Source: Bacteroidia bacterium (GTDB taxonomy: Bacteria; Bacteroidota; Bacteroidia; J057; JAIXKT01). From it: 64,000 bases of DNA. Position 1 is the first letter of the stretch, and every line of letters begins with the position of its first letter. A program made the position numbers and the translations under genes. Of the stretch, positions 1 to 64,000 are shown piece after piece. Under the pieces are notes generated by a model, which did not search any database, was not told the DNA's origin, and saw only the letters and a program-made list of their open reading frames with translations. The stretch spans positions 124,001 through 188,000 of the forward strand of contig JAIXKT010000054.1 in assembly GCA_026932145.1 (NCBI GenBank). Direction: 5' to 3'.

Positions 1-1030
1 TCAAAAGGAGGGAGAGTCTGGTCAGCGAAAGATTAACCAATATACTCGCTTTTTGGCAATATTTATTACATTGGCTCAATCCTCCGGTTATGTTGTAAAC
101 TTAAAATCTCAATATGCAGAGGCCATAGTAGAAACGGCGACTTTTACGCTTTCTACTATGGCTGTCTTGACCGCAGGTACAATGTTTTTGGTCTGGTTAG
201 GTGAGCGTATTACCGAAGATGGGATAGGAAACGGAGTTTCGTTGATTATTATGATAGGGATTATATCCGAATTACCGGTAGCCTTGATTAATGAATCCCA
301 GTCAAACGCACCAATGATTTTCTATATTGAGTTGTTATCTTTAGCACTTGTTATTATGGGCGTAATTTTGATTACGCAGGCAACACGAAAAATACCGGTA
401 AATTATGCCCGTAGAATGATGGGAAACCGAATGATGGGAGGCTCAATGAACAACATTACCCGATCCAGTATTCCTTTAAAACTAAATGCTTCTGGTGTAA
501 TGCCCATCATTTTTGCCCAATCATTGATGTTTATTCCGGCTACCATTGCGCAGTTTTTTCCGGAATCAGACTTTTGGACATCTACCGGTGCTTGGTTTGC
601 TAATTTTACGAGTATTCCTTACAGTATCTGTTTCGCTGTGTTAATTATTGTCTTTACCTATTTTTATACAGCAATAGCTGTAAATCCAAATGACATTGCA
701 GAATCACTGAAGCGTAATGGGGCATTTGTACCTAATGTAAAGCCAGGTCGCCCAACCTCTGAATATATTGACGAAGTATTAACAAGGATTACTCTGCCTG
801 GTTCTATATTCTTAGCTATGGTGGCATTAATGCCAGCAATTATCACAAGTTTTGGAATTTCAACTCAATTTGCGCACTTCTTTGGTGGAACAAGTTTACT
901 CATCATGATAGGGGTAGTCTTGGATACTTTGCAGCAAGTTGAAAGTCATTTACTAATGCGTCATTATGATGGTCTTATGAAAACAGGACGCATCAAAGGA
1001 CGTGGAACACCAGTAACCCCAATTGGTTAA
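1..1030 (+). CDS. secY: Protein translocase subunit SecY, C-terminal part (5' end outside window)
   Basis: The reading frame is open from base 2 and ends in TAA at 1028-1030, so the true start lies upstream of the window; about 340 of the usual ~440 residues are present. The visible part holds the later membrane-spanning segments of the Sec channel and ends in the conserved basic cytosolic tail around HYDGLMKTGRIKGRG. SecY forms the pore of the SecYEG complex that exports signal-peptide proteins and inserts membrane proteins. It is followed 13 nt later by map, as in most Bacteroidota spc operons. Any in-window start (for example the TTG at 53) is only an artefact of truncation. Confidence 0.97.
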   Translation, partial: QKEGESGQRKINQYTRFLAIFITLAQSSGYVVNLKSQYAEAIVETATFTLSTMAVLTAGTMFLVWLGERITEDGIGNGVSLIIMIGIISELPVALINESQSNAPMIFYIELLSLALVIMGVILITQATRKIPVNYARRMMGNRMMGGSMNNITRSSIPLKLNASGVMPIIFAQSLMFIPATIAQFFPESDFWTSTGAWFANFTSIPYSICFAVLIIVFTYFYTAIAVNPNDIAESLKRNGAFVPNVKPGRPTSEYIDEVLTRITLPGSIFLAMVALMPAIITSFGISTQFAHFFGGTSLLIMIGVVLDTLQQVESHLLMRHYDGLMKTGRIKGRGTPVTPIG

Positions 1031-1043
1031 TACTTTTACACAG

Positions 1044-1829
1044 ATGAGCAGACCCATCCTAAAAACGGAAGATGAAATTGAACTGATTAGACAAAGTTCC
1101 TTACTCGTAAGTAAGGCACTTGGGATGCTGAAGCCATATATTCAACCGGGTACTTCTACACGAAAGTTGGATAAGTTGGCAGAAGAGTTTATTCAAGATA
1201 ATGGTGGGATCCCTGCGTTCAAAAATTATCGTAGCTCAAAAGACCAAGATCCATTTCCCTATACCTTGTGTGTTTCTTGTGATAACGCTGTAGTACACGG
1301 ACTTCCAAACGATGAACCCCTCAAAGAAGGGATGATTGTATCGGTTGATTGTGGTGTCCTGATGAATGGTTATTATGGGGACTCTGCTTATAGCTTCACA
1401 GTTGGTGATACGACCCCAGAAAAAGAACAGTTACTTCGCGTAACCTACGAATCTCTGCAAAAAGGAATAGAAAACGCCGTTTCGGGAAATCGTATCGGCG
1501 ATATTTCTTATGCCGTTCAGAGTTACGTAGAAAATTATGGGTACGGCGTAGTACGGGACTTAGTAGGACATGGAGTAGGAAAAAAACTTCATGAACCCCC
1601 CGAAGTTCCTAACTTTGGGAAGCGTGGAAATGGAATTAAATTGGAGGAAGGTCTCGTAATTGCGATAGAACCTATGATAAATATGGGGCATTATGGCGTG
1701 CAATTAGCTAAAGATGGCTGGACAATCTTGACTAAAGATGGCAAACCATCCGCTCATTTTGAGCATACAGTTGTAGTACGAAAGGGGCGTGCAGAATTAT
1801 TAACTACTTTTGAATACATTTTGAACTAA
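1044..1829 (+). CDS. map: Type I methionine aminopeptidase
   Basis: Removes the initiator methionine from nascent proteins in the cytosol. Counting from the ATG at 1044 (261 aa), the two-metal pita-bread site is complete: Asp102, Asp113, His176, Glu209 and Glu240, with the conserved substrate-side His85 in VVHGLPND. No N-terminal zinc-finger extension is present, so it is a short type Ia enzyme. A TTG start at 1023 would overlap secY; the ATG at 1044 gives the normal N-terminus ([12 protein letters not shown]) and is preferred. It sits between secY and infA in the ribosomal operon and is presumably cotranscribed. Confidence 0.96.
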
Positions 1830-1831
1830 AT

Positions 1832-2053
1832 ATGGCGAAACAACTCTCCATCAAATTAGATGGAATTATTCAAGAGGCGTTACCGAACGCAACTTTTCAA
1901 GTAAGGCTTGAGAACGGGCACATTGTACTTGCCCATATCTCAGGTAAAATGCGAATGCATTATATTAAAATTTTACCGGGAGATAAAGTCAGTATTGAAG
2001 TATCTCCTTATGATCTCACGAAAGGAAGAATTACTTACAGATTTAAGAGTTAA
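1832..2053 (+). CDS. infA: Translation initiation factor IF-1
   Basis: A 73-residue S1/OB-fold protein of typical IF-1 size. Family hallmarks are visible: [20 protein letters not shown] near residues 11-30, [19 protein letters not shown] in the middle, and the C-terminal [12 protein letters not shown]. It binds the A-site of the 30S subunit during initiation. The gene starts 2 nt after the map stop codon and leads into rpmJ, the normal order for this operon. No Shine-Dalgarno sequence precedes the ATG, as expected for Bacteroidota. Confidence 0.97.
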
Positions 2054-2057
2054 GATT

Positions 2058-2174
2058 ATGAAAGTTCGTACATCTATTAAAAAACGCAGCGTAGACTGCA
2101 AAATTGTCAGACGAAAAGGCAAACTTTACGTTATTAACAAAAAAAATCCAAAATATAAGCAAAGACAAGGTTAA
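2058..2174 (+). CDS. rpmJ: 50S ribosomal protein L36, zinc-free type
   Basis: A 38-residue protein beginning [11 protein letters not shown] and ending [10 protein letters not shown], the normal length and ends for L36. The canonical zinc ribbon needs three cysteines and a histidine; here only Cys14 remains and the other ligand positions are replaced, so this is the zinc-independent (C-minus) form. The start is the ATG at 2058, 4 nt after infA. A longer overlapping frame that begins at 1908 inside infA merely contains this gene. Confidence 0.95.
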
Positions 2175-2177
2175 GTT

Positions 2178-2555
2178 ATGGCGAGGATAGCAGGTATTGA
2201 TTTACCGAAAAACAAGCGGGGAGAAATAGGTCTTACCTATATATACGGTGTAGGAAGATCTTCTGCTCGAAAAATTTTGAGCCACTTAGGGATTTCTTAT
2301 GACAAAAAAGTTCATGAGTGGACAGACGATGAGACCTCTCAAATACGGAATTATATTAATGACAACATTAAAGTTGAGGGAGAATTACGTGGAGAGATTC
2401 AGTTAAACATTAAGCGGTTAATGGACATTGGTTGCTTCCGCGGATTGCGCCACAGAAAAGGGCTACCCGTGCGGGGACAACGCACCCGTACAAACGCACG
2501 TACACGTAAAGGCAGGAAAAAGACAGTGGCAGGAAAGAAAAAGGCAGCTAAATAA
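2178..2555 (+). CDS. rpsM: 30S ribosomal protein S13
   Basis: 125 residues with the S13 signature: the N-terminal [14 protein letters not shown], the helix-hairpin-helix [14 protein letters not shown], and the basic C-terminal tail with [18 protein letters not shown] followed by a lysine-rich end. It sits in the head of the small subunit and contacts S19 and the P-site tRNA. The gene starts 3 nt after rpmJ. Confidence 0.98.
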
Positions 2556-2566
2556 TCATTAGTATC

Positions 2567-2950
2567 ATGGCAAAATCAACAAAAACTAAGAAAAAAATTA
2601 AAGTTGAGCCGGAAGGAATGGTTCATATTTCAACTACGTTCAATAATATTATTGTTACGATTACAGATAATGCAGGGAATACAATTTCGTGGAGTTCTGC
2701 AGGTAAATCCGGATTTAAAGGTTCCAAGAAAAATACGCCTTATGCCGGTATGACCGCCGCTACCTCTTGCTCTAAAGAAGCATACGAACTTGGATTACGT
2801 AAAGTTAGTGTTTTTGTAAAAGGAACGGGTGCCGGTAGAGAATCTGCTATCAGAGCAGTAGCTGCTGCCGGTATTGAGGTAACTTCTATCCAAGATTTTA
2901 CTCCAATTCCCCATAATGGCTGCCGTCCCCCCAAACGTAGAAGAGTTTAA
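2567..2950 (+). CDS. rpsK: 30S ribosomal protein S11
   Basis: 127 residues. Typical S11 features are the central [33 protein letters not shown] and the C-terminal [15 protein letters not shown]. It belongs to the platform of the 30S subunit near the mRNA exit. It follows rpsM by 11 nt with an A/T-rich spacer and no Shine-Dalgarno motif. Confidence 0.98.
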
Positions 2951-2967
2951 TTTAAAATATACAATTT

Positions 2968-3573
2968 ATGTCGAGATATACAGGCCCTAAATCTAGAATA
3001 GCCAGACGCTTCAAAGACCATATTCTTGGATTCTCTAAGGCATTAGAGCGAAAAAATTACCCTCCGGGAGTGCATGGAAAAACCCGAAGAGCTAAAAAAT
3101 CCGAATATTCCTTGCAGTTGAATGAAAAACAAAAGGCTAAATACATTTATGGAGTTCAGGAACGCCAGTTCAGGAATACCTTTTTTGAAGCTACCCGTAG
3201 AAAAGGTGTAACCGGCGAGATTTTAATACAATTATTAGAGTCCCGCTTAGATAACACCGTTTATAGACTTGGCTTTGCAGCTACACGCCGCCAAGCGAGA
3301 CAACTTGTTTCTCATACACATATTACGGTAAACGATAGAGTTGTTAATATTCCCTCTTATCGCCTGCGCCCAGGAGATGTAATAACTGTTCGGGAAAAAA
3401 GTAAGTCATTGGAAGTAGTAACCGGTTCTTTAACAAGTGCTAAGGAAAATCGCTATTCATGGCTTACCTTAGATAAAAGCCTTTGTTCCGGAAAGTTTTT
3501 ACACTTACCTCTACGATCAGACGTACCAGAGGATATCCGCGAACAACTTATTGTTGAATTATATTCACGTTAA
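2968..3573 (+). CDS. rpsD: 30S ribosomal protein S4
   Basis: 201 residues, normal S4 length. The N-terminal region (MSRYTGPKSRIARRF) carries none of the cysteines of zinc-binding S4 forms; the S4 RNA-binding domain is visible at RLDNTVYRLGFAATRRQAR and HITVNDRVVNIPSYRL. It is a primary 16S rRNA binder and in many bacteria represses its own operon translationally; no operator was recognised here. Confidence 0.98.
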   Translation: MSRYTGPKSRIARRFKDHILGFSKALERKNYPPGVHGKTRRAKKSEYSLQLNEKQKAKYIYGVQERQFRNTFFEATRRKGVTGEILIQLLESRLDNTVYRLGFAATRRQARQLVSHTHITVNDRVVNIPSYRLRPGDVITVREKSKSLEVVTGSLTSAKENRYSWLTLDKSLCSGKFLHLPLRSDVPEDIREQLIVELYSR

Positions 3574-3584
3574 AAAAAACACAC

Positions 3585-4577
3585 ATGCCAATATTGCAAT
3601 TTCAAATACCGGAAAAAGTTGTCATGGAGAAAGACAACACGAACTTTGGCAAATTTCTTCTTAAGCCACTTGAGCCTGGTTACGGGATTACTGTTGGAAA
3701 TGCGTTTCGTAGAATACTCTTATCCTCGTTAGAGGGATATGCGATTACTGCTATCAAAATTCCATCTATTCTACATGAATTTTCAACTATTCCGGGAGTA
3801 ATTGAAGACATCGTAGATATTATCTTAAACCTAAAACAAGTGAGGATTCGCTGCTCCGAGTTTGTTGAAAATAAAATTTTCGTTTCCGTTAAGGGAAAAT
3901 CTACCTTTACAGCAGAAGATATTGTAAAACATACTTCGGTATTTAGTGTAGCAAATCCGGAACTAGTAATAGCCCATTTTAGCCCAGATATTCAATTTGA
4001 TATTGAATTAACTATCGGAAAAGGGAGAGGATACGTGCCAGCCGAAGAAAATAAAACACCGGATATGGCTATCGGAGATATTGCAATAGATGCGATATTT
4101 ACACCAATAAAGAACGTTCGCTATTATGTAGAGAATACTCGTGTTGAGCAACGTACTGATTATGAGCAGTTAACAATTGAAATTACTACTGACGGAACTA
4201 TAGACCCTGAAGACGCACTTAAAGAAGCGGCAGATATTTTAATTCGTCATTTTAGCCTATTTACAGACTCCACTTTCCAATTAAAGCGTGAAGAAATGCC
4301 TTTACGCAAAAATGAAATGGATGAAAATTGGCTCAGCATCAGAAAACTCTTAAAAACACCACTGAGCGAATTAGACTTATCCGTTAGAGCTTATAATTGT
4401 CTAAAAGCTGCCGAAATCCGAACCCTCGCAGACTTAGTAAGCTACAATATCGCAGATATGCTTAAATTCCGTAACTTTGGGAAAAAATCATTAACAGAAT
4501 TAGAAGAATTGGTCGCCACTAAAAACTTAACGTTTGGAATGGACGTAGAGAAATACCGCCTTGATGAAGATATTTAA
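3585..4577 (+). CDS. rpoA: DNA-directed RNA polymerase subunit alpha
   Basis: 330 residues. The N-terminal domain (about residues 1-235), which dimerises and scaffolds beta and beta-prime, shows [20 protein letters not shown] and the GRGYVPAE motif. The C-terminal domain (about 255-325) has the helix-hairpin-helix [20 protein letters not shown] followed by [12 protein letters not shown], used for UP-element and activator contact. It sits between rpsD and rplQ as in almost all bacteria, with spacers of 11 and 2 nt. Confidence 0.98.
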
Positions 4578-4579
4578 AT

Positions 4580-5050
4580 ATGAGACACGGAAGAACAAAT
4601 AACCATTTAGGGAGAACAGCACCACACCGTGCTGCAATGCTATCAAATATGGCATCTTCGCTCTTACTACACAAACAGATTACTACTACTTTGGCAAAAG
4701 CTAAAGCATTACGTAAATACGTAGAGCCATTGATTACAAAGTCAAAAACAGACTCTACCCATTCACGCAGAGTAATATTTTCGTATTTGCAAAATAAAGA
4801 AGCCATAAAAGAACTATTTTCTATTATTTCCGATAAAGTTGCTTCCCGCCCGGGAGGTTATACCCGAATCTTAAAAATCGGACAAAGACTTGGCGATAAT
4901 GCAGAAATGGCTTTAATAGAACTCGTTGATTTTAACGAATTTATTGACCCAACAACTGCTAAGCGTAAATCTACACGAAGAGGCCGCAAAAAAAAGAAAG
5001 ATAATGCAGCACCAAATGTAGATACGGAAAACAGCACTACTTCTAACTAA
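4580..5050 (+). CDS. rplQ: 50S ribosomal protein L17
   Basis: 156 residues. The N-terminal 115 residues are the L17 fold ([20 protein letters not shown], then [20 protein letters not shown]). A roughly 35-residue tail, rich in Lys/Arg and then Asn/Thr/Ser, extends beyond the length of the E. coli protein (127 aa), which is common in Bacteroidota. It is the last gene of the ribosomal operon; a strong terminator hairpin lies about 85 nt downstream. Confidence 0.97.
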
Positions 5051-5103
5051 AGAATAAAAACAAACCGCAGTTTATTCTACAATAGCCTATTTTTTGTCTT
5101 TAT

Positions 5104-5111
5104 TATATTTG
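5104..5111 (+). promoter_or_regulatory. Candidate -7 element (TATATTTG) before the SGNH gene
   Basis: Matches the Bacteroidota -7 consensus TAnnTTTG. The predicted RNA start would be about 5 nt before the ATG at 5121. No good -33 TTG was seen at the right distance, so this is tentative. Confidence 0.35.
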
Positions 5112-5120
5112 GACTAAGCA

Positions 5121-6665
5121 ATGGCTATGCCTATAAAATCCGCGTATATCAAGATTTTTATTTCTTTGATATGCGCGGATTTTTTATTAATACTATTAAC
5201 GTTAATTTTTCCCCAGCAAGGAGTAGCTCTCACAGAAGAGGGAAAAAAGTGGACATTTGTAAGTTGGGAATCTTGGATAACGCCACTAAATGACCAAAAT
5301 AATTCCAAGAAATTGACTGACGCTCAAAAAAAGAAAAAGCAGGCTATCCATACATTCGTTCAAACAATTATTGATACTACTGTTGTAGCATCGGATACCA
5401 TTCCAGATTCTACCCAAATACAGACAAATTACATAGAAAACCCTGAAATAGAGGGAAAATACTCATTGGATGATTTTTTTGAAGCCTTATATCGCTTAAA
5501 AAAAGACTCAACAACGGTTCGGATTGCACATTATGGGGATTCTCAAATAGAAGGAGACAGAATAACACAATTTTTACGGGCTAATTTTCAGCACCGCTTT
5601 GGCGGCTCTGGACTTGGCTTCATTCCAATTGATGAACCGGCTTCTCATCATGCTTATATCCGTCAGCAGAGTTCTAACTGGCATCGCCATACGGTTTTTC
5701 ATGACCGAATTAATAATGGATTATATGGACTTGGGGGCACCGTTTTTCGATTTCAGCCTCCATTAAAGCAAGATACTAAAGCACGTTACAAAAGCGATAG
5801 CTTATTTGATGCAATTGTGAAAGAAGCACAGGAAAAAACAACTGCGGAAGAAGCTTGGGTGAAATTAACTATCAAAAAAAACATTCATTACGATTCTTTG
5901 CAAATACTAACACTAAGGCATTTTGCGCCGGTAGAAATAACGATAAAGCAAAATGAACAGTATTATAGTGAGATTATTCCGCCTAAGTCCGGTATAGAAA
6001 AAACATCCTTTTCTATACCGGAAACCGAAAAGCCGTTTAAAATTACCTTTAATAGTACCTCGAGCCCATACGTTGCTGGAGTTTTTCTGGAAGGAAAAAA
6101 AGGGGTGCAAGTTGATAACTATTCTTTGCGGGGGCATTCAGGGAATGGCTTATCACTAATAGATTTTACACTACTTCATGAATGGCTTACCGTCCTGAAT
6201 ACCAAGTTAATAATTTTTCAATATGGTGGAAATATAGTTCCCTATGAAGTAGCTAATTTCAAATTCTTAGAAGAAGATATTGTAAAGATGATAGAGCGTT
6301 TTAAGAAAGCGCATTCCGGTGTAAGTATATTGATTGTTGGGGTGGGAGATATGGCACGAAAAGTTGGAGATACCTATGAAAGCTATCCTTCTGTTGAAAA
6401 AATTCGGGATGCCCAAAGAAGAGCTGCCCAAAGAACAGGTGTTGCTTTCTGGGATTTGTATGAAACTATGGGAGGGAAGAATACAATCGTGGAATGGGTA
6501 AATTCCCCCACTCCATTGGCAGCACCAGATTATGCGCATTTATCCTACTATGGGCAAAAAAAAGTAAGTGGTTGGCTATTTAAAGCACTTATGAATGAAT
6601 ATGAACTTTTCTTGAAAAGAAAGAAAATAGAAGAAAGTTCACAAATTAAAAAACCAACACTATAA
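5121..6665 (+). CDS. Membrane-anchored SGNH/GDSL-type hydrolase
   Basis: 514 residues. A hydrophobic segment at about 11-31 follows a short basic start and should act as a membrane anchor or signal. Block I of the SGNH fold is HYGDSQIEGD with the nucleophile candidate Ser141; a GGN motif (FQYGGN) fits block III, and the late DYAHLSYYG carries the Asp-x-x-His pair of block V. The family removes or transfers acyl groups, often on envelope polysaccharides; the substrate cannot be read here. No membrane-bound O-acyltransferase gene lies nearby. The start at 5121 is kept because it supplies the membrane segment, although a terminator hairpin lies in these first codons. Confidence 0.75.
   Translation: MAMPIKSAYIKIFISLICADFLLILLTLIFPQQGVALTEEGKKWTFVSWESWITPLNDQNNSKKLTDAQKKKKQAIHTFVQTIIDTTVVASDTIPDSTQIQTNYIENPEIEGKYSLDDFFEALYRLKKDSTTVRIAHYGDSQIEGDRITQFLRANFQHRFGGSGLGFIPIDEPASHHAYIRQQSSNWHRHTVFHDRINNGLYGLGGTVFRFQPPLKQDTKARYKSDSLFDAIVKEAQEKTTAEEAWVKLTIKKNIHYDSLQILTLRHFAPVEITIKQNEQYYSEIIPPKSGIEKTSFSIPETEKPFKITFNSTSSPYVAGVFLEGKKGVQVDNYSLRGHSGNGLSLIDFTLLHEWLTVLNTKLIIFQYGGNIVPYEVANFKFLEEDIVKMIERFKKAHSGVSILIVGVGDMARKVGDTYESYPSVEKIRDAQRRAAQRTGVAFWDLYETMGGKNTIVEWVNSPTPLAAPDYAHLSYYGQKKVSGWLFKALMNEYELFLKRKKIEESSQIKKPTL
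5135..5185 (+). terminator. Rho-independent terminator of the ribosomal operon, overlapping the next ORF
   Basis: Arms 5135-5152 and 5166-5183 are each 18 nt and pair completely in RNA (17 Watson-Crick pairs and one U-G), with a 13-nt loop. The A-run at the base pairs with the T-run that ends the hairpin (5180-5185). This is the textbook shape of an intrinsic terminator and it ends the rplQ transcript. It lies inside the first 20 codons of the SGNH-hydrolase ORF, which starts at 5121. Confidence 0.8.
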
Positions 6666-6695
6666 AAGATACATTTTATAATATTGATTATGAAT

Positions 6696-7511
6696 CTAAT
6701 AAGATTCTATTGCAAATAATGCTGAACCACTACCACTCATAGATACATATAAAAAGTCCTGTGCTAATAAGGCCTCTTTTGCTTCATGAAGTTTTGGAAA
6801 ACGTTCAAAAACAGATACTTCAAAATCATTAATAATATTTTGCTGCCAAGTATTAACCGGAAGATTAACGAGTTCTGATAAAGAATGTGTTGTGGTGCAG
6901 TTAGTTAAGTCTAAATTTTGATAAGCAGATTTTGTATCCGAATGAAAATGCTGCGGAAAAATAGTTATTTTACCCGGTATCGTAAGTTGGATTGGCTGTA
7001 AAGTTGTACCAATTCCGGTGGCCAATACAGGTGTTTGGAATCCAAAAGCGGGAACATCAGCACCAAGACTTGCTAAAAAATGACGCTCAAAGTCCCAAAA
7101 TTCTTCCGTTTCCTGAATTTGGTATAACTTTTTAAGGGCATCAAACATCGAATACGCATTACTTGAACCTCCTCCTAAGCCTGCACCCAACGGTATTCTT
7201 TTAACTAATTGAACATTAACTCCTAAAAAAGGTGTTTTATTCCAAGATTGCATTCCTTCCCAAACACGTTTGATAATGTTATTTCGCTCTAAATCAGCTA
7301 TTTCAAATGAATTTTTAAACGGTAAATCTTCCGTAATACGAATTTGGCATTCGGGGTTATCGGATAGCTGAACACTTAAAGTGTCATATAAATCCGGTAC
7401 TTTTAGGAATATTGTTTCTATTTCGTGATAGCCGTCGGGTCGTTTTCCTTTGATGAATAGACCTAAATTAACTTTTGCCGGGCAGCATAGTGAAATACTG
7501 TTAGTATTCAT
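6696..7511 (-). CDS. ispE: 4-diphosphocytidyl-2-C-methyl-D-erythritol kinase
   Basis: 271 residues; phosphorylates CDP-ME in the non-mevalonate isoprenoid pathway. GHMP-kinase motifs are clear: PAKVNLGL at residues 11-18 with the catalytic-region Lys13, the glycine-rich ATP loop PLGAGLGGGSSNA at 107-119, and GADVPAFG with Asp152. It is the last gene of a minus-strand run, 4 nt after the DUF4159 gene, and converges on the SGNH gene with only 30 nt between them. Confidence 0.95.
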   Translation of the reverse strand: MNTNSISLCCPAKVNLGLFIKGKRPDGYHEIETIFLKVPDLYDTLSVQLSDNPECQIRITEDLPFKNSFEIADLERNNIIKRVWEGMQSWNKTPFLGVNVQLVKRIPLGAGLGGGSSNAYSMFDALKKLYQIQETEEFWDFERHFLASLGADVPAFGFQTPVLATGIGTTLQPIQLTIPGKITIFPQHFHSDTKSAYQNLDLTNCTTTHSLSELVNLPVNTWQQNIINDFEVSVFERFPKLHEAKEALLAQDFLYVSMSGSGSALFAIESY

Positions 7512-7515
7512 ATAA

Positions 7516-8178
7516 TCAGCGACTTATCACATAGAGTATAATGTTTGTTCCCATTTGTAAGGCTTTTAGGCGTATATCTTCCGGGTCGTGGTGAACTTCT
7601 GGGTCTTCCCAGCCATCTCCTAAATCACATTCATAAGTTAGGATGCACAGCAGACGGTTTTCATGGAATATACCAAAAAATTGCGCAGGTTTGCCGTCAT
7701 GTTCATGAATTTTGGGCGGGCCTTTAGGAAATAGAAAATGCTGCTTATAGATTGGGTGCGAAAAAGGAATTTCCTTAAAATCGTATTCAGGGAATACTTT
7801 TTTCATCTCTCGTTTGGCAAATTGATGTAATCCATAATTATCATCAATGAGTAGAAAGCCACCGGAGAGCAGATATTTTCGTAAGTTAGTAGCCTCTGCT
7901 TCATCAAATAATATATTACCATGCCCCGTTGCATAAAGCATCGGATATTGAAAGATGGCAGAATTTCCGGGGTCAACGACTTCTTCTTCTAAGTAAATGG
8001 ATGCACGGGTGTTTTTAGCAATAAAAGTAAACAGGTTTTTGAGTGAAGATGGGTTGGCATACCAATCGCCGCCGCCGTTATATTTTAATTTTCCTACTTT
8101 AAAGCCCGTTAGCTGTTGGGAATAGCTTATCCAAAAACAGGCAGAAAGTAGCACAAGGGTTAGCAGTTTTTTTGTCAT
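7516..8178 (-). CDS. DUF4159 family exported protein
   Basis: 220 residues with an N-terminal signal peptide (hydrophobic LLTLVLLSACFWISYSQQ). The rest matches the DUF4159 pattern of Bacteroidota: GGDWYANPSSLKNLF, then PMLYATGHGNILF, GGFLLIDDNYG and HPIYKQHF. Members resemble a glutamine-amidotransferase-like fold but have no established activity. It lies between ispE and the GH3-like gene with 3-4 nt gaps, so it is very likely cotranscribed with them. Confidence 0.8.
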   Translation of the reverse strand: MTKKLLTLVLLSACFWISYSQQLTGFKVGKLKYNGGGDWYANPSSLKNLFTFIAKNTRASIYLEEEVVDPGNSAIFQYPMLYATGHGNILFDEAEATNLRKYLLSGGFLLIDDNYGLHQFAKREMKKVFPEYDFKEIPFSHPIYKQHFLFPKGPPKIHEHDGKPAQFFGIFHENRLLCILTYECDLGDGWEDPEVHHDPEDIRLKALQMGTNIILYVISR

Positions 8179-8181
8179 AAG

Positions 8182-9705
8182 TTACAGTGAATCAGCTATT
8201 TCAATAAGTTCAGTGGCATATTTACGAAAATTGGCGAGTCTGGGGATTTTGTTTTGGCCGCCTAATTTGTTTCGTCTGCGCATCCATTCGTAAAAAATAC
8301 CGTTGGGCATCACCCTAACCTGTGGAGGTGTCATGGCTAAGTTGAGGGAGCGTTTCGCATCATAATCTGAGTTTAACTGCCGAAGTGTTGTATCTAATTG
8401 ATCCACAAATACGTCCATATTATCCGGTAATATTTCAAATTCGATGAGCCATTCGTGGCAGCCGCGCGTTTCTTGTTGCAGATAAATGGGGGCAACCGTG
8501 TATTCCAGCACACGTGCACCGGTCTTTTGGCAAGCTACTGCAACCGCTTTTTCGGCATTATCAATCATTAATTCTTCTCCGAAAGCGTTGATAAACAGCT
8601 TAGTACGCCCTGAAATCTCGATTTTGTAGGGACTTAGATTAGTAAAACGGATGGTATCTCCAATTTGATAACGCCACAAACCTCCGTTAGTAGATATTAC
8701 CAAGCTATAATTTTCGTTTAGACGAACGTCAGCTAAGGGAATGGCTTTAGGGTCTGTATTTTCCAATTCTGATGTGGGGATAAATTCGTAAAAAATGCCA
8801 TAATCCGTTAAAAGTAACATCCCCGGTTCGTCCGGGTTATATTGAAACGCAAAAAAACCTTCTGAGGCATTATAGGTTTCAAAATAAGTCATTGACGGAT
8901 TGGGGATAAACTGCTGAAAAGGAATACGATAGGGTTCAAAGTTTACAGCTCCATGAAAAAAGACCTCTAAATTTGGCCAAATTTGGTTAAGGTTTTCTAA
9001 GTGATTATCAGTAAGTAACTTTTTGATTAAGACGACAATCCAAGTGGGAACTCCGTATATGGAAGTAACGTTTTCCTGCGCAACCTGTTTTAGCGTTAGG
9101 TTCAGTTTTTGGTCCCAATCTGCTAATAAAGAAACGGATTTATCGGGAGTACGGAACCAACTGTAAAAGGATGACATATTTTCTATCAAGGCGGCAGATA
9201 GGTCTCCCACTCGGATTCCTGCATTTAGCTGGCTGCATTGGTGGCTTCCGCCAATAACCAGCCCCTTTCCGGTAAATAGCTTAGAATTTGGCCGAAAATG
9301 AAGGTAGCTTGCAACCATATCTTGCCCGGCAGTGTAATGGCATTCAAATAATGATTCTTCGGTAAGTGGTATGTATTTAGACCGGTCGTTGGTTGTGCCG
9401 GATGATTTTGCGAACCAAGCCGGTAATCCCGGCCATAAGCAGTCCGGCTCACCACGCAGCACTCGCTCTATGTATGGAAAAAACGTTTCGTAGGTACATA
9501 AAGGTACCCGTCTGGCAAAATCTTCATAGCTCCGAATTTCTTTAAAGTTATATTCTCGGCCATAGGCAGTATGAGATGCCCGCGTAAGCAATTGAATAAA
9601 AACATTTTGCTGACAATCTAAGGCAAAATTTAACTGCTTCTCTATACGAGAATAGCGTATTTTCAGCCAACTATCTGCAAGATAATGAATCGCTTGTAGA
9701 AGCAT
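8182..9705 (-). CDS. GH3-like acyl-adenylate-forming protein
   Basis: 507 residues, full length for the bacterial GH3 family. The ATP-binding motif appears as FAKSSGTTNDRSKYIPLT; later motifs include YNASEGFFAFQ and the GGLWRYQIGDTIRF block before the C-terminal domain. Plant GH3 proteins conjugate amino acids to acyl acids such as auxin; the bacterial substrate is unknown. It is the first gene of an operon with the DUF4159 gene and ispE and has its own promoter candidate immediately upstream. Confidence 0.88.
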   Translation of the reverse strand: MLLQAIHYLADSWLKIRYSRIEKQLNFALDCQQNVFIQLLTRASHTAYGREYNFKEIRSYEDFARRVPLCTYETFFPYIERVLRGEPDCLWPGLPAWFAKSSGTTNDRSKYIPLTEESLFECHYTAGQDMVASYLHFRPNSKLFTGKGLVIGGSHQCSQLNAGIRVGDLSAALIENMSSFYSWFRTPDKSVSLLADWDQKLNLTLKQVAQENVTSIYGVPTWIVVLIKKLLTDNHLENLNQIWPNLEVFFHGAVNFEPYRIPFQQFIPNPSMTYFETYNASEGFFAFQYNPDEPGMLLLTDYGIFYEFIPTSELENTDPKAIPLADVRLNENYSLVISTNGGLWRYQIGDTIRFTNLSPYKIEISGRTKLFINAFGEELMIDNAEKAVAVACQKTGARVLEYTVAPIYLQQETRGCHEWLIEFEILPDNMDVFVDQLDTTLRQLNSDYDAKRSLNLAMTPPQVRVMPNGIFYEWMRRRNKLGGQNKIPRLANFRKYATELIEIADSL

Positions 9706-9711
9706 TGCCTA

Positions 9712-9719
9712 CAAAGTTA
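9712..9719 (-). promoter_or_regulatory. Candidate -7 element TAACTTTG for the GH3-like operon
   Basis: On the minus strand this reads TAACTTTG, an exact TAnnTTTG match. Only 6 nt separate it from the ATG at 9705, so the predicted transcript would have a leader of about 0-3 nt. Confidence 0.5.
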
Positions 9720-9762
9720 CATTACGATTTGTAAATAAAGAAATGATAGGGAAAAATATGTT

Positions 9763-11130
9763 TCAAAAAAACGAAGCATTTCCTAAGTAAGTGTCTGGTT
9801 TTATTTGCAAAAGCTCTTCTTTGACAGATTCAGAAACAGGGAGTTGGCTTAAAAAATCATGTAACTGTTCGTAACTTGGCTTATCATTAGTTCGGGTAAG
9901 TTCTTTTAGGAGTTCGTAAGGATTTTGAAATCCTTCTCGCCGTAAGATAGTTTGGATAGCTTCTGAAATAACAAACCAATTTTCGGATAAATCTTTTTGT
10001 ATTACGGATTGGTTGGGTCTAATTTTGCTTAATCCGATTTTTAAGGAAGAGAAAGCAACTAAGGTGTGCCCGAAGGGTACTCCGAGATTACGTAGCACGG
10101 TAGAGTCTGTAAGGTCTCGTTGCAAGCGGGAAACAGGTAATTTGCTGCTTAGAAACTCAAAAATAGCATTTGCAAAGCCAAGATTTCCTTCTGCATTTTC
10201 AAAGTCAATGGGATTTACTTTGTGTGGCATCGCACTTGAACCAACTTCACCGGGTAAAATCTTTTGGCTTAGATAGTTCATGGAAATATATTGCCAACAA
10301 TCTCTGGAAAAATCTATTAGAATATTGTTGATTCGTTTCAGTGAGTCAAAAATAGCAGCAAGTCCGTCGTAAGGTTCTATTTGTGTGGTTGGGTAGGTTC
10401 TGGATAAGCCAAGTGTATTTTCTACAAAATTTTGGGCAAATTGATGCCAGTCTATATCTGGAAAAGCTATAAAATGAGCATTTAAACTTCCGGTAGCTCC
10501 TCCAAATTTAGCCGGAAATGGTAGTTTTTTTAGAATATCTAATTCACGAGTAACCCGAAAATAGAATACTGCAAATTCTTTTCCCAATGTGGTGGGGGTA
10601 GCGGGCTGCCCGTGCGTGTGTGCAAGCATCGGTAAAAAACGAAATTTCTCCATAATATCCTGAATATCTACCAATAAACTTCCCAATAAAGGATAGTAAA
10701 CCTCTTGTAAACAATATTTTAGGCTTAATGGAATAGCGGTATTGTTGATGTCCTGTGAGGTTAAGCCAAAATGAACAAGCTCTATGATTGCGGTGCAGTC
10801 GTATCGGTTATGGCTTCCCCATTCTGTGATTTTCTTTCGTAAAAAATATTCAATAGCTTTAACATCATGGTTTAGCTTTTTCTCGATGTGCTTGACTTCT
10901 AATAAATCACTATCTGTGGTTTCTTCTTTTAGTTTATGCAAAACAGCACGAAGTTCTAAGGGGAGTTGTGGGATTTTTGGATGTTGTATTTTTGTAAGTT
11001 CTTCTAAATAAAGAAGTTCTATGTTAATACGATAGTGAATAAGGGCAGCTTCGGAAAAATACTTTCTTAGTTGGTTCGTTTTGTGGTAGTATCTGCCATC
11101 TAAGGGAGAAATCGCTGAAAGTTCTTGCAT
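9763..11130 (-). CDS. purB: Adenylosuccinate lyase
   Basis: 455 residues from the ATG at 11130; a TTG seven codons upstream is less likely because MQELSAISPLDGRYY is the usual N-terminus. The enzyme cleaves SAICAR and adenylosuccinate in purine synthesis. The fumarase-superfamily signature GSSAMPHKVNPIDFENAEGN is intact, as are HTHGQPATPTT (general acid/base region) and FGLTSQDINNTA. A hairpin terminator of phaC lies just upstream, so purB is probably transcribed separately. Confidence 0.96.
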   Translation of the reverse strand: MQELSAISPLDGRYYHKTNQLRKYFSEAALIHYRINIELLYLEELTKIQHPKIPQLPLELRAVLHKLKEETTDSDLLEVKHIEKKLNHDVKAIEYFLRKKITEWGSHNRYDCTAIIELVHFGLTSQDINNTAIPLSLKYCLQEVYYPLLGSLLVDIQDIMEKFRFLPMLAHTHGQPATPTTLGKEFAVFYFRVTRELDILKKLPFPAKFGGATGSLNAHFIAFPDIDWHQFAQNFVENTLGLSRTYPTTQIEPYDGLAAIFDSLKRINNILIDFSRDCWQYISMNYLSQKILPGEVGSSAMPHKVNPIDFENAEGNLGFANAIFEFLSSKLPVSRLQRDLTDSTVLRNLGVPFGHTLVAFSSLKIGLSKIRPNQSVIQKDLSENWFVISEAIQTILRREGFQNPYELLKELTRTNDKPSYEQLHDFLSQLPVSESVKEELLQIKPDTYLGNASFF

Positions 11131-11149
11131 AGTATTATAGCTAAATAAC

Positions 11150-11175
11150 AAAACCCCGATTTTATCGGGGTTTTG
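11150..11175 (-). terminator. Rho-independent terminator after phaC
   Basis: An 11-bp perfect stem (AAAACCCCGAT paired with ATCGGGGTTTT) with a loop of only about 4 nt, followed on the minus strand by a T-rich stretch. It lies 20 nt past the phaC stop codon and before purB. Confidence 0.8.
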
Positions 11176-11195
11176 GGTCTCGATAATTAAATAGG

Positions 11196-12944
11196 TTAAA
11201 TAGTTTCCTTAACGTATTTGCCGGGGGCAGGTTCTATTTCTGGATGATTTTCGTTACCTAATTCTTTTCTTGCGGGGATTGTTTTTCCGCCGTAGTTTTT
11301 TAGCCATTCAATCCAATGTTTCCACCATGAGCCGGGTACGGATTCTGCGGTTTCAAGCCAAGAATCTGAATTTTGTTGAATGCCGTTAGGGTTCTTCCAG
11401 AAGTTTCGTTTGTTTTTAGAAGCTGGATTTACGATTCCTGCAATATGGCCGCTTGCGCCTAAAACAAATTCCATAGGCCCGGAAAATAATTGAGCACCTT
11501 TATAAACGGTTCTCCAGGGGGCAATATGGTCTTCTTTGGTGGCTATCATGTAGGTTGGCGTATCTATTTTGCGTAAATTTATTTTGGTATCGCACATAGT
11601 TAAGCAATCCGGCTTCACTAAGTTGTTTTCCAAATACATATTTCGCAGGTAATAATTATACATTTTTCCGGGTAAGTTGGTAGGGTCTCCGTTCCAATAT
11701 AATAAATCAAAAGGTGGTGGATTTTCACCTTTTAAGTAATTGGTAACTACATAGTTCCAAACAAGATCATTGGCTCTAAGAGAGGCAAAAGCAGATGCTA
11801 ATTCATTTCCGGAAAGCACACCGTTATCGGGTATTTTGTGTTCCCGTTGTTTTACTTGCTGTTCATCTACAAAAACGGATATTTCTCCGGTATCGCTGAA
11901 GTCAAGCATTGTAGCTAAAAAGGTTGCAGATTGAATTGGCTTGGCCCGTTTGGTTGCCTGAATAGCCAACGCACACCCTAAGGCTGTGCCACCGATACAA
12001 AAACCTAATGCGTTTACTTTACTACTTTTGCAGATACTTTTTGCTACTTCGGTAGCTTTAAGAACCCCTTCGCTAACGTAATCATCCCAAGAAATAGGAG
12101 TTTCGTTAGGCTTAGGGTTTTTCCAAGAAACCATAAACACCGTAAATCCTTGCTCCACAATAAACTTAGCAAAAGAATTTTCCGGACTTAAATCCAGAAT
12201 ATAAAACTTATTGATAAACGGAGGAACAATAATTAACGGAGTATCATATACATTTTCAGTAGTTGGCTTGTACTGAATAAGTTGTATCAAATCATTTTCA
12301 AAAACAACAGATCCGGGAGTAACGGCGATATTTTCTCCGATTTTGAAATAAGAGTCGTCAGTCATGCTGATACGCCCTTTTTTCATATCTTCCAGCATAT
12401 TTTGGAAGCCATCAACTAAACTTTTTCCTTTGGTTTGCATAGCTAAGTTCAGCACCTCAGGGTTTGTCATAAAGTAGTTTGTAGGCGAAATTGCATCAAT
12501 ATATTGACGAAAAGCATAATTCAACTGCTGTTTGTACTTTTGAGAAGTCGGAAAAGACTCTAAGATCTCAAGCATCCATTGGGAGGTAAGCAGGTATGAT
12601 TGCTTGATAAAGTCAAATATGGGGTTTTCTTCCCACTCTGGGGCATTAAAACGCTTATCGCTTTTTTCGGGTGCAATAACCGGAGAAACTGTCGTTCCCA
12701 TAGCTTTTCCCCAAAAATTGGCCAACAAACTCGTTTGCATTTGCACAAATTTAGTTTGTAGCTCCACCCACTTAGCCGGATCTTTTAAAATAGAAGAAAT
12801 CAACTCTTGATAAGCTACCGATACCTCTTTTTGGTAGGCAGAACCAAAGTTAAGCGTGAAATATTCTATCCATTGACGATTTTGCTCCGAAAAATTTTCT
12901 AAAATCTGAGTATAATCAAAAGGAGTATTTACTTGCTGACTCAT
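11196..12944 (-). CDS. phaC: Poly(3-hydroxyalkanoate) synthase, PhaC class I-like
   Basis: 582 residues from the ATG at 12944 (MSQQVNTPFDY); a longer frame begins 15 codons upstream without an ATG. It polymerises (R)-3-hydroxyacyl-CoA into storage polyester on the granule surface. The lipase-like box GFCIGG places the catalytic cysteine at 316; the partner Asp (KEDHIAPW) and His (GASGHIAG) follow in the alpha/beta-hydrolase core, and a ~200-residue N-terminal domain is present, as in one-subunit class I enzymes. No phaA, phaB, phasin or phaR was recognised beside it. Confidence 0.9.
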   Translation of the reverse strand: MSQQVNTPFDYTQILENFSEQNRQWIEYFTLNFGSAYQKEVSVAYQELISSILKDPAKWVELQTKFVQMQTSLLANFWGKAMGTTVSPVIAPEKSDKRFNAPEWEENPIFDFIKQSYLLTSQWMLEILESFPTSQKYKQQLNYAFRQYIDAISPTNYFMTNPEVLNLAMQTKGKSLVDGFQNMLEDMKKGRISMTDDSYFKIGENIAVTPGSVVFENDLIQLIQYKPTTENVYDTPLIIVPPFINKFYILDLSPENSFAKFIVEQGFTVFMVSWKNPKPNETPISWDDYVSEGVLKATEVAKSICKSSKVNALGFCIGGTALGCALAIQATKRAKPIQSATFLATMLDFSDTGEISVFVDEQQVKQREHKIPDNGVLSGNELASAFASLRANDLVWNYVVTNYLKGENPPPFDLLYWNGDPTNLPGKMYNYYLRNMYLENNLVKPDCLTMCDTKINLRKIDTPTYMIATKEDHIAPWRTVYKGAQLFSGPMEFVLGASGHIAGIVNPASKNKRNFWKNPNGIQQNSDSWLETAESVPGSWWKHWIEWLKNYGGKTIPARKELGNENHPEIEPAPGKYVKETI

Positions 12945-12956
12945 AAAATTAAGGCG

Positions 12957-12964
12957 CAAAATTA
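12957..12964 (-). promoter_or_regulatory. Candidate -7 element TAATTTTG for phaC
   Basis: Exact TAnnTTTG match on the minus strand, 12 nt before the ATG at 12944. A TTTG lies 16 nt further upstream (12981-12984), slightly close for a -33 element. Confidence 0.5.
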
Positions 12965-13208
12965 GGATTTTTTCACTTGACAAAAACACAAGAACTTGAT
13001 TAAAAACAAATTTCTATTATAACGAGAGGAAGTTTCTTCTCCAAAGTTTGAAATATATGCCAATAAAAAAATACCGAACTGGAGCTATAAAATAAATTAT
13101 TGAGATACCTTTCATTAAATTTGAAGATTAGTTTTCACTGAATTTTTATTGGTGAAAAAATCTACTAATTCTATTTTAAACTATTTAATTTCAATAATTT
13201 AACTAAAA

Positions 13209-13511
13209 ATGGAAGAAGCATATTCAGGTGATATTAACGAAAATATCGAAAATGATATTTACTCTTTGTGGTTAAACGTATATTCAAAAGATGATTATGA
13301 CGAATTTAAAATCAGCGACTTAGCCAAACGATTTAACGTTCCTATAAGGAAAATTATTGAGGTGGTTAAAGATGATCTTAAAACGGATTACTTAAAAATA
13401 CTTTCAACAGATGAACTTAGGAAATTGTATGCTACACTAAAATTGTATGAAGAATCTGCCGGAAATAAACTACAAATGGAAGTAATCAGAAGTATAATAA
13501 ACGACCGCTAA
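13209..13511 (+). CDS. Small protein of unknown function
   Basis: 100 residues, acidic at the N-terminus (MEEAYSGDINENIENDIYS), then largely helical by composition. ISDLAKRFNVPIRKIIEVV looks like a helix-turn-helix, which hints at nucleic-acid binding but is not proof. It is transcribed divergently from phaC across a 264-nt A/T-rich gap in which no TAnnTTTG element was found next to the start, and it ends 15 nt before a long perfect palindrome. Not recognised as a known family. Confidence 0.6.
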   Translation: MEEAYSGDINENIENDIYSLWLNVYSKDDYDEFKISDLAKRFNVPIRKIIEVVKDDLKTDYLKILSTDELRKLYATLKLYEESAGNKLQMEVIRSIINDR

Positions 13512-13526
13512 AAACTTTTCAGAAGA

Positions 13527-13580
13527 CTACTAAATGCAGAGAGGCTGCCCAAATTTGGGCAGCCTCTCTGCATTTAGTAG
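13527..13580. terminator. Perfect 54-bp palindrome between convergent genes
   Basis: Two exactly complementary 27-nt arms meet at AAATTT with no spacer. The palindrome separates the stop codons of the small gene (13511) and the giant T9SS protein gene (13590). As RNA it would form a very stable hairpin from either strand and probably ends both transcripts. No strong T-run follows on either side, so the bidirectional terminator role is inferred. Confidence 0.65.
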
Positions 13581-13589
13581 TTAGGCTAA

Positions 13590-16500
13590 TTAGTTCAGCA
13601 TTAACTTAGTAACTATTCGTTTATTAGGGGCTACTAACTCCAGAAGATACAAACCACGCGGTAGGCTGTTAAGTGATAGCTGTGTTTTATGGCTTTGGCT
13701 TTTAGGTAATTTTTCATAAAACATTTCGCGTCCAGTTAAATCACGAATTATCACAGTTGCTTCTGTTGGGTAGCTCCAGTCTGCCTCGATAACCACAAAG
13801 TCTGATGCTGGATTTGGATACAAACGAAGCTTCGCTTCCAAGTTATCAGCAATATTAACCGGCTGGTTAACAACTACTATGGTTTTGGTAATCGTATCAG
13901 AACAGGTGTTTTTAGTTACAACTAAGCGGGTGGTATAGGTTCCGGTGAAAATATAAGTATGGGTAGGATTTTGGTTTGTAGAGCCGGGGCGGTTATCGCC
14001 AAATGACCACTGCCAAGAATCTGCTAAAGGAATTGAAGCATCAGCAAATTGTGCCGGCATATTCACATAAACAGTATCCGGTGCTGAAATACCTGCATAA
14101 ATCGGGTCGTTAATGGTAACATTGACAGTATCTAAGCTAATACAACCAAGAGTATTGCTTGCTTGAACAAAATAACGCCCGCTTCTGGTAACTACGAGTT
14201 GGTTACCGGTATGCCCGTTTGACCACAAATAGTTTGTAGCTAAGTTACCTGCATCTAAGGTTACGGTAGGTTCACAAACAACAATATCTGGCCCAAGTTC
14301 TACCAACGGCACTGAGTTTACGCCCACAAGGATAGTATCAGAAGAGGAACAGCCTAATGGATTGGTAACTGTAACAAAATAGATGCCCGGATTAGTTACG
14401 CGAATTGTAGGGCTATTTGCGCCAGTTGACCAGCTATAGGTATTATTACCGGGGAAAGTTGCATTTAAAGTAACATCTATAGAGCTACTGCAACCGACTA
14501 TATCAGGGCCTAAATTAATGATTGGAGCAGGATAGGTCGTTAGTACGATGGTGTCCCTTTGGGTGCAGCCAGCTGGAGTTATTACTTCAACCGAATAAGT
14601 GCCTGAGGCAGTTACTATTTGTGCCTGAGTAGTAACACCGTTACTCCAGATATAAGTAGAATTTTCAACGTTTCCACCGGCATTTAAGAGCATATATCCA
14701 CCGGCGCAGAATGAAGTGTCGGCACCTAACGGAATAACCGGAATCGGCTCCCATTTAACCAAAACAGTATCTTTGATGATGCAGCCAAAGCTATTTTGGA
14801 CAGCCAAAATATAGCTTCCTGAATCTGATACCGTAATATTTGGGGTTGTTTGACTTGTTGACCAAAGATAGGTTACTCCGGGGCTTTGTAAGGCATTCAG
14901 TGAAACTTGTGTGCCCGGGCACACCGTAGTGTCTTTTCCTGCATCAGCAACGGGTGCTGATACTGTAATCATAACTGTATCAGCAGCTTCAAAACCGTCA
15001 GAATCAGTTACTTTTACAGTATATCTGCCACTTATTTTGGGGATAACAGTTGGGGTTGTATCTCCGGTTGACCATTTGTAGCGAGCGAATGTACCCGCAT
15101 TTAGCGTATAACCGGCGCCTTTACAAATGGTGGTATCAGCACCTAAGTTTACTTTGGGGCGTTCTTTTACTACAAAATCATCAAAGGCAATACCATCATA
15201 GTTAATTGAGGCATCTGAAGAAAATGCTATTCTAAACTTAACCGAAGATTGACCAATTAGGCTTGTGAGTTGGTTTCTGGCAAATACCCAGCGTCCACTG
15301 GAGCTTCCTGCGGCAATACTACCTGTCCAGCCAACTTTTGGGGAAGTAGTTTGGTTGCCGGGGTTGGAGTTGATACTATTTCCGTTATACCAGTTGCCGG
15401 GATCTCCAAATGCTCCTATTAATTTCCATGTAGCGCCATTATTGGTAGTAGCTTGCAAAACGGCTCCGTCCCAACCAAACTCTGCATCCCAGAATACTTT
15501 TAGCCCTACTACCGGATCTACTAACGAAGATAAGTCAAAACAAGGGCTAATTACATAGCTTTGCTCACTACCATTGTAACTACCTGTTCCAACACCACCT
15601 GTTACCCAGCAGAAATAACCGCTTCCGGCACCCATAATACTCGTTTTTTGTGGAGTTCCATAGGCCCAAGAGCTATTTGTTCCGCCAGACGACCAGCCTC
15701 CAAAGCCGATCTCGAAGTCTTCTTTGTAGGGATACGTTTTAACGGTTAGGCCAGATTGAACGGGGTCAGCAATTAAGGTATCATTAAACCGGTCTTGGTC
15801 AGAGCCCAACGCTGTAAATATTTTGAAGAAGTAATAATTAGGTGTAGATAAGTTTGCGCAGTTAGCGGTGCTGAATGTATAATCCACAGTTTGGCCGGGG
15901 TTTATCGTTAAAGAACCTACGTTTTCTGTAACAAAAGCTCCGCTTCCTATTTGATAGCCTACATTAAAGCCCGAAGCAGGATTTGTTCCTGTATTTAGTA
16001 TTTTTATTTTTACTTGTTCGCAACTTGTAAGTGCGCAAGGAGAAGATATTGGTGTTAGTAGCTGTAAAACGGCTAAATCATTGGAAAAGATACTTTTTTC
16101 ATCTGCACCTATATCCGGTGTAGTAGCGTTACGGGTTTGTCCGTCAATATCTGTTGTAATTCCGGCGATGGGAGTACCTGAATTATCTAACTGGGAGCCG
16201 TAAAAGTGTAGGTTTCGGTTAGAATAATAATTTGGGTTTCCTATTTTTGAATTTGCATTTTGGCCTGCAAAAGCACCTTGTATTGCCGCTAATGTATTGT
16301 AATTCAGGCCGGCAAAACGAGCGAAAGTGCTGCCGGGACTAGCGTAAAAGTTATTGTAGTTCATGGTGGTTATTCCGCTAGTAGCCGAAGCATCAAAAGC
16401 AACTCCTCCAAAACCACCATTGTAAACAAAACTATTGTTCACAATATTTAACGTTAAGCAGCCGGAAAGAACGGCTATTCCTCGTCCATTGGAAGAGTTA

Positions 16501-19376
16501 TCCATTAAGACACTGTTAAAATAAATATCTGTACTCCGTACCGAAGACAATGAAATACAAGCAGATAAGGTGTTAGAGCCAGTGAAACCGCCCCCAATCA
16601 TATTGTTCACAATTTTAGCTCTACCGATAGAACTATTATTTCCTAAACTGATAACAATTCCTTGGTGTGTAACGTCCGTAATTTTATTTCCTTCGATAAC
16701 AAAATCTTGGTTTACATTACTGAAATCAATGGCTTTACCACTACTGCTGGGTTGAAAGGTACTCAATTTCATTTGGCAGTTCCGTATCACGGGAGCATTT
16801 GCATATTGTATTCCCACACAAACAACGTTAGCACTATCTAACACACAGTTTGATATAAGTAATTGATTTGCAGGGTTAGAAGAATTACCATTAAATCTTA
16901 TATTGTAGTTTCCACCGATAATTCTACTGTTTAGTAGCTGAATATTGTTACCAAAAGTTCCTGTTGAAGTGGCCGAATTACCAGTTCCGCCCCCAAAAAC
17001 AACAATATTACTGGAGTTTGTGGAATTAGCTGGTGCTCGAAGTGTGCAATTTTTAATGATAATACTATCAGAACTTAATGCAAATTGAAAGTTAAACCCT
17101 TGGTTAGAAACGTTTTCTATGGTCATGTTTTCAAATCGTAAGTATTTAGCATTTTCCATCCGAATAATTGCCGGTGTATTTGGGGTAGCGGCATTGACTC
17201 CAAAACGAATAATAGATTTATTCCGATGCAAACCTCTAAAGGTAATCGTATTAACTGCTGAAGCACCCGGTAAGGCCGGTATTACAAATTGCTCTGTAAA
17301 ACTCACTGAATCAACTGAAAACACAACAGGGCCAACGATTCCACAGGCAATCATTTTTTGGACAGCACTGTTAAATGTAGTGAAGTTATTTGGGCCTGAA
17401 AGAAGCGGGCTAATGGTATAGTTTCCGCTAAGTCCGGTACAAAATGAAAATGTTAGCGTATCATTGGTTATGTCATTATCGGGATAAACACCGTTTGGTC
17501 TGCGTGCCCATACTTTTAAAGTATAATCTCCGCTAAGGGGAATATTAACGGGTGCAGCAAAGGTATGATTTCCGTTACCTAAGGAAACAATTGAGCCATT
17601 AAATGTTTCTAATATGGTTGATAAAACCCCGCCGGAACTATTCAATAACTGAAATCCTACATCAGCAGTTGTTATGGTTGAGGCACCTATATTTCCCATT
17701 TGAAATACTAATGTGTTATTTCCCACAACAAAAGATGCTGGCGAAGCAATGGCATTGGCACTAACATCTGTACCGGTAATAGGAGAAATCATAACGCCAT
17801 AATCCTCCGTTTCTCCATAGGAATAGGTACCGCAAGGCTGGATGCTGGTAGGAGTACTCGATTCACTGACAATGACACGTAGCCGAGTAAGTCCCAAAGA
17901 GGACGTTGGAGGTATTGTTATCTGAATGGTGTGTGCAGTGCCATTGTGAGGAGTTGTGGTAGGGCCTGCATTCATAATGCGCTCACCGGCATCGTTGAAA
18001 TCACCATCACGATTCCAGTCAATAAAGGCTGCCGCAGAGCGCTGATAAAACCCTCCACAGGATCCTGAGCCTACTTTTAATTTATAAGTTAGCCCTTGCT
18101 TTACAAAACAAACAAGATTAGTAAAGTCTGTGTATTTGGCACAAACCCCTGGCGTTCGGCTGGCAATATTCGCAAAAACAACACTATCTACCTCTGTATC
18201 AAAAGATGATGACGCTGTTGAATTACAATAAATTGGTGCTACATCAATGTAATTTACTTTAATGAGAGAATCACAGCCGGCTGAATTACACACAACTAAT
18301 TTCACTGTCTTTAAGCCGGAAGTACCGTAAGAGTAAGTCGGATTCTGGGTAGTTCTATCAACAGTTCCGTTGTTATCCATATCCCAAGACCATTGGGTTG
18401 GCCCTCCGGTAGATGAATCCGTAAACGTTACAGTTTGCCCAATGAGTACACTGGTAGGTACAGCTTTAAAGTAAGGTGTGGGAGGAGAAGGCGGGTTAAT
18501 AATATTGATGGAAGCTGTAGCCGTATCATTTTCTCCGCAGTTACTGGCTATAAAGCGTATGACATAGTTTCCGGGAGCTGAAAAAATATTTGTTGCATCC
18601 GCTGTGGTAGCATCAATAGTACCATCACTGGTAAAATCCCAGTAATAGGTTGTGCCCCCAAAAACTCCTGTTGAAGTATTAGTAAAACTTACTGGAGAGC
18701 CTACAAAACCAGTGGTAGGTCCTGTGAAAGAGGCGTTTGGGGCGATAGATCCGGTTTGCCGGAAGAATCGGATATTTGGGCGATTTGTAGATGCAGTACG
18801 GGGGTAGTTACCGGTACAAATATCCAGAGCGTCATCTGCGGTGTAGCGTGTGGGGGTGCCAGCTAAACCAGTTGTCCATTCCGTAGAAGCATTGAACGTA
18901 CCGATACCCGGAACATTGAAACAAACTTCTACAACGATATTAGAGATTCCGTCCCAGCAAATTGGATTAGAGAGGGTGTACATATTCCAACCCATAATGG
19001 GAGTAATATTTACCGGACCATAAGCAGTGGTTAAGCCGGTAAAAAGAGCTGCGGGAACGTCATTTTGGCTGGTTGTGCCGGTTTTGATGCTAAAGGCATT
19101 TAGAGTCCCTACGTTATTAAGAGCCGTAACATTAAAGCCCAATTGGGTAAGCTGGCCGGCACTCATACCGGCGGCCAGAAGTTCTGGTGCACGATACACA
19201 AATTGGTGGCGTGCGCCAAAAAAACTATTTCCGTACGGAGCCGGATAAGTGGCGTTATTATTGGAGGCCGTGCCGGTACCAATCACAAAAAATTGTGCCT
19301 CTACGGTAAACCTCCCCACAAACCCCAAGAGCACAGTCAAAAATAATGCGCTGATAAATTTTATTTGTCGTTGCAT
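13590..19376 (-). CDS. Giant multidomain secreted protein with T9SS type A sorting domain
   Basis: 1928 residues. Order, with approximate residues: signal peptide 1-27 (cleavage after VEA); two PKD-like domains 212-380 (YYWDFTSDGTID, WSWDMDNNGTVD); a GEVED domain 385-530 (FIDWNRDGDFNDAGER, YGETEDYG); a CARDB-like domain 535-650; a right-handed beta-helix region 660-1090, rich in short Asn/Ser/Gly turns; a second CARDB-like domain to 1205; a jelly-roll/MAM-like region 1212-1400; five Ig-like repeats of about 70 residues 1405-1760 (each with a YxWS-type core and GxYxV end); a third PKD at 1762-1838; and the sorting domain 1845-1928 (LRLYPNPASDFV). Probably exported by T9SS and displayed as an adhesin or matrix protein. 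An insertion sequence ends 81 nt upstream of the start. Confidence 0.9.
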   Translation of the reverse strand: MQRQIKFISALFLTVLLGFVGRFTVEAQFFVIGTGTASNNNATYPAPYGNSFFGARHQFVYRAPELLAAGMSAGQLTQLGFNVTALNNVGTLNAFSIKTGTTSQNDVPAALFTGLTTAYGPVNITPIMGWNMYTLSNPICWDGISNIVVEVCFNVPGIGTFNASTEWTTGLAGTPTRYTADDALDICTGNYPRTASTNRPNIRFFRQTGSIAPNASFTGPTTGFVGSPVSFTNTSTGVFGGTTYYWDFTSDGTIDATTADATNIFSAPGNYVIRFIASNCGENDTATASINIINPPSPPTPYFKAVPTSVLIGQTVTFTDSSTGGPTQWSWDMDNNGTVDRTTQNPTYSYGTSGLKTVKLVVCNSAGCDSLIKVNYIDVAPIYCNSTASSSFDTEVDSVVFANIASRTPGVCAKYTDFTNLVCFVKQGLTYKLKVGSGSCGGFYQRSAAAFIDWNRDGDFNDAGERIMNAGPTTTPHNGTAHTIQITIPPTSSLGLTRLRVIVSESSTPTSIQPCGTYSYGETEDYGVMISPITGTDVSANAIASPASFVVGNNTLVFQMGNIGASTITTADVGFQLLNSSGGVLSTILETFNGSIVSLGNGNHTFAAPVNIPLSGDYTLKVWARRPNGVYPDNDITNDTLTFSFCTGLSGNYTISPLLSGPNNFTTFNSAVQKMIACGIVGPVVFSVDSVSFTEQFVIPALPGASAVNTITFRGLHRNKSIIRFGVNAATPNTPAIIRMENAKYLRFENMTIENVSNQGFNFQFALSSDSIIIKNCTLRAPANSTNSSNIVVFGGGTGNSATSTGTFGNNIQLLNSRIIGGNYNIRFNGNSSNPANQLLISNCVLDSANVVCVGIQYANAPVIRNCQMKLSTFQPSSSGKAIDFSNVNQDFVIEGNKITDVTHQGIVISLGNNSSIGRAKIVNNMIGGGFTGSNTLSACISLSSVRSTDIYFNSVLMDNSSNGRGIAVLSGCLTLNIVNNSFVYNGGFGGVAFDASATSGITTMNYNNFYASPGSTFARFAGLNYNTLAAIQGAFAGQNANSKIGNPNYYSNRNLHFYGSQLDNSGTPIAGITTDIDGQTRNATTPDIGADEKSIFSNDLAVLQLLTPISSPCALTSCEQVKIKILNTGTNPASGFNVGYQIGSGAFVTENVGSLTINPGQTVDYTFSTANCANLSTPNYYFFKIFTALGSDQDRFNDTLIADPVQSGLTVKTYPYKEDFEIGFGGWSSGGTNSSWAYGTPQKTSIMGAGSGYFCWVTGGVGTGSYNGSEQSYVISPCFDLSSLVDPVVGLKVFWDAEFGWDGAVLQATTNNGATWKLIGAFGDPGNWYNGNSINSNPGNQTTSPKVGWTGSIAAGSSSGRWVFARNQLTSLIGQSSVKFRIAFSSDASINYDGIAFDDFVVKERPKVNLGADTTICKGAGYTLNAGTFARYKWSTGDTTPTVIPKISGRYTVKVTDSDGFEAADTVMITVSAPVADAGKDTTVCPGTQVSLNALQSPGVTYLWSTSQTTPNITVSDSGSYILAVQNSFGCIIKDTVLVKWEPIPVIPLGADTSFCAGGYMLLNAGGNVENSTYIWSNGVTTQAQIVTASGTYSVEVITPAGCTQRDTIVLTTYPAPIINLGPDIVGCSSSIDVTLNATFPGNNTYSWSTGANSPTIRVTNPGIYFVTVTNPLGCSSSDTILVGVNSVPLVELGPDIVVCEPTVTLDAGNLATNYLWSNGHTGNQLVVTRSGRYFVQASNTLGCISLDTVNVTINDPIYAGISAPDTVYVNMPAQFADASIPLADSWQWSFGDNRPGSTNQNPTHTYIFTGTYTTRLVVTKNTCSDTITKTIVVVNQPVNIADNLEAKLRLYPNPASDFVVIEADWSYPTEATVIIRDLTGREMFYEKLPKSQSHKTQLSLNSLPRGLYLLELVAPNKRIVTKLMLN

Positions 19377-19457
19377 AGCAGAATATACTAAAACACTAAA
19401 AAAGTCGGGAAAATTACAACTAATTCTTGAATTTGGTTAAAAATATTGCTCCACTTA

Positions 19458-20344
19458 GAGGTTGTTTAAAATTTATTTTTTTATTCTGTTAAGCATAATT
19501 CTAATCATAGCTAAGTGCACAAAGCTTGTACTGCATTCGGGGTGGAATTCATAGTCATTAACCAATCTTCGTTGAAAACCAAGCCATCCAAAAGTTCGTT
19601 CAACTATCCATCTCTTGGGTAAGACATTAAATCCACTAATTCCTGCCACTTTTTTTACAATTTCCAAAGTGTAATTCAAACTTTTTAAAATCCATTCAGC
19701 TAAGTTACCGGTATAACCTTGATCTGCCAATATTTTTGTCAATCTAGGGTACTTATATCTTAATTCTTCAAGAACATATTTAGCTCCTTCTCTGTCCTGA
19801 ATATCAGCGTTATGAATCACAATAGCTATAATAAATCCGAATGTGTCAGTAATAATATGTCTTTTTCTTCCTTTAATTTTCTTGTTTCCGTCATAACCGT
19901 TTGATAACGAGAAAGAACAAGTTTTAACAGTTTGACTATCAATTAATCCAAGACTTGGTGAAACATGTTTTCCTTTTTCCTTTCTTAACTTATCACGCAA
20001 AAAATCATGTATTTCTTCAATAAGCCCTTCTGCTGTCCATTTTCTGAAATAATAATAAACGAGTTGCCACTTAGGGAAATCTTTAGGCAGCAATCTCCAT
20101 TGAACACCAGTTTTGGTGATGTACAATAATGCGTCTACAATACATCTTAAAGGATGCTTTCTTTTCCTGTTATCATTTACTATTTTTTCAATAGCTTCGT
20201 ACTGAATATCAGTTAGGTTGGTTGGGTAGGCTTTCATACTTGCTTAATTATCTGATTAATAATCAGCAATATACAAATAAATATGTATTTAACCATGTGA
20301 TATTAAATAATTTAACAATTTTTACACCATTTTTAAACAACCTC
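19458..20344 (-). mobile_element. Complete IS5-family insertion sequence (IS1031-like group)
   Basis: 887 bp. The ends are inverted repeats GAGGTTGTTTAAAA at 19458-19471 and its complement at 20331-20344. The element is flanked by direct TTA repeats at 19455-19457 and 20345-20347, matching the 3-bp TNA target duplication known for the IS1031 group. It contains a single transposase gene that fills almost the whole element. Intact ends, target duplication and ORF suggest a recent and potentially active insertion. Confidence 0.88.
19473..20237 (-). CDS. IS5-family transposase
   Basis: 254 residues in one frame. The N-terminal part (LTDIQYEAIEKIV, GVQWRLLPKDFPKWQLVYYY) is the DUF4096-like DNA-binding region of this group. 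The DDE catalytic residues are visible at GLIDSQTVKT, KILADQGYTG and the C-terminal RWIVERTFGWLG with the glutamate. No frameshift is needed, unlike many relatives that use two overlapping frames. The ATG at 20237 lies 107 nt inside the right end of the element. Confidence 0.92.
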   Translation of the reverse strand: MKAYPTNLTDIQYEAIEKIVNDNRKRKHPLRCIVDALLYITKTGVQWRLLPKDFPKWQLVYYYFRKWTAEGLIEEIHDFLRDKLRKEKGKHVSPSLGLIDSQTVKTCSFSLSNGYDGNKKIKGRKRHIITDTFGFIIAIVIHNADIQDREGAKYVLEELRYKYPRLTKILADQGYTGNLAEWILKSLNYTLEIVKKVAGISGFNVLPKRWIVERTFGWLGFQRRLVNDYEFHPECSTSFVHLAMIRIMLNRIKK

Positions 20345-20364
20345 TTAGCCAAATATGCAATATT

Positions 20365-21102
20365 TTAGGATCTAAGAAGTAGCTCTTCAAAGGTAAAAAT
20401 ACCTTCTTGGGAAATTATTTTTTCTGCTGCCAAAACGCTCCCTAATGCAAAACCATTACGGTTATGAGCGTCATGGCGGATTTCTATGGTATCTATTTCT
20501 GAGGTAAAGCCTACTATATGCGTTCCGGGAATTTCCCCGGCACGTGTAAAAGAAATACTTAACTCCGTATCCATAGGTGCTCGATTGGCTAAAATCGAGT
20601 TTCCTGATAAGGAAGATTTTTGCGGAAGAATATCCAGTAAATCTTGGGCAATTGTTTGGCCGGTTCCGCTTGGGCCATCTAATTTATGACGATGATGCCT
20701 CTCTTCTATAAAACAATCATATTGAGGCTGCTTGGCCATTAGTTGCGCTAAGTGGCGAATGGTATGCCTAAATAGTAATGCTCCTACACTAAAATTTGAG
20801 GCCCACACCAATGAACCTTTTTTTTGTGTAACCAACTGAGTTATCTGATGCAGGGAATTTTGCCAGCCGGTAGTACCCTCTACCAATGGTATTCCTAAGT
20901 CAATGATTTTTTGAATGTTTCCGATACATACTTCGGGGGTAGAGAACTGAATGGCTACCGAAACCTCTGCTCTTGGGAAATCAGCAATAGTTTGTAAACT
21001 GTGGGCGGGATCTACAATAGCTACTATTTCGTGCCCACGTTCAGCAGCAATAGCGGCTATTTTTTGCCCCATTTTCCCGTAACCGACTAATGCAATTTTC
21101 AT
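20365..21102 (-). CDS. dapB: 4-hydroxy-tetrahydrodipicolinate reductase
   Basis: 245 residues; an NAD(P)H-dependent step in lysine/diaminopimelate synthesis. The Rossmann motif is VGYGKMGQKIA at residues 6-16; the substrate site EERHHRHKLDGPSGTG (from 133) holds the paired histidines and catalytic lysine. The ATG overlaps the stop codon of the dihydropyrimidinase gene (TAATG arrangement), so the two are translated from one transcript. The IS5-family element lies 20 nt past the stop codon. Confidence 0.95.
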   Translation of the reverse strand: MKIALVGYGKMGQKIAAIAAERGHEIVAIVDPAHSLQTIADFPRAEVSVAIQFSTPEVCIGNIQKIIDLGIPLVEGTTGWQNSLHQITQLVTQKKGSLVWASNFSVGALLFRHTIRHLAQLMAKQPQYDCFIEERHHRHKLDGPSGTGQTIAQDLLDILPQKSSLSGNSILANRAPMDTELSISFTRAGEIPGTHIVGFTSEIDTIEIRHDAHNRNGFALGSVLAAEKIISQEGIFTFEELLLRS

Positions 21103-22469
21103 TATCTGCGTTTCAGATATTTTCCGTATCCTCGATGTGCTAAAAATTCGTTATTTTGAACAACTACTTGGCCTCTTAAAATAACTGTTTCACATTTTCC
21201 GGTAACTTCAACTCCTTCATAAGCAGAATAATCCACATTCATGTGGTGTGTTTTTGCCGAAATAATATGCTTTGTATTGGGGTTAAATAAAACTATATCA
21301 GCATCACTGCCAATGGCTAACGTTCCTTTTCGAGGATAGAGTTCAAATATTTTGGCTGCATTGGTTGCACTGAGAGCCACAAACTCCTGTAAAGTAATTC
21401 GTTTTTTGGCTACTCCTTCTGAAAACAGTAGTTCTATGCGGTGTTCTATAGCGGGGTGCCCGTTCGGTATTTTGGAAAAGTCTTTTTCACCAAGCAGTTT
21501 TTTATCCCATGTAAAGGGACAATGGTCTGTTGCTACAACCTGTACAAGCCCTTGCTTGATTCCTGCCCACAGTGCTTCTTGGTCTTTCTTTTCCCGTAGT
21601 GGAGGCGACATCACCCATTTTGCAGACTCAAAACCTTTATCATACAAAGAAGCATCAAGCATTAGGTATTGAATGCAGGTTTCTGCGAATATTTTTTGGT
21701 TTCGGAATGTTGCTTTTCGCACACGGTTGAGCGCACCTTCACAAGTCATGTGCACAATGTAGCCTTGCGTATCGGTGTAGTAGGTCATATCTGCGAACCG
21801 TCCGGAGGCTTCTGCTTCGGTAATTTCTGGCTGTGATAAGTAATGATACAAGGGAGAAAGTTTTCCTTCAGAGCGAAATTTAGCCACTAAGTAATCTATC
21901 ATATCGCCATTGGTGGCATGAACGGTTACTAAGGCATTATGAGGTTTGATTAACTGCATGAGCCCGGTCATTTGGCGATCGTCAATCATCAGCGCACCTT
22001 TGTAAGCCATAAAGGTTTTGAAAGATGTTATTCCTTCTTTTTGAATTAAATCGGGGATTTCATTGGCTGTTTCTGGGTTAAAGTCTGTAACGGCAATATG
22101 GAAGGAGTAGTCGCCTACTACGTTATTTTTGGCGCGATTTTGCCATGCGTGATAGGCTTCATGAAGTGGCCTGCCTTGTGTTTGCAGCACAAAATCAATG
22201 ACAGTAGTAGTACCTCCGAATAAAGCGGCACGGGTTCCGGTGTAATAGTCATCACTGGAAAAAGTTCCCATAAAAGGCATTTCTAAGTGAACGTGGGGGT
22301 CTATTCCGCCCGGAATCACATAAAGTCCGTTAGCATCTATCGTCTGTGTAGCAGAATACGGTAAATCTTTGCCAATAGCGGCAATATGTTCTCCAACGAT
22401 ATAAATATCTGCGAAAAAATCAGCTTCTGCTGTAACAATGCGCCCATTCCGAATCAAAATACTATCCAT
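21102..22469 (-). CDS. Dihydropyrimidinase (D-hydantoinase type)
   Basis: 455 residues of the cyclic amidohydrolase superfamily, which opens dihydrouracil and hydantoin rings using two metals. Metal-site motifs are complete: GGIDPHVHLE, the carboxylated lysine in SFKTFMAYKG, VHATNGD, HMTCEGAL, and VATDHCPF with the catalytic Asp. These residues separate it from dihydropyrimidinase-related proteins that lack catalysis. It is cotranscribed with dapB, an unusual partner; no other pyrimidine-degradation gene is adjacent. Confidence 0.9.
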   Translation of the reverse strand: MDSILIRNGRIVTAEADFFADIYIVGEHIAAIGKDLPYSATQTIDANGLYVIPGGIDPHVHLEMPFMGTFSSDDYYTGTRAALFGGTTTVIDFVLQTQGRPLHEAYHAWQNRAKNNVVGDYSFHIAVTDFNPETANEIPDLIQKEGITSFKTFMAYKGALMIDDRQMTGLMQLIKPHNALVTVHATNGDMIDYLVAKFRSEGKLSPLYHYLSQPEITEAEASGRFADMTYYTDTQGYIVHMTCEGALNRVRKATFRNQKIFAETCIQYLMLDASLYDKGFESAKWVMSPPLREKKDQEALWAGIKQGLVQVVATDHCPFTWDKKLLGEKDFSKIPNGHPAIEHRIELLFSEGVAKKRITLQEFVALSATNAAKIFELYPRKGTLAIGSDADIVLFNPNTKHIISAKTHHMNVDYSAYEGVEVTGKCETVILRGQVVVQNNEFLAHRGYGKYLKRR

Positions 22470-22490
22470 AGCTTACCGGTATTGTATGCA

Positions 22491-22498
22491 CAAATCTA
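22491..22498 (-). promoter_or_regulatory. Candidate -7 element TAGATTTG for dihydropyrimidinase-dapB
   Basis: Exact TAnnTTTG match on the minus strand, 21 nt before the ATG at 22469, predicting a leader of about 18 nt. Confidence 0.5.
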
Positions 22499-22517
22499 CG
22501 AGATTTTGTTAATACTA

Positions 22518-23585
22518 TTACCTTTGACGAAGTTCTTGTGCGGCTTCTTGTGCGTCTTTCCAGTTTGGCTTTAACTGTAATGCTTTTTCATACAAAGACA
22601 ATGCCTGTGAATAATCTTGAAAATGCTCATAAATAGATGCTTGCATAAAGTAAGCGCGTTCATCTTTGGGGTCTAATTGGCTTACCCGCCGGAAATCTAA
22701 TAACGCTTGGTTAAATTCCTGCAACATGAAAAAAGCGTACCCACGTTGATAAAATGCTTTGGTGAAATTTGTATCCGCCATGATGGCTGTTTCGTATTCA
22801 TCAATACTTAACCGGACAAATGTTTCTCGCTCGTGGGATTTGCTGTTCGGCGTGCGAAGTGCTTCCCACAGATAATAATTTCCAACATTGTATTTCCCCA
22901 AAGGATGATTTGGATTTTGACGCAATAATCGTTTGTTTAGAGCTAACCCTTGTTGAAAGTTTTTTTCTTTATAAAGTAGTAATTCAAAATAGGCACCAAT
23001 TGTTTTTGAATACAAACTATCTAAGGTTAAGGAATGCTCGTAGTTTTGCTTAGCAGCCGGAAGCTGATTTAGCTTGTCGTAAGCAAAGCCTTTGGCAAAA
23101 GGGTAGGCGGGGTCAAGAGAGTCTCTTTGGATGGCTAAGTCATACCATTTGAGTGATTCTTTGGGTTTATTTTGAAGCATATAGATATTCCCGATTTGGT
23201 AATATGTTTCGGGATTATCTGATTTTAGTTCGACGGCCTTTTGGAAATCAGCCATACCGAAGTCATTGTGCTGCCACACATATTGGCAAAAGCCCCGAAA
23301 ATAAAAGTAATCGGCTTGGGTGGAGTCTAATAAAACTGCTTGTTGAATATCATTCCAGGTGCGGGCAGAGTCATTGGTGCGGTAGTAAGCCATTGCCCGT
23401 TCGTAGTAGGTATTTGCGTTATTCGGGTTTTTTTTGATTTGTTCGTTCAAGCCTTCTACATATTTTTGCCAATTTATCTTTGTAGAATCTTGATTTTCAT
23501 TTATTTGTTCTTTTTTTGTGGATGATGTTTGGCAGGCTTCCCACAATAAACAGATGATTAGAATCCACAGGGGATGCCGTTTCAT
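22518..23585 (-). CDS. TPR-repeat lipoprotein
   Basis: 355 residues from the ATG at 23585. The start overlaps the cysS stop by ATGA, which fixes it; a start four codons upstream is less natural. Residues 1-17 form a signal peptide ending in a lipobox-like LLWEAC with Cys18 as lipidation site. The rest is tetratricopeptide repeats (for example NNANTYYERAMAYYRTNDS and DERAYFMQASIYEHFQDYS), a scaffold for protein contacts, probably periplasmic. No enzymatic motif was seen. Confidence 0.8.
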   Translation of the reverse strand: MKRHPLWILIICLLWEACQTSSTKKEQINENQDSTKINWQKYVEGLNEQIKKNPNNANTYYERAMAYYRTNDSARTWNDIQQAVLLDSTQADYFYFRGFCQYVWQHNDFGMADFQKAVELKSDNPETYYQIGNIYMLQNKPKESLKWYDLAIQRDSLDPAYPFAKGFAYDKLNQLPAAKQNYEHSLTLDSLYSKTIGAYFELLLYKEKNFQQGLALNKRLLRQNPNHPLGKYNVGNYYLWEALRTPNSKSHERETFVRLSIDEYETAIMADTNFTKAFYQRGYAFFMLQEFNQALLDFRRVSQLDPKDERAYFMQASIYEHFQDYSQALSLYEKALQLKPNWKDAQEAAQELRQR

Positions 23586-25066
23586 AGGAGTTCCCAAGTA
23601 GTGGTATTGTTGCCGTCTTTGAGTAAAATTCCGGCTTCTTTCAATTTATCGCGTATATTATCGGAGGTTTTGAAGTCTTTTTGGGAGCGTGCCTGTTGGC
23701 GGATTTCTATTAAAAGGTTCATCGCCGCAGATAGAGATTGGGTATTTGTATTTTGCTGAAAATCAGGTTGTATTCCTAAAACTTCGCTGAGAAAAATATT
23801 CATTGTTTCCTGAAACTCTTGTAAATCCTGTGGGGAGATAGTTTCTACACCTTGCTGTATTGCATGAATCCAAGATACGGCTTCAAAAATGTGTGCTATG
23901 GCAATGGCTGTGTTTAAGTCATCATACAATGCTGAAAGCAAATTTTCTTGAAGTTGCTTGATGTTGAGGGTAGAGTTTGGGGCAGTTGGTAAATTAGGGA
24001 GTAATTTCCATGCAGTTTGGATCCGTTTAAGGGCTTTTTCGGAGGCTATAAGTGCTTCATTACTAAAGTCTAAAGTGCTTCTGTAATGTGCTTGAAGGAT
24101 AAAAAAGCGGATAGTTTGCGGGGAATAGGATTGTGATAAGAGGGTATGCTTTCCGGTATAAAATTCATCTAAGGTGATGAAGTTGCCGAGAGATTTTCCC
24201 ATTTTTTTGCCGCTGATGGTTATCATATTGCAATGCAGCCAAAATTTAGCTTCGTTTGAAGGAGGGTGAGGGTGCGAGCAAGCATTAGCTTGGGCAATTT
24301 CGGCTTCATGGTGCGGAAACAGCAGGTCTATACCACCTGCATGAATATCAAACTGATTTCCTAAGTATTTGGTACTCATTGCAGTACACTCTATATGCCA
24401 TCCGGGGAATCCAATACTCCAGGGAGATTCCCAGCGCATCAGGTGTTCTGGTTCTGCGCGCTTCCATAGTGCAAAATCGCTTAGATGCCGTTTTTCACTT
24501 CCTCCGGCTAATTCCCGAGTGCCGCTCATCAGGTCATCTAATTCCCGCCCAGAAAGTAACCCGTAAGCATAATGCGCCGCATATTTCGGAACATCCAAAT
24601 AAACAGAACCATTTACTTCATAAGCAAAACCATTGTCTAAGATACTCTTTATCAGCTTGATTTGCTCCGGAATGTGGCCGGTAGCACGCGGTTCAATGCT
24701 TGGGCGCAAAACATTTAAGGAATCAATGAACTTATGGTAGCGGTCAATGTAGTATTGTGCAACCTCCATAGGTTCTAATTGTTCCAGCTTTGCTTTCTGG
24801 CCAATCTTGTCTTCGCCGCTATCAGCATCTCCTACCAAATGACCAACATCAGTGATGTTTCGCACATAGCGCACCCGATAACCTAAATATTTCAAAAAAC
24901 GAAATAATATATCAAAGCATATTGCCGGCCTTGCATGACCCAAATGAGGGTCTCCGTAAACAGTAGGGCCACATAAATATATCCCAACAAACGGGCTGTT
25001 TATCGGGGTAAATTTTTCCTTTTGCTTGGTTAAAGAATTGTATAGAAATAAAGGATGATTTATCAC
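23582..25066 (-). CDS. cysS: Cysteinyl-tRNA synthetase
   Basis: 494 residues, class I synthetase. The HIGH motif is HLGH at residues 41-44 after the zinc ligand Cys32; other zinc-site motifs are GWHIECTAM (Cys227) and PHHEAEIAQ (His252 region). The KMSKS loop is KKMGKS at 287-292. It lies 2 nt after the LRR-protein gene and overlaps the TPR lipoprotein gene by 4 nt, so all three form one translation-coupled unit. Confidence 0.97.
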
Positions 25067-25068
25067 GG

Positions 25069-25920
25069 CTAAAAGATAACTTTAGTCTGTGGAAGCATTT
25101 GCCGTAACTGCTCAATAGCAGTTTTTTCTATTGGGTTGTTTTTTAGGTTAAGTTCTTTTAGGTGAGATAAACCTTTTAAATCTGAGGGAAGGGAGGAAAT
25201 TTGGTTGTTACGAAGGTTTAATACTTCAAGTTTTTCAAGTTTTGCTAAAAAGATTGGGAACGTTGTGAGTTGATTGTAAGCCACATTTAAGATGCTGAGG
25301 TTATGTAGTTTTTGTAACGTTTCCGGAAGTTTAGTAAGACGGTTAGAGGCAATATTGAGGTTCTCTAAGTTAGTCAGATTTCCAAACTCATCAGGGAGTT
25401 CTTTAACGCCGCTAAGGTGTAAATCACAATAACGCAGGCTTTTAAGTGCGCCAAATTCCGGTGGCAAGTAAGAAAGTTCGTTCCAGCTTAGGTCAAGCCA
25501 AGTGAGTTTTGTTAAATTAGATATATTGGAGGGAACTTTGGGGATTTTATTACTACTAAGATTTAGGTAGTTTAAACTAATACATTCGGCTAATGCCGGC
25601 GGGAAATCTTCAATTTTATTTTTTTGTGCATAAAAATATTGTAGTTCTTTTAGATTACGGATATTTTTAGGGAGCATTGAAATTTTGTTGTTACTGATGT
25701 CTAACCATTGTAATTTTTGTAAAATGCCAATTTCGGAAACTAACCACGTAAGTTCGTGGTAGCTTAGGTCCAATTTGTAAATTAAAGTCGGCTGGGCTAA
25801 GGCATCTTTAACCCGCTGGCAGGTTGGCATTTTCTTCAATTGCTCTTCGGAAAGAAGCTGCCCGCTTACAACGTTATTCAACAGTAGAAATACCCCAAGG
25901 AACGATAACAGACGAATCAT
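25069..25920 (-). CDS. Exported leucine-rich-repeat protein
   Basis: 283 residues. A signal peptide (FLGVFLLLNNVVSG) is followed by about nine leucine-rich repeats of 23 residues with the pattern LxxLxxLxLxxNxLxxLPxx, as in NLENLNIASNRLTKLPETL and LEVLNLRNNQISSLPSDL. Such domains form a curved protein-binding surface. No other domain is visible, so the partner is unknown. It is the first gene of the unit with cysS. Confidence 0.85.
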   Translation of the reverse strand: MIRLLSFLGVFLLLNNVVSGQLLSEEQLKKMPTCQRVKDALAQPTLIYKLDLSYHELTWLVSEIGILQKLQWLDISNNKISMLPKNIRNLKELQYFYAQKNKIEDFPPALAECISLNYLNLSSNKIPKVPSNISNLTKLTWLDLSWNELSYLPPEFGALKSLRYCDLHLSGVKELPDEFGNLTNLENLNIASNRLTKLPETLQKLHNLSILNVAYNQLTTFPIFLAKLEKLEVLNLRNNQISSLPSDLKGLSHLKELNLKNNPIEKTAIEQLRQMLPQTKVIF

Positions 25921-25989
25921 TCGGCAAAATTGATGAAAATTAATAGACTACTGTCTATAAACTGCGATGTTATGCTAAAATTACAGTAA

Positions 25990-26625
25990 CTAATTTAGGA
26001 ATGGATTATGTTTAATCTCATTCCCGATAGTAGTTTCCTGTCCGTGCCCGCTATAAACGATGGTTTCTGGCGGCAATGTTTTGGTTAGGATATTTAAACT
26101 TTGCATTAATACTGGATACGACCCTCCGGGTAAATCTGTTCGGCCAATGCTTCCGGCAAATAATACATCTCCGCATAAAACATAGCCTTCTTGTTGATTC
26201 CAGAAGCAAACGCTCCCTTGTGAATGCCCGGGTGTGTGCAATACTTGTAATATTATCTCCCCAACTTGAATTGGTTTTTGTGGATCTATAAAGCTATTGG
26301 GTTCTGGAGAAGCCGGTAATGAAAGCCCAAAATGCTTTGCCTGCATCTGACCCTGACGGAGCAAATTTAAATCGTCTAAATGTATTTGCAGTGGAATCTG
26401 ATATTTTTGGGTAATAAAATAGTTCCCCCAAATATGGTCAATATGGCAATGGGTGTTTAGCAAAAGAACCGGTTTTAACGCTTTATCAGAAATAAAGGAT
26501 ACCAATTCACGTTCTTCTTCTTGATTACTACAGCCGGGATCTATAATAATACAGTGTTTATTTGAATCCCAAATTAAATAGGTATTTTCTGAAAATGGAT
26601 TGAAGCAAAATGGTGCTATACTCAT
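25990..26625 (-). CDS. Metallo-beta-lactamase-fold hydrolase (glyoxalase II-like)
   Basis: 211 residues. The metal-binding signature THCHIDHIWG is intact, with the second-site GHSQGSVCFW, CGDVLFAGSIGRTDLPGG and the late GHGQETTIG histidine. The GDVLF-x-GSIGRTDLPGG arrangement is typical of the YcbL/glyoxalase II-like subgroup, which hydrolyses thioesters. It starts 7 nt after the M23 peptidase gene and is probably cotranscribed with it. Confidence 0.87.
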   Translation of the reverse strand: MSIAPFCFNPFSENTYLIWDSNKHCIIIDPGCSNQEEERELVSFISDKALKPVLLLNTHCHIDHIWGNYFITQKYQIPLQIHLDDLNLLRQGQMQAKHFGLSLPASPEPNSFIDPQKPIQVGEIILQVLHTPGHSQGSVCFWNQQEGYVLCGDVLFAGSIGRTDLPGGSYPVLMQSLNILTKTLPPETIVYSGHGQETTIGNEIKHNPFLN

Positions 26626-26632
26626 GGCAGTT

Positions 26633-27544
26633 TTATTTTTGTGAATAATTTAGGAATAGTAGCGGGTTGATGGGTTTGCCGTCTTTCCAGAGTTCAAGGT
26701 GTAGATGTGGGCCTGTGGTTTGTTCGCCGGAATTACCCAATACAGCAATAGCTTCTCCGGTGGCTACGTAGCTGCCGGCTTTTTTGAAAACATAACTATT
26801 GTGTTTGTAAAAAGATACTAAGTTATTGGCATGAGCGACGGCGATAACGTGGCCGGTTTCGTAGGAATACTCTGAAAAAATGATTGTTCCGGCAGTAACA
26901 GCCCGCACTAAGGCATCTTTTTGTGCCGCAATATCAATCCCAAAATGTTGTTCTTGTTCATTGTAGCTATTTGTCAAAACCCCGTCAACGGGAGGAAGCA
27001 AGGAGATAACTACGTCAGAAATATTTTTAGGCTGCGCTGAATACGAAGCTAATACAGCTTTGGGAGGAGTGGCCGATTCAGATGAGGGTGCTGGTGGAGT
27101 TACTACCGGTGGCTCTTTTTCAGCAGGCTTGGCCGTAACTTGCGTTTGAGTGTTCCCTTGTGCCTTGATGGAGTCCTGAGCCGTAAAGTTTGCCATTCGC
27201 TTAACGTTTTCTATCAATGAATCTTGCTGAGCAATAATAACTTCCATATCTAAGACCTTTTCACGCATCTCTTTGATTTTGTTCATCATTTCAGTATTTG
27301 TATAGCCCGGTATGAGTTCTCGAATGGGGGTGAAAACAATCAAAATAGCGGTGATAAAGAACGTCAGGAATATCGTTAAACTACTAAAGAAAATAATGGC
27401 TCCGGAGGAAACCGTCATATCTCCAACGTTTTCTATATTTTCATTATTAATGACCAAAAAACGATAAGGACGCTTTAAAAAGCGTTTTATTTTTTGCCAA
27501 CGTGTTATTTTGGGACGTAAGTCTTTATCAAGAAGACCTTTCAT
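26633..27544 (-). CDS. Membrane-anchored M23-family peptidase
   Basis: 303 residues from the ATG at 27544; a longer frame begins at a TTG six codons upstream inside the promoter. The N-terminal ~45 residues are basic and cytosolic, a membrane segment follows (SGAIIFFSSLTIFLTFFITA), then a coiled coil (MNKIKEMREKVLDMEVIIAQ) and a Pro/Ala/Thr-rich linker. The C-terminal LytM/M23 domain has HFGIDIAA and HLHLELW with the zinc ligands. Such enzymes cut peptidoglycan cross-links or act as regulators of amidases at the septum. Confidence 0.88.
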   Translation of the reverse strand: MKGLLDKDLRPKITRWQKIKRFLKRPYRFLVINNENIENVGDMTVSSGAIIFFSSLTIFLTFFITAILIVFTPIRELIPGYTNTEMMNKIKEMREKVLDMEVIIAQQDSLIENVKRMANFTAQDSIKAQGNTQTQVTAKPAEKEPPVVTPPAPSSESATPPKAVLASYSAQPKNISDVVISLLPPVDGVLTNSYNEQEQHFGIDIAAQKDALVRAVTAGTIIFSEYSYETGHVIAVAHANNLVSFYKHNSYVFKKAGSYVATGEAIAVLGNSGEQTTGPHLHLELWKDGKPINPLLFLNYSQK

Positions 27545-27559
27545 GGTTAAGAGAGAACA

Positions 27560-27567
27560 CAAAGTTA
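27560..27567 (-). promoter_or_regulatory. Candidate -7 element TAACTTTG for the M23 peptidase gene
   Basis: Exact TAnnTTTG match on the minus strand, 15 nt before the ATG at 27544. It lies next to the opposite-strand element at 27581-27588, forming a compact divergent promoter region. Confidence 0.5.
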
Positions 27568-27580
27568 GGTTGTTTTGTCG

Positions 27581-27588
27581 TATTTTTG
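27581..27588 (+). promoter_or_regulatory. Candidate -7 element TATTTTTG for the subtilase gene
   Basis: Exact TAnnTTTG match 40 nt before the ATG at 27629. No clear -33 TTG was seen. Confidence 0.4.
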
Positions 27589-27628
27589 TAAAAAAAATGT
27601 TGTATAAAAGTTTACAACTTCAATACTT

Positions 27629-29269
27629 ATGTGTTTTATTGGGCAAAAGTTTAAGATAAACCATCGTTTTTGGGTGCTTGTGTTAATTCTGGGGGTTGGG
27701 AATATGCTATATGCTCAAGAGTCGGGCAGTTGGTTTCAGTTAATATTTACCGATAAACAATCTGTTTCTCAGCCGGCATTATCAGCTCAGGCACTGAAAC
27801 GCCGTATGTTGCACAAAATCCCTTTAGATAGTGCTGATTTTCCGGTTTTTTCGGGTTATCTTCAAACCTTAGCTGATGTTGGAGTTAAGCCTGCCGGCGT
27901 TTCTCGTTGGTTGAATAGTGCTTTTTGCCGCTTAGATTCCGCTACACTTAGCCAAGTAAAACAACTTGGGTTTATTCAAAAAATTAACCCTTTAAAGGGT
28001 TTTATTCGGGACAGCACCCGCCGTGCCAAAAAACCGGATAATATCTCAAACCACCTGAAAACGAATAATCTTGAACAAGCCAGCGATACACAGCTAAATC
28101 AATTGAATATCAATAAACTGCATCAACTTGGCTATACAGGAAACAATATTCTGATAGCCGTCTTTGATAATGGCTTTGAAAATGTTTCTAAGATAGCGGC
28201 TTTTTCACACATAGACATTGTAGATTCTTATAATTTTGTTACAAACTCATCGGAGATTTATAATGAAGGTTCACATGGCACACAAACGCTTTCTGTTATT
28301 GCCGCCAATCCTTCAAGTGGCTTAACTGGAGCTGCATATCAAGCAAACTTTGCGCTATATGTTACGGAAAATAACTATTCAGAAACGATAACAGAGGAAT
28401 TTAACTGGGTACTTGCTGCGGAACGTGCTGATAGCGCAGGTGCTATGATATTCTCAACTTCATTGGGTTACACTACTTTTGATGATGCTATCGGTAATCA
28501 TACCCGTGAGACCTTAGATGGAAATACTGCTCCTATTACACAAGCTGCTAATATAGCCGCCCGAAAAGGTATTTTGGTTATCAATAGTGCTGGTAATGAA
28601 GGTAATAAAAGCTGGCGTTATATTACTCCGCCTGCTGACGGCGACAGCGTGATTGCCGTGGGTTCAGTAAACTCTGTAGGAGTTCGTTCTTCTTTTAGCA
28701 GCGTAGGCAACAATATAGATGGGCAAATTAAACCGGATTTGATGACTATGGGCGAAAGAACTTCCGTGATTACGCCCTCTGGCCAAATAGCAACAGCTAA
28801 CGGAACGTCCTTTTCTTGCCCGTTATTAGCCGGTTTAGCTGCCTGCTTATGGCAAGTTGCACCTAATCAACCTGCGTGGTGCATCAAAGATGCCTTATTA
28901 CGTGCCGCAGACCGCTTTCAAACTCCCGACAGCCTGTATGGCTACGGAATCCCAAATGCACTCAAATCTTACGGAATATTATTTAAAGCAGCTTCACCAC
29001 CACCCCAACGTTATGTATTTCCCAACCCTACAACTACCTTTTTAGGTATCGCCCTCCACGAAACCGATACTACCGGAACGGCTGTATGCCAAATCTATGA
29101 TACTACCGGAAAATGCGTTTTTGAACAACAATACAACCTCTCTCAAACCTATGGAGCTATCTTGCTGCTGAAAAACAATGAGTTAGCGGGTTTGAATCAA
29201 GGATATTATCTATTAAAGCTCCGAATTAATGAGAAAACGGCCTTAGAGCAAGCTATCATTATCCAATAA
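27629..29269 (+). CDS. Secreted S8 (subtilisin-like) peptidase with T9SS sorting domain
   Basis: 546 residues. Signal peptide at about 1-30 (ending MLYAQ), an inhibitor-like propeptide region to about 155, then the S8 domain. The catalytic triad is Asp180 (LIAVFDNGF), His216 (GSHGTQTLSVIA) and Ser394 (NGTSFSCPLLAG), with the oxyanion Asn323 in SAGNEG. Residues about 460-546 are a T9SS type A sorting domain (RYVFPNPTTTFLGI). It is probably secreted through T9SS as a nutritional or processing protease. It converges on the glycosyltransferase gene. Confidence 0.9.
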   Translation: MCFIGQKFKINHRFWVLVLILGVGNMLYAQESGSWFQLIFTDKQSVSQPALSAQALKRRMLHKIPLDSADFPVFSGYLQTLADVGVKPAGVSRWLNSAFCRLDSATLSQVKQLGFIQKINPLKGFIRDSTRRAKKPDNISNHLKTNNLEQASDTQLNQLNINKLHQLGYTGNNILIAVFDNGFENVSKIAAFSHIDIVDSYNFVTNSSEIYNEGSHGTQTLSVIAANPSSGLTGAAYQANFALYVTENNYSETITEEFNWVLAAERADSAGAMIFSTSLGYTTFDDAIGNHTRETLDGNTAPITQAANIAARKGILVINSAGNEGNKSWRYITPPADGDSVIAVGSVNSVGVRSSFSSVGNNIDGQIKPDLMTMGERTSVITPSGQIATANGTSFSCPLLAGLAACLWQVAPNQPAWCIKDALLRAADRFQTPDSLYGYGIPNALKSYGILFKAASPPPQRYVFPNPTTTFLGIALHETDTTGTAVCQIYDTTGKCVFEQQYNLSQTYGAILLLKNNELAGLNQGYYLLKLRINEKTALEQAIIIQ

Positions 29270-29299
29270 TGATGCAATTCTCGGTAGCGAAAACTTCAT

Positions 29300-30895
29300 T
29301 TAATTTAAGGCACATTCAATTTTGGATGTAGCTACGTTTGGCCGCTGTGCAGCCCCTAAGTAATATACAGAGTATCCGGCAATATAGGTTTTTTGATACG
29401 CAGATAATAATAAGGGTAGTTTTTCCTTAATGGTGCTAAAAAAACCATCTTTTTCAATAATACAAGTTGGAAATTCTTTTTGGAAGGTTAGGAAAAACTC
29501 TTCAGGAGTTATGGTAAAACTTTTATCGGCAATAATTGGCACGGGATTTTGACTTGCCCAATAAAAGACTGTTTTCAGCATAACGGGATCTACATACTTT
29601 ACGGCACAAGCCTGATTCAACTGTAAATATAGTTCCGGCTGCTGATCTGTAATCCATACTTCCTGAATACTACGGCTTTGTAACCAGCTTTTTAGTGGTT
29701 CTATAGTTGAATTTCGGGAATAAACATCATGCCAATGTTCTGTCCAGCCACCTTTTTTTAGAAAAGGTCTTGCCTTTTCAAATAATGTATCTGAATAAGC
29801 TACCAAGAATAGCAAATAAGTAAAAATGGGATATAGTATGGACAAAGCAAAACCGGTTCTTTTAAAGAGAGGCATAATTTTTGAGTGATGAAAAATCATC
29901 AAATAAAAAACAGTTGGAAACACAATCAGATACAAATAATGAGGATATAAACGTTTCCCCCCTACCAATACAGAAAATAATCCGAATATAAACCATGAGA
30001 GCATCAAAATTTCTATCTTTCGTTGCTTTGTATTGAAAGAAAATATTCGATTGCGATAATATAAAAGCCCAATTCCGGCGAGTAACAAAAAAGACCCAAA
30101 TAATTTAAGTACTTCAAATAAATTATCTCCCCAACCCATTTTGCTGCCGGAATATACCCCATCCAGAATGTAATCAAGATTATAAATAATCCCAATTTCC
30201 CAAAAACTGGGCAGTACACCTTGTATGTGCAAAATAATGACCACAATAACCGGAAAAATCAAAGAACCTATGTGAAAGGAAATAACTTCTGAAAAAGAAA
30301 ATTTACTTGCCCATAGATAGCCAAATAAAATCGCAGCATATAAAAATATCCCTTGATATTTTAACGTAATGGCAAAGCCACAGGCTACCCCTATCCAAAA
30401 TAGTTGGCTATTTCTATTTGAACCTTCGTCTGTAACCAGCCTCCAAAGGCTAAATTCAGCCATACAAATAACGGAGAGCATCCATAGTTCAGCATTAGTC
30501 TCCTGAATATGAAATGGCACAGATAATAATAGTATAACCAAAAAAGAAGCTCGTGAAGAATATTGGGAAATAAACTTATGGTTATACAGGGTTACGTTAA
30601 AGTATATTGCTAATATCAGTATAATCAAACATCCTGTTATTCGCATAAAGAGTAAAGAACTGCTCCCAAACGCTTCATAATAAAGCCAATAAATCCAGTA
30701 CAACATTGGGGGCTTATGATCCCATATATCCAAGTAGAGCAATTTTCCTTGGCTTAATTTTTGGGCTATCAGATAATAAATAGATTCATCGCTGGCAAAA
30801 TAGTTAAGGTGCAATGACGGCAAATGCAGCAGAAATGTAAATAATATCAACAAGATAAGTAAAAAGAAACCATCAAGTGAAAATATATTTTTCAT
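29300..30895 (-). CDS. GT-C family (GT39/ArnT-like) membrane glycosyltransferase
   Basis: 531 residues with about 10-12 hydrophobic segments. The first periplasmic loop carries FASDESIYY and DIWDHKPPMLYWIYW, the acidic and HKPP motifs of polyprenol-phosphate-sugar-dependent GT-C transferases. It should move a sugar from a lipid carrier to a glycan, lipid or protein outside the membrane; acceptor and sugar are unknown. It stands alone, with a 207-nt gap to the divergent bioB. Confidence 0.82.
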   Translation of the reverse strand: MKNIFSLDGFFLLILLILFTFLLHLPSLHLNYFASDESIYYLIAQKLSQGKLLYLDIWDHKPPMLYWIYWLYYEAFGSSSLLFMRITGCLIILILAIYFNVTLYNHKFISQYSSRASFLVILLLSVPFHIQETNAELWMLSVICMAEFSLWRLVTDEGSNRNSQLFWIGVACGFAITLKYQGIFLYAAILFGYLWASKFSFSEVISFHIGSLIFPVIVVIILHIQGVLPSFWEIGIIYNLDYILDGVYSGSKMGWGDNLFEVLKLFGSFLLLAGIGLLYYRNRIFSFNTKQRKIEILMLSWFIFGLFSVLVGGKRLYPHYLYLIVFPTVFYLMIFHHSKIMPLFKRTGFALSILYPIFTYLLFLVAYSDTLFEKARPFLKKGGWTEHWHDVYSRNSTIEPLKSWLQSRSIQEVWITDQQPELYLQLNQACAVKYVDPVMLKTVFYWASQNPVPIIADKSFTITPEEFFLTFQKEFPTCIIEKDGFFSTIKEKLPLLLSAYQKTYIAGYSVYYLGAAQRPNVATSKIECALN

Positions 30896-30985
30896 TTTAA
30901 CTGAACAGAGAAACGTTTGATTATTTTACCTAAAAAATAATTCTTATTGATTATCAGCAAATTAGATACAAATGCTAAGTGATTG

Positions 30986-30993
30986 CAAAGGTA
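30986..30993 (-). promoter_or_regulatory. Candidate -7 element TACCTTTG for the GT39-like gene
   Basis: Exact TAnnTTTG match on the minus strand but 90 nt upstream of the start at 30895, so it would give a longer leader than most candidates here. Lower confidence. Confidence 0.35.
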
Positions 30994-31054
30994 CATAAAG
31001 AGCTACAAAAAAAGATGAAAAATCTCTGATTCAAACGATATGGTTTATTTTATA

Positions 31055-31085
31055 TTGATTCATAAAGCAAGGCTAATTAACTTTG
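31055..31085 (+). promoter_or_regulatory. Candidate promoter for bioB (TTG, 20-nt spacer, TAACTTTG)
   Basis: The -7 element TAACTTTG is at 31078-31085 and a TTG at 31055-31057 lies 20 nt upstream, within the usual Bacteroidota spacing. The predicted leader is about 14 nt before the ATG at 31103. Confidence 0.55.
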
Positions 31086-31102
31086 TCCATTCAAAATAAA
31101 AT

Positions 31103-32077
31103 ATGTCAGAAAATCAAAAAGAGTGGAGTTTTGCAGAAATTCAGGCTATTTATCATCAACCTATATTAGACTTAGTATTTCAGGCAGCAACAGTTCACCG
31201 TCAATATAATAACCCCAACCAGATTCAGGTATGTACTTTAGTTTCCATTAAAACAGGAGGCTGTACCGAAGACTGTGCTTACTGCTCTCAATCAGTTAAG
31301 TATCAAACAGATATTGAAGTTCATAAATTAATGGACGTTGAAACGGTATTAACTTTGGCTGATGAAGCTAAGCAAAATGGTTCAACTCGTTTATGCTTAG
31401 GTGCTGCTTGGCGTGAACTACGTGATAATAAAGATTTTGATAAGATTTTAGATATAATCAGTAAAGTAAAAGAACGCGGCTTAGAGGTTTGCTGCACCTT
31501 AGGAATGTTGACCGAAGAACAGGCTAAAAGGCTTCAAGAAGCCGGCTTAGATGCCTATAATCATAATTTAGATACCTCACCGGAATATTATAGCGAAATA
31601 ATCACTACCCGAACCTATGAAGATAGATTAAGAACGTTGGAAAATGTTCAGAAAGCAGGTATTTCCCTATGCTGCGGAGGTATTATCGGCTTAGGAGAAT
31701 CCGATAGCGATAGAATTAGGATGCTACAAATATTAGCGAACCGAAATCCTTACCCAGATTCAGTGCCGGTAAATGCTTTGGTGCCCGTTTCCGGAACTCC
31801 CTTGGAAAATCAGCCCCGAGTGCAGATTTGGGACATACTTAGAATGGTGGCAACGGCTCGCATCATCATGCCGGCAGCTAAGGTACGGTTATCAGCCGGA
31901 AGAGCTACCATGAGCACCGTAGAACAAGCAATATGCTTCTTGGCCGGTGCTAACTCCATTTTCGCCGGCGAAAAACTGCTGACAACGCCCAATAAATCAC
32001 AAATAGAAGACCAAGAATTATTTCAACTACTTGGTTTAGAGCCTTTACCACAACTGATAGAAACACATTCCCATTAA
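31103..32077 (+). CDS. bioB: Biotin synthase
   Basis: 324 residues; a radical-SAM enzyme that inserts sulfur into dethiobiotin. The 4Fe-4S motif is Cys54-x3-Cys58-x2-Cys61 in [13 protein letters not shown]. The [2Fe-2S] cluster ligands fit the cysteines in LEVCCTLG and [12 protein letters not shown] and the arginine in [10 protein letters not shown]. No other biotin gene is next to it. Confidence 0.97.
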
Positions 32078-32162
32078 TTAAGTTCTTCATTCATAAGATA
32101 CTAAATTAGCATAAAGCGCAGCATTATTATTTAAAAAAAACACCATTACCTAAGATAAAAGT

Positions 32163-33125
32163 ATGAGTATTTTGGCTCATTTTTCAGTTTCCGGGCAAAA
32201 AGACACCCGTTCCGGATTTGGAGCAGGATTGTTAGAATTAGGAAACAAAAATCCTAACGTAGTAGCCTTGTGTGCAGACCTAACAGGCTCTTTGAAAATG
32301 GAAGCATTCCAAAAACAGCATCCGGATCGGTTTTTTCAGTGCGGAATCGCAGAAGCCAATATGATAGGAGTAGCCGCCGGACTAACTATTGGCGGAAAAA
32401 TCCCCTTTGTGGGTACATTTGCCATTTTCGCAGCCGGTCGAGTATATGACCAAGTTCGCCAATCGGTGTGTTATTCTGAAAAGAATGTTAAGATCTGTGC
32501 TTCCCATGCCGGCTTAACCCTCGGAGAAGACGGCGCAACCCACCAAGCCTTAGAAGACATCGGCCTGATGAAAATGCTGCCTAACATGACCGTTATTGTT
32601 CCCTGCGACTATAACCAAACACGATTGGCTACCATAGCCTTAGAAAAGCACTACGGCCCAGCTTATTTACGCTTCGGAAGACCCGCATGGCCAATTTTCA
32701 CCACAGAAAATGACCCAAATTTTGAAATCGGAAAAGTTCAGATACTAACGGAAGGAAAAGACGTAACCATTTTTGCCTGCGGTCACCTTGTATGGAAAGC
32801 AATAGAGGCAGCAGACACTTTAAACCAACAAGGGATTTCTTGTGAAGTTATTAACGTACATACAATCAAACCATTAGATATTTTCGGAATTCTAAAAAGT
32901 GCTGCTAAAACAAGGCGGGTGGTTACTGCCGAAGAGCATCAAGAAGCCGGCGGTATGGGCGAAAGCATAGCCAGAGTGCTATCCCAAAAACTACCAACAC
33001 CGATAGAAACAGTAGCCGTCCGAGATACATTTGGCGAAAGCGGAACCCCAACCGAACTAATGACAAAATATAAACTTGACAGCCAAAACATCATTGAAGC
33101 AGTAAATACAGTTTTGAATAGATAG
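32163..33125 (+). CDS. Transketolase, C-terminal subunit (split form)
   Basis: 320 residues covering the pyrimidine-binding and C-terminal domains of transketolase ([20 protein letters not shown] with the TPP-activating glutamate, [19 protein letters not shown], and the C-terminal domain [14 protein letters not shown]). It lacks the pyrophosphate-binding domain and so must pair with an N-terminal subunit. That partner is at 60288-61139, 27 kb away, whereas split transketolase genes are usually adjacent. A DXS C-terminal half is unlikely because the length and motifs fit split transketolase better. Confidence 0.9.
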
Positions 33126-33212
33126 CTGCTGCCTAATAATAAAATACTCCAAAATAGCTGATAAAACACATCAATATAATAACTTAACCGTTTTTTTAAG
33201 CTACCATTTAAG

Positions 33213-35177
33213 ATGAGACTTTTCTACACACAAGCAATATTCCTATTGTTTTGGGGATATTGTATTGGCGGATATTGCCAGAAAATATGTAAGTATGAAC
33301 CTAAAAACGGATTATCTCCCCACCGTTTTAACAAAACACAATTGGCTTCTGAAGCACAGATAGACCTAATGAACCGCTATGATTTAAGATTTGCATGGCT
33401 AAATTTATCGGTAGAGCATACCGCCACAACTATATCCGGAAATACTTTGCTGCGCGCCACTGCCTTACAAGCCTTAGATACTTTCGCATTTCAACTTTCT
33501 GCTGAATTAACAATTGACTCTGTGTTGGTTAATGGAGTTAAGAGCAATTTTTTTCATAGTAATGACGAAAGTCAGGTTTTTTTGTCCAACATAATTTCGG
33601 TAGGCCAAACTGCGGATTTTCAAATTTACTATCATGGAACGCCTACACTTGGCTCCGGTATCTTCAATGAGACTTCCCCTACTTGGCAAAACCAAGTAAC
33701 CTACACCCTAAGCGAACCCTACGGCGCATTTGAATGGTGGCCAAGCAAGCAAATCTTACATGATAAATTGGATTCTGTGTATGTCTTTATCACAACCAGC
33801 AACATCAACAAAGTTGGCTCAAATGGCACCCTAACAGCAACAGTTCCATTACCTGCCAATAAAGTTCGATACGAATGGAAATGCCGCTATCCGATTGATT
33901 ATTATTTAGTTTCCTTTGCCGTAGCGCAATATGTTGAATACAGCCAAAAAGTGAAAATCAATGGTTATCCGGATTCCGTGTTGTTTCAGAATTTTATCTA
34001 TGATAACCCGCAGACCTTAATTCAGTTTCAATCTGAAATTGACAAAACGCCGGCTATGTTGCGTTATTTTTCGGATATTTTTGGAGTTTATCCTTTTTCG
34101 GCAGAAAAATACGGGCACAAAATGGCTCCAATATCCGGCGGCATGGAGCACCAAACCATGACGACCTTAGGTTTCTTTGATGCTGAGTTAGTTGCCCACG
34201 AGTTAGCGCACCAATGGTTTGGAGACCAAGTAACCTGCGCCTCTTGGATAGACCTATGGCTTAATGAAGGATTCGCAAGCTATGCAGAAATTCTTTATAA
34301 TGAACACTTTACACCAGCAAACTTAACTACAAAACTGAATGATGTTTTTGATAATGCCATATCTAAGCCGGACGGGAGCGTTTATGTAACAGATACTTTA
34401 AGCCAAAATAGACTGTTTTCTTCCCGTTTAACCTACAACAAAGCCTCAGCCGTAATCCATACATTACGGTTTATGCTCAATAACGACTCTCTATTCTTCG
34501 CGGTGCTGCAAAATTATCAACAACAATTTCGCCATTCTGTGGCTACCACAGAAGACTTTATTCAGTTAGTAGAACAAATGACCGCTAAGTCTTGGCAAAC
34601 ATTTTTTCAGCAATGGATTTATGGAGAAGGTTATCCAAGTTATAGCGGACGTTGGAATAGCGTAGCAGATACATTATGGATAGAATTAAACCAATTTGGC
34701 TCAACGATAAACCCTGATTTTTTTGACACTGACTTAGAATTACGCCTAAGCAGCCCTTCTAAACCGGATACAATAGTCCGCATTCACCATGCAGCCGTTC
34801 CAACTACCATTTTAAAAATTCCTTTTCAGGGCACTGTGAGCCAGATTACAACAGATCCCAAACAATGGATTTTGGACAAAAATGAAGGCTTTTACATAGA
34901 TCCTTCGTTTGGAATAACTTCAAGAGAGGCAGATAGCTGGCTAAATTGGCGTATTTTCCCGAATCCGGCAAAAAACTACTGCACCTTAGAATTTATTCAG
35001 CTAAAACCTGAAACCCAAATGATTATACATGATTTAACCGGAAAAATAATAAAAAAAACACCGATAAATGAACTCCAAACCATCATCCCCTTAGATGATA
35101 TACCTCCCGGGACGTATCTTGTAGAAGTAAAAAACCAATCCTATTCCCAAACACAGAAGTTGGTGTTAATGCCATAG
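33213..35177 (+). CDS. M1-family aminopeptidase with T9SS sorting domain
   Basis: 654 residues. Signal peptide about 1-22. The gluzincin zinc site is HELAH at 329-333 with the third ligand Glu352 (LNEGFASYAE). The exopeptidase GxMEN motif appears as GGMEH at 309-313, a variant that still holds the N-terminus-binding glutamate. The C-terminal ~85 residues (WRIFPNPAKNYCTLEF) are a T9SS type A sorting domain. A secreted or surface peptidase role is inferred. Confidence 0.9.
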   Translation: MRLFYTQAIFLLFWGYCIGGYCQKICKYEPKNGLSPHRFNKTQLASEAQIDLMNRYDLRFAWLNLSVEHTATTISGNTLLRATALQALDTFAFQLSAELTIDSVLVNGVKSNFFHSNDESQVFLSNIISVGQTADFQIYYHGTPTLGSGIFNETSPTWQNQVTYTLSEPYGAFEWWPSKQILHDKLDSVYVFITTSNINKVGSNGTLTATVPLPANKVRYEWKCRYPIDYYLVSFAVAQYVEYSQKVKINGYPDSVLFQNFIYDNPQTLIQFQSEIDKTPAMLRYFSDIFGVYPFSAEKYGHKMAPISGGMEHQTMTTLGFFDAELVAHELAHQWFGDQVTCASWIDLWLNEGFASYAEILYNEHFTPANLTTKLNDVFDNAISKPDGSVYVTDTLSQNRLFSSRLTYNKASAVIHTLRFMLNNDSLFFAVLQNYQQQFRHSVATTEDFIQLVEQMTAKSWQTFFQQWIYGEGYPSYSGRWNSVADTLWIELNQFGSTINPDFFDTDLELRLSSPSKPDTIVRIHHAAVPTTILKIPFQGTVSQITTDPKQWILDKNEGFYIDPSFGITSREADSWLNWRIFPNPAKNYCTLEFIQLKPETQMIIHDLTGKIIKKTPINELQTIIPLDDIPPGTYLVEVKNQSYSQTQKLVLMP

Positions 35178-35227
35178 TTGTTAAAACTTTATTCTGGTTA
35201 AAAAGGTCTTAGTAAGCAAAATTATAT

Positions 35228-35235
35228 TAACTTTG
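35228..35235 (+). promoter_or_regulatory. Candidate -7 element TAACTTTG for the gene at 35256
   Basis: Exact TAnnTTTG match 20 nt before the GTG start, which supports that start codon. The predicted leader is about 17 nt. Confidence 0.5.
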
Positions 35236-35255
35236 GGCGCAAAATCAACAAAGTT

Positions 35256-36374
35256 GTGCAGAAGAAGTTATTAGTAGTTTTAGGAACCTTTTTTTTCTTG
35301 CTATCCTTTCGTGGATTTGCCTTAGACGGAGATGAAGCACGTCCATTAGCGGACATCGAAAAAGAATTGAAAGTATGGGGAACAGACATCCTAACCCATG
35401 ATTCAATTGAATACAAAATAGCACTGAATGAACGCTTTATCCAGAGATTGAAAACGGTATTAAAGAGAGCAGATAGTTATGACTATCCGTTCGATTCCCT
35501 CATAACGGTTTCACGAATCAGCCCAGCAGATAACTCCTTTCGGATATTTACTTGGCAAATTGTAGATAAAGAAAAAAACTGCCGTTACTATGGAATTATC
35601 CAAAGAAAGCACTTTTTTGGCAAAAATCAGCACAGAATAATAGTAACAGAATTACGAGATAACGTTGATTACAATGTAGCTTTAGAATCTACACCACTTA
35701 CCAAAGGAGAGTGGTTTGGCGCGATATATTACAAACCCAGATATTCTGACTATGGCGTTTTGACTTATACGGGAACGTTTTTTCGCCAAAAAGCCTTGAC
35801 TCCCGGCTTAAAGAAAGAAAAAGTAAAATTTTACGTACTTCTTGGCTGGAACGGCCATGATAACGCCACCCAATATAAAGTTATAGACGTAATAATTTTC
35901 CCCCGCGAAGACAGTTCCAAAATCTATTTTGGAGCACCTATATTCTATGCAGGAACAGGAATTCCCAAACATCGTATCATTTTTGAGTATTCTGATAATG
36001 CAAATTTTTCTTGTAATCAAGCATTTATAGAAGGAAAAAAATCTAAAAAGAAGAAGTTAGCAATTGTTTTTGACCATTTAGCAAAATCCAATAAAACCAA
36101 CCCTACCTCAAACTCATGGGACTACGGCGCAGACGGGTCTTATGACGCACTTCGCTTTGTGAACCGCTATCATGACCAACGAAAAGGTTTTTTTGTATTC
36201 CAAAAAAATGTAACCGTTTATGATCCTTCACTCAAAAAATATGACCCCAAAGTCATCCAAAAACAATATGAAGAAGAGGCAAAACGCCTTAAACAATATA
36301 ACCTTGACTTGAAGAAAAATAAACCCAAGTCAGACCCAAACAGCAACAATAATTCTACTAATAAACCTAAATAA
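35256..36374 (+). CDS. Exported protein of unknown function
   Basis: 372 residues starting at GTG; the signal peptide (KKLLVVLGTFFFLLSFRGFA) and a well-placed promoter element support this start. The body has recurring motifs such as FRIFTWQIVDKEKNCRYYG and KVKFYVLLGWNGHD, which suggest a beta-rich periplasmic protein. The last ~70 residues are charged and low in complexity (Lys/Asn/Ser-rich tail). No catalytic signature or known domain was recognised. It ends 2 nt before hbd, so it may be cotranscribed with it. Confidence 0.75.
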   Translation: MQKKLLVVLGTFFFLLSFRGFALDGDEARPLADIEKELKVWGTDILTHDSIEYKIALNERFIQRLKTVLKRADSYDYPFDSLITVSRISPADNSFRIFTWQIVDKEKNCRYYGIIQRKHFFGKNQHRIIVTELRDNVDYNVALESTPLTKGEWFGAIYYKPRYSDYGVLTYTGTFFRQKALTPGLKKEKVKFYVLLGWNGHDNATQYKVIDVIIFPREDSSKIYFGAPIFYAGTGIPKHRIIFEYSDNANFSCNQAFIEGKKSKKKKLAIVFDHLAKSNKTNPTSNSWDYGADGSYDALRFVNRYHDQRKGFFVFQKNVTVYDPSLKKYDPKVIQKQYEEEAKRLKQYNLDLKKNKPKSDPNSNNNSTNKPK

Positions 36375-36376
36375 AA

Positions 36377-37237
36377 ATGATTCAAGGCTACCAAAATGTA
36401 TCCGTAATCGGTGCCGGAACTATGGGAAACGGTATTGCACACGTATTTGCCCAATCCGGCTATTCTGTAACACTTATTGACATCAGCCAAGACAGGCTAA
36501 GCGCAGCACTCAGTACAATTTCCGGAAATTTAGACCGGCAGGTAAAAAAAGGAACTATCACCGAAGAAGCTAAAGCTAAGACATTAGCCAATATTAAACC
36601 TGTTACTTCATTACAAGAAGGAGTTTCCAGCAGCAATTTAGTGGTAGAAGCCGCCACTGAAAATATGGAACTAAAACTCAAAATATTCAGAGAAATAGAT
36701 ACCTATGCTCCGGCGAATGCCATTTTAGCTTCCAATACCTCCTCTATCTCAATAACCCAAATTGCTGCCGTAACCAAGCGTAGCCAATCCGTAATCGGAA
36801 TGCACTTTATGAACCCCGTGCCAATGATGAAACTCGTTGAAATCATCAAAGGCTATGATACCAGTGCTTCCTGCTTAGAAACAATATTAACAATAAGCCG
36901 CGACTTAGGAAAAGAACCGGTAGAAGTAAACGACTATCCGGGATTTGTAGCCAATAGAATCTTAATCCCGATGATTAATGAAGCTATTTATACTTTATAT
37001 GAGGGAATTGCTACCAAAGAAGCTATTGATTCGGTAATGAAGTTAGGCATGGCGCACCCAATGGGCCCCTTAGCCTTAGCAGACTTTATCGGCTTAGATG
37101 TAGTTTTAGCTATCTTAAAAGTTTTATACGAAGGTTTTGGAAACCCGAAATTTGCCCCATGTCCCCTATTGGTAAATATGGTTGCAGCAGGCCATTTAGG
37201 TAAAAAAACCGGAAAAGGATTTTATACATACGCCTAA
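36377..37237 (+). CDS. hbd: 3-hydroxybutyryl-CoA dehydrogenase
   Basis: 286 residues, the normal length of a single-function enzyme. The NAD-binding motif GAGTMGNGIAHVFAQSG is at the N-terminus; SNTSSISITQIAA, GMHFMNPVPMMKLVEI (with the catalytic His) and NDYPGFVANRI follow. It interconverts (S)-3-hydroxyacyl-CoA and 3-oxoacyl-CoA and could serve fatty-acid or phenylacetate breakdown. Its (S) stereospecificity makes it an unlikely direct supplier of phaC, which needs the (R) isomer. Confidence 0.93.
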   Translation: MIQGYQNVSVIGAGTMGNGIAHVFAQSGYSVTLIDISQDRLSAALSTISGNLDRQVKKGTITEEAKAKTLANIKPVTSLQEGVSSSNLVVEAATENMELKLKIFREIDTYAPANAILASNTSSISITQIAAVTKRSQSVIGMHFMNPVPMMKLVEIIKGYDTSASCLETILTISRDLGKEPVEVNDYPGFVANRILIPMINEAIYTLYEGIATKEAIDSVMKLGMAHPMGPLALADFIGLDVVLAILKVLYEGFGNPKFAPCPLLVNMVAAGHLGKKTGKGFYTYA

Positions 37238-37282
37238 CCACAGCGAAACAACTTCGTATCAAATTTATAACTTTATCACATA

Positions 37283-37330
37283 ACCCGCTACTGTATTTTT
37301 CAAAATCGGATTACAGTAGCGGGTGTTTTA
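37283..37330 (+). terminator. Rho-independent terminator after hbd
   Basis: 13-bp perfect stem (ACCCGCTACTGTA at 37283-37295 and its complement at 37312-37324), a 16-nt loop and a following GTTTTA tract. Confidence 0.75.
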
Positions 37331-37578
37331 TTTGAATTCAGTTATAATTAAGCTAAGTACACAAAAAAAATTAAATAGTTGATATTTAGGTTGTTATATT
37401 TTAAAATAAATGTTCTTGACACATAACCGAACCCATATTTAAAGATTGATATAGCTTTATTGCTGTATTTTTTGAGTCATGGTAGTGCTTTAGCTGTCGG
37501 TTAGGAATACAAAAAAAGTTATGTAGTTATTTAGGGCTTCAATAACGGTAAAAAAATGGCCTGAAATTGTGTATTAAA
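37331..37578. other. A/T-rich intergenic stretch, nothing identified
   Basis: Between the hbd terminator and the nuoM promoter. Both strands were read; no ORF with a family match, structured RNA or repeat was recognised. Confidence 0.5.
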
Positions 37579-37611
37579 TTTGGACAAGTAGTTGAAATTG
37601 CGCTATCTTTG
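37579..37611 (+). promoter_or_regulatory. Promoter candidate for nuoM (TTTG, 21-nt spacer, TATCTTTG)
   Basis: Both Bacteroidota elements are present: TTTG at 37579-37582 and TAnnTTTG at 37604-37611. The predicted leader to the ATG at 37628 is about 13 nt. The position also shows that a TTG start at 37592 would lie inside the promoter. Confidence 0.6.
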
Positions 37612-37627
37612 GGCGATTTTTACCATC

Positions 37628-39193
37628 ATGGAGAAAGAAACAGCTAGTGCTTTGCTCAATGTCCTTATCTTTTTACCTTTAATAGGTATTCCGGTGCTTT
37701 GGGCAATGAAAGATAAACAGGTTAAATATGCAGCCTTATTCTTTTCAGTAATACCGATGCTATTATCTTGGGTTCTTTATTTTCAGTACCTGAGGTTTAG
37801 TACTGTGGAAGCTGCTACTGACGGGATGGTTCTACAAACAACATGGAATTGGTTTGGTGGCCACTTAGGCCCTGAATGGTACACTCGTTTTGATATTAAA
37901 TTTATGACCGGTGTGGATGGCATTTCCATTTACTTAGTGCTGCTTACTACCCTATTATTTCCTTTATCTATTTGGTTTTCATGGTCTTCGGTACATGAAA
38001 AAGAAAAGCAATACTATATGTTGTTGCTTTTGCTGTTCTGTGGAGTATTAGGTGTATTTGTATCCTTAGACTTGATTTTATTCTATCTGTTTTTTGAACT
38101 TGGTTTAATACCAATGTATTTATTGATAGGGATTTGGGGGGGTAAAAACCGAATTTACGCAGCGGTAAAGTTCTTTTTATATACACTGGTTGGTTCTTTA
38201 ATGATGTTAGTTGCTATTTTATACATTGGCAACTTAGCCGCTCAAGATAATGCGGGGATTTTTACTACGGATTTTTATAAGTTAATCAATCTCAAGATAC
38301 CTTCGGATATTCAGTCGTGGTTGTTTTTAGGTTTTGCATTGAGTTTTGCCATTAAAGTGCCTTTATTTCCGTTACACACTTGGTTACCGGATGCGCACGT
38401 TCAGGCTCCAACCTCCGGATCTGTTATTTTGGCGGGGGTACTTTTAAAGATGGGTACTTATGGCTTAGTCCGGTTTTGTTTACCCTTTTTCCCACAAGCA
38501 TCAGTTATGTTTGCTCCTTACTTATGTACGTTAGGGGTAATCGGTATTATCTACGGAGCAATGGTTTCCATGGTTCAAACGGATATTAAGAAACTGATAG
38601 CCTACTCTTCGGTAGCACACATGGGATTCATTATTTTAGGAATTTTTTCGATGAACCCGGACGCAATGAGCGGAGCTGTTTTGCAAATGGTCAATCACGG
38701 TATTTCCACCGGCGCATTATTCCTCATTATCGGGATGATTTATGACCGTCGCCATACACGCGAAATCAAAGATTTTCAAGGACTTGCAAAGCAAATACCT
38801 ATATTTACACTGTTTTTTATGATTGCTACATTATCATCAATCGGCTTGCCGGGCCTTAATGGCTTTGTAGGAGAATTTTTGGTGCTAATCGGCTCATTCC
38901 AATCTACATTTATCGGTAAATCTTTTGCCATAATTTCTGCAACGGGAGTTATTATCGCTGCAATTTATATGCTCTGGATGTTTAGACGAGTGATGTTCGG
39001 CGAATTAGATAAACAAGAAAACAAAGAATTAACAGATTTAACGCGCAATGAAGTATTGATACTCATGCCGTTAGTTATATTGATGTTTGTAATTGGGTTT
39101 CATGCAACCCCATTTTTACAAGAAATCGGAAAGTCTTCCGATAGAATCGTGGACTTTGTTGTTAATATTAACCAACAAATAACCATGAAATAA
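37628..39193 (+). CDS. nuoM: NADH-quinone oxidoreductase subunit M
   Basis: 521 residues from the ATG at 37628, which is favoured by the promoter position. About 14 membrane segments. Antiporter-like proton-channel residues of complex I are visible: the glutamate in FFELGLIPMYLLIG and the lysine in AIKVPLFPLHTWLPDAHVQA, followed by KKLIAYSSVAHMGF. Presumably part of the proton-pumping arm. No other nuo gene lies nearby, so the complex I genes are not in one cluster here; an Mrp-type antiporter subunit is less likely given the NuoM-type signature. Confidence 0.9.
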   Translation: MEKETASALLNVLIFLPLIGIPVLWAMKDKQVKYAALFFSVIPMLLSWVLYFQYLRFSTVEAATDGMVLQTTWNWFGGHLGPEWYTRFDIKFMTGVDGISIYLVLLTTLLFPLSIWFSWSSVHEKEKQYYMLLLLLFCGVLGVFVSLDLILFYLFFELGLIPMYLLIGIWGGKNRIYAAVKFFLYTLVGSLMMLVAILYIGNLAAQDNAGIFTTDFYKLINLKIPSDIQSWLFLGFALSFAIKVPLFPLHTWLPDAHVQAPTSGSVILAGVLLKMGTYGLVRFCLPFFPQASVMFAPYLCTLGVIGIIYGAMVSMVQTDIKKLIAYSSVAHMGFIILGIFSMNPDAMSGAVLQMVNHGISTGALFLIIGMIYDRRHTREIKDFQGLAKQIPIFTLFFMIATLSSIGLPGLNGFVGEFLVLIGSFQSTFIGKSFAIISATGVIIAAIYMLWMFRRVMFGELDKQENKELTDLTRNEVLILMPLVILMFVIGFHATPFLQEIGKSSDRIVDFVVNINQQITMK

Positions 39194-39209
39194 GCGTTAA
39201 ATCCTTTCA

Positions 39210-39551
39210 ATGAAAGCTTTTTTAATAGCGTTAATATTATCATTACTACTGGGTTGGGTCTTGCCGTTTTGGGGTACGGCAATAATAGCTTTTCTGGTAT
39301 TTTTGATGCTGGGTAGTAGTGCAGTGTTTCGGGATTACCTGTGGGCGACTTTAACGGGAATACTTGTCTGGGGATTGCCGGCAACCTATCTGTATCTATT
39401 TTCTCAGGGAAAACTTCCTATCCGTATTGCTGAAATGTTTTCACTTCCACACCCTGCGCTTACATTGGCAATAACGATTCTTATCGGCGGAATCATAACC
39501 GGCTTGGCAGGTGCTACAGGTTCAGCAATTAAATCTATGCTACAAAAGTAG
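39210..39551 (+). CDS. Small membrane protein of unknown function
   Basis: 113 residues with about four hydrophobic segments (LIALILSLLLGWVLPFWGTA, FLVFLMLG, TGILVWGLPATYLYLF, ALTLAITILIGGIITGLAGA). The ending with a glycine-rich helix and ATGSAIKSM is reminiscent of small membrane scaffold proteins but no family was recognised. It follows nuoM by 16 nt on the same strand and converges on the restriction-modification gene with 7 nt between stops. Confidence 0.65.
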   Translation: MKAFLIALILSLLLGWVLPFWGTAIIAFLVFLMLGSSAVFRDYLWATLTGILVWGLPATYLYLFSQGKLPIRIAEMFSLPHPALTLAITILIGGIITGLAGATGSAIKSMLQK

Positions 39552-39558
39552 CTGTTTC

Positions 39559-42459
39559 TTATTCTGTCTTTTTCTTTTTGGGTTTCTTCATTTTTTCTTT
39601 GGTGAACAAATCTGCTGTATATTTTTCATATAGTTCAAATAAAAACACCATTCTGTTGGCCTCACTTGTAAACGTTTGCGGTCTATATGCCAAATCAACG
39701 GCTTTATCTAACTCATTATGAGCTTTTACTAAAGCCGGCGGCATTGTGAGTGGGTCGTAAAGGTCGGCAAGTGAACTGTTTGGAAATTGAAGCCTTGTAT
39801 CTAAAACCTTTTGTGCTGCTGTTTCTATGGCTTTAATTTGTTTTTCCGATGGATTTTCTGGCCAAGGATAATTGTTGTAAACAATATCTTTAGAATATCT
39901 GTATCGGCTTTCTAATCTTCCGCAAACAGATTTAACCCAAGCCATATGCATTGCAGACATTAAAATTCCAAAATGAAATAACTCTGCATTAGGTACGGTC
40001 ATACAAGTATCACTTGCAATATTGGTATTGTCAAAAAAAGCCAATGGTATGTATTTGCGGTTTTCAGATGAAACCCTTGGAATTAAAATATATGATTTGC
40101 CAAAATCCCTTATTTCACCAAATAAAGTTGGTTGATTTGCTTTTTCAATAGTTTGTTTTCTAACACTGTCAAGTCTAAATTTTTTAACTGATTCAACGCG
40201 TTTTAATATCTCTGGCATTTGTCTCAATTCATTTGGTTCAGCATCTATAAGCCATAAGCACCAACGTTTTTGCCCATTTAAAAATTCATAAGCTGAAATT
40301 AATGGCTTAATAAATTTCTTTGCTTTGGGTTCTTTTAAAATAAATTCATTTTTCTCTTCGTCAGATAACAGCAAATTACCACCGTCCAAAGGCATATTTC
40401 CAAAACTCATTTTAGGAACATTGCAAAGGGGAGAAGATCTTTTTGTTATTAGAAAATCTTTTGCGTCAACCAAATACGGATTGATGTTTTTTGCCTTTAT
40501 TTCGTGGGCTTCACCTTTTATGTCTTCGTATTCAAAAATTCGTTTTTCGTTAGTGTCAAAATTGGCGAAGCCAACAATAACACAATAAACAGCCGCATTT
40601 CCTTTTGCCTCGTTACTCCATTTAAAAGTGCGGTGTGCAAAATGAATTTTAATATTGTATTTGTTCAGCATTTGTCCCCAAAGAATACTCGTTTGCTCTC
40701 CTTGAACAATGGAATTTGTGGAAACAAAGGCAACTTTAATTTTTGTGTCTTGTATGTATTTTGCTGCTTTGATATACCAACCTGTTACATAGTCTAAAAC
40801 TCCACTCCCGTCTGCATTGTCAAACAACTTTACAATTTGGTCACGCTGACTTTGCTTCATTATTTTAGAACCAATAAAAGGCGGGTTTCCTAAAATATAG
40901 CTGTAGTTTATGTGTTCGGTTTTTCTTGATTCAGGAAAATTTTCATTAGATAAAACTTGGTTTACGTTTTTTGTAATCACATTTACGGTGCCATAAGTAG
41001 CTTGTGGTTCTTGCACAATTTTATAATTCAAATCATCAGTAACAATGTAAGTTACTTCTTGTGTTTTAAGTGTAGTCCAATCTATTTTTAAAGCATCACC
41101 GTGAACAATTTTAGCTGCTTTTTTCAGAGGCAAACGCACAAAGTATTGCCCAAACTCGTTGCTAATTTGCATATTCATTTGGTGGTCAATAAGCCACATG
41201 GCAACTTGCGCGATTTGTGCAGGAAATTCTTCATATTCAATTCCGTGCATCATATCAACGTCAAGCCAAATAATATCTCTTACATCAATTACTCTTTGTC
41301 CTGATTTATTGAGTGCTCTTAAAATTTCAATTTCAAGCAAACGCAATTCTCTGTATGTAATTACAAGGAAGTTTCCGCAACCACACGCAGGGTCAAGAAA
41401 TTTGAGTGTGCTTAGTTTTTTATGAAACTCTCTTAATTTGGGTGCTGAGCCTGCTGAAGTATCAAATTCTTTCCAAAGGTCGTCCAAGAAAAGCGGTTTG
41501 ATAAGTTTTAAAATGTTGGTTTCGCTTGTGTAATGCGCCCCCAAGTTTCTACGTTCTTTTGGGTTCATTACACTTTGAAACATTGAACCAAATATCGCTG
41601 GCGATATTTTACTCCAATCCATATAGCAGCAATTCAATAAAGATTGCCGCATTTTTGTGTCGAAACTTGCCGTAGGCAAGTTTTCTTCAAAAAGTTTTCC
41701 GTTTACATACGGAAAGTCGGCAAGTTGCTCGTCAAGATTTTTAAAACGTTTTTCCTTGGGTGTATTTAATACTTGAAACAACTCTTGCAATTTAGCTGCA
41801 AGGTCGCTTCCGTCTTCGTTCGTGCGTTGTTCAATATATTCTTGAAATTGTTGTTTGTTGAAAATTGTTGTGTCTTCTGCGAACAGTAAAAACAGAATAC
41901 GAACCAAGTAAACTTCTAATGGATGTCCTCTGTAGCCGATTTCTTCAAGTCTGTCGTGAAGTTTACCCATTAACTCCGCTGCTTTAATGTTTGCAGGGTC
42001 TTGCTCTTTGTAAACCTTTTTTTGATAACCTAAAATGTAACCGAAATGCTGAGCATTATTTACAAGGTCGTTGAGTTTAAATTCTACGGTTTTATCTTCA
42101 TCAAGGTCGTAAAGCCTAAAGTTTTCAAAGTCGGAAATAAGAATGTATTTCGGTAACTCGTGTTGTTTTAGTCCGTGTGTATATTCTTTTGCTTGTTGGT
42201 AGGCTTTGTCAAGGTTTTTGCCTCGGCTTTTCATTTCAATTAAAATCGTTCCTTTCCAAAGCAGGTCAATATAGCCGTCCTTGTCGTCAAGTTTTTTTAC
42301 TCTGTGTTCAAAGGTCGAAACACGTTTACTGCTAATGCCAAACACGTTAAAAAACTCAACTAAAAATGGTTTTGCGTCTGCTTCTTCGTTTGAAGTGCCC
42401 GCCCATTCTGTTGAGAATGATAATGCTCTGTCTTTTATTTCGTTCCAGCTTAATGCCAT
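39559..42459 (-). CDS. MmeI-type (type IIL) restriction-modification enzyme
   Basis: 966 residues joining cutting, methylation and recognition in one chain. The N-terminal nuclease site is Asp65-x9-Glu75-x-Lys77 (IDLLWKGTILIEMKSRGK), the same spacing as in MmeI. A helical connector follows to about 300, then NLGAHYTSETNILK. The adenine methyltransferase has motif I FLDPACGCGN at 354-363 and motif IV NPPF at 525-528. The C-terminal ~300 residues should be the target-recognition domain. MmeI relatives methylate one strand of an asymmetric site. All catalytic motifs are intact. No separate specificity or methylase gene is adjacent. Confidence 0.9.
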   Translation of the reverse strand: MALSWNEIKDRALSFSTEWAGTSNEEADAKPFLVEFFNVFGISSKRVSTFEHRVKKLDDKDGYIDLLWKGTILIEMKSRGKNLDKAYQQAKEYTHGLKQHELPKYILISDFENFRLYDLDEDKTVEFKLNDLVNNAQHFGYILGYQKKVYKEQDPANIKAAELMGKLHDRLEEIGYRGHPLEVYLVRILFLLFAEDTTIFNKQQFQEYIEQRTNEDGSDLAAKLQELFQVLNTPKEKRFKNLDEQLADFPYVNGKLFEENLPTASFDTKMRQSLLNCCYMDWSKISPAIFGSMFQSVMNPKERRNLGAHYTSETNILKLIKPLFLDDLWKEFDTSAGSAPKLREFHKKLSTLKFLDPACGCGNFLVITYRELRLLEIEILRALNKSGQRVIDVRDIIWLDVDMMHGIEYEEFPAQIAQVAMWLIDHQMNMQISNEFGQYFVRLPLKKAAKIVHGDALKIDWTTLKTQEVTYIVTDDLNYKIVQEPQATYGTVNVITKNVNQVLSNENFPESRKTEHINYSYILGNPPFIGSKIMKQSQRDQIVKLFDNADGSGVLDYVTGWYIKAAKYIQDTKIKVAFVSTNSIVQGEQTSILWGQMLNKYNIKIHFAHRTFKWSNEAKGNAAVYCVIVGFANFDTNEKRIFEYEDIKGEAHEIKAKNINPYLVDAKDFLITKRSSPLCNVPKMSFGNMPLDGGNLLLSDEEKNEFILKEPKAKKFIKPLISAYEFLNGQKRWCLWLIDAEPNELRQMPEILKRVESVKKFRLDSVRKQTIEKANQPTLFGEIRDFGKSYILIPRVSSENRKYIPLAFFDNTNIASDTCMTVPNAELFHFGILMSAMHMAWVKSVCGRLESRYRYSKDIVYNNYPWPENPSEKQIKAIETAAQKVLDTRLQFPNSSLADLYDPLTMPPALVKAHNELDKAVDLAYRPQTFTSEANRMVFLFELYEKYTADLFTKEKMKKPKKKKTE

Positions 42460-42526
42460 TTACTTTTTAGATAAATTTCTAATAACGCTACCCAATGATA
42501 GTCCGTTCTGATTTTCATTTTAGTAC

Positions 42527-42534
42527 CAAAGATA
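42527..42534 (-). promoter_or_regulatory. Candidate -7 element TATCTTTG for the restriction-modification gene
   Basis: Exact TAnnTTTG match on the minus strand, 67 nt before the ATG at 42459. Confidence 0.4.
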
Positions 42535-42628
42535 ATAAAAAGCTACTTTTCGTTCCTATCTTTTTATCATACTTTCAGAGCTACAAGCTATAATTTTTAG
42601 AAAAAACTAAAAATCATGTATAAATTCT

Positions 42629-42636
42629 TACTTTTG
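42629..42636 (+). promoter_or_regulatory. Candidate -7 element TACTTTTG for paaB-paaC
   Basis: Exact TAnnTTTG match with only 3 nt to the ATG at 42640. If it is the promoter, the upstream ATG at 42616 cannot be used and the transcript would be essentially leaderless. Confidence 0.4.
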
Positions 42637-42639
42637 TAT

Positions 42640-43104
42640 ATGGCTTCATTAGATCCCAGAATTAACCGAGTCTCTTTGTTAGACGATATAGAGCGATTAG
42701 AAGATATGGACCAATGGCAAACCTATGAGGTTTTTCACCAAAAGAGCAGGGGGGATCAGCACACCCACGTTGGCATTATACACGCTCCTTCTCCGGAAAT
42801 GGCTATGGTTTTTGCCAAAGAACAATATGCAAGGCGGCAAAAATGTGTCAATTTATGGGTCGTAAAAACCCAAGACATATACGCTACTGATTATGACGAC
42901 CAATCTCTATTTGAACAAACCTTTGACAAAAGCTATCGAGAAGCCTCCGGCTATAAAGTAAGAGAAACGATTAACCAGTTTAAAAAGGAAAACCAACTGA
43001 ATAAAGCGACCAAGACTTCAGATACATCTGCCAAGACAGATAACCAGCCGGAAAGCACGAACGATAAGAAATTTAAGCTAAAGCCCAAACAACCGAAACC
43101 ATGA
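42640..43104 (+). CDS. paaB: Phenylacetyl-CoA epoxidase subunit PaaB
   Basis: 154 residues from the ATG at 42640 (MASLDPRINRVS); an ATG at 42616 would add eight hydrophobic residues atypical of the family. PaaB features are TYEVFHQKSRGDQHTHVGIIHA and QKCVNLWVV. PaaB bridges the PaaA-PaaC oxygenase complex that epoxidises the aromatic ring of phenylacetyl-CoA. The C-terminal ~45 residues are a low-complexity Lys/Thr/Gln tail. Its stop overlaps the paaC start by ATGA. PaaA, D and E are absent from the window. Confidence 0.82.
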   Translation: MASLDPRINRVSLLDDIERLEDMDQWQTYEVFHQKSRGDQHTHVGIIHAPSPEMAMVFAKEQYARRQKCVNLWVVKTQDIYATDYDDQSLFEQTFDKSYREASGYKVRETINQFKKENQLNKATKTSDTSAKTDNQPESTNDKKFKLKPKQPKP

Positions 43105-43859
43105 TAACACCCGAACTTAGCCGACTAATAATTCAATTTGCTGATGACGATTTATTTATGGGGCATCGTAATTCTGAATGGACTGGCTTAGGCCCGATTT
43201 TAGAAGAAGACATCGCTTTTTCTTCAATGGCACAAGACCAGTTAGGCCATGCGCTTGCATGGTTCACATGGCTTCACGAAGAATCAGGATTTGAAAATCC
43301 AGACATCATGGCCTTTGCCCGAAACCCTACCGAATACCAATGCTGCCACCTAACCCAGTTTTATACAGACAAATACGAAGATGCTCTAATAAGACAATTT
43401 TTGTATGACTACGGAAAAATAATTTGGTTAGAAGCAGTACAAAAAATACAAAACCCCGCAATAGCCGGAATTGCATCCAGAATCCTGAAAGAAATGAAAT
43501 ACCATTTACTGCATGCAAATACTTGGATACTTCAATTAGGAAAAGCCAATACCGAAAGTAACGAACGGCTGCAACACGCTATTAATCAAATATACCCAAA
43601 AGCATATAGCTTATTTGAACCCACAGAATACATTAATCAGCTCTGCTCCATGAACATATTGCCCGCTCTAAAAGAACTAACCGAACGCTGGCAACACGCA
43701 ACCCAAAAAATAATCACCCAAGCTAATTTAACCATCCCTAAGCACCTATCAATAGAAGAACATTACGGAGGCAGATCAGGAAATCACACCAAAGACTTTT
43801 ACCAACTAATAGAGGAAATGACAGAAGTATTTCGCTTAGAGCCTAATGCAAAGTGGTAA
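43101..43859 (+). CDS. paaC: Phenylacetyl-CoA epoxidase subunit PaaC
   Basis: 252 residues, ferritin-like fold. Typical motifs are FADDDLFMGHRNSEWTGLGP, EEDIAFSSMAQDQLGHAL and LLHANTWILQLG; the family has lost the metal site that PaaA keeps and serves as a structural partner. It is translationally coupled to paaB. A strong terminator follows, so the transcript ends after these two genes. Confidence 0.9.
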   Translation: MITPELSRLIIQFADDDLFMGHRNSEWTGLGPILEEDIAFSSMAQDQLGHALAWFTWLHEESGFENPDIMAFARNPTEYQCCHLTQFYTDKYEDALIRQFLYDYGKIIWLEAVQKIQNPAIAGIASRILKEMKYHLLHANTWILQLGKANTESNERLQHAINQIYPKAYSLFEPTEYINQLCSMNILPALKELTERWQHATQKIITQANLTIPKHLSIEEHYGGRSGNHTKDFYQLIEEMTEVFRLEPNAKW

Positions 43860-43937
43860 AAATGCCGCTTACAACTCCCGAAAGGATATAAACCATAGTT
43901 TCGCTGATAAACGTAGCTGTGCCTGTTCCTGATTTGT

Positions 43938-43982
43938 AATAAGTTATCTATGGCTATTTTAGCCATAGATAACTTATTTTTG
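43938..43982 (+). terminator. Rho-independent terminator after paaC
   Basis: 19-bp perfect stem (43938-43956 with 43960-43978), a 3-nt loop and a TTTTTGCGTTTT-like tract directly after it. Confidence 0.85.
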
Positions 43983-44212
43983 CGTTTTGGTAATGAAGTT
44001 AAATAACTGTTATATTGGCTTGACAGTAAAACAATAGCGTTATTTTTTCTTACTTTTTTTATTATTCATTCTGAACCGTAGCCAACGATTCTTAGTAACT
44101 TAGCAATCTAAAATATAGGTATTATTTCAATTTATCCTAATTTAAACATCCAAAGTATTACGTGCTTTAAGTTTTCACTATCAGAATATTTTTTTAAAAT
44201 TTTATTAACGCT
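43983..44212. other. A/T-rich intergenic stretch, nothing identified
   Basis: Leader region of the TPR-protein gene at 44213. No exact TAnnTTTG element was found close to the start, and no ORF, repeat or structured RNA was recognised. Confidence 0.45.
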
Positions 44213-46261
44213 ATGTTTTTTTCCCGTTTATATGTATTCTTTTTACTCGGTTTATGGTGCTTTCCACAACTGCAAACTTTTGGCCAAAGCCAATCTAAAG
44301 AATTATTTGAAACCGGAAAGAGTCTATACGAGCAAAAAAAATATAGCAAAGCACGAGAATATTTTCAAGATGCTGTTAATAAAGACCCTAAGCAATACGG
44401 CGGCAAGGGAAACTACCATATTGCGCTGAGCTATGTAAAGCAAAAAAACTGCTTAGATGCCAAAGAATATTTCACAAAAGCCTTCAAACAAGATTCCGTT
44501 GCAGGCGGGGCAAGCTCCAAAGATAAGTTTATAGAGCAACTATCTAAGTGTAACTTTACTATCAACGACTTAAAAATAGAATCAGGTAATCAGCCCCAAA
44601 TCACTCCGCCCCCCAAAAACATAGACCCTACATTTGCTAAACAATGGTTCCAAAGAGGAAAAACTGCCTATGACCAAAAAAACTATCCCCAAGCCATAAA
44701 TTATTTTCAACTGGCCTATTTGTCTGATACTGCGAAATATGGAGCCAAAGCCTGTTATCAAATTGCTTTATGCTATAAAAAACAAAAAAACTGTAATTCT
44801 GCGAAACCATTTTTAGCAAAAGCCCAAAAAATCGAACCCGATAAAGGCGGCGCAAGTTCAGCAGAAAAATTTCAAGAATTTTTAACCTATTGCCACTTTA
44901 CCGTAGATGACCTGAAGAAATCCAATGAACCCGTTTTTCAAGTAAATGACAATTTAGATAATAACGAAACAGAAACATCTAACAGCCTTGAAATAACACC
45001 GGATTATAATGGCTTGATGCGCATCGGAAACAATCTTTTAGAAAAGCAACAATATGATTCTGCGGCAGTTATCTTTGCCCAAGCTGCCGAAGTCTGTATA
45101 AATACAGAATTGAGAATCAGAACTTTTGTAACACTTGCTCAAACCTATGTCAAACTTAGAAATTGTGCCGAAGCCTTCAAAGCCTACTCAAACGCATATC
45201 GTTTGGATTTTGAAGAATATAGCGGTTCCTTATTAGCTAACCAAGAACCCGAAGAAAGTGAATGCAAGTTTTCCCGTAACGAACTATTAGTAGGCAGGCG
45301 ATTATCTGCTTTTGAAAAAGCCCAACTCCATGAACCAATTATCTGGAGTTATGTGCCCTTCATAGCGGCCGCTTTCATCGTAGTGTTCATTATAGCTTAC
45401 AAACGTAAATTAAAATTATCATCAGAACCCTCAAAGGTATATGCGCTCAACCATACAGAAATAGAATTACCTATTCCAGCAGAACTCACAGAAAAAATGC
45501 TTCTTATCCCTGAAAGGGAACGTAATCAGTTATTATTATTATTCAAAATAGCTTTTAACTCCATTCGAGAAGTATGGCAGTTTGAAAATAATGCAGCGCA
45601 AAGAACCCAAAATGCCTCAAAATACTTTGCTAAGTTAGATTCTATTTGGGAAAAATTTAATGAGCAACCTATTCAGTTTATTGAAGGAAAGGATTCTAAT
45701 GAACTTGTAATCAGCTTATTACTACTTACCCATAAAGAAGATTGGTACTGCTATTTTAGTGGACAATATCTGGGAGAAAAAGCCAAAATATTGCAGATAA
45801 GACATCCCGCAGGGAAAAAAATAAGTGTATGGGCTTCAAAGTCAACTATTGAAAAAGTGAATACGAAACAGCCCGTAAAAGTTCGTATCCATAAAATCGT
45901 GCAAGATGGAGTTCCCACTTGGGTACATTGGAGCCAAGACCCAACATTTTTTAACTGGGATAGCACACCCGAAAAAAATACAGATAATATGCAACAATGG
46001 GCGGGAGAAAGCAAAAATGTATTACCGGAAACCATCCCTAATATTATCTTTAAACCTACTTTATACTACAACTATCCACATCCGGAAAGCATCTTTACAG
46101 AGAGCCTTATCATAGAAGAAAAAGTAGAACAAACTGGTTATCAGGGAACTAATAAAAAGAACTATGAAGAAAACACCATAAATACAGTACAGTCCTCTGA
46201 TGTTTATATTACACATATTCCCAATAGACATCACCACCAAACGCACCGAGATGATTCCTAA
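44213..46261 (+). CDS. TPR-repeat membrane protein with internal duplication
   Basis: 682 residues. A signal peptide ends about residue 25 (LQTFGQSQ). Two closely similar ~95-residue units follow (about 29-126 and 143-240), each with paired TPRs, a QKNC turn, a GGASS motif and an end of the form CxFTxxDLK; a third, more diverged unit spans about 265-370. One membrane segment (YVPFIAAAFIVVFIIAY, near 380-397) separates this exported half from a ~280-residue C-terminal half with no recognised domain. The gene overlaps the BrkB-family gene by 11 nt. Confidence 0.75.
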   Translation: MFFSRLYVFFLLGLWCFPQLQTFGQSQSKELFETGKSLYEQKKYSKAREYFQDAVNKDPKQYGGKGNYHIALSYVKQKNCLDAKEYFTKAFKQDSVAGGASSKDKFIEQLSKCNFTINDLKIESGNQPQITPPPKNIDPTFAKQWFQRGKTAYDQKNYPQAINYFQLAYLSDTAKYGAKACYQIALCYKKQKNCNSAKPFLAKAQKIEPDKGGASSAEKFQEFLTYCHFTVDDLKKSNEPVFQVNDNLDNNETETSNSLEITPDYNGLMRIGNNLLEKQQYDSAAVIFAQAAEVCINTELRIRTFVTLAQTYVKLRNCAEAFKAYSNAYRLDFEEYSGSLLANQEPEESECKFSRNELLVGRRLSAFEKAQLHEPIIWSYVPFIAAAFIVVFIIAYKRKLKLSSEPSKVYALNHTEIELPIPAELTEKMLLIPERERNQLLLLFKIAFNSIREVWQFENNAAQRTQNASKYFAKLDSIWEKFNEQPIQFIEGKDSNELVISLLLLTHKEDWYCYFSGQYLGEKAKILQIRHPAGKKISVWASKSTIEKVNTKQPVKVRIHKIVQDGVPTWVHWSQDPTFFNWDSTPEKNTDNMQQWAGESKNVLPETIPNIIFKPTLYYNYPHPESIFTESLIIEEKVEQTGYQGTNKKNYEENTINTVQSSDVYITHIPNRHHHQTHRDDS

Positions 46262-47207
46262 GATAATAAACTCTTGGCATAAGCACGCACTCGTAAAAAA
46301 GACTGTTGTAGGGCTAAAGAACTTTCAGCCGCCGGGCTTCGGCGGTGTAGGCTTGTTTTATGTGATTAAGTTATTTTGGAAAGACGTTAGGGATCCGGCC
46401 TTTGTTTTAAGGGCTAACGCAATGGCTTACAACTTTTTCTTTGCCTTGATTCCCTCCCTTATTTTTATTTTCACATTAGTTCCATACATCCCGATACCCA
46501 ATTTTCGGGAAACCGTTCATCAATGGCTTTCTACTTATTTGCCCCAAGAAGGGATTTCTCTGATAAACGGTATCATAAGCACCAGTTTTGAAAAACGCGG
46601 ATGGGGAGTTATTTCAATCAGTTTTTTGCTGCTTTTGTATAGCTCTACCCGAAGCATCATCACGATGATGGCTTGCTTCAATAAGCGGTATTTTTATCGC
46701 AGAAACGTTTTTCAAGAAAGACTTTTAGCAGTCGGAATCTTTTTTGTGTTATTTCTCTTATTAATTATTGGAGCCGCAGCCTTGATTTTTGGCGAGTTTG
46801 GCATCAGTTATTTAGGAAAACAGCACATTATAGGCGGAAAAGTCCCTTATTTTTTATTACATCTACTTAATTGGCTAATCAATTTACTACTGTTATTTGG
46901 CGTTCTTTCATTTATCTACTGGGCAGTTCCCTCAGTTGATAAAAAATTCCATAAGACAGGCCCCGGTTCGTTTTTAGCCGGATTACTGATGATGTTAGCT
47001 ACCATTGGGTTTCGTTTTTTTATTTCCAACTTTGGCAATTACAACAAAGTGTATGGTAGTTTAACCGCCGTTATCATTTTGTTGGTATGGTTTTACTGGG
47101 TTTCTATTGTTCTTTTAATTGGCTTTGAGTTAAATGCAAGTATCGAAAGAGCTGCCCGAAAAGGTACAAATCTTACGGAATTATTAGAGGTGGGTTCTAA
47201 AAATTAG
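46251..47207 (+). CDS. YihY/BrkB-family inner-membrane protein (C-terminus altered by an insertion)
   Basis: 318 residues from the ATG at 46251; a longer frame from 46200 lies within the previous gene. About six membrane segments and the family motifs ANAMAYNFFFALIPSLIF and YGSLTAVIILLVWFYWVSIVLLIGFELNA identify it. Function is not established (the old name RNase BN is wrong). The last codons, VGSKN and stop (47190-47207), coincide with the 18-nt left end of a deleted IS element, so the native C-terminal tail has probably been cut or replaced. The conserved core is complete. Confidence 0.85.
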   Translation: MIPKIINSWHKHALVKKTVVGLKNFQPPGFGGVGLFYVIKLFWKDVRDPAFVLRANAMAYNFFFALIPSLIFIFTLVPYIPIPNFRETVHQWLSTYLPQEGISLINGIISTSFEKRGWGVISISFLLLLYSSTRSIITMMACFNKRYFYRRNVFQERLLAVGIFFVLFLLLIIGAAALIFGEFGISYLGKQHIIGGKVPYFLLHLLNWLINLLLLFGVLSFIYWAVPSVDKKFHKTGPGSFLAGLLMMLATIGFRFFISNFGNYNKVYGSLTAVIILLVWFYWVSIVLLIGFELNASIERAARKGTNLTELLEVGSKN

Positions 47208-47783
47208 TTTTTTTTATTCTTTATTCGATAATTCACAACTAATTAATAGCATATTACGATGTAAATAGATTTAATCTTTGAACTTGTTCAAGCCTGAATA
47301 AGTTGTAGGTAAGATTGATGAGTTCGATTATACCTGTTGCTCTTGCTATTCCTACAGATTTAACAGCAAGCCCGTTCATGCTTTGTTCCATAAAATCAAA
47401 TACGTGTTCTACTCTTACCCTTGTTTTAGATTTTATCTTATTTTTTGCTTTTTGTTTATCCGTCAAAGGGTTACCTCTGTATCCTTTTTTGTGTATTTGG
47501 TTTTTAAGCCGGTATTTTCGGATTATTTTTTTGGTTTTTCTTTTCTGTATTTAATAAGTTAGATGCTAATGTGTTGCGAAATGCCTCAAAATCAACAACA
47601 TCGCTTATTATTTCTAATGGGTTGCCAATTGCAGACAAACGTTCAATAGTAAATTGCTCGTCAAATAATCCTTTTTGGCCATTGGTTTTATACTCTTGTG
47701 ATGTCATATTGTTTTCGTGTTAAATTATACGCAAATATACGTATAATTACTTGAATAACAATGATTTAAATTATAGAAGCCAC
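47190..47783 (-). mobile_element. Non-autonomous, internally deleted IS5-family element, copy 1
   Basis: 594 bp between inverted ends: GTGGGTTCTA at 47190-47199 and TAGAAGCCAC at 47774-47783 (one mismatch). It carries only the N-terminal and C-terminal parts of a transposase on the minus strand. About 510 bp are nearly identical to copy 2 at 50432-51165; the left arm is about 130 bp shorter than copy 2 (loss of an A/T-rich block and of most AACT repeats). No direct target duplication is visible (flanks TTAGAG and CTAAAA). Confidence 0.75.
47254..47707 (-). pseudogene. IS5-family transposase with catalytic middle deleted (copy 1)
   Basis: Two fragments on the minus strand. 47504-47707 encodes the N-terminus (EYKTNGQKGLFDEQF, IGNPLEIISDVVDFEAFR). 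47254-47466 encodes the C-terminus (KSKTRVRVEHVFDFMEQSMN, GIIELINLTYNLFRLEQ), which includes the glutamate helix of the DDE site. The intervening ~200 residues with both catalytic aspartates are missing and the two parts are out of frame. Apart from the final residue the peptides are identical to those of copy 2. Confidence 0.8.
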
Positions 47784-47788
47784 CTAAA

Positions 47789-47987
47789 ATGAATAAAGAG
47801 TTTGAAAAATTTATCGAACAAACAGAAAAATTAATGACTGCAAGTGAAAAATATGTTTCGGGAGCAGAAAAGGAACTTGACGACCACGAAGTAGCAGCGA
47901 AGCTAATTTTGCGACAGCTACTTTGCAAATGATACAGATGTAGAAAATTATTGCAAAGAAAAGCATATCCCTATAAATGAGGATTAA
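47789..47987 (+). pseudogene. Frameshifted small ORF
   Basis: A 47-codon frame from the ATG at 47789 stops at 47930-47932. In another frame a coherent acidic C-terminus (SYFANDTDVENYCKEKHIPI, then NED) continues to a TAA at 47985-47987. Joined by one frameshift near 47915 the parts would make a ~65-residue helical protein. The gene begins 6 nt outside copy 1 of the deleted IS element. It may be a decayed gene or a programmed frameshift; no family was recognised. Confidence 0.4.
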
Positions 47988-48068
47988 GAAACAGCTGCCA
48001 TCCTTAAATAAATTAGCAAAACTTGTAAAAAACGCAAGTTTCGCTAATTTATTTTGCACTTTTGTATT

Positions 48069-49304
48069 ATGAAAAATTATACTAACCGTAAGGAATATAT
48101 AGAAAAACTGCTGTCATATAAGGATAAAGACCTTATAAAAGTAGTTAGCGGTTTACGTAGGTCGGGCAAATCGACACTTTTGGAATTGTATTGGGAGCTG
48201 TTACTTAAAGCAGGTGTTGGTAAACGACAAATTCAGTTCTACAATTTTGAGTTACCCGAAAATTTTGTAGGAAAAAATTGGGACGACATTTATTTTGACA
48301 TCAAAAAGAAGTTACAAGCAGATAAGCCTAACTATATATTTTTGGACGAAGTACAAAACATTCCATTGTTTGAAAAATTGGTGGACGGACTGTTCGCATC
48401 CAAAAATGTGGACGTTTATATCACAGGCTCAAACGCCTTTCTATTATCAAGTGAATTAGCCACTTTGTTAAGCGGTCGCTACATCGAAATTTCAATTTTA
48501 CCCTTTTCATTCAATGAATATTTAACGGCACGAGGCATTGACATTAGTAACAAATACTTGAACTACGAACCTTTATTTTTTGATTATGTAAATGAAACAT
48601 CATTGCCCAAAGGCGTAGCATTGCGTAAAGACGGCTATGATAAAATTTACGAATATCTGGAAGCTATTTATACGACTATTGTAGAAAAAGATATTACACA
48701 ACGACACCAAATAAACGATAAAAGAGCATTTGAAAACATTGTTAAATTTATGGCTTCAAATGTGGGAAATGCTCTTTCTCCAAATAATATCTCAACTATT
48801 TTGAAACAAGATGGGCAAAGCATTCATCGAGATACTGTTGAGAAATATTTGGGATATTTGGTAGCAAGTTTTGTATTCTATAAAGTAAACCGCTTTGACC
48901 TAAAAGGCAGAAAACAATTAGCTACACAGGAGAAATATTACTTGGTAGATATGGGACTGCTAAATATTTTTATGGGTAAAGAACGTACTAACGACAGAGG
49001 GCATATTTTAGAAAACATTGTTTACTTGGAACTACTTCGCAGAGGTAATAAAATCTGGACAGGAACAAGTAGAAACAGCGAAGTCGATTTTGTTTGTAAA
49101 ACCAAAACTGGAGATATTGAGTATTATCAAGTAGCTTGGCAGATGACTAACGAAAGTACCGTAGAACGTGAATTTGGGGCATTAGAAAAAATAAATGATA
49201 ACTATCCTAAATATTTGCTCACAACTGATGGATTTACGCAAAACCGAAGTGGAATACAGCATTTAAACGTATTTAATTGGTTGCTAAACACAGACAGAAA
49301 ATAA
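48069..49304 (+). CDS. AAA-family ATPase with DUF4143 domain
   Basis: 411 residues from the ATG at 48069; a TTG five codons upstream is less likely. Walker A is GLRRSGKST at 28-36 and Walker B NYIFLDEVQN. The AAA_14 core is followed by a DUF4143 domain whose end, ENIVYLELLRRG with NSEVDFVCKTKTGDIEYYQV, resembles a PD-(D/E)xK nuclease-like fold. Such proteins are common, mobile and of unknown role. The coding sequence looks intact. It lies within the segment bounded by the two deleted IS copies. Confidence 0.88.
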   Translation: MKNYTNRKEYIEKLLSYKDKDLIKVVSGLRRSGKSTLLELYWELLLKAGVGKRQIQFYNFELPENFVGKNWDDIYFDIKKKLQADKPNYIFLDEVQNIPLFEKLVDGLFASKNVDVYITGSNAFLLSSELATLLSGRYIEISILPFSFNEYLTARGIDISNKYLNYEPLFFDYVNETSLPKGVALRKDGYDKIYEYLEAIYTTIVEKDITQRHQINDKRAFENIVKFMASNVGNALSPNNISTILKQDGQSIHRDTVEKYLGYLVASFVFYKVNRFDLKGRKQLATQEKYYLVDMGLLNIFMGKERTNDRGHILENIVYLELLRRGNKIWTGTSRNSEVDFVCKTKTGDIEYYQVAWQMTNESTVEREFGALEKINDNYPKYLLTTDGFTQNRSGIQHLNVFNWLLNTDRK

Positions 49305-49309
49305 TAACC

Positions 49310-49560
49310 ACTGGCTATAACAAGTGGCTTTGCAAGAGCGGCAGGAAACATCTCCGATTGAAACTTTTTCGTATATTTGAAGTTCGGTCTTCGCTTGAAA
49401 ATTTCGGCTAAAATGCCGCTCTCGCAAAGCCATCGATAGCTATGCGAAGTCCCGTAGGGCTTCGCATAGCTGGTGCGTGAAGCCCCGTTCCGATGTGGCG
49501 AAATCCTTTCGGGCTTCCGCCACATCGGAACGCTTGACGAAGGTGGCGATTTTAACCACT
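49310..49560. repeat. GC-rich island of three consecutive hairpins
   Basis: Hairpin A: 49325-49342 with 49415-49432 (18-nt arms, one mismatch that is a G-U pair in RNA). Hairpin B: 49438-49449 with 49460-49471 (12-nt perfect arms, extended by CCC/GGG around the loop). Hairpin C: 49486-49500 with 49518-49532 (15-nt perfect arms). CCACT...AGTGG at 49310-49327 encloses the left border (GGCTATAACAAG). The island fills the space between the convergent stops of the ATPase and DUF6348-like genes and is clearly richer in GC than both. The reading frames crossing it are not coding. Confidence 0.75.
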
Positions 49561-49658
49561 AAACTTCATACGAAGAACCGCACTACAATTATACAAAGAA
49601 CCGTCATACGAAGCACGTCACCGGCTCTATTGTCAAACCGATGTTGGCGGTAGGGTTT

Positions 49659-50414
49659 TTATTTATCATAAACATCACATTTTCTGAACATTATAAATTG
49701 TTTAAGTCCTTGAAAGTCGCTTTTCAATCTCCACGATTTTGCATATTCTGTAATGTCTGCCAAACCTTCTTCCCAAGGTTCATTGTTAAAAAGACTTTCT
49801 CCGATTATTGTTCCGTCTGCTCGTTTTGAAATATAAATTTTCAACCAATTTAATTTATTTGATGTCAGTTTATATTTTAGTTTGTCTTTGATGATTTCAA
49901 AGAGTGATTCGTTTTCAGGTTGGTCATTCCATTGTCCCTGAAGTGTCAGATTGCCCAATTTTGGATGCCAAAGAACTTCTTTGTCGTTCATAATTATAGA
50001 GAAGTCCAAGTCGGGATTATGGCTGTCAGAGAAGCTATCAATTATTGGTAGAAAAGTCGTGTTAATGTAATTGTCGATTACAGAATTGACTTTGTCTTGA
50101 ATATTTGTTCCAATACCAACAATATTTTCTTCAATACCATTTGGGAAATACTTAGGATGAATAGTCAAAATCATCAAATGTAAAATGCTCGGATGATTAT
50201 TTGGATTGTCAACAATAACAGTTGCAATCTCAATTTCAGAATTAACGACTAATGCAAGATATTGTGGATTTTTGTCAACCTGATAACCTAACTCTATAAG
50301 TCTATTTCTTAAAGTTTCAAGTAAATACGAATTGTTGTCAGTTGGTTCTGGTTGTTGCCTGTCAATTTGCTTGCTATCAGAGGATTTTTTTTTGAAAAAG
50401 TCAAATAGTCCCAT
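49659..50414 (-). CDS. DUF6348-like protein
   Basis: 251 residues. It begins MGLFDFFKKKSS with a short linker, then LLETLRNRLIELGYQVDKNP and a conserved body with HLMILTIHPKYFPNGIEENI and IIGESLFNNEPWEEGLADI. I recognise this pattern as the DUF6348 type, seen in scattered Bacteroidota and other bacteria, often beside polymorphic-toxin or mobile regions; no activity is known. No signal peptide. It starts 17 nt from copy 2 of the deleted IS element and is read away from it. Confidence 0.65.
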   Translation of the reverse strand: MGLFDFFKKKSSDSKQIDRQQPEPTDNNSYLLETLRNRLIELGYQVDKNPQYLALVVNSEIEIATVIVDNPNNHPSILHLMILTIHPKYFPNGIEENIVGIGTNIQDKVNSVIDNYINTTFLPIIDSFSDSHNPDLDFSIIMNDKEVLWHPKLGNLTLQGQWNDQPENESLFEIIKDKLKYKLTSNKLNWLKIYISKRADGTIIGESLFNNEPWEEGLADITEYAKSWRLKSDFQGLKQFIMFRKCDVYDK

Positions 50415-50574
50415 TTGTTGTTTGCCTATAGGTGGGTTCTAAAAATTAGTTTTTTTATTTTTTTCAGAAACAAATCAGAATCCTTTTAAAATCTGGGCTG
50501 AAAAAGTAAGTAATTATACAAATTATTTTTTTAATTCACATACAAAATTTTTATTTTTTTATTCAATAATCCAC

Positions 50575-50628
<54 letters not shown>

Positions 50629-50635
50629 TAGCATA

Positions 50636-51089
50636 TTACGGTGTAAATAAGTTTAATCTTTGAACTTGTTCAAGCCTGAATAAGTTGTAGGTAAGATTGA
50701 TGAGTTCGATTATACCTGTTGCTCTTGCTATTCCTACAGATTTAACAGCAAGCCCGTTCATGCTTTGTTCCATAAAATCAAATACGTGTTCTACTCTTAC
50801 CCTTGTTTTAGATTTTATCTTATTTTTTGCTTTTTGTTTATCCGTCAAAGGGTTACCTCTGTATCCTTTTTTGTGTATTTGGTTTTTAAGCCGGTATTTT
50901 CGGATTATTTTTTTGGTTTTTCTTTTCTGTATTTAATAAGTTAGATGCTAATGTGTTGCGAAATGCCTCAAAATCAACAACATCGCTTATTATTTCTAAT
51001 GGGTTGCCAATTGCAGACAAACGTTCAATAGTAAATTGCTCGTCAAATAATCCTTTTTGGCCATTGGTTTTATACTCTTGTGATGTCAT
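50636..51089 (-). pseudogene. IS5-family transposase with catalytic middle deleted (copy 2)
   Basis: N-terminal fragment 50886-51089 and C-terminal fragment 50636-50848, with the same junction as in copy 1. Reading past the stop of the first fragment, another frame continues as KNQIHKKGYRGNPLTDKQKA into the C-terminal fragment, showing where the ancestral protein resumes after the deletion. Neither copy can make an active transposase; movement would need a full-length relative elsewhere. Confidence 0.8.
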
Positions 51090-51165
51090 ATTGTTTTCGT
51101 GTTAAATTATACGCAAATATACGTATAATTACTTGAATAACAATGACTTAAATTATAGAACCCAC

Positions 51166-51509
51166 TATAAGTAATTCTGAGCCTCGTTCCTTTTCCGCTC
51201 ATTTTTAGATATTTTTGTGCTTTGACAATGAGGATAAGTAACCCTTGGTTTGACTGCTGGCATAGACGATAAAGCTTAGTCTTTATTGCCAAAAACTTTA
51301 TCATGCTTTCTAAGCCACAACTAAAATTAGATTCCGAAAAAAAAGAATAGCAAAATGAAAAACTACGCCGTAACAGGTTTTGAGAGAGGTGTTGAAAATG
51401 TAGGAATTAACAGTAATCCAAAATCATATAAACCAACGTACTAACCAAAACTTTAAAAGATTATACTCCCGTTCAGCACAAACAAAGCATTTTTCTATAT
51501 TCCTAACCG
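51166..51509. other. Intergenic stretch, no convincing gene
   Basis: Between deleted-IS copy 2 and the YdcF-like gene. A 29-codon ATG frame at 51355-51444 (MKNYAVTGFERGVENVGINS...) is the only candidate; it matches nothing I recognise and is too short to call. No hairpin or promoter consensus stands out. Confidence 0.4.
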
Positions 51510-52118
51510 ATGGCTTCTCTATTTGGTATAATATTCATTCTTAGTTGTTTATTTACGGTAAGTTCTATTTCGTTGTTTGCCCAAAACAATAACGATGCGC
51601 GGGATTATGACCTCATAATTGTTTTGGGAAATCCTGCAAATGACTCATGCAAGCCCTCTCCGATAATGCGGGAAAGGGTTAAAACCGGAGTTGAATTATT
51701 CAAGAAGGGAACTGCAACAAGAATTTTGTTTACAGGAGGGGCTATCAAAAATAATTGCAATGAAGCAGCCGTAATGAAAGAATATGCTATTCTAAGCGGT
51801 ATCCCCGATAGTGCCATAATTGTGGAAGATAAAGCCCAAAATACGTACCAAAATGCTTTCTATTCAGTTTTATACATGAAAGCTAATAACTTGACTACAG
51901 CAGCTATTGTTACTTCACAATTTCATGTAAAACGAGCCTGTTGTATTTTCAGCCATTATAATATTCAGTACAATATGTTTTTCTGTGAAAACCCGGCTGA
52001 TTTGCCCCGAATAAAGATTTTTATTTGGAAACTAAGAGAAAAGGCAATATTAGCTTATGACCAACTCCGTAAAGAAACTCGAACCCAACATAATACCTGC
52101 TCTTCAGCCAAACATTGA
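51510..52118 (+). CDS. YdcF/SanA-like (DUF218) envelope protein
   Basis: 202 residues. Signal peptide about 1-25 (FILSCLFTVSSISLFAQ). The DUF218 core is visible: DLIIVLGNP, RVKTGVELFKKGTATRILFT with GGAI, the acidic NEAAVMKEYAI, IVEDKAQNTYQNA and IVTSQFHVKRA. Relatives are linked to envelope integrity, but the reaction is unknown. It stands alone between an IS-derived region and the serine hydrolase gene. Confidence 0.85.
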   Translation: MASLFGIIFILSCLFTVSSISLFAQNNNDARDYDLIIVLGNPANDSCKPSPIMRERVKTGVELFKKGTATRILFTGGAIKNNCNEAAVMKEYAILSGIPDSAIIVEDKAQNTYQNAFYSVLYMKANNLTTAAIVTSQFHVKRACCIFSHYNIQYNMFFCENPADLPRIKIFIWKLREKAILAYDQLRKETRTQHNTCSSAKH

Positions 52119-52287
52119 TCCTCAAAATGAGCAATTTTAAAAACCATAAGTATCTGATTTTCAATTGATATTTTATTTAAGAATAAATTGTTTGTGGGAT
52201 TCTTTGTTGTTAAATTAGCCGGTAAGATAGCCGTATCTACGCAACCCTCAATCTAATAAAAACCATTAACTTTTTAACCAAAATACG

Positions 52288-53595
52288 ATGAAAAAGTCAG
52301 GCATTTTGCTAATCATGTTCATTACAGCATTGTGCGTTAATGCACAGTCGCTGTATTTTCCGCCCAAAACCGGAACCGTATGGGATACGATTCCGCCTCA
52401 ATCACTCAACTGGTGCCAAAACAAAATTGACAGTTTGTATGCTTACTTAGATTCCAATGATACCAAAGCATTTATCCTGCTCAAAGACGGGAAAATTGTC
52501 CTTGAAAAATACTTTGACACCCATACAGCAACAAGTCCTTGGCAATGGGCATCAGCGGGTAAAACTATTACCTCGTTTATGGTTGGAATTGCTCAGCAAG
52601 AAAACCATTTATCTATTATGGATACTTCTTCAAAATATCTGGGTCAGGGCTGGACAAGCTGCACACCTGCGCAGGAAGCTAAGATAACGATTCGGCATCA
52701 ACTAACGATGTCTTCCGGCCTTGATGACGGCGTATCAGATCCCTTTTGCACCTTAGATACCTGCCTGATTTACAAGGCAGATCCAGGAACACGCTGGGCG
52801 TATCACAACGGCCCCTATACACTCCTTGATAGCATAATAAAAAATGCAACAGGAACAACACTAAATACCTATACAACCCAAAAACTGAAAACCCCAATAG
52901 GAATGACCGGCTCGTTCATTACTACCGGTTACAACAATATCTTTTTTAGCAACGCAAGAAGTATGGCAAGATTTGGACTGCTAATACTGAACAAAGGAAA
53001 CTGGAACGGAACCGCAATAATGACCGATACTGCCTACTTCCACCAAATGGTAAATACCTCTCAACCCTTAAATCAAGCCTACGGATACCTTTGGTGGCTC
53101 AATGGAAAATCTTCTTATATGGTTCCACAAAGCCAAATTGTGTTTAATGGATACTTCTGCCCAAATGCCCCAGCAGATATGTTTGCCGCAATGGGAAAAG
53201 ACGGGCAATTCTTGAATATCGTCCCAAGTCAAAACTTAGTTTGGCTAAGAATGGGCAATTCTCCCAATGGGGCTCTCGTCCCATTTTTAATGAACGACAA
53301 AATATGGGAATATATCAATGATTTAGGATGTGGTACAACCGAAATAAATACAATATCTTCCCAAAATAATGTCGTTAAAATATTCCCAAATCCAAGTAGC
53401 GATGTACTCAATATAAAATCCAACGAGCCGATCTCAAATATTGAAATCTTAAATATTCACGGACAAACCATAAAAACCATCATTGCCCAAAACAGTGAGT
53501 TAAGTACTTCTGTTAGCGAACTACCTAACGGATTATATTTTGTAAAGGTAATCTTAGCTAACGGTAAAATATGGATAGGAAAGATCCAGAAATAA
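52288..53595 (+). CDS. Secreted beta-lactamase-fold serine hydrolase with T9SS sorting domain
   Basis: 435 residues. Signal peptide 1-20. The class C/esterase-type site has Ser89-x-x-Lys92 (WASAGKTITSF) and Tyr172-x-Asn174 (WAYHNGPYTL), the pattern of PBP4*/EstB-like hydrolases, which act on peptides or esters rather than always on beta-lactams. Residues about 355-435 are a T9SS type A sorting domain (VKIFPNPSSDVLNI, ending GKIWIGKIQK). It converges on hppA over a shared terminator. Confidence 0.88.
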   Translation: MKKSGILLIMFITALCVNAQSLYFPPKTGTVWDTIPPQSLNWCQNKIDSLYAYLDSNDTKAFILLKDGKIVLEKYFDTHTATSPWQWASAGKTITSFMVGIAQQENHLSIMDTSSKYLGQGWTSCTPAQEAKITIRHQLTMSSGLDDGVSDPFCTLDTCLIYKADPGTRWAYHNGPYTLLDSIIKNATGTTLNTYTTQKLKTPIGMTGSFITTGYNNIFFSNARSMARFGLLILNKGNWNGTAIMTDTAYFHQMVNTSQPLNQAYGYLWWLNGKSSYMVPQSQIVFNGYFCPNAPADMFAAMGKDGQFLNIVPSQNLVWLRMGNSPNGALVPFLMNDKIWEYINDLGCGTTEINTISSQNNVVKIFPNPSSDVLNIKSNEPISNIEILNIHGQTIKTIIAQNSELSTSVSELPNGLYFVKVILANGKIWIGKIQK

Positions 53596-53655
53596 ACCGC
53601 AAAACCTAACTGAACCCAAAAGTACAGAATAGTCTTTTTAATAAAAAACAGAAAT

Positions 53656-53715
53656 AAAAACTCCGCAGGTTATATTTTGATAAAAAAATCCAGAATATAA
53701 CCTGCGGAGTTTTTT
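53656..53715. terminator. Bidirectional terminator between serine hydrolase gene and hppA
   Basis: 21-bp perfect stem (53656-53676 with 53694-53714) and a 17-nt loop. The arms begin with five A and end with five T, so either strand yields a hairpin followed by a U-run. Confidence 0.88.
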
Positions 53716-53741
53716 CTATCAAAGTTAAAAAAACTTGATAT

Positions 53742-56000
53742 TTACTTTGAGTTAAAATAAAGTGGAATAGTTGTGTTTTTCTGGATTACAGTAGCTTCGG
53801 AAATGTTTTTTGTGGATGAAATTGTGGTAGATTTCTCCGTTTTGGGAGGTTGTGCATCGCCAAAGCCATCTTGTGTGCCAATAGAAGCAATATGCGGCGC
53901 AATAATCAAAGAAACGATGCTCATCAGTTTGATGAGGATATTCATGGAAGGGCCGCTGGTGTCTTTAAAAGGGTCGCCTACGGTATCTCCGGTTACAGAA
54001 GCCTTGTGAGGTTCTGAGCCTTTATAGTAAACTTGGCCATTAATTTCCACTCCTTTTTCAAAAGATTTCTTCGCATTATCCCATGCTCCTCCTGCGTTGC
54101 TTTGAAACATACCCATCAGCACTCCCGAAACGGTTACACCGGCCAAAAGCCCTCCCAGAACTTCCGGGCCAAAAGCGAAGCCCACAATTACAGGAACTGT
54201 TAGTGCCAACGCTCCCGGAGCAATCATCTCACGGATAGAAGCTTCGGTAGAAATAGCTACACATTTTTCATATTCCGGTTTGGCTTTGTATTCCATAATA
54301 CCGGGTATTTCGCGGAACTGTCTGCGCACCTCCTCTACCATACTCATAGCAGCACGCCCTACGGCAGCAATAGCCAAAGAAGAAAAAATAAAAGGTATCA
54401 TGGCTCCAACAAACAATCCGGCCAGAACATTAGCTTTGTAAATATCTATATGGCTGATGCCCGCAACACCAACGAAGGCAGCAAACAAAGCCAATGACGT
54501 TAATGCCGCTGAGGCAATAGCAAATCCTTTTCCGGTAGCGGCAGTAGTATTTCCCACAGCATCCAGATTATCAGTACGTTGGCGCACTTCTTTGGGTAAT
54601 TGACTCATCTCGGCAATACCTCCGGCATTATCTGCAATAGGGCCAAAAGCGTCAATAGCTAACTGCATCGCAGTGGTAGCCATCATCCCCGCAGCAGCAA
54701 TGGCTACACCGTATAAACCAGCAAGCGAATACGACAAAAATATCCCACCTGCCAATACTATAATCGGAATGGCAGTTGACTCCATACCAACAGCAAGGCC
54801 CCCAATGATATTGGTAGCATGACCCGTTGAACTTTGTTTTACAATAGAAAGTACAGGCCGTTTACCAATAGCTGTATAATATTCCGTAATGATACTCATC
54901 AAAGCACCCACTACTAAGCCTACGATGATAGCTAAGTAAACATTCATAGGTGTAAATTCAAAGCCTCGAATGATCATTTTTTCAGGTAAAAGATACGTTA
55001 CTGCGAAATAACTGGCGATAGCTGTTAAGATAATAGAAGACCAATTTCCCATATTCAACGCATTTTGTACACTGTCTGTTTCGTTTTTAATACGAACAAA
55101 CCATGTTCCGATGATAGAGAAAATAATACCTAAGCCGGCAATCAGCATGGGTAATAGCACAGGAGAAAGCCCCCCGAATTTATCTGATGAAGCATCAATT
55201 TCCTGCCCCAGCACCATTGTAGCAAGGATAGTAGCTACATAAGATCCGAATAAGTCTGCCCCCATACCGGCTACGTCACCTACGTTATCACCTACGTTAT
55301 CCGCAATTGTTGCGGGATTACGCGGGTCATCTTCAGGGATGCCTGCTTCTACTTTACCCACAAGGTCAGCACCAACGTCAGCAGCTTTGGTGTAAATCCC
55401 GCCGCCTACACGAGCAAATAAAGCAATACTCTCAGCCCCCAAAGAAAATCCAGCTAATACTTCGATAGCTTTTTTCATCTCAACACCTGTAACGGCAGAT
55501 CCGGGAGGAACAAATAGTTGATAAAATACGATAAATAACGATCCTAAGCCCAGAACGGCAAGGCCGGCAACGCCAAGACCCATCACAGCACCACCGGTAA
55601 AAGAGACTTTTAAGGCTTGTGCCAAACTACTGCGGGCGGCTTGTGCCGTACGTACATTCGCTTTGGTAGCAATATTCATCCCAATATAACCGGCAACAGC
55701 CGAAAAAATAGCACCGATAATAAAGGCAATCGCAATAATTGGGCTGGAATGTACCGGATGCTCTGCCGTACCTTGTAAAGTACCGGAATAAGCTAACAAT
55801 ACGGCAGCTATGATAGCAAAGTAGCCTAATATCTTCCATTCAGCTTTAAGAAAAGCCATCGCTCCATCTGCAATGTGGCCGGCTAATTCACGCATATTCT
55901 GATCTCCAGCATCCTGTTTGTTCACCCACGAAGCCTTTAAAAACATATACAACAAAGCCAAAACTCCCAAAGCAGGAATTACATAAACAATCTGATCCAT
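53742..56000 (-). CDS. hppA: Membrane pyrophosphatase, K+-dependent type (ion-translocating)
   Basis: 752 residues, about 16 membrane segments. It hydrolyses PPi to pump H+ and/or Na+ across the membrane. The substrate site [19 protein letters not shown] and the second acidic cluster ([19 protein letters not shown]) are intact. At the diagnostic position the motif is [11 protein letters not shown] with alanine where K+-independent enzymes have lysine, so it belongs to the K+-dependent group. The last ~50 residues (Thr/Ser/Lys-rich, ending LYFNSK) are a non-conserved tail. A near-match -7 element (TACTTTCG on the minus strand) is at 56028-56035. Confidence 0.95.
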
Positions 56001-56035
56001 AAAGAATTTCTTCTGTTATTGAGGCTGCGAAAGTA

Positions 56036-56336
56036 TAAAAAAGTTGAAATAAGATTTCAATGAATCCTGTTATACTGCTAAATTGTTGGTACACAATTTA
56101 GAAAAGGAAAACAATAATTACCGCTAAAATATCATAAATCAATCATTATCAGTTTATTGTGATTTTTTTTTCTAACTTATTTTTATTTTAGCTTGAACAA
56201 AAAAATATCTATTTAAGCTGCAATTAAATAGAAACAAAGCCGATATGGTACTTTTTTAAAGGAAAATTTTATACTCTAAAAAGCCCAAATTAACTTAATT
56301 TTGAAATTTATAGCTAATAAATAGAACCATACTGCA
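56036..56336. other. A/T-rich divergent intergenic region
   Basis: Between hppA and the thioredoxin-like gene. Apart from a second exact TAATTTTG (56296-56303, + strand), which may be an alternative promoter for the thioredoxin-like gene, no ORF, repeat or structured RNA was recognised. Confidence 0.4.
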
Positions 56337-56344
56337 TAATTTTG
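56337..56344 (+). promoter_or_regulatory. Candidate -7 element TAATTTTG for the thioredoxin-like gene
   Basis: Exact TAnnTTTG match, 25 nt before the ATG at 56370. Confidence 0.45.
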
Positions 56345-56369
56345 TGTAAAGAATTTGTATAAAAATAAA

Positions 56370-56813
56370 ATGAAAACTTTAAGTATCATCACATTAATAA
56401 CGTTTCTTTTCGGTGCTTCGTTTAATAAAACGATTCAGAAAAAAGATGTAAATAGTGAAATCATTTTTGAAAATATCAGTTTCAAAAATGCCCTTCAAAA
56501 AGCAAAACAGGAAAATAAGTTATTGTTTGTCAATGTTTATGCAGTTTGGTGTGCTCCCTGTAAGGAATTGAAAAACAAGACTTTTAAGTCCTCAAAAGTT
56601 GCTGATGCCGTAAATGCACGGTTTATCAATCTTGACATCAATGCCGAAGAAGGCGAAGGAATTGATTTTTCTAAAAAATATAAAGTTACTGCTCATCCTT
56701 TAGTTTTAATAATTGATGCAACCGGAAAAGAGAAAAAAAGGATACTCGGCTACCGAAATGACACCCAGCTATTAAGTGAGCTAAACGAATTTTTACCAAA
56801 TAACAATAACTAA
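56370..56813 (+). CDS. Exported thioredoxin-like protein
   Basis: 147 residues from the ATG at 56370; a TTG five codons upstream is less likely. The signal peptide (SIITLITFLFGASFNK) is followed by a thioredoxin fold with the redox site WCAPCK (VYAVWCAPCKELKNKTF) and the cis-proline in VTAHPLVLIID. It resembles periplasmic DUF255/thioredoxin_7-type reductants of Bacteroidota. It stands alone and converges on pyrE. Confidence 0.88.
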   Translation: MKTLSIITLITFLFGASFNKTIQKKDVNSEIIFENISFKNALQKAKQENKLLFVNVYAVWCAPCKELKNKTFKSSKVADAVNARFINLDINAEEGEGIDFSKKYKVTAHPLVLIIDATGKEKKRILGYRNDTQLLSELNEFLPNNNN

Positions 56814-56897
56814 GAATAAGTAATTTATTTGCAAGTTACTGGTTATCAGGTAGAAAAATACTGTCTGATACGTTACCTATTCATAAATAAGTGTAGG

Positions 56898-57545
56898 TTA
56901 CTGCTGTTCTTTTTCCCATTTTTCTGGGTCTGAGCGCCATGTTAGTAGATTTGGGATTTTGGATTCATGGAAATAGCCATTCGCAGCAGCGACAGTCAGT
57001 AAATGCTGAAAATCACATAAGCAAGTAACTGAGGCAGTTGCAAAGGTTTGCTGCGCAGCTAAAAAATCATACGTAAAAATCGCATAAACTTTGGGAATTA
57101 TTGCTCCTGCTGCACACGCAGCTTCCATAGCCTTGTAGCTACTCCCCCCCGTTGAAATCAAATCTTCAATCAATAAATACCGTTTATTAGGCGGAATAAC
57201 TCCTTCAACTTGGTTTCCAAGCCCGTGTCCTTTGGGGCTTGAACGCACATACGCAAAAGGAACATTGTAATAATCAGCTAATAACGCACCATAGGCAATA
57301 GCTCCCGTAGCCACCCCAATAATTCCGTCAAAAGAGATTTTATCCCGTTCGATAGTATCTATAAATCCCTGAATAATCAATTTTCTGGCTTCCGGAAAAG
57401 ACAAAAGCCGCCGATTATCACAATAAATTGGGGATAACCAGCCGGAACTCCAAACAAAAGGCTTCTCTATCTGAATCTTTACAGCCTCGTATTGTAATAA
57501 GCATTTGGCTATTTGATTGACTGTTTGTGGATTAACTTCAATCAT
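56898..57545 (-). CDS. pyrE: Orotate phosphoribosyltransferase
   Basis: 215 residues; makes OMP from orotate and PRPP in pyrimidine synthesis. The PRPP-binding motif is LLIEDLISTGGSSYKA; the N-terminal substrate region SGWLSPIYCDNR and the flexible catalytic loop around YVRSSPKGHGLGNQVEG are complete. No pyrF is fused or adjacent. Confidence 0.95.
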   Translation of the reverse strand: MIEVNPQTVNQIAKCLLQYEAVKIQIEKPFVWSSGWLSPIYCDNRRLLSFPEARKLIIQGFIDTIERDKISFDGIIGVATGAIAYGALLADYYNVPFAYVRSSPKGHGLGNQVEGVIPPNKRYLLIEDLISTGGSSYKAMEAACAAGAIIPKVYAIFTYDFLAAQQTFATASVTCLCDFQHLLTVAAANGYFHESKIPNLLTWRSDPEKWEKEQQ

Positions 57546-57564
57546 AACTTTTTATAAAACGCCA

Positions 57565-57572
57565 CAAACCTA
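57565..57572 (-). promoter_or_regulatory. Candidate -7 element TAGGTTTG for pyrE
   Basis: Exact TAnnTTTG match on the minus strand, 19 nt before the ATG at 57545, with a predicted leader of about 16 nt. Confidence 0.5.
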
Positions 57573-57690
57573 CATAACTTTTATCGTTTGGGAATAGAAG
57601 CCATCAACCAAAGTCTTAAAATATCGGAAGATTACCGACAAAACTCGCTGGTTTCTCGATTAAATTATGAAGTGATTTTATGGCTTTGTG

Positions 57691-57698
57691 TAACTTTG
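57691..57698 (+). promoter_or_regulatory. Candidate -7 element TAACTTTG for the lipoprotein gene at 57703
   Basis: Exact TAnnTTTG match only 4 nt before the ATG, so the mRNA is predicted to start at or within a nucleotide or two of the start codon. Confidence 0.5.
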
Positions 57699-57702
57699 CC
57701 CT

Positions 57703-58746
57703 ATGATTTTCAGATATTTTTGGGGGGTTAGCATTTTGTCTATATCTCTTTTGCTTTCCTGCTCTACTCAAATAGATGTTAATGCACCTTCAAAAGATAT
57801 TTTGGTTATTTATAGTGTCTTAGATGCTTCCGCAGATACCAACTTTATCCGTGTTTCAAAAGCATTTTTAACTTCGGGAGATGCTATTCAATATGCAGCA
57901 AATAACGATATTAGCTTAAAGAATGCCGTTGTTACATTAACTGGCGTAGGGGGCATTCCAGAAGTTATTACGCTGGTTTCAGATACTACACATCCCAAAA
58001 ATCAGGGTACTTTTGCACCGCAACAAACTGTTTATTACACAACAAAGAGATTAACGCCCGGAAAAACCTATTATTTATCGGTTTCTGTTGCAGATAATCC
58101 AGCTCTTTGGGCAAAATCTCATACAACCATTCCAGATACCCCGGCTATTACCAATCCGTTACCTCCGTATCCAACTAATTTAGGTATGGATACCGTTAAT
58201 GATATTGCCGGTATCGAAAAAGCGTATTATGTTCGGTTCAATCGTTCTAATGCTCGTAGCAGCAAGCGTCCCGGGCGGGCGTATGAGATGCGGGCGCACT
58301 TTACCTACGGACAATATCGCGGGCCTGGAGATACCCTCTGGCTACCCCCAGTAATCTTTGGACCAACTAAACCCTTTAATGAAAGTAACTGCGATAAATC
58401 AAGTTCTGAACTATGTATCCAACTGCCGGAAAAATCACTAACTCAATTAGTCGTTGCGAACCAACCGGCTAATCAATCTAATTTTGTGTACAATAACAGC
58501 AAGAGAACGAAGGCTTTACGGTTTGAAATTACTGCCTTAGATACTTTTCTGTATAATTATATTTACATAAATAACCCCGCTTTTATAGATTTCAACGGCA
58601 TAAAGCCGGAATATTCTAATGTTGAAAATGGTTTAGGGATTTTAGGTTCCCGAACCAGTGCTTGGCGGGAAGCCAGTATAACGCCTTGCTCAGAATATTT
58701 AATGCGCCTCAACAATACATTTAAGCCGGAAGGCTGCAAAGAGTAA
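57703..58746 (+). CDS. DUF4249-like lipoprotein
   Basis: 347 residues. Signal peptide with a lipobox (ISLLLSC), lipidation at about Cys20. The body has the DUF4249 layout: an N-terminal beta-domain beginning ILVIYSVLDASADTNFIRVS, a PGKTYYLSV strand, and the C-terminal EYSNVENGLGILGSR block. These proteins often accompany TonB-dependent receptors, but no receptor gene is next to it here. It precedes the symporter gene by 11 nt and may share its transcript. Confidence 0.7.
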   Translation: MIFRYFWGVSILSISLLLSCSTQIDVNAPSKDILVIYSVLDASADTNFIRVSKAFLTSGDAIQYAANNDISLKNAVVTLTGVGGIPEVITLVSDTTHPKNQGTFAPQQTVYYTTKRLTPGKTYYLSVSVADNPALWAKSHTTIPDTPAITNPLPPYPTNLGMDTVNDIAGIEKAYYVRFNRSNARSSKRPGRAYEMRAHFTYGQYRGPGDTLWLPPVIFGPTKPFNESNCDKSSSELCIQLPEKSLTQLVVANQPANQSNFVYNNSKRTKALRFEITALDTFLYNYIYINNPAFIDFNGIKPEYSNVENGLGILGSRTSAWREASITPCSEYLMRLNNTFKPEGCKE

Positions 58747-58757
58747 TCTTAATATTT

Positions 58758-60224
58758 GTGGCACTATTAGTACCCATTTCCCTAATAGCTTATTTTTTGC
58801 TGTTATTGGGAATAAGTTGGTGGACGACCCGCGGCGGAGTAAGCCTAAATGACTTCTTCAAGGCCGGCGGCAAAGCCCCTTGGTATTTGGTAGCTTTCGG
58901 AATGATTGGCACCTCCATTTCCGGTGTAACTTTCGTATCTGTACCGGGAACAGTTGGCAGCCAGCATTTTGGCTATATGCAAATTGTGCTGGGATACCTT
59001 GTGGGCTATATCGCGATCACTTTTGTTTTATTACCATTATACTACCGACTGCAACTCACGTCTATATACTCTTACCTTGAGCAGCGTTTTGGAAAAAATA
59101 CCTATAAAACAGGAGCCAGTTTCTTCTTACTCTCCCGCTCGCTTGGGTCTGCGGCAAGACTTTTTTTAATAGCTATTGTGCTCCAAAAGTTAATGTTTGA
59201 CTATTGGAACATACCCTTTCCGGTTAGTATAGCTATTTTAATACTGATGATTGTTCTTTATTCCTCAAAAGGAGGTATCAAGACAATTGTTTATACAGAT
59301 ACTTTTCAGACGGCCTTCTTTTTGATAGCCGTTATTTGCACGATGATAGTCATTGCTAATGAGTTACCCAGCAGTTGGTATTCTACTTTGGCAAATTCTC
59401 CGCACAATCAGTTTTTTTTCTGGGATTGGAGATTGCCTAATTTCTTCGGGAAACAATTTTTAGCCGGCGCGCTTATCAGTCTTTCTATGACTGGGTTAGA
59501 CCAGGACCAGATGCAAAAAAACTTGGCCTGCCGAAACCTATTTGAGGCACAGAAAAATATGCTTTCGTATGCAACAACGTTGGTTTTTGTGAATGCTGCT
59601 TTTGTCTTTTTAGGAGCTTATCTCTATGCCTATGCAGATTTTCGGGATATACCAATCCCGAAACGGACTGATGAGTTATTTCCCTTGTTGGCCATGAACT
59701 ACTTGCCGAAGGCTATCGGCGTGCTATTTTTATTGGGGTTAATTGCGGCTGCTTTTTCGTCAGCAGACGGAGCCATCTCTGCACTAACAACAAGTGTTGC
59801 CGTTGATTTTTTTAATATCCAATCATTTTCAGAATCAAAATCATTACAATTAAAACAGAAAATTTATGGTTTAGTTTGCTTAGCTATTTATCTACAAATA
59901 CTGGGAATTTATTTCTATGAAAGTTTTAAGCCGCCGGAGGCCAAACTTAGTGTTATTCAGTTGGTATTGGATTTAGCTACTTATACTTATGGCCCCTTGC
60001 TTGGCTTATTTGCCTTTGGCTTATTCAGTAAGCGCAAGTGTCAAGATAGTTTTATCCCTTGGGTGGCAATACTTAGTCCCGTTTTGTGTTTATTAGTTCA
60101 GTTTGGGTTTAGCCGCTGGTTAGGATACACTTGGGGGAATGAATTGTTGATGTTAAATGCTTGTTTTACCTACTTGGGTTGCTGGATGGCATCTACGCCG
60201 GTAGATTATGTTTCTAAGAATTAA
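58758..60224 (+). CDS. Sodium:solute symporter family transporter
   Basis: 488 residues with about 13 membrane segments, GTG start. The SSS-family patterns are GGKAPWYLVAFGMIGTSISG near the start and LGLIAAAFSSADGAISALTT, with the Na+-site serines, in the middle. The substrate (sugar, amino acid, nucleoside or other) cannot be read from the sequence. The neighbouring lipoprotein might be functionally linked but nothing proves it. Confidence 0.88.
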   Translation: MALLVPISLIAYFLLLLGISWWTTRGGVSLNDFFKAGGKAPWYLVAFGMIGTSISGVTFVSVPGTVGSQHFGYMQIVLGYLVGYIAITFVLLPLYYRLQLTSIYSYLEQRFGKNTYKTGASFFLLSRSLGSAARLFLIAIVLQKLMFDYWNIPFPVSIAILILMIVLYSSKGGIKTIVYTDTFQTAFFLIAVICTMIVIANELPSSWYSTLANSPHNQFFFWDWRLPNFFGKQFLAGALISLSMTGLDQDQMQKNLACRNLFEAQKNMLSYATTLVFVNAAFVFLGAYLYAYADFRDIPIPKRTDELFPLLAMNYLPKAIGVLFLLGLIAAAFSSADGAISALTTSVAVDFFNIQSFSESKSLQLKQKIYGLVCLAIYLQILGIYFYESFKPPEAKLSVIQLVLDLATYTYGPLLGLFAFGLFSKRKCQDSFIPWVAILSPVLCLLVQFGFSRWLGYTWGNELLMLNACFTYLGCWMASTPVDYVSKN

Positions 60225-60287
60225 TTTTTTATGAAATAGTTTACAGATATTGGTATAATTAAAGGAACATATACGAACTTTGCGGGT

Positions 60288-61139
60288 ATGAAAGTAGCAG
60301 AATCCGATTTTGGGGCATTAGCGAGCCAAGTTCGGCGGGATATAATTCGGATGGTTCATGGGGCGAAATCAGGGCATCCGGGCGGGTCTTTGGGCTGCAC
60401 CGAGTATTTTGTATTACTGTATTTCAAATACTTAAAGCATAACCCTGATGCCTTTACGTTAGATGGTATTGGTGAGGATATTTTTTTCTTGTCAAACGGC
60501 CATATATCGCCGGTGTGGTACAGTACCTTAGCCCGTTCGGGTTATTTTTCGATTACAGAATTATCAACTTTTCGGAAATTAGGCACTCGCCTACAAGGGC
60601 ATCCGGCAACACATGAAAAACTACCCGGAATCCGAGTAGCCTCCGGCTCTCTTGGCCAAGGGCTTTCGGTAGCTATAGGAGCTGCACTCGCCAAAAAAAT
60701 AAATCACGACCCCAACCGCGTCTTTGCCTTGTTAGGAGACGGCGAACTTAATGAAGGACAAATATGGGAAGCTATCCTATTTGCCGCACACCACCAAATT
60801 GACAATATCTTCGTTACAGTAGATTGGAACGGCCAGCAAGTTGACGGAACAACCCAAGATGTGATGAATATGGGTAACCTACAAGCTAAGTGGGAATCCT
60901 TTGGTTGGAAAGTAGTAACTTGCCCTAATGGTAATGATTTCTCGATATTGAATGAATCTTTTCAAACAGTGTTGGGAGCAATGAACCAGCAAAAGCCGGT
61001 AGTATTGCTCATGCAAACCACTATGGGTAAAGGTGTTGACTTTATGGAAGGTACCCATAAGTGGCATGGACAACCCCCGAAAGATGCAGAAGCAGCCCGA
61101 GCATTAGAACAGCTTCCTGAAACTTTTGGAGACTATTAA
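60288..61139 (+). CDS. Transketolase, N-terminal subunit (split form)
   Basis: 283 residues holding the pyrophosphate-binding domain: GAKSGHPGGSLGCTEYFVLL, the metal/TPP motif LLGDGELNEGQIWEAILFAA with VTVDWN, and the late TTMGKGVDFMEGTHKWHGQP. It needs the C-terminal subunit encoded at 32163-33125. A near-consensus promoter (TTG at 60250-60252, GAACTTTG at 60275-60282, one mismatch) lies upstream. Its 3' end overlaps the ABC permease frame by 14 nt. Confidence 0.92.
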   Translation: MKVAESDFGALASQVRRDIIRMVHGAKSGHPGGSLGCTEYFVLLYFKYLKHNPDAFTLDGIGEDIFFLSNGHISPVWYSTLARSGYFSITELSTFRKLGTRLQGHPATHEKLPGIRVASGSLGQGLSVAIGAALAKKINHDPNRVFALLGDGELNEGQIWEAILFAAHHQIDNIFVTVDWNGQQVDGTTQDVMNMGNLQAKWESFGWKVVTCPNGNDFSILNESFQTVLGAMNQQKPVVLLMQTTMGKGVDFMEGTHKWHGQPPKDAEAARALEQLPETFGDY

Positions 61140-62208
61140 CAACCGACTTTTTCGCTACCTCTGGAAAAGCTATACAGCTCGAATAGCCGGATTATGGCTT
61201 GCGTTTTGGATATTAGTTATCCTGTTAGGTTATCTTGTTATTCCAGACTCAACCCAAGATGCAAATTCACAACTCCCTGAATACGCCAAAGCTCCCCCCG
61301 GCTTTTCCGGAAACGTTTTGATAATATCTCAACAAAATAGCTCCGAATGTGCCAGCCATTGGTATGACTTTTGGTTCGGAAAACCTGCCCACTGTGAACG
61401 AATTTTCAGCTTTAAAGAAGGAAGCCTAAGTATTCAACAAGAATTTATTCATTTTACAAGTCATTCAGGCTTAGTTCGTAGCATTTCATTTGATCCGAAG
61501 CAGAATACAGTGAGGCATTATCGGCATACTTTTTGGTTAGGAAGCGATGTGCTTGGGCGTGATGTATTAAGTCGTTTATTTTTAGGAGCCAGGATAAGCT
61601 TGAGTGTCGGCTTCTGGGCAGTACTCATCAGTTTGATGATTGGTGTGCCGGTTGGCTTGGCTGCCGGTTACTTTGGCGGTATTTTGGATAAAACACTGAT
61701 GGGAATGGTTTCTATTTTGTGGGCTATCCCAACGCTTATGCTGGCTATGAGCTTAGCTTTTGTGCTGGGAAAAGGCTATTGGCAAATGAGCTTTTCTATT
61801 GGGCTTACCGCTTGGGTAGAGATTGCCCGTATAGTACGCAGCCAAACGCTGGTTATACGGTCTTATGATTATGTTGTTGCAGGGAAGGTGCTCTCTTTTT
61901 CACATTTTCGGATATTTTTTAGGCATATTTTGCCCAATATTTGGGGAACAATTCTTATCTTAGCGGCTGGAAATTTTTCTACTGCAATCTTAATGGAGGC
62001 GGGGCTAAGTTTTTTGGGAATGGGAATCCAGCCTCCAACACCCAGTTGGGGAGCAATGATATACGAAGGCTACGCTTACTTGACCTTACTGCAAGGAAAA
62101 TGGCTGGCAATTATACCCGGCTGTGTGTTAATGGCTAATATCATTGCTTTTACTGTATTAGGTAATGAACTACGAGACTTTATGAACCCTCAAAAACGAC
62201 CTTTATGA
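61126..62208 (+). CDS. ABC transporter permease, oligopeptide/dipeptide (OppC/DppC) type
   Basis: 360 residues from a TTG that overlaps the transketolase gene; no ATG is available near the start. A first membrane segment (LWLAFWILVILLGYLVI) is followed by an unusually long ~90-residue periplasmic insert, then the permease domain starting TFWLGSDVLGRDVLSRLFLG. The EAA-type loop is visible at AGKVLSFSHFRIFFRHILPN and the family end GLSFLGMGIQPPTPSWGAMI is conserved. The other permease, ATPases and binding protein are not in the window. It overlaps the next gene by ATGA. Confidence 0.87.
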   Translation: METINNRLFRYLWKSYTARIAGLWLAFWILVILLGYLVIPDSTQDANSQLPEYAKAPPGFSGNVLIISQQNSSECASHWYDFWFGKPAHCERIFSFKEGSLSIQQEFIHFTSHSGLVRSISFDPKQNTVRHYRHTFWLGSDVLGRDVLSRLFLGARISLSVGFWAVLISLMIGVPVGLAAGYFGGILDKTLMGMVSILWAIPTLMLAMSLAFVLGKGYWQMSFSIGLTAWVEIARIVRSQTLVIRSYDYVVAGKVLSFSHFRIFFRHILPNIWGTILILAAGNFSTAILMEAGLSFLGMGIQPPTPSWGAMIYEGYAYLTLLQGKWLAIIPGCVLMANIIAFTVLGNELRDFMNPQKRPL

Positions 62209-63467
62209 TAAACGCCTACAACACTACTGACCCCGGTAAACTACTGAGCCTTAAACGACAAGAGGCGCAGGCTATGCTGGAAATAGTGCGCTCATTAAAC
62301 CCAAACTTACCGACCAAAAACCTTATCACTATTGTTGTTAATACAATTAAAGCACAATTGGGTGTCCGTAAACTTCGTTTTATAACTTCTGAACTTAATG
62401 ATAATTACCAAATTGCCTATAATTACGGATTTCTTAAAGAGGCTATCTTTCCCCTTGAGCTGCTAAATGCTTTTACCCAAACAACCAAAATCATCCCTAC
62501 CCAACATGAAATATGGCAGCAAGAGCTACCTATCGAATACGTTATTCCGTTAGGAGTTAAAGATGCTCCAACGGCTTGGTTTCTGATAGCTGACTTCGCA
62601 GATAGCGATGCCGAAGCCCTAAACGACATTATTTTTATCGAAACAGTTGGAAACATTTTGGTCGTTTCCTTAGAAAATATTCGCTTGTTTGATGAAAAAA
62701 TAAGACAAGAAGTTATCCAAAGAGAGTTGGAAGTTGCCGAACGCATTCAAAAACAATTACTTCCCAGCAGCTTTATAATACATCCGGCAGTAGATATTTT
62801 TGCTCTAAACATTGCCCACCACAAAGTAGGGGGCGATTTTTATGATTTAATCCCTCATTCTGAAGATGAATTTTTTGTGGTTATGGCAGATGTTTCCGGA
62901 AAAGGAGTTGCGGCAGCACTTTTAGTAGCAAACTTACAGGCTAACATCCGCGCACAAGTTCTTATCCAACCCACAATTGCCAAAATCGTAGAAAAAATAA
63001 ACACAATCCTCTACGGGATAACTTCCGGAGAAAAATTTGTTACACTATTTCTTTCGAAAATAAACACAACTCACAATACCATAGAGTACGTAAACTGCGG
63101 GCACAACCCGCCTATGCTGGTGCAGCCAGACAAAACAATCAAAGAACTTTCTACCGGTGCAATCCCCGTAGGAATTATGCCTAAAATTAACATTGAAACA
63201 GGTATCGAAACAATTTCTAACAATGACTTACTCTTCTTGTACACAGACGGTATTTTAGAACAAGAAAATGACAAAGGAGATCAGTTAGGAATTCAATTTT
63301 TAGAATATTCTTTACTCCAAAACCACCACCTCTCACCAAAAGAAATTGTCCATAACCTATACAAAGTCCTCAATGATTTTGCGAATAAACAGACCTCAGT
63401 AGATGACGTAACCCTATTAGCCCTTCGATACCAAAATAACCTTGCTCAACCCGAAACCCCAAGATAG
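62205..63467 (+). CDS. SpoIIE/PP2C-type protein phosphatase with GAF-like sensor region
   Basis: 420 residues. Residues about 20-165 look like a GAF-type sensor, followed by a short coiled coil (EVIQRELEVAERIQKQLLPS) and the PP2C-like SpoIIE domain: HHKVGGDFYDLI, the metal-binding VVMADVSGKGVAAALLVA, the NCGHNPPML strand, and LLFLYTDGILEQEN with a late DDVTLLALR. Such proteins dephosphorylate anti-anti-sigma (STAS) factors in partner-switching pathways. No STAS or anti-sigma kinase gene is adjacent. It is translationally coupled to the ABC permease gene. Confidence 0.9.
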   Translation: MINAYNTTDPGKLLSLKRQEAQAMLEIVRSLNPNLPTKNLITIVVNTIKAQLGVRKLRFITSELNDNYQIAYNYGFLKEAIFPLELLNAFTQTTKIIPTQHEIWQQELPIEYVIPLGVKDAPTAWFLIADFADSDAEALNDIIFIETVGNILVVSLENIRLFDEKIRQEVIQRELEVAERIQKQLLPSSFIIHPAVDIFALNIAHHKVGGDFYDLIPHSEDEFFVVMADVSGKGVAAALLVANLQANIRAQVLIQPTIAKIVEKINTILYGITSGEKFVTLFLSKINTTHNTIEYVNCGHNPPMLVQPDKTIKELSTGAIPVGIMPKINIETGIETISNNDLLFLYTDGILEQENDKGDQLGIQFLEYSLLQNHHLSPKEIVHNLYKVLNDFANKQTSVDDVTLLALRYQNNLAQPETPR

Positions 63468-63479
63468 ATAGACTGCGAT

Positions 63480-63686
63480 TCAGAGAGTATGAAATTTGTA
63501 ATTTCTTTGGTGAATCATGATTGCCATCATGGTGTTATGAATCTCCGGCTTCTTAGAAAAGCCAGTAGTATTCCTGACAAATCTTCTGTTTCTGGATTGT
63601 AATGAGATCTTTACGCTTTTTGTTTCTTTCGTTAAATGCTTGTCTATAGGATGATTTTCGCCCCCAAATACAGGTTTCTGAGCCAC
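63480..63686 (-). pseudogene. Relic of an IS1-type transposase C-terminus
   Basis: A 68-codon frame ends with LQSRNRRFVRNTTGFSKKPE and then IHNTMMAIMIHQRNYKF. This resembles the C-terminus of IS1 transposases (basic R-x-x-RxT-xx-FSK-xx-E-H helix followed by HY/NYK). The upstream catalytic part is missing and no inverted repeat was recognised, so only a fragment remains. A chance frame cannot be excluded. Confidence 0.45.
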
Positions 63687-63784
63687 AACCTATTCTTTTA
63701 TAGTTTGCTTTTGAAATCTCGAAGGGATTTAACGTTTATGGTAAATTTACGTTGCTAAACGAACTTATTACTTAGAAATCACGT

Positions 63785-63792
63785 TAAATTTG
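63785..63792 (+). promoter_or_regulatory. Candidate -7 element TAAATTTG for metH
   Basis: Exact TAnnTTTG match 33 nt before the ATG at 63826. No riboswitch-like fold was recognised between it and the start. Confidence 0.5.
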
Positions 63793-63825
63793 CAGTTTAA
63801 CCCACAAATTTCTTTTATTTTTCTA

Positions 63826-64000
63826 ATGTCTTGTTATCAAGAGCTTACAGATATATTAGGTAAGCGAATTTTAATATTGGATGGTGCTATGGGCACTATG
63901 ATTCAGCGTTATGGCTTAACAGATTCAGATTATCGAGGAAACCGTTTTTTAAAGGAGGGCATACCTCAACCCGGAGACTCTCTGCATCCAAACGATTTGA
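63826..64000 (+). CDS. metH: Methionine synthase, homocysteine-binding N-terminus (3' end outside window)
   Basis: The first 58 codons of a frame that runs off the window. The N-terminal [18 protein letters not shown], followed by DYRGNRF and HPNDL, is the start of the homocysteine S-methyltransferase domain of cobalamin-dependent MetH. Many Bacteroidota encode this domain as the front of a full MetH; whether the cobalamin and reactivation domains follow cannot be seen. A stand-alone homocysteine methyltransferase is the alternative. Confidence 0.85.

Follow-up and report, generated by a model that had tools for sequence, protein, structure and literature searches.

A BrkB-family gene in a Bacteroidia genome takes its 3' end from an internally deleted IS5-family element

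A BrkB-family gene that ends in an element repeat

The window analysed here, a stretch of 64,000 nucleotides from the genome assembly of a Bacteroidia bacterium, contains an open reading frame (ORF) for a membrane protein of the BrkB/YihY family which runs directly into a short insertion sequence derivative (copy 1). A fragment of a different gene lies on the far side of this element, and a second copy (copy 2) is found further downstream. The features concerned are the following.

46200..47207, plus strand: BrkB/YihY-family membrane protein ORF, 335 aa (PF03631, TIGR00765)
47189..47784, minus strand: copy 1 of the element, IS5 family, 596 bp with an internal deletion, carrying transposase remnants on the minus strand
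47189..47207, plus strand: terminal repeat of copy 1 on the side of the BrkB-family gene, 19 nt, GGTGGGTTCTAAAAATTAG
47254..47466, minus strand: transposase C-terminal remnant, 70 aa (DDE_Tnp_1, 27.8 bits, cut-off 23)
47504..47707, minus strand: transposase N-terminal remnant, 67 aa, without Pfam match
47766..47784, minus strand: opposite terminal repeat of copy 1, reading GGTGGCTTCTATAATTTAA on the minus strand
47785..47987, plus strand: remnant of the 3' part of an unrelated gene with weak resemblance to HARE-HTH, approximately residues 264-322 of a 322-aa homologue
50431..51166, minus strand: element copy 2, identical to copy 1 over an unbroken run of 495 nt
51168..51263, minus strand: piece of a transposase-like repeat dispersed in the genome, starting next to copy 2 on its right

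The 335 residues of the BrkB-family ORF are counted from the earliest start codon that follows a stop, and the start is thus putative. Its family membership is documented by a complete PF03631 domain (E 8.4e-55, profile positions 6-257 of 259) and by a TIGR00765 match of 83.5 bits against a cut-off of 73.15. The final five codons and the stop, at 47190-47207, read GTG GGT TCT AAA AAT TAG, and direct reading agrees with the initial annotation that these bases belong to a mobile element's terminal repeat. The same bases do recur at 50432-50449, at the left end of copy 2, while the shared repeat measures 19 nt rather than 18 (47189-47207 and 50431-50449, the only two sites in the window), because the element-derived part begins one base earlier, at the third position of codon 330. 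Hence, the gene owes to the element everything from that base up to the TAG stop, including codons 331-335 (VGSKN). At its left end, copy 2 lies in non-coding DNA as described, the nearest ORF (DUF6348, minus strand) starting at 50414. When GGTGGGTTCTAAAAATTAG is read outward from the BrkB-family gene, stop codons occur in two of the three frames within its 19 nt, giving GGF-stop and VGSKN-stop. It is the latter that stands in frame here, so that the proposal of a new stop codon provided by the element holds. Thus, the outer 19 bp of copy 1 are the 3' end of the gene, and its conserved domain is left whole.

The element family and its ends in this and other genomes

The element is an internally deleted insertion sequence of the IS5 family, carrying terminal inverted repeats at both ends and the DDE_Tnp_1 match on its 70-aa remnant. 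Used as a query, this remnant found matches in 15 of 295 genomes of the class, including its own, and the best match outside its own genome lies within a 347-aa frame in genome G148, with 78% identity over residues 1-67. The 347-aa protein belongs to NF033581 (IS5 family, 271.3 bits against a cut-off of 140; IS5_4 in NCBIfam), and the element that encodes it starts with nearly the same terminal repeat. For the 67-aa region, its copy on contig C55 gives a 75% alignment to residues 4-88 of this intact relative. Among annotated plasmid matches, IS1194-like IS5 relatives are 61% identical over 61 residues. The likeness to the IS5 family extends to terminal inverted repeats and, in the intact relative, a short A+T-rich target duplication; for the groups of this family, duplications of 2 to 9 bp are tabulated (PMC3281130). 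Unlike in the family at large, the copies found in the genome studied here have no intact transposase gene: the open frames in which the 67-aa and 70-aa queries matched are 39-98 aa long (all 10 candidates scored for the former, 20 of 24 for the latter), and these copies are therefore non-autonomous. A further search, in which 5 of 35 candidates were scored, returned one 376-aa frame on contig C9, which is a different IS5-like protein (31% identity) and not an intact copy.

The terminal repeat is much commoner in the genome than expected by chance. With up to three mismatches allowed, a degenerate pattern covering the two element ends gave 34 matches (14 of them without mismatch) versus 9 for the reversed pattern as control, and the flanks of different copies are unlike each other outside the repeat, except for duplicated segments. 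Element ends with a near-identical left flank are spaced about 4 kb apart on contig C1 (L168, L169 and L170 at 33936, 38209 and 41925), which suggests that a segment is repeated there; L169 and L170 contain runs of N. On contig C56 (8015-8056, L176/L177), a 42-bp element consists of little beyond two facing terminal repeats, with TA outside both ends.

The longest identical runs shared with copy 1 belong to copy 2 (495 nt) and to a copy on contig C37 (471 nt), all three having the same core. Copy 1 is distinguished by a copy-specific left arm, which has lost a large piece immediately inward of the repeat, and by a base of its own in the right repeat. A tandem AACT repeat in copy 2 (50574-50627) is much shorter in copy 1, and on the C37 contig an element end abuts an AACT-type tandem array.

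The supply of a stop codon by this element family is not confined to the BrkB-family gene. In the same genome, GGF-stop in the repeat also terminates a radical-SAM ORF, whose Fer4_12 domain is complete (profile positions 3-137 of 137). At three of the 26 distinct repeat sites examined (C54:171189, C1:50576 and C1:33936; C37:1276 being the same site as C37:1457), at least 90 codons are open upstream without a run of N, an open frame not being equivalent to a proven gene; C1:38209 was left out of this count, as its frame runs through N. In ten other genomes, the totals for the repeat pattern with up to two mismatches are near those of the reversed-pattern control (56 versus 50 in G051), and sites were read there only where the repeat had no mismatch (n = 7). 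One of these seven, in G148, ends an ORF of at least 90 codons at a stop within the 19 nt. At another of the seven, on contig C424 of G051, 117 codons are open upstream, but the frame continues 59 nt into the element.

An ISAzo13 transposase gene of G148 is split by the intact relative, and the ORF preceding this element ends with GGF-stop. The piece before the element covers positions 2-281 of PF07592, while a 29-aa piece beyond it covers positions 283-307 of 308, and NF033519 agrees with PF07592 on this split. When the empty site is restored with 0, 2 or 4 bases counted once, only 4 (TATA) keeps the frame; removal of one base would keep it too, with an additional residue that the profile positions do not need. 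Hence, the event that had been proposed for the BrkB-family gene, an insertion that cut a native tail and displaced it beyond the element, is seen in full in G148, a positive control with the cut tail readable on the far side of the element.

The native tail and the flanks of the two copies

Whether copy 1 also cut a native tail was assessed by tail length, taken as the number of residues after a conserved ELNASI position in loci of BrkB homologues. The comparison comprised 51 loci (L032-L074 and L189-L196), 49 of which were measured, the other two having no aligned position; a few near-duplicates are included (e.g. L062/L063, L065/L066 and L072-L074), one source search supplied loci only for its 30 best matches, and 66 further loci (L075-L140, mostly cyanobacteria) were left out of the count. 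Tails range from 8 to 65 residues with a median of 17 (n = 49), being at most 15 residues long in 20 loci, at most 20 in 33 and at least 26 (26-65) in 9. Loci from the same order (n = 16) have a median of 20, with tails of at most 15 residues in 4 and of at least 26 in 7. The BrkB-family protein of the window has 15 native residues past ELNASI and 20 including the element-derived ones. No uninterrupted relative nearer than the same order was found among the 22 genomes searched, the own genome included, and the best BrkB match has 41% identity. None of the 49 measured homologues ends in VGSKN; a natural end in these same residues, which would have spoken against a contribution of the element, was thus looked for without success.

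The suggestion that the insertion had cut the native tail does not gain support from these data, as PF03631 is complete to position 257 of 259 and the 15 retained residues are of usual length. Since tails of at least 26 residues occur in 7 of the 16 same-order loci, the loss of some native residues is nevertheless possible. The BrkB-family protein itself, with a tail that is changed yet of usual length, probably still works.

The displaced native 3' end had been expected beyond 47783 or 51165, and at neither copy was a native continuation recognised after the element. Beyond 47783, a tail of the BrkB-family protein is ruled out because the DNA there belongs to the 3' part of another gene. A search of 395 genomes of the class with the ORF to the right of copy 1 gave matches in 45 of them at E <= 1, in 11 below 0.001 (own genome included), and the ten strong matches elsewhere place it inside frames of 324-366 aa, the closest being that in G226 (97% identity over 32 residues). 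The match falls inside the frame in all ten loci, at 57-64 residues from the C-terminus, which rules out that the ORF at 47789 is a small gene with its own ATG. Seven of the ten loci were reported by blastn, with homology beginning at 47785 or 47786 in six and at 47789 in one, and the last base of copy 1 is 47784. The reading frame of the fragment (47785..47987) is broken by extra bases. The 5' part of the gene was not found: with the complete homologue as query, the own genome gave two overlapping matches, both of them this fragment. The 322-aa homologue matches HARE-HTH with E 0.005 and 17.6 bits, under the cut-off of 25.9; a PADLOC search with the homologue and a plasmid search with the 47-aa ORF gave no match. 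Copy 1 therefore joins two loci in the assembly, with the BrkB-family gene on one side and the interior of an unrelated gene on the other.

Copy 2 is flanked by the DUF6348 gene on its left and a dispersed repeat fragment on its right, and the nature of the latter rules out a BrkB tail beyond 51165. The repeat, about 160 bp long and transposase-like, has at least 31 matches in the genome including itself (40 of 101 candidates scored). Another of its copies weakly matches an InsA zinc ribbon (E 0.00038, below cut-off), whereas the piece in the window, 51168-51263, matched no Pfam family. This repeat also starts beside an element end at C1:315.

With the right end of copy 2 taken as 51165, the last base of its repeat being changed, TATA is present at both edges. 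The 4-mers outside copy 1 are TAGA and TAAA, alike in three of four bases. Among the nine own-genome copies with both ends read, identical 4-mers on both sides are found for one (copy 2) and agreement in three of four bases for three, copy 1 among them. A rule of 4-bp duplication, which rests on G148 and copy 2, is a weak guide.

Origin of the junction and comparison with known repeats

On balance, and with moderate confidence, we favour an origin of copy 1 from two insertions merged by deletion or recombination, with the BrkB-family protein, whose stop codon the element end supplies, still working. One element would have inserted right at the 3' end of the BrkB-family gene or a little way inside it and a second one inside the unrelated gene, and a deletion or homologous recombination between both elements would have left a single hybrid copy. 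The intervening DNA, including the sequence downstream of the BrkB-family gene and codons 1 to about 263 of the unrelated gene, would have been lost. The unequal 4-mers beside copy 1 are as expected under this account because its ends would stem from two insertions. What counts against it is that the junction spans sequence shared without a difference with copy 2 (495 nt) and with the C37 copy (471 nt). Equally unfavourable is the failure to find a reciprocal junction, as no other right end read starts with TAGA.

The chief rival, in our view rather unlikely, is an assembly join, in which the assembler would have bridged two real copies through their identical core. As copy 1 shares identical runs of 495 and 471 nt with two other copies, a misjoin could produce its junction, and the runs of N in or beside other copies as well as the division of the genome into 66 contigs fit such an error. 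It is opposed by the copy-specific left arm, which anchors the junction between the BrkB-family gene and the repeat, and by the private base in the right repeat. Even under an assembly join, the supply of the stop would be real and only the right neighbour of copy 1 would be wrong.

Unlikely, too, is that the element simply inserted at the BrkB stop codon, with a 4-bp duplication (TAGA/TAAA) in which one base has mutated. The empty site would then be GAA TGA, the native end ...TNLTELLE, and the element would merely have added VGSKN. Joining the flanks with four bases counted once indeed reads ...TELLE-stop, a 4-bp duplication occurs in G148, the tail has a usual length, and the agreement of TAGA and TAAA in three of four positions fits a single later mutation. 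However, two other copies of the nine also match in three of four bases, and a join with no base removed runs the BrkB frame on into the fragment. Moreover, the DNA to the right is the interior of another gene, cut at the element end, so that a plain insertion needs a BrkB-family gene that already abutted this fragment. As the main account, finally, an insertion inside the BrkB-family gene that removed a substantial native tail is very improbable: long tails among homologues (26-65 residues in 9 of 49 loci, at least 26 in 7 of 16 same-order loci) and the cut gene in G148 favour it, whereas the complete conserved domain, the commonness of tails of 15 residues or fewer (20 of 49, 4 of 16) and the lack of a recognisable BrkB tail to the right of either copy argue against it, yet it is compatible with a merger of two insertions and both may hold.

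Gene stops encoded by repeats are already in print, and the BrkB-family gene is a further instance. In Streptococcus pneumoniae, 58 coding sequences overlap BOX repeats, 36 of which have the repeat at their extreme 3' end, where it encodes the stop codon (PMC3049150); for these genes, no strong evidence of truncation is reported. As with copy 1, a dispersed repeat at the 3' end of a gene encodes the stop, while BOX is a modular repeat and copy 1 a deleted IS5-family element whose end lies at a junction with unrelated DNA. Similarly, insertions of QMITE1 and QMITE2 at 3' ends in Coxiella burnetii give functional annotated genes their last residues and/or stop, the mass of the affected proteins being not significantly changed (PMC5896051). 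Again, copies overlap the 3' ends of genes and confer last residues or stop; in contrast to copy 1 with its unrelated flanks, these belong to other element families and are described as insertions. In-frame fusions between MITEs and genes have been reviewed (PMC2229807).

A wider reading, which we regard as unlikely, is that elements of this family carry, in their ends, ready-made mobile terminators for genes: insertions at 3' ends would be tolerated because stops are available in two of three frames within 19 nt at the end facing the BrkB-family gene, copies there would persist, and they would later serve as recombination joints that splice in foreign fragments. The locus may provide a small example of deleted insertion sequences that edit protein tails and then act as joints for rearrangement. 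It also carries a warning that a gene ending in a repeat need not be truncated, the BrkB domain being whole and the tail of usual length. Between the two copies, at 48054-49304, lies an AAA_14/DUF4143 ATPase gene, which matches the PADLOC candidate-defence model PDLC04787 (PDC-S01) with E 2e-145.
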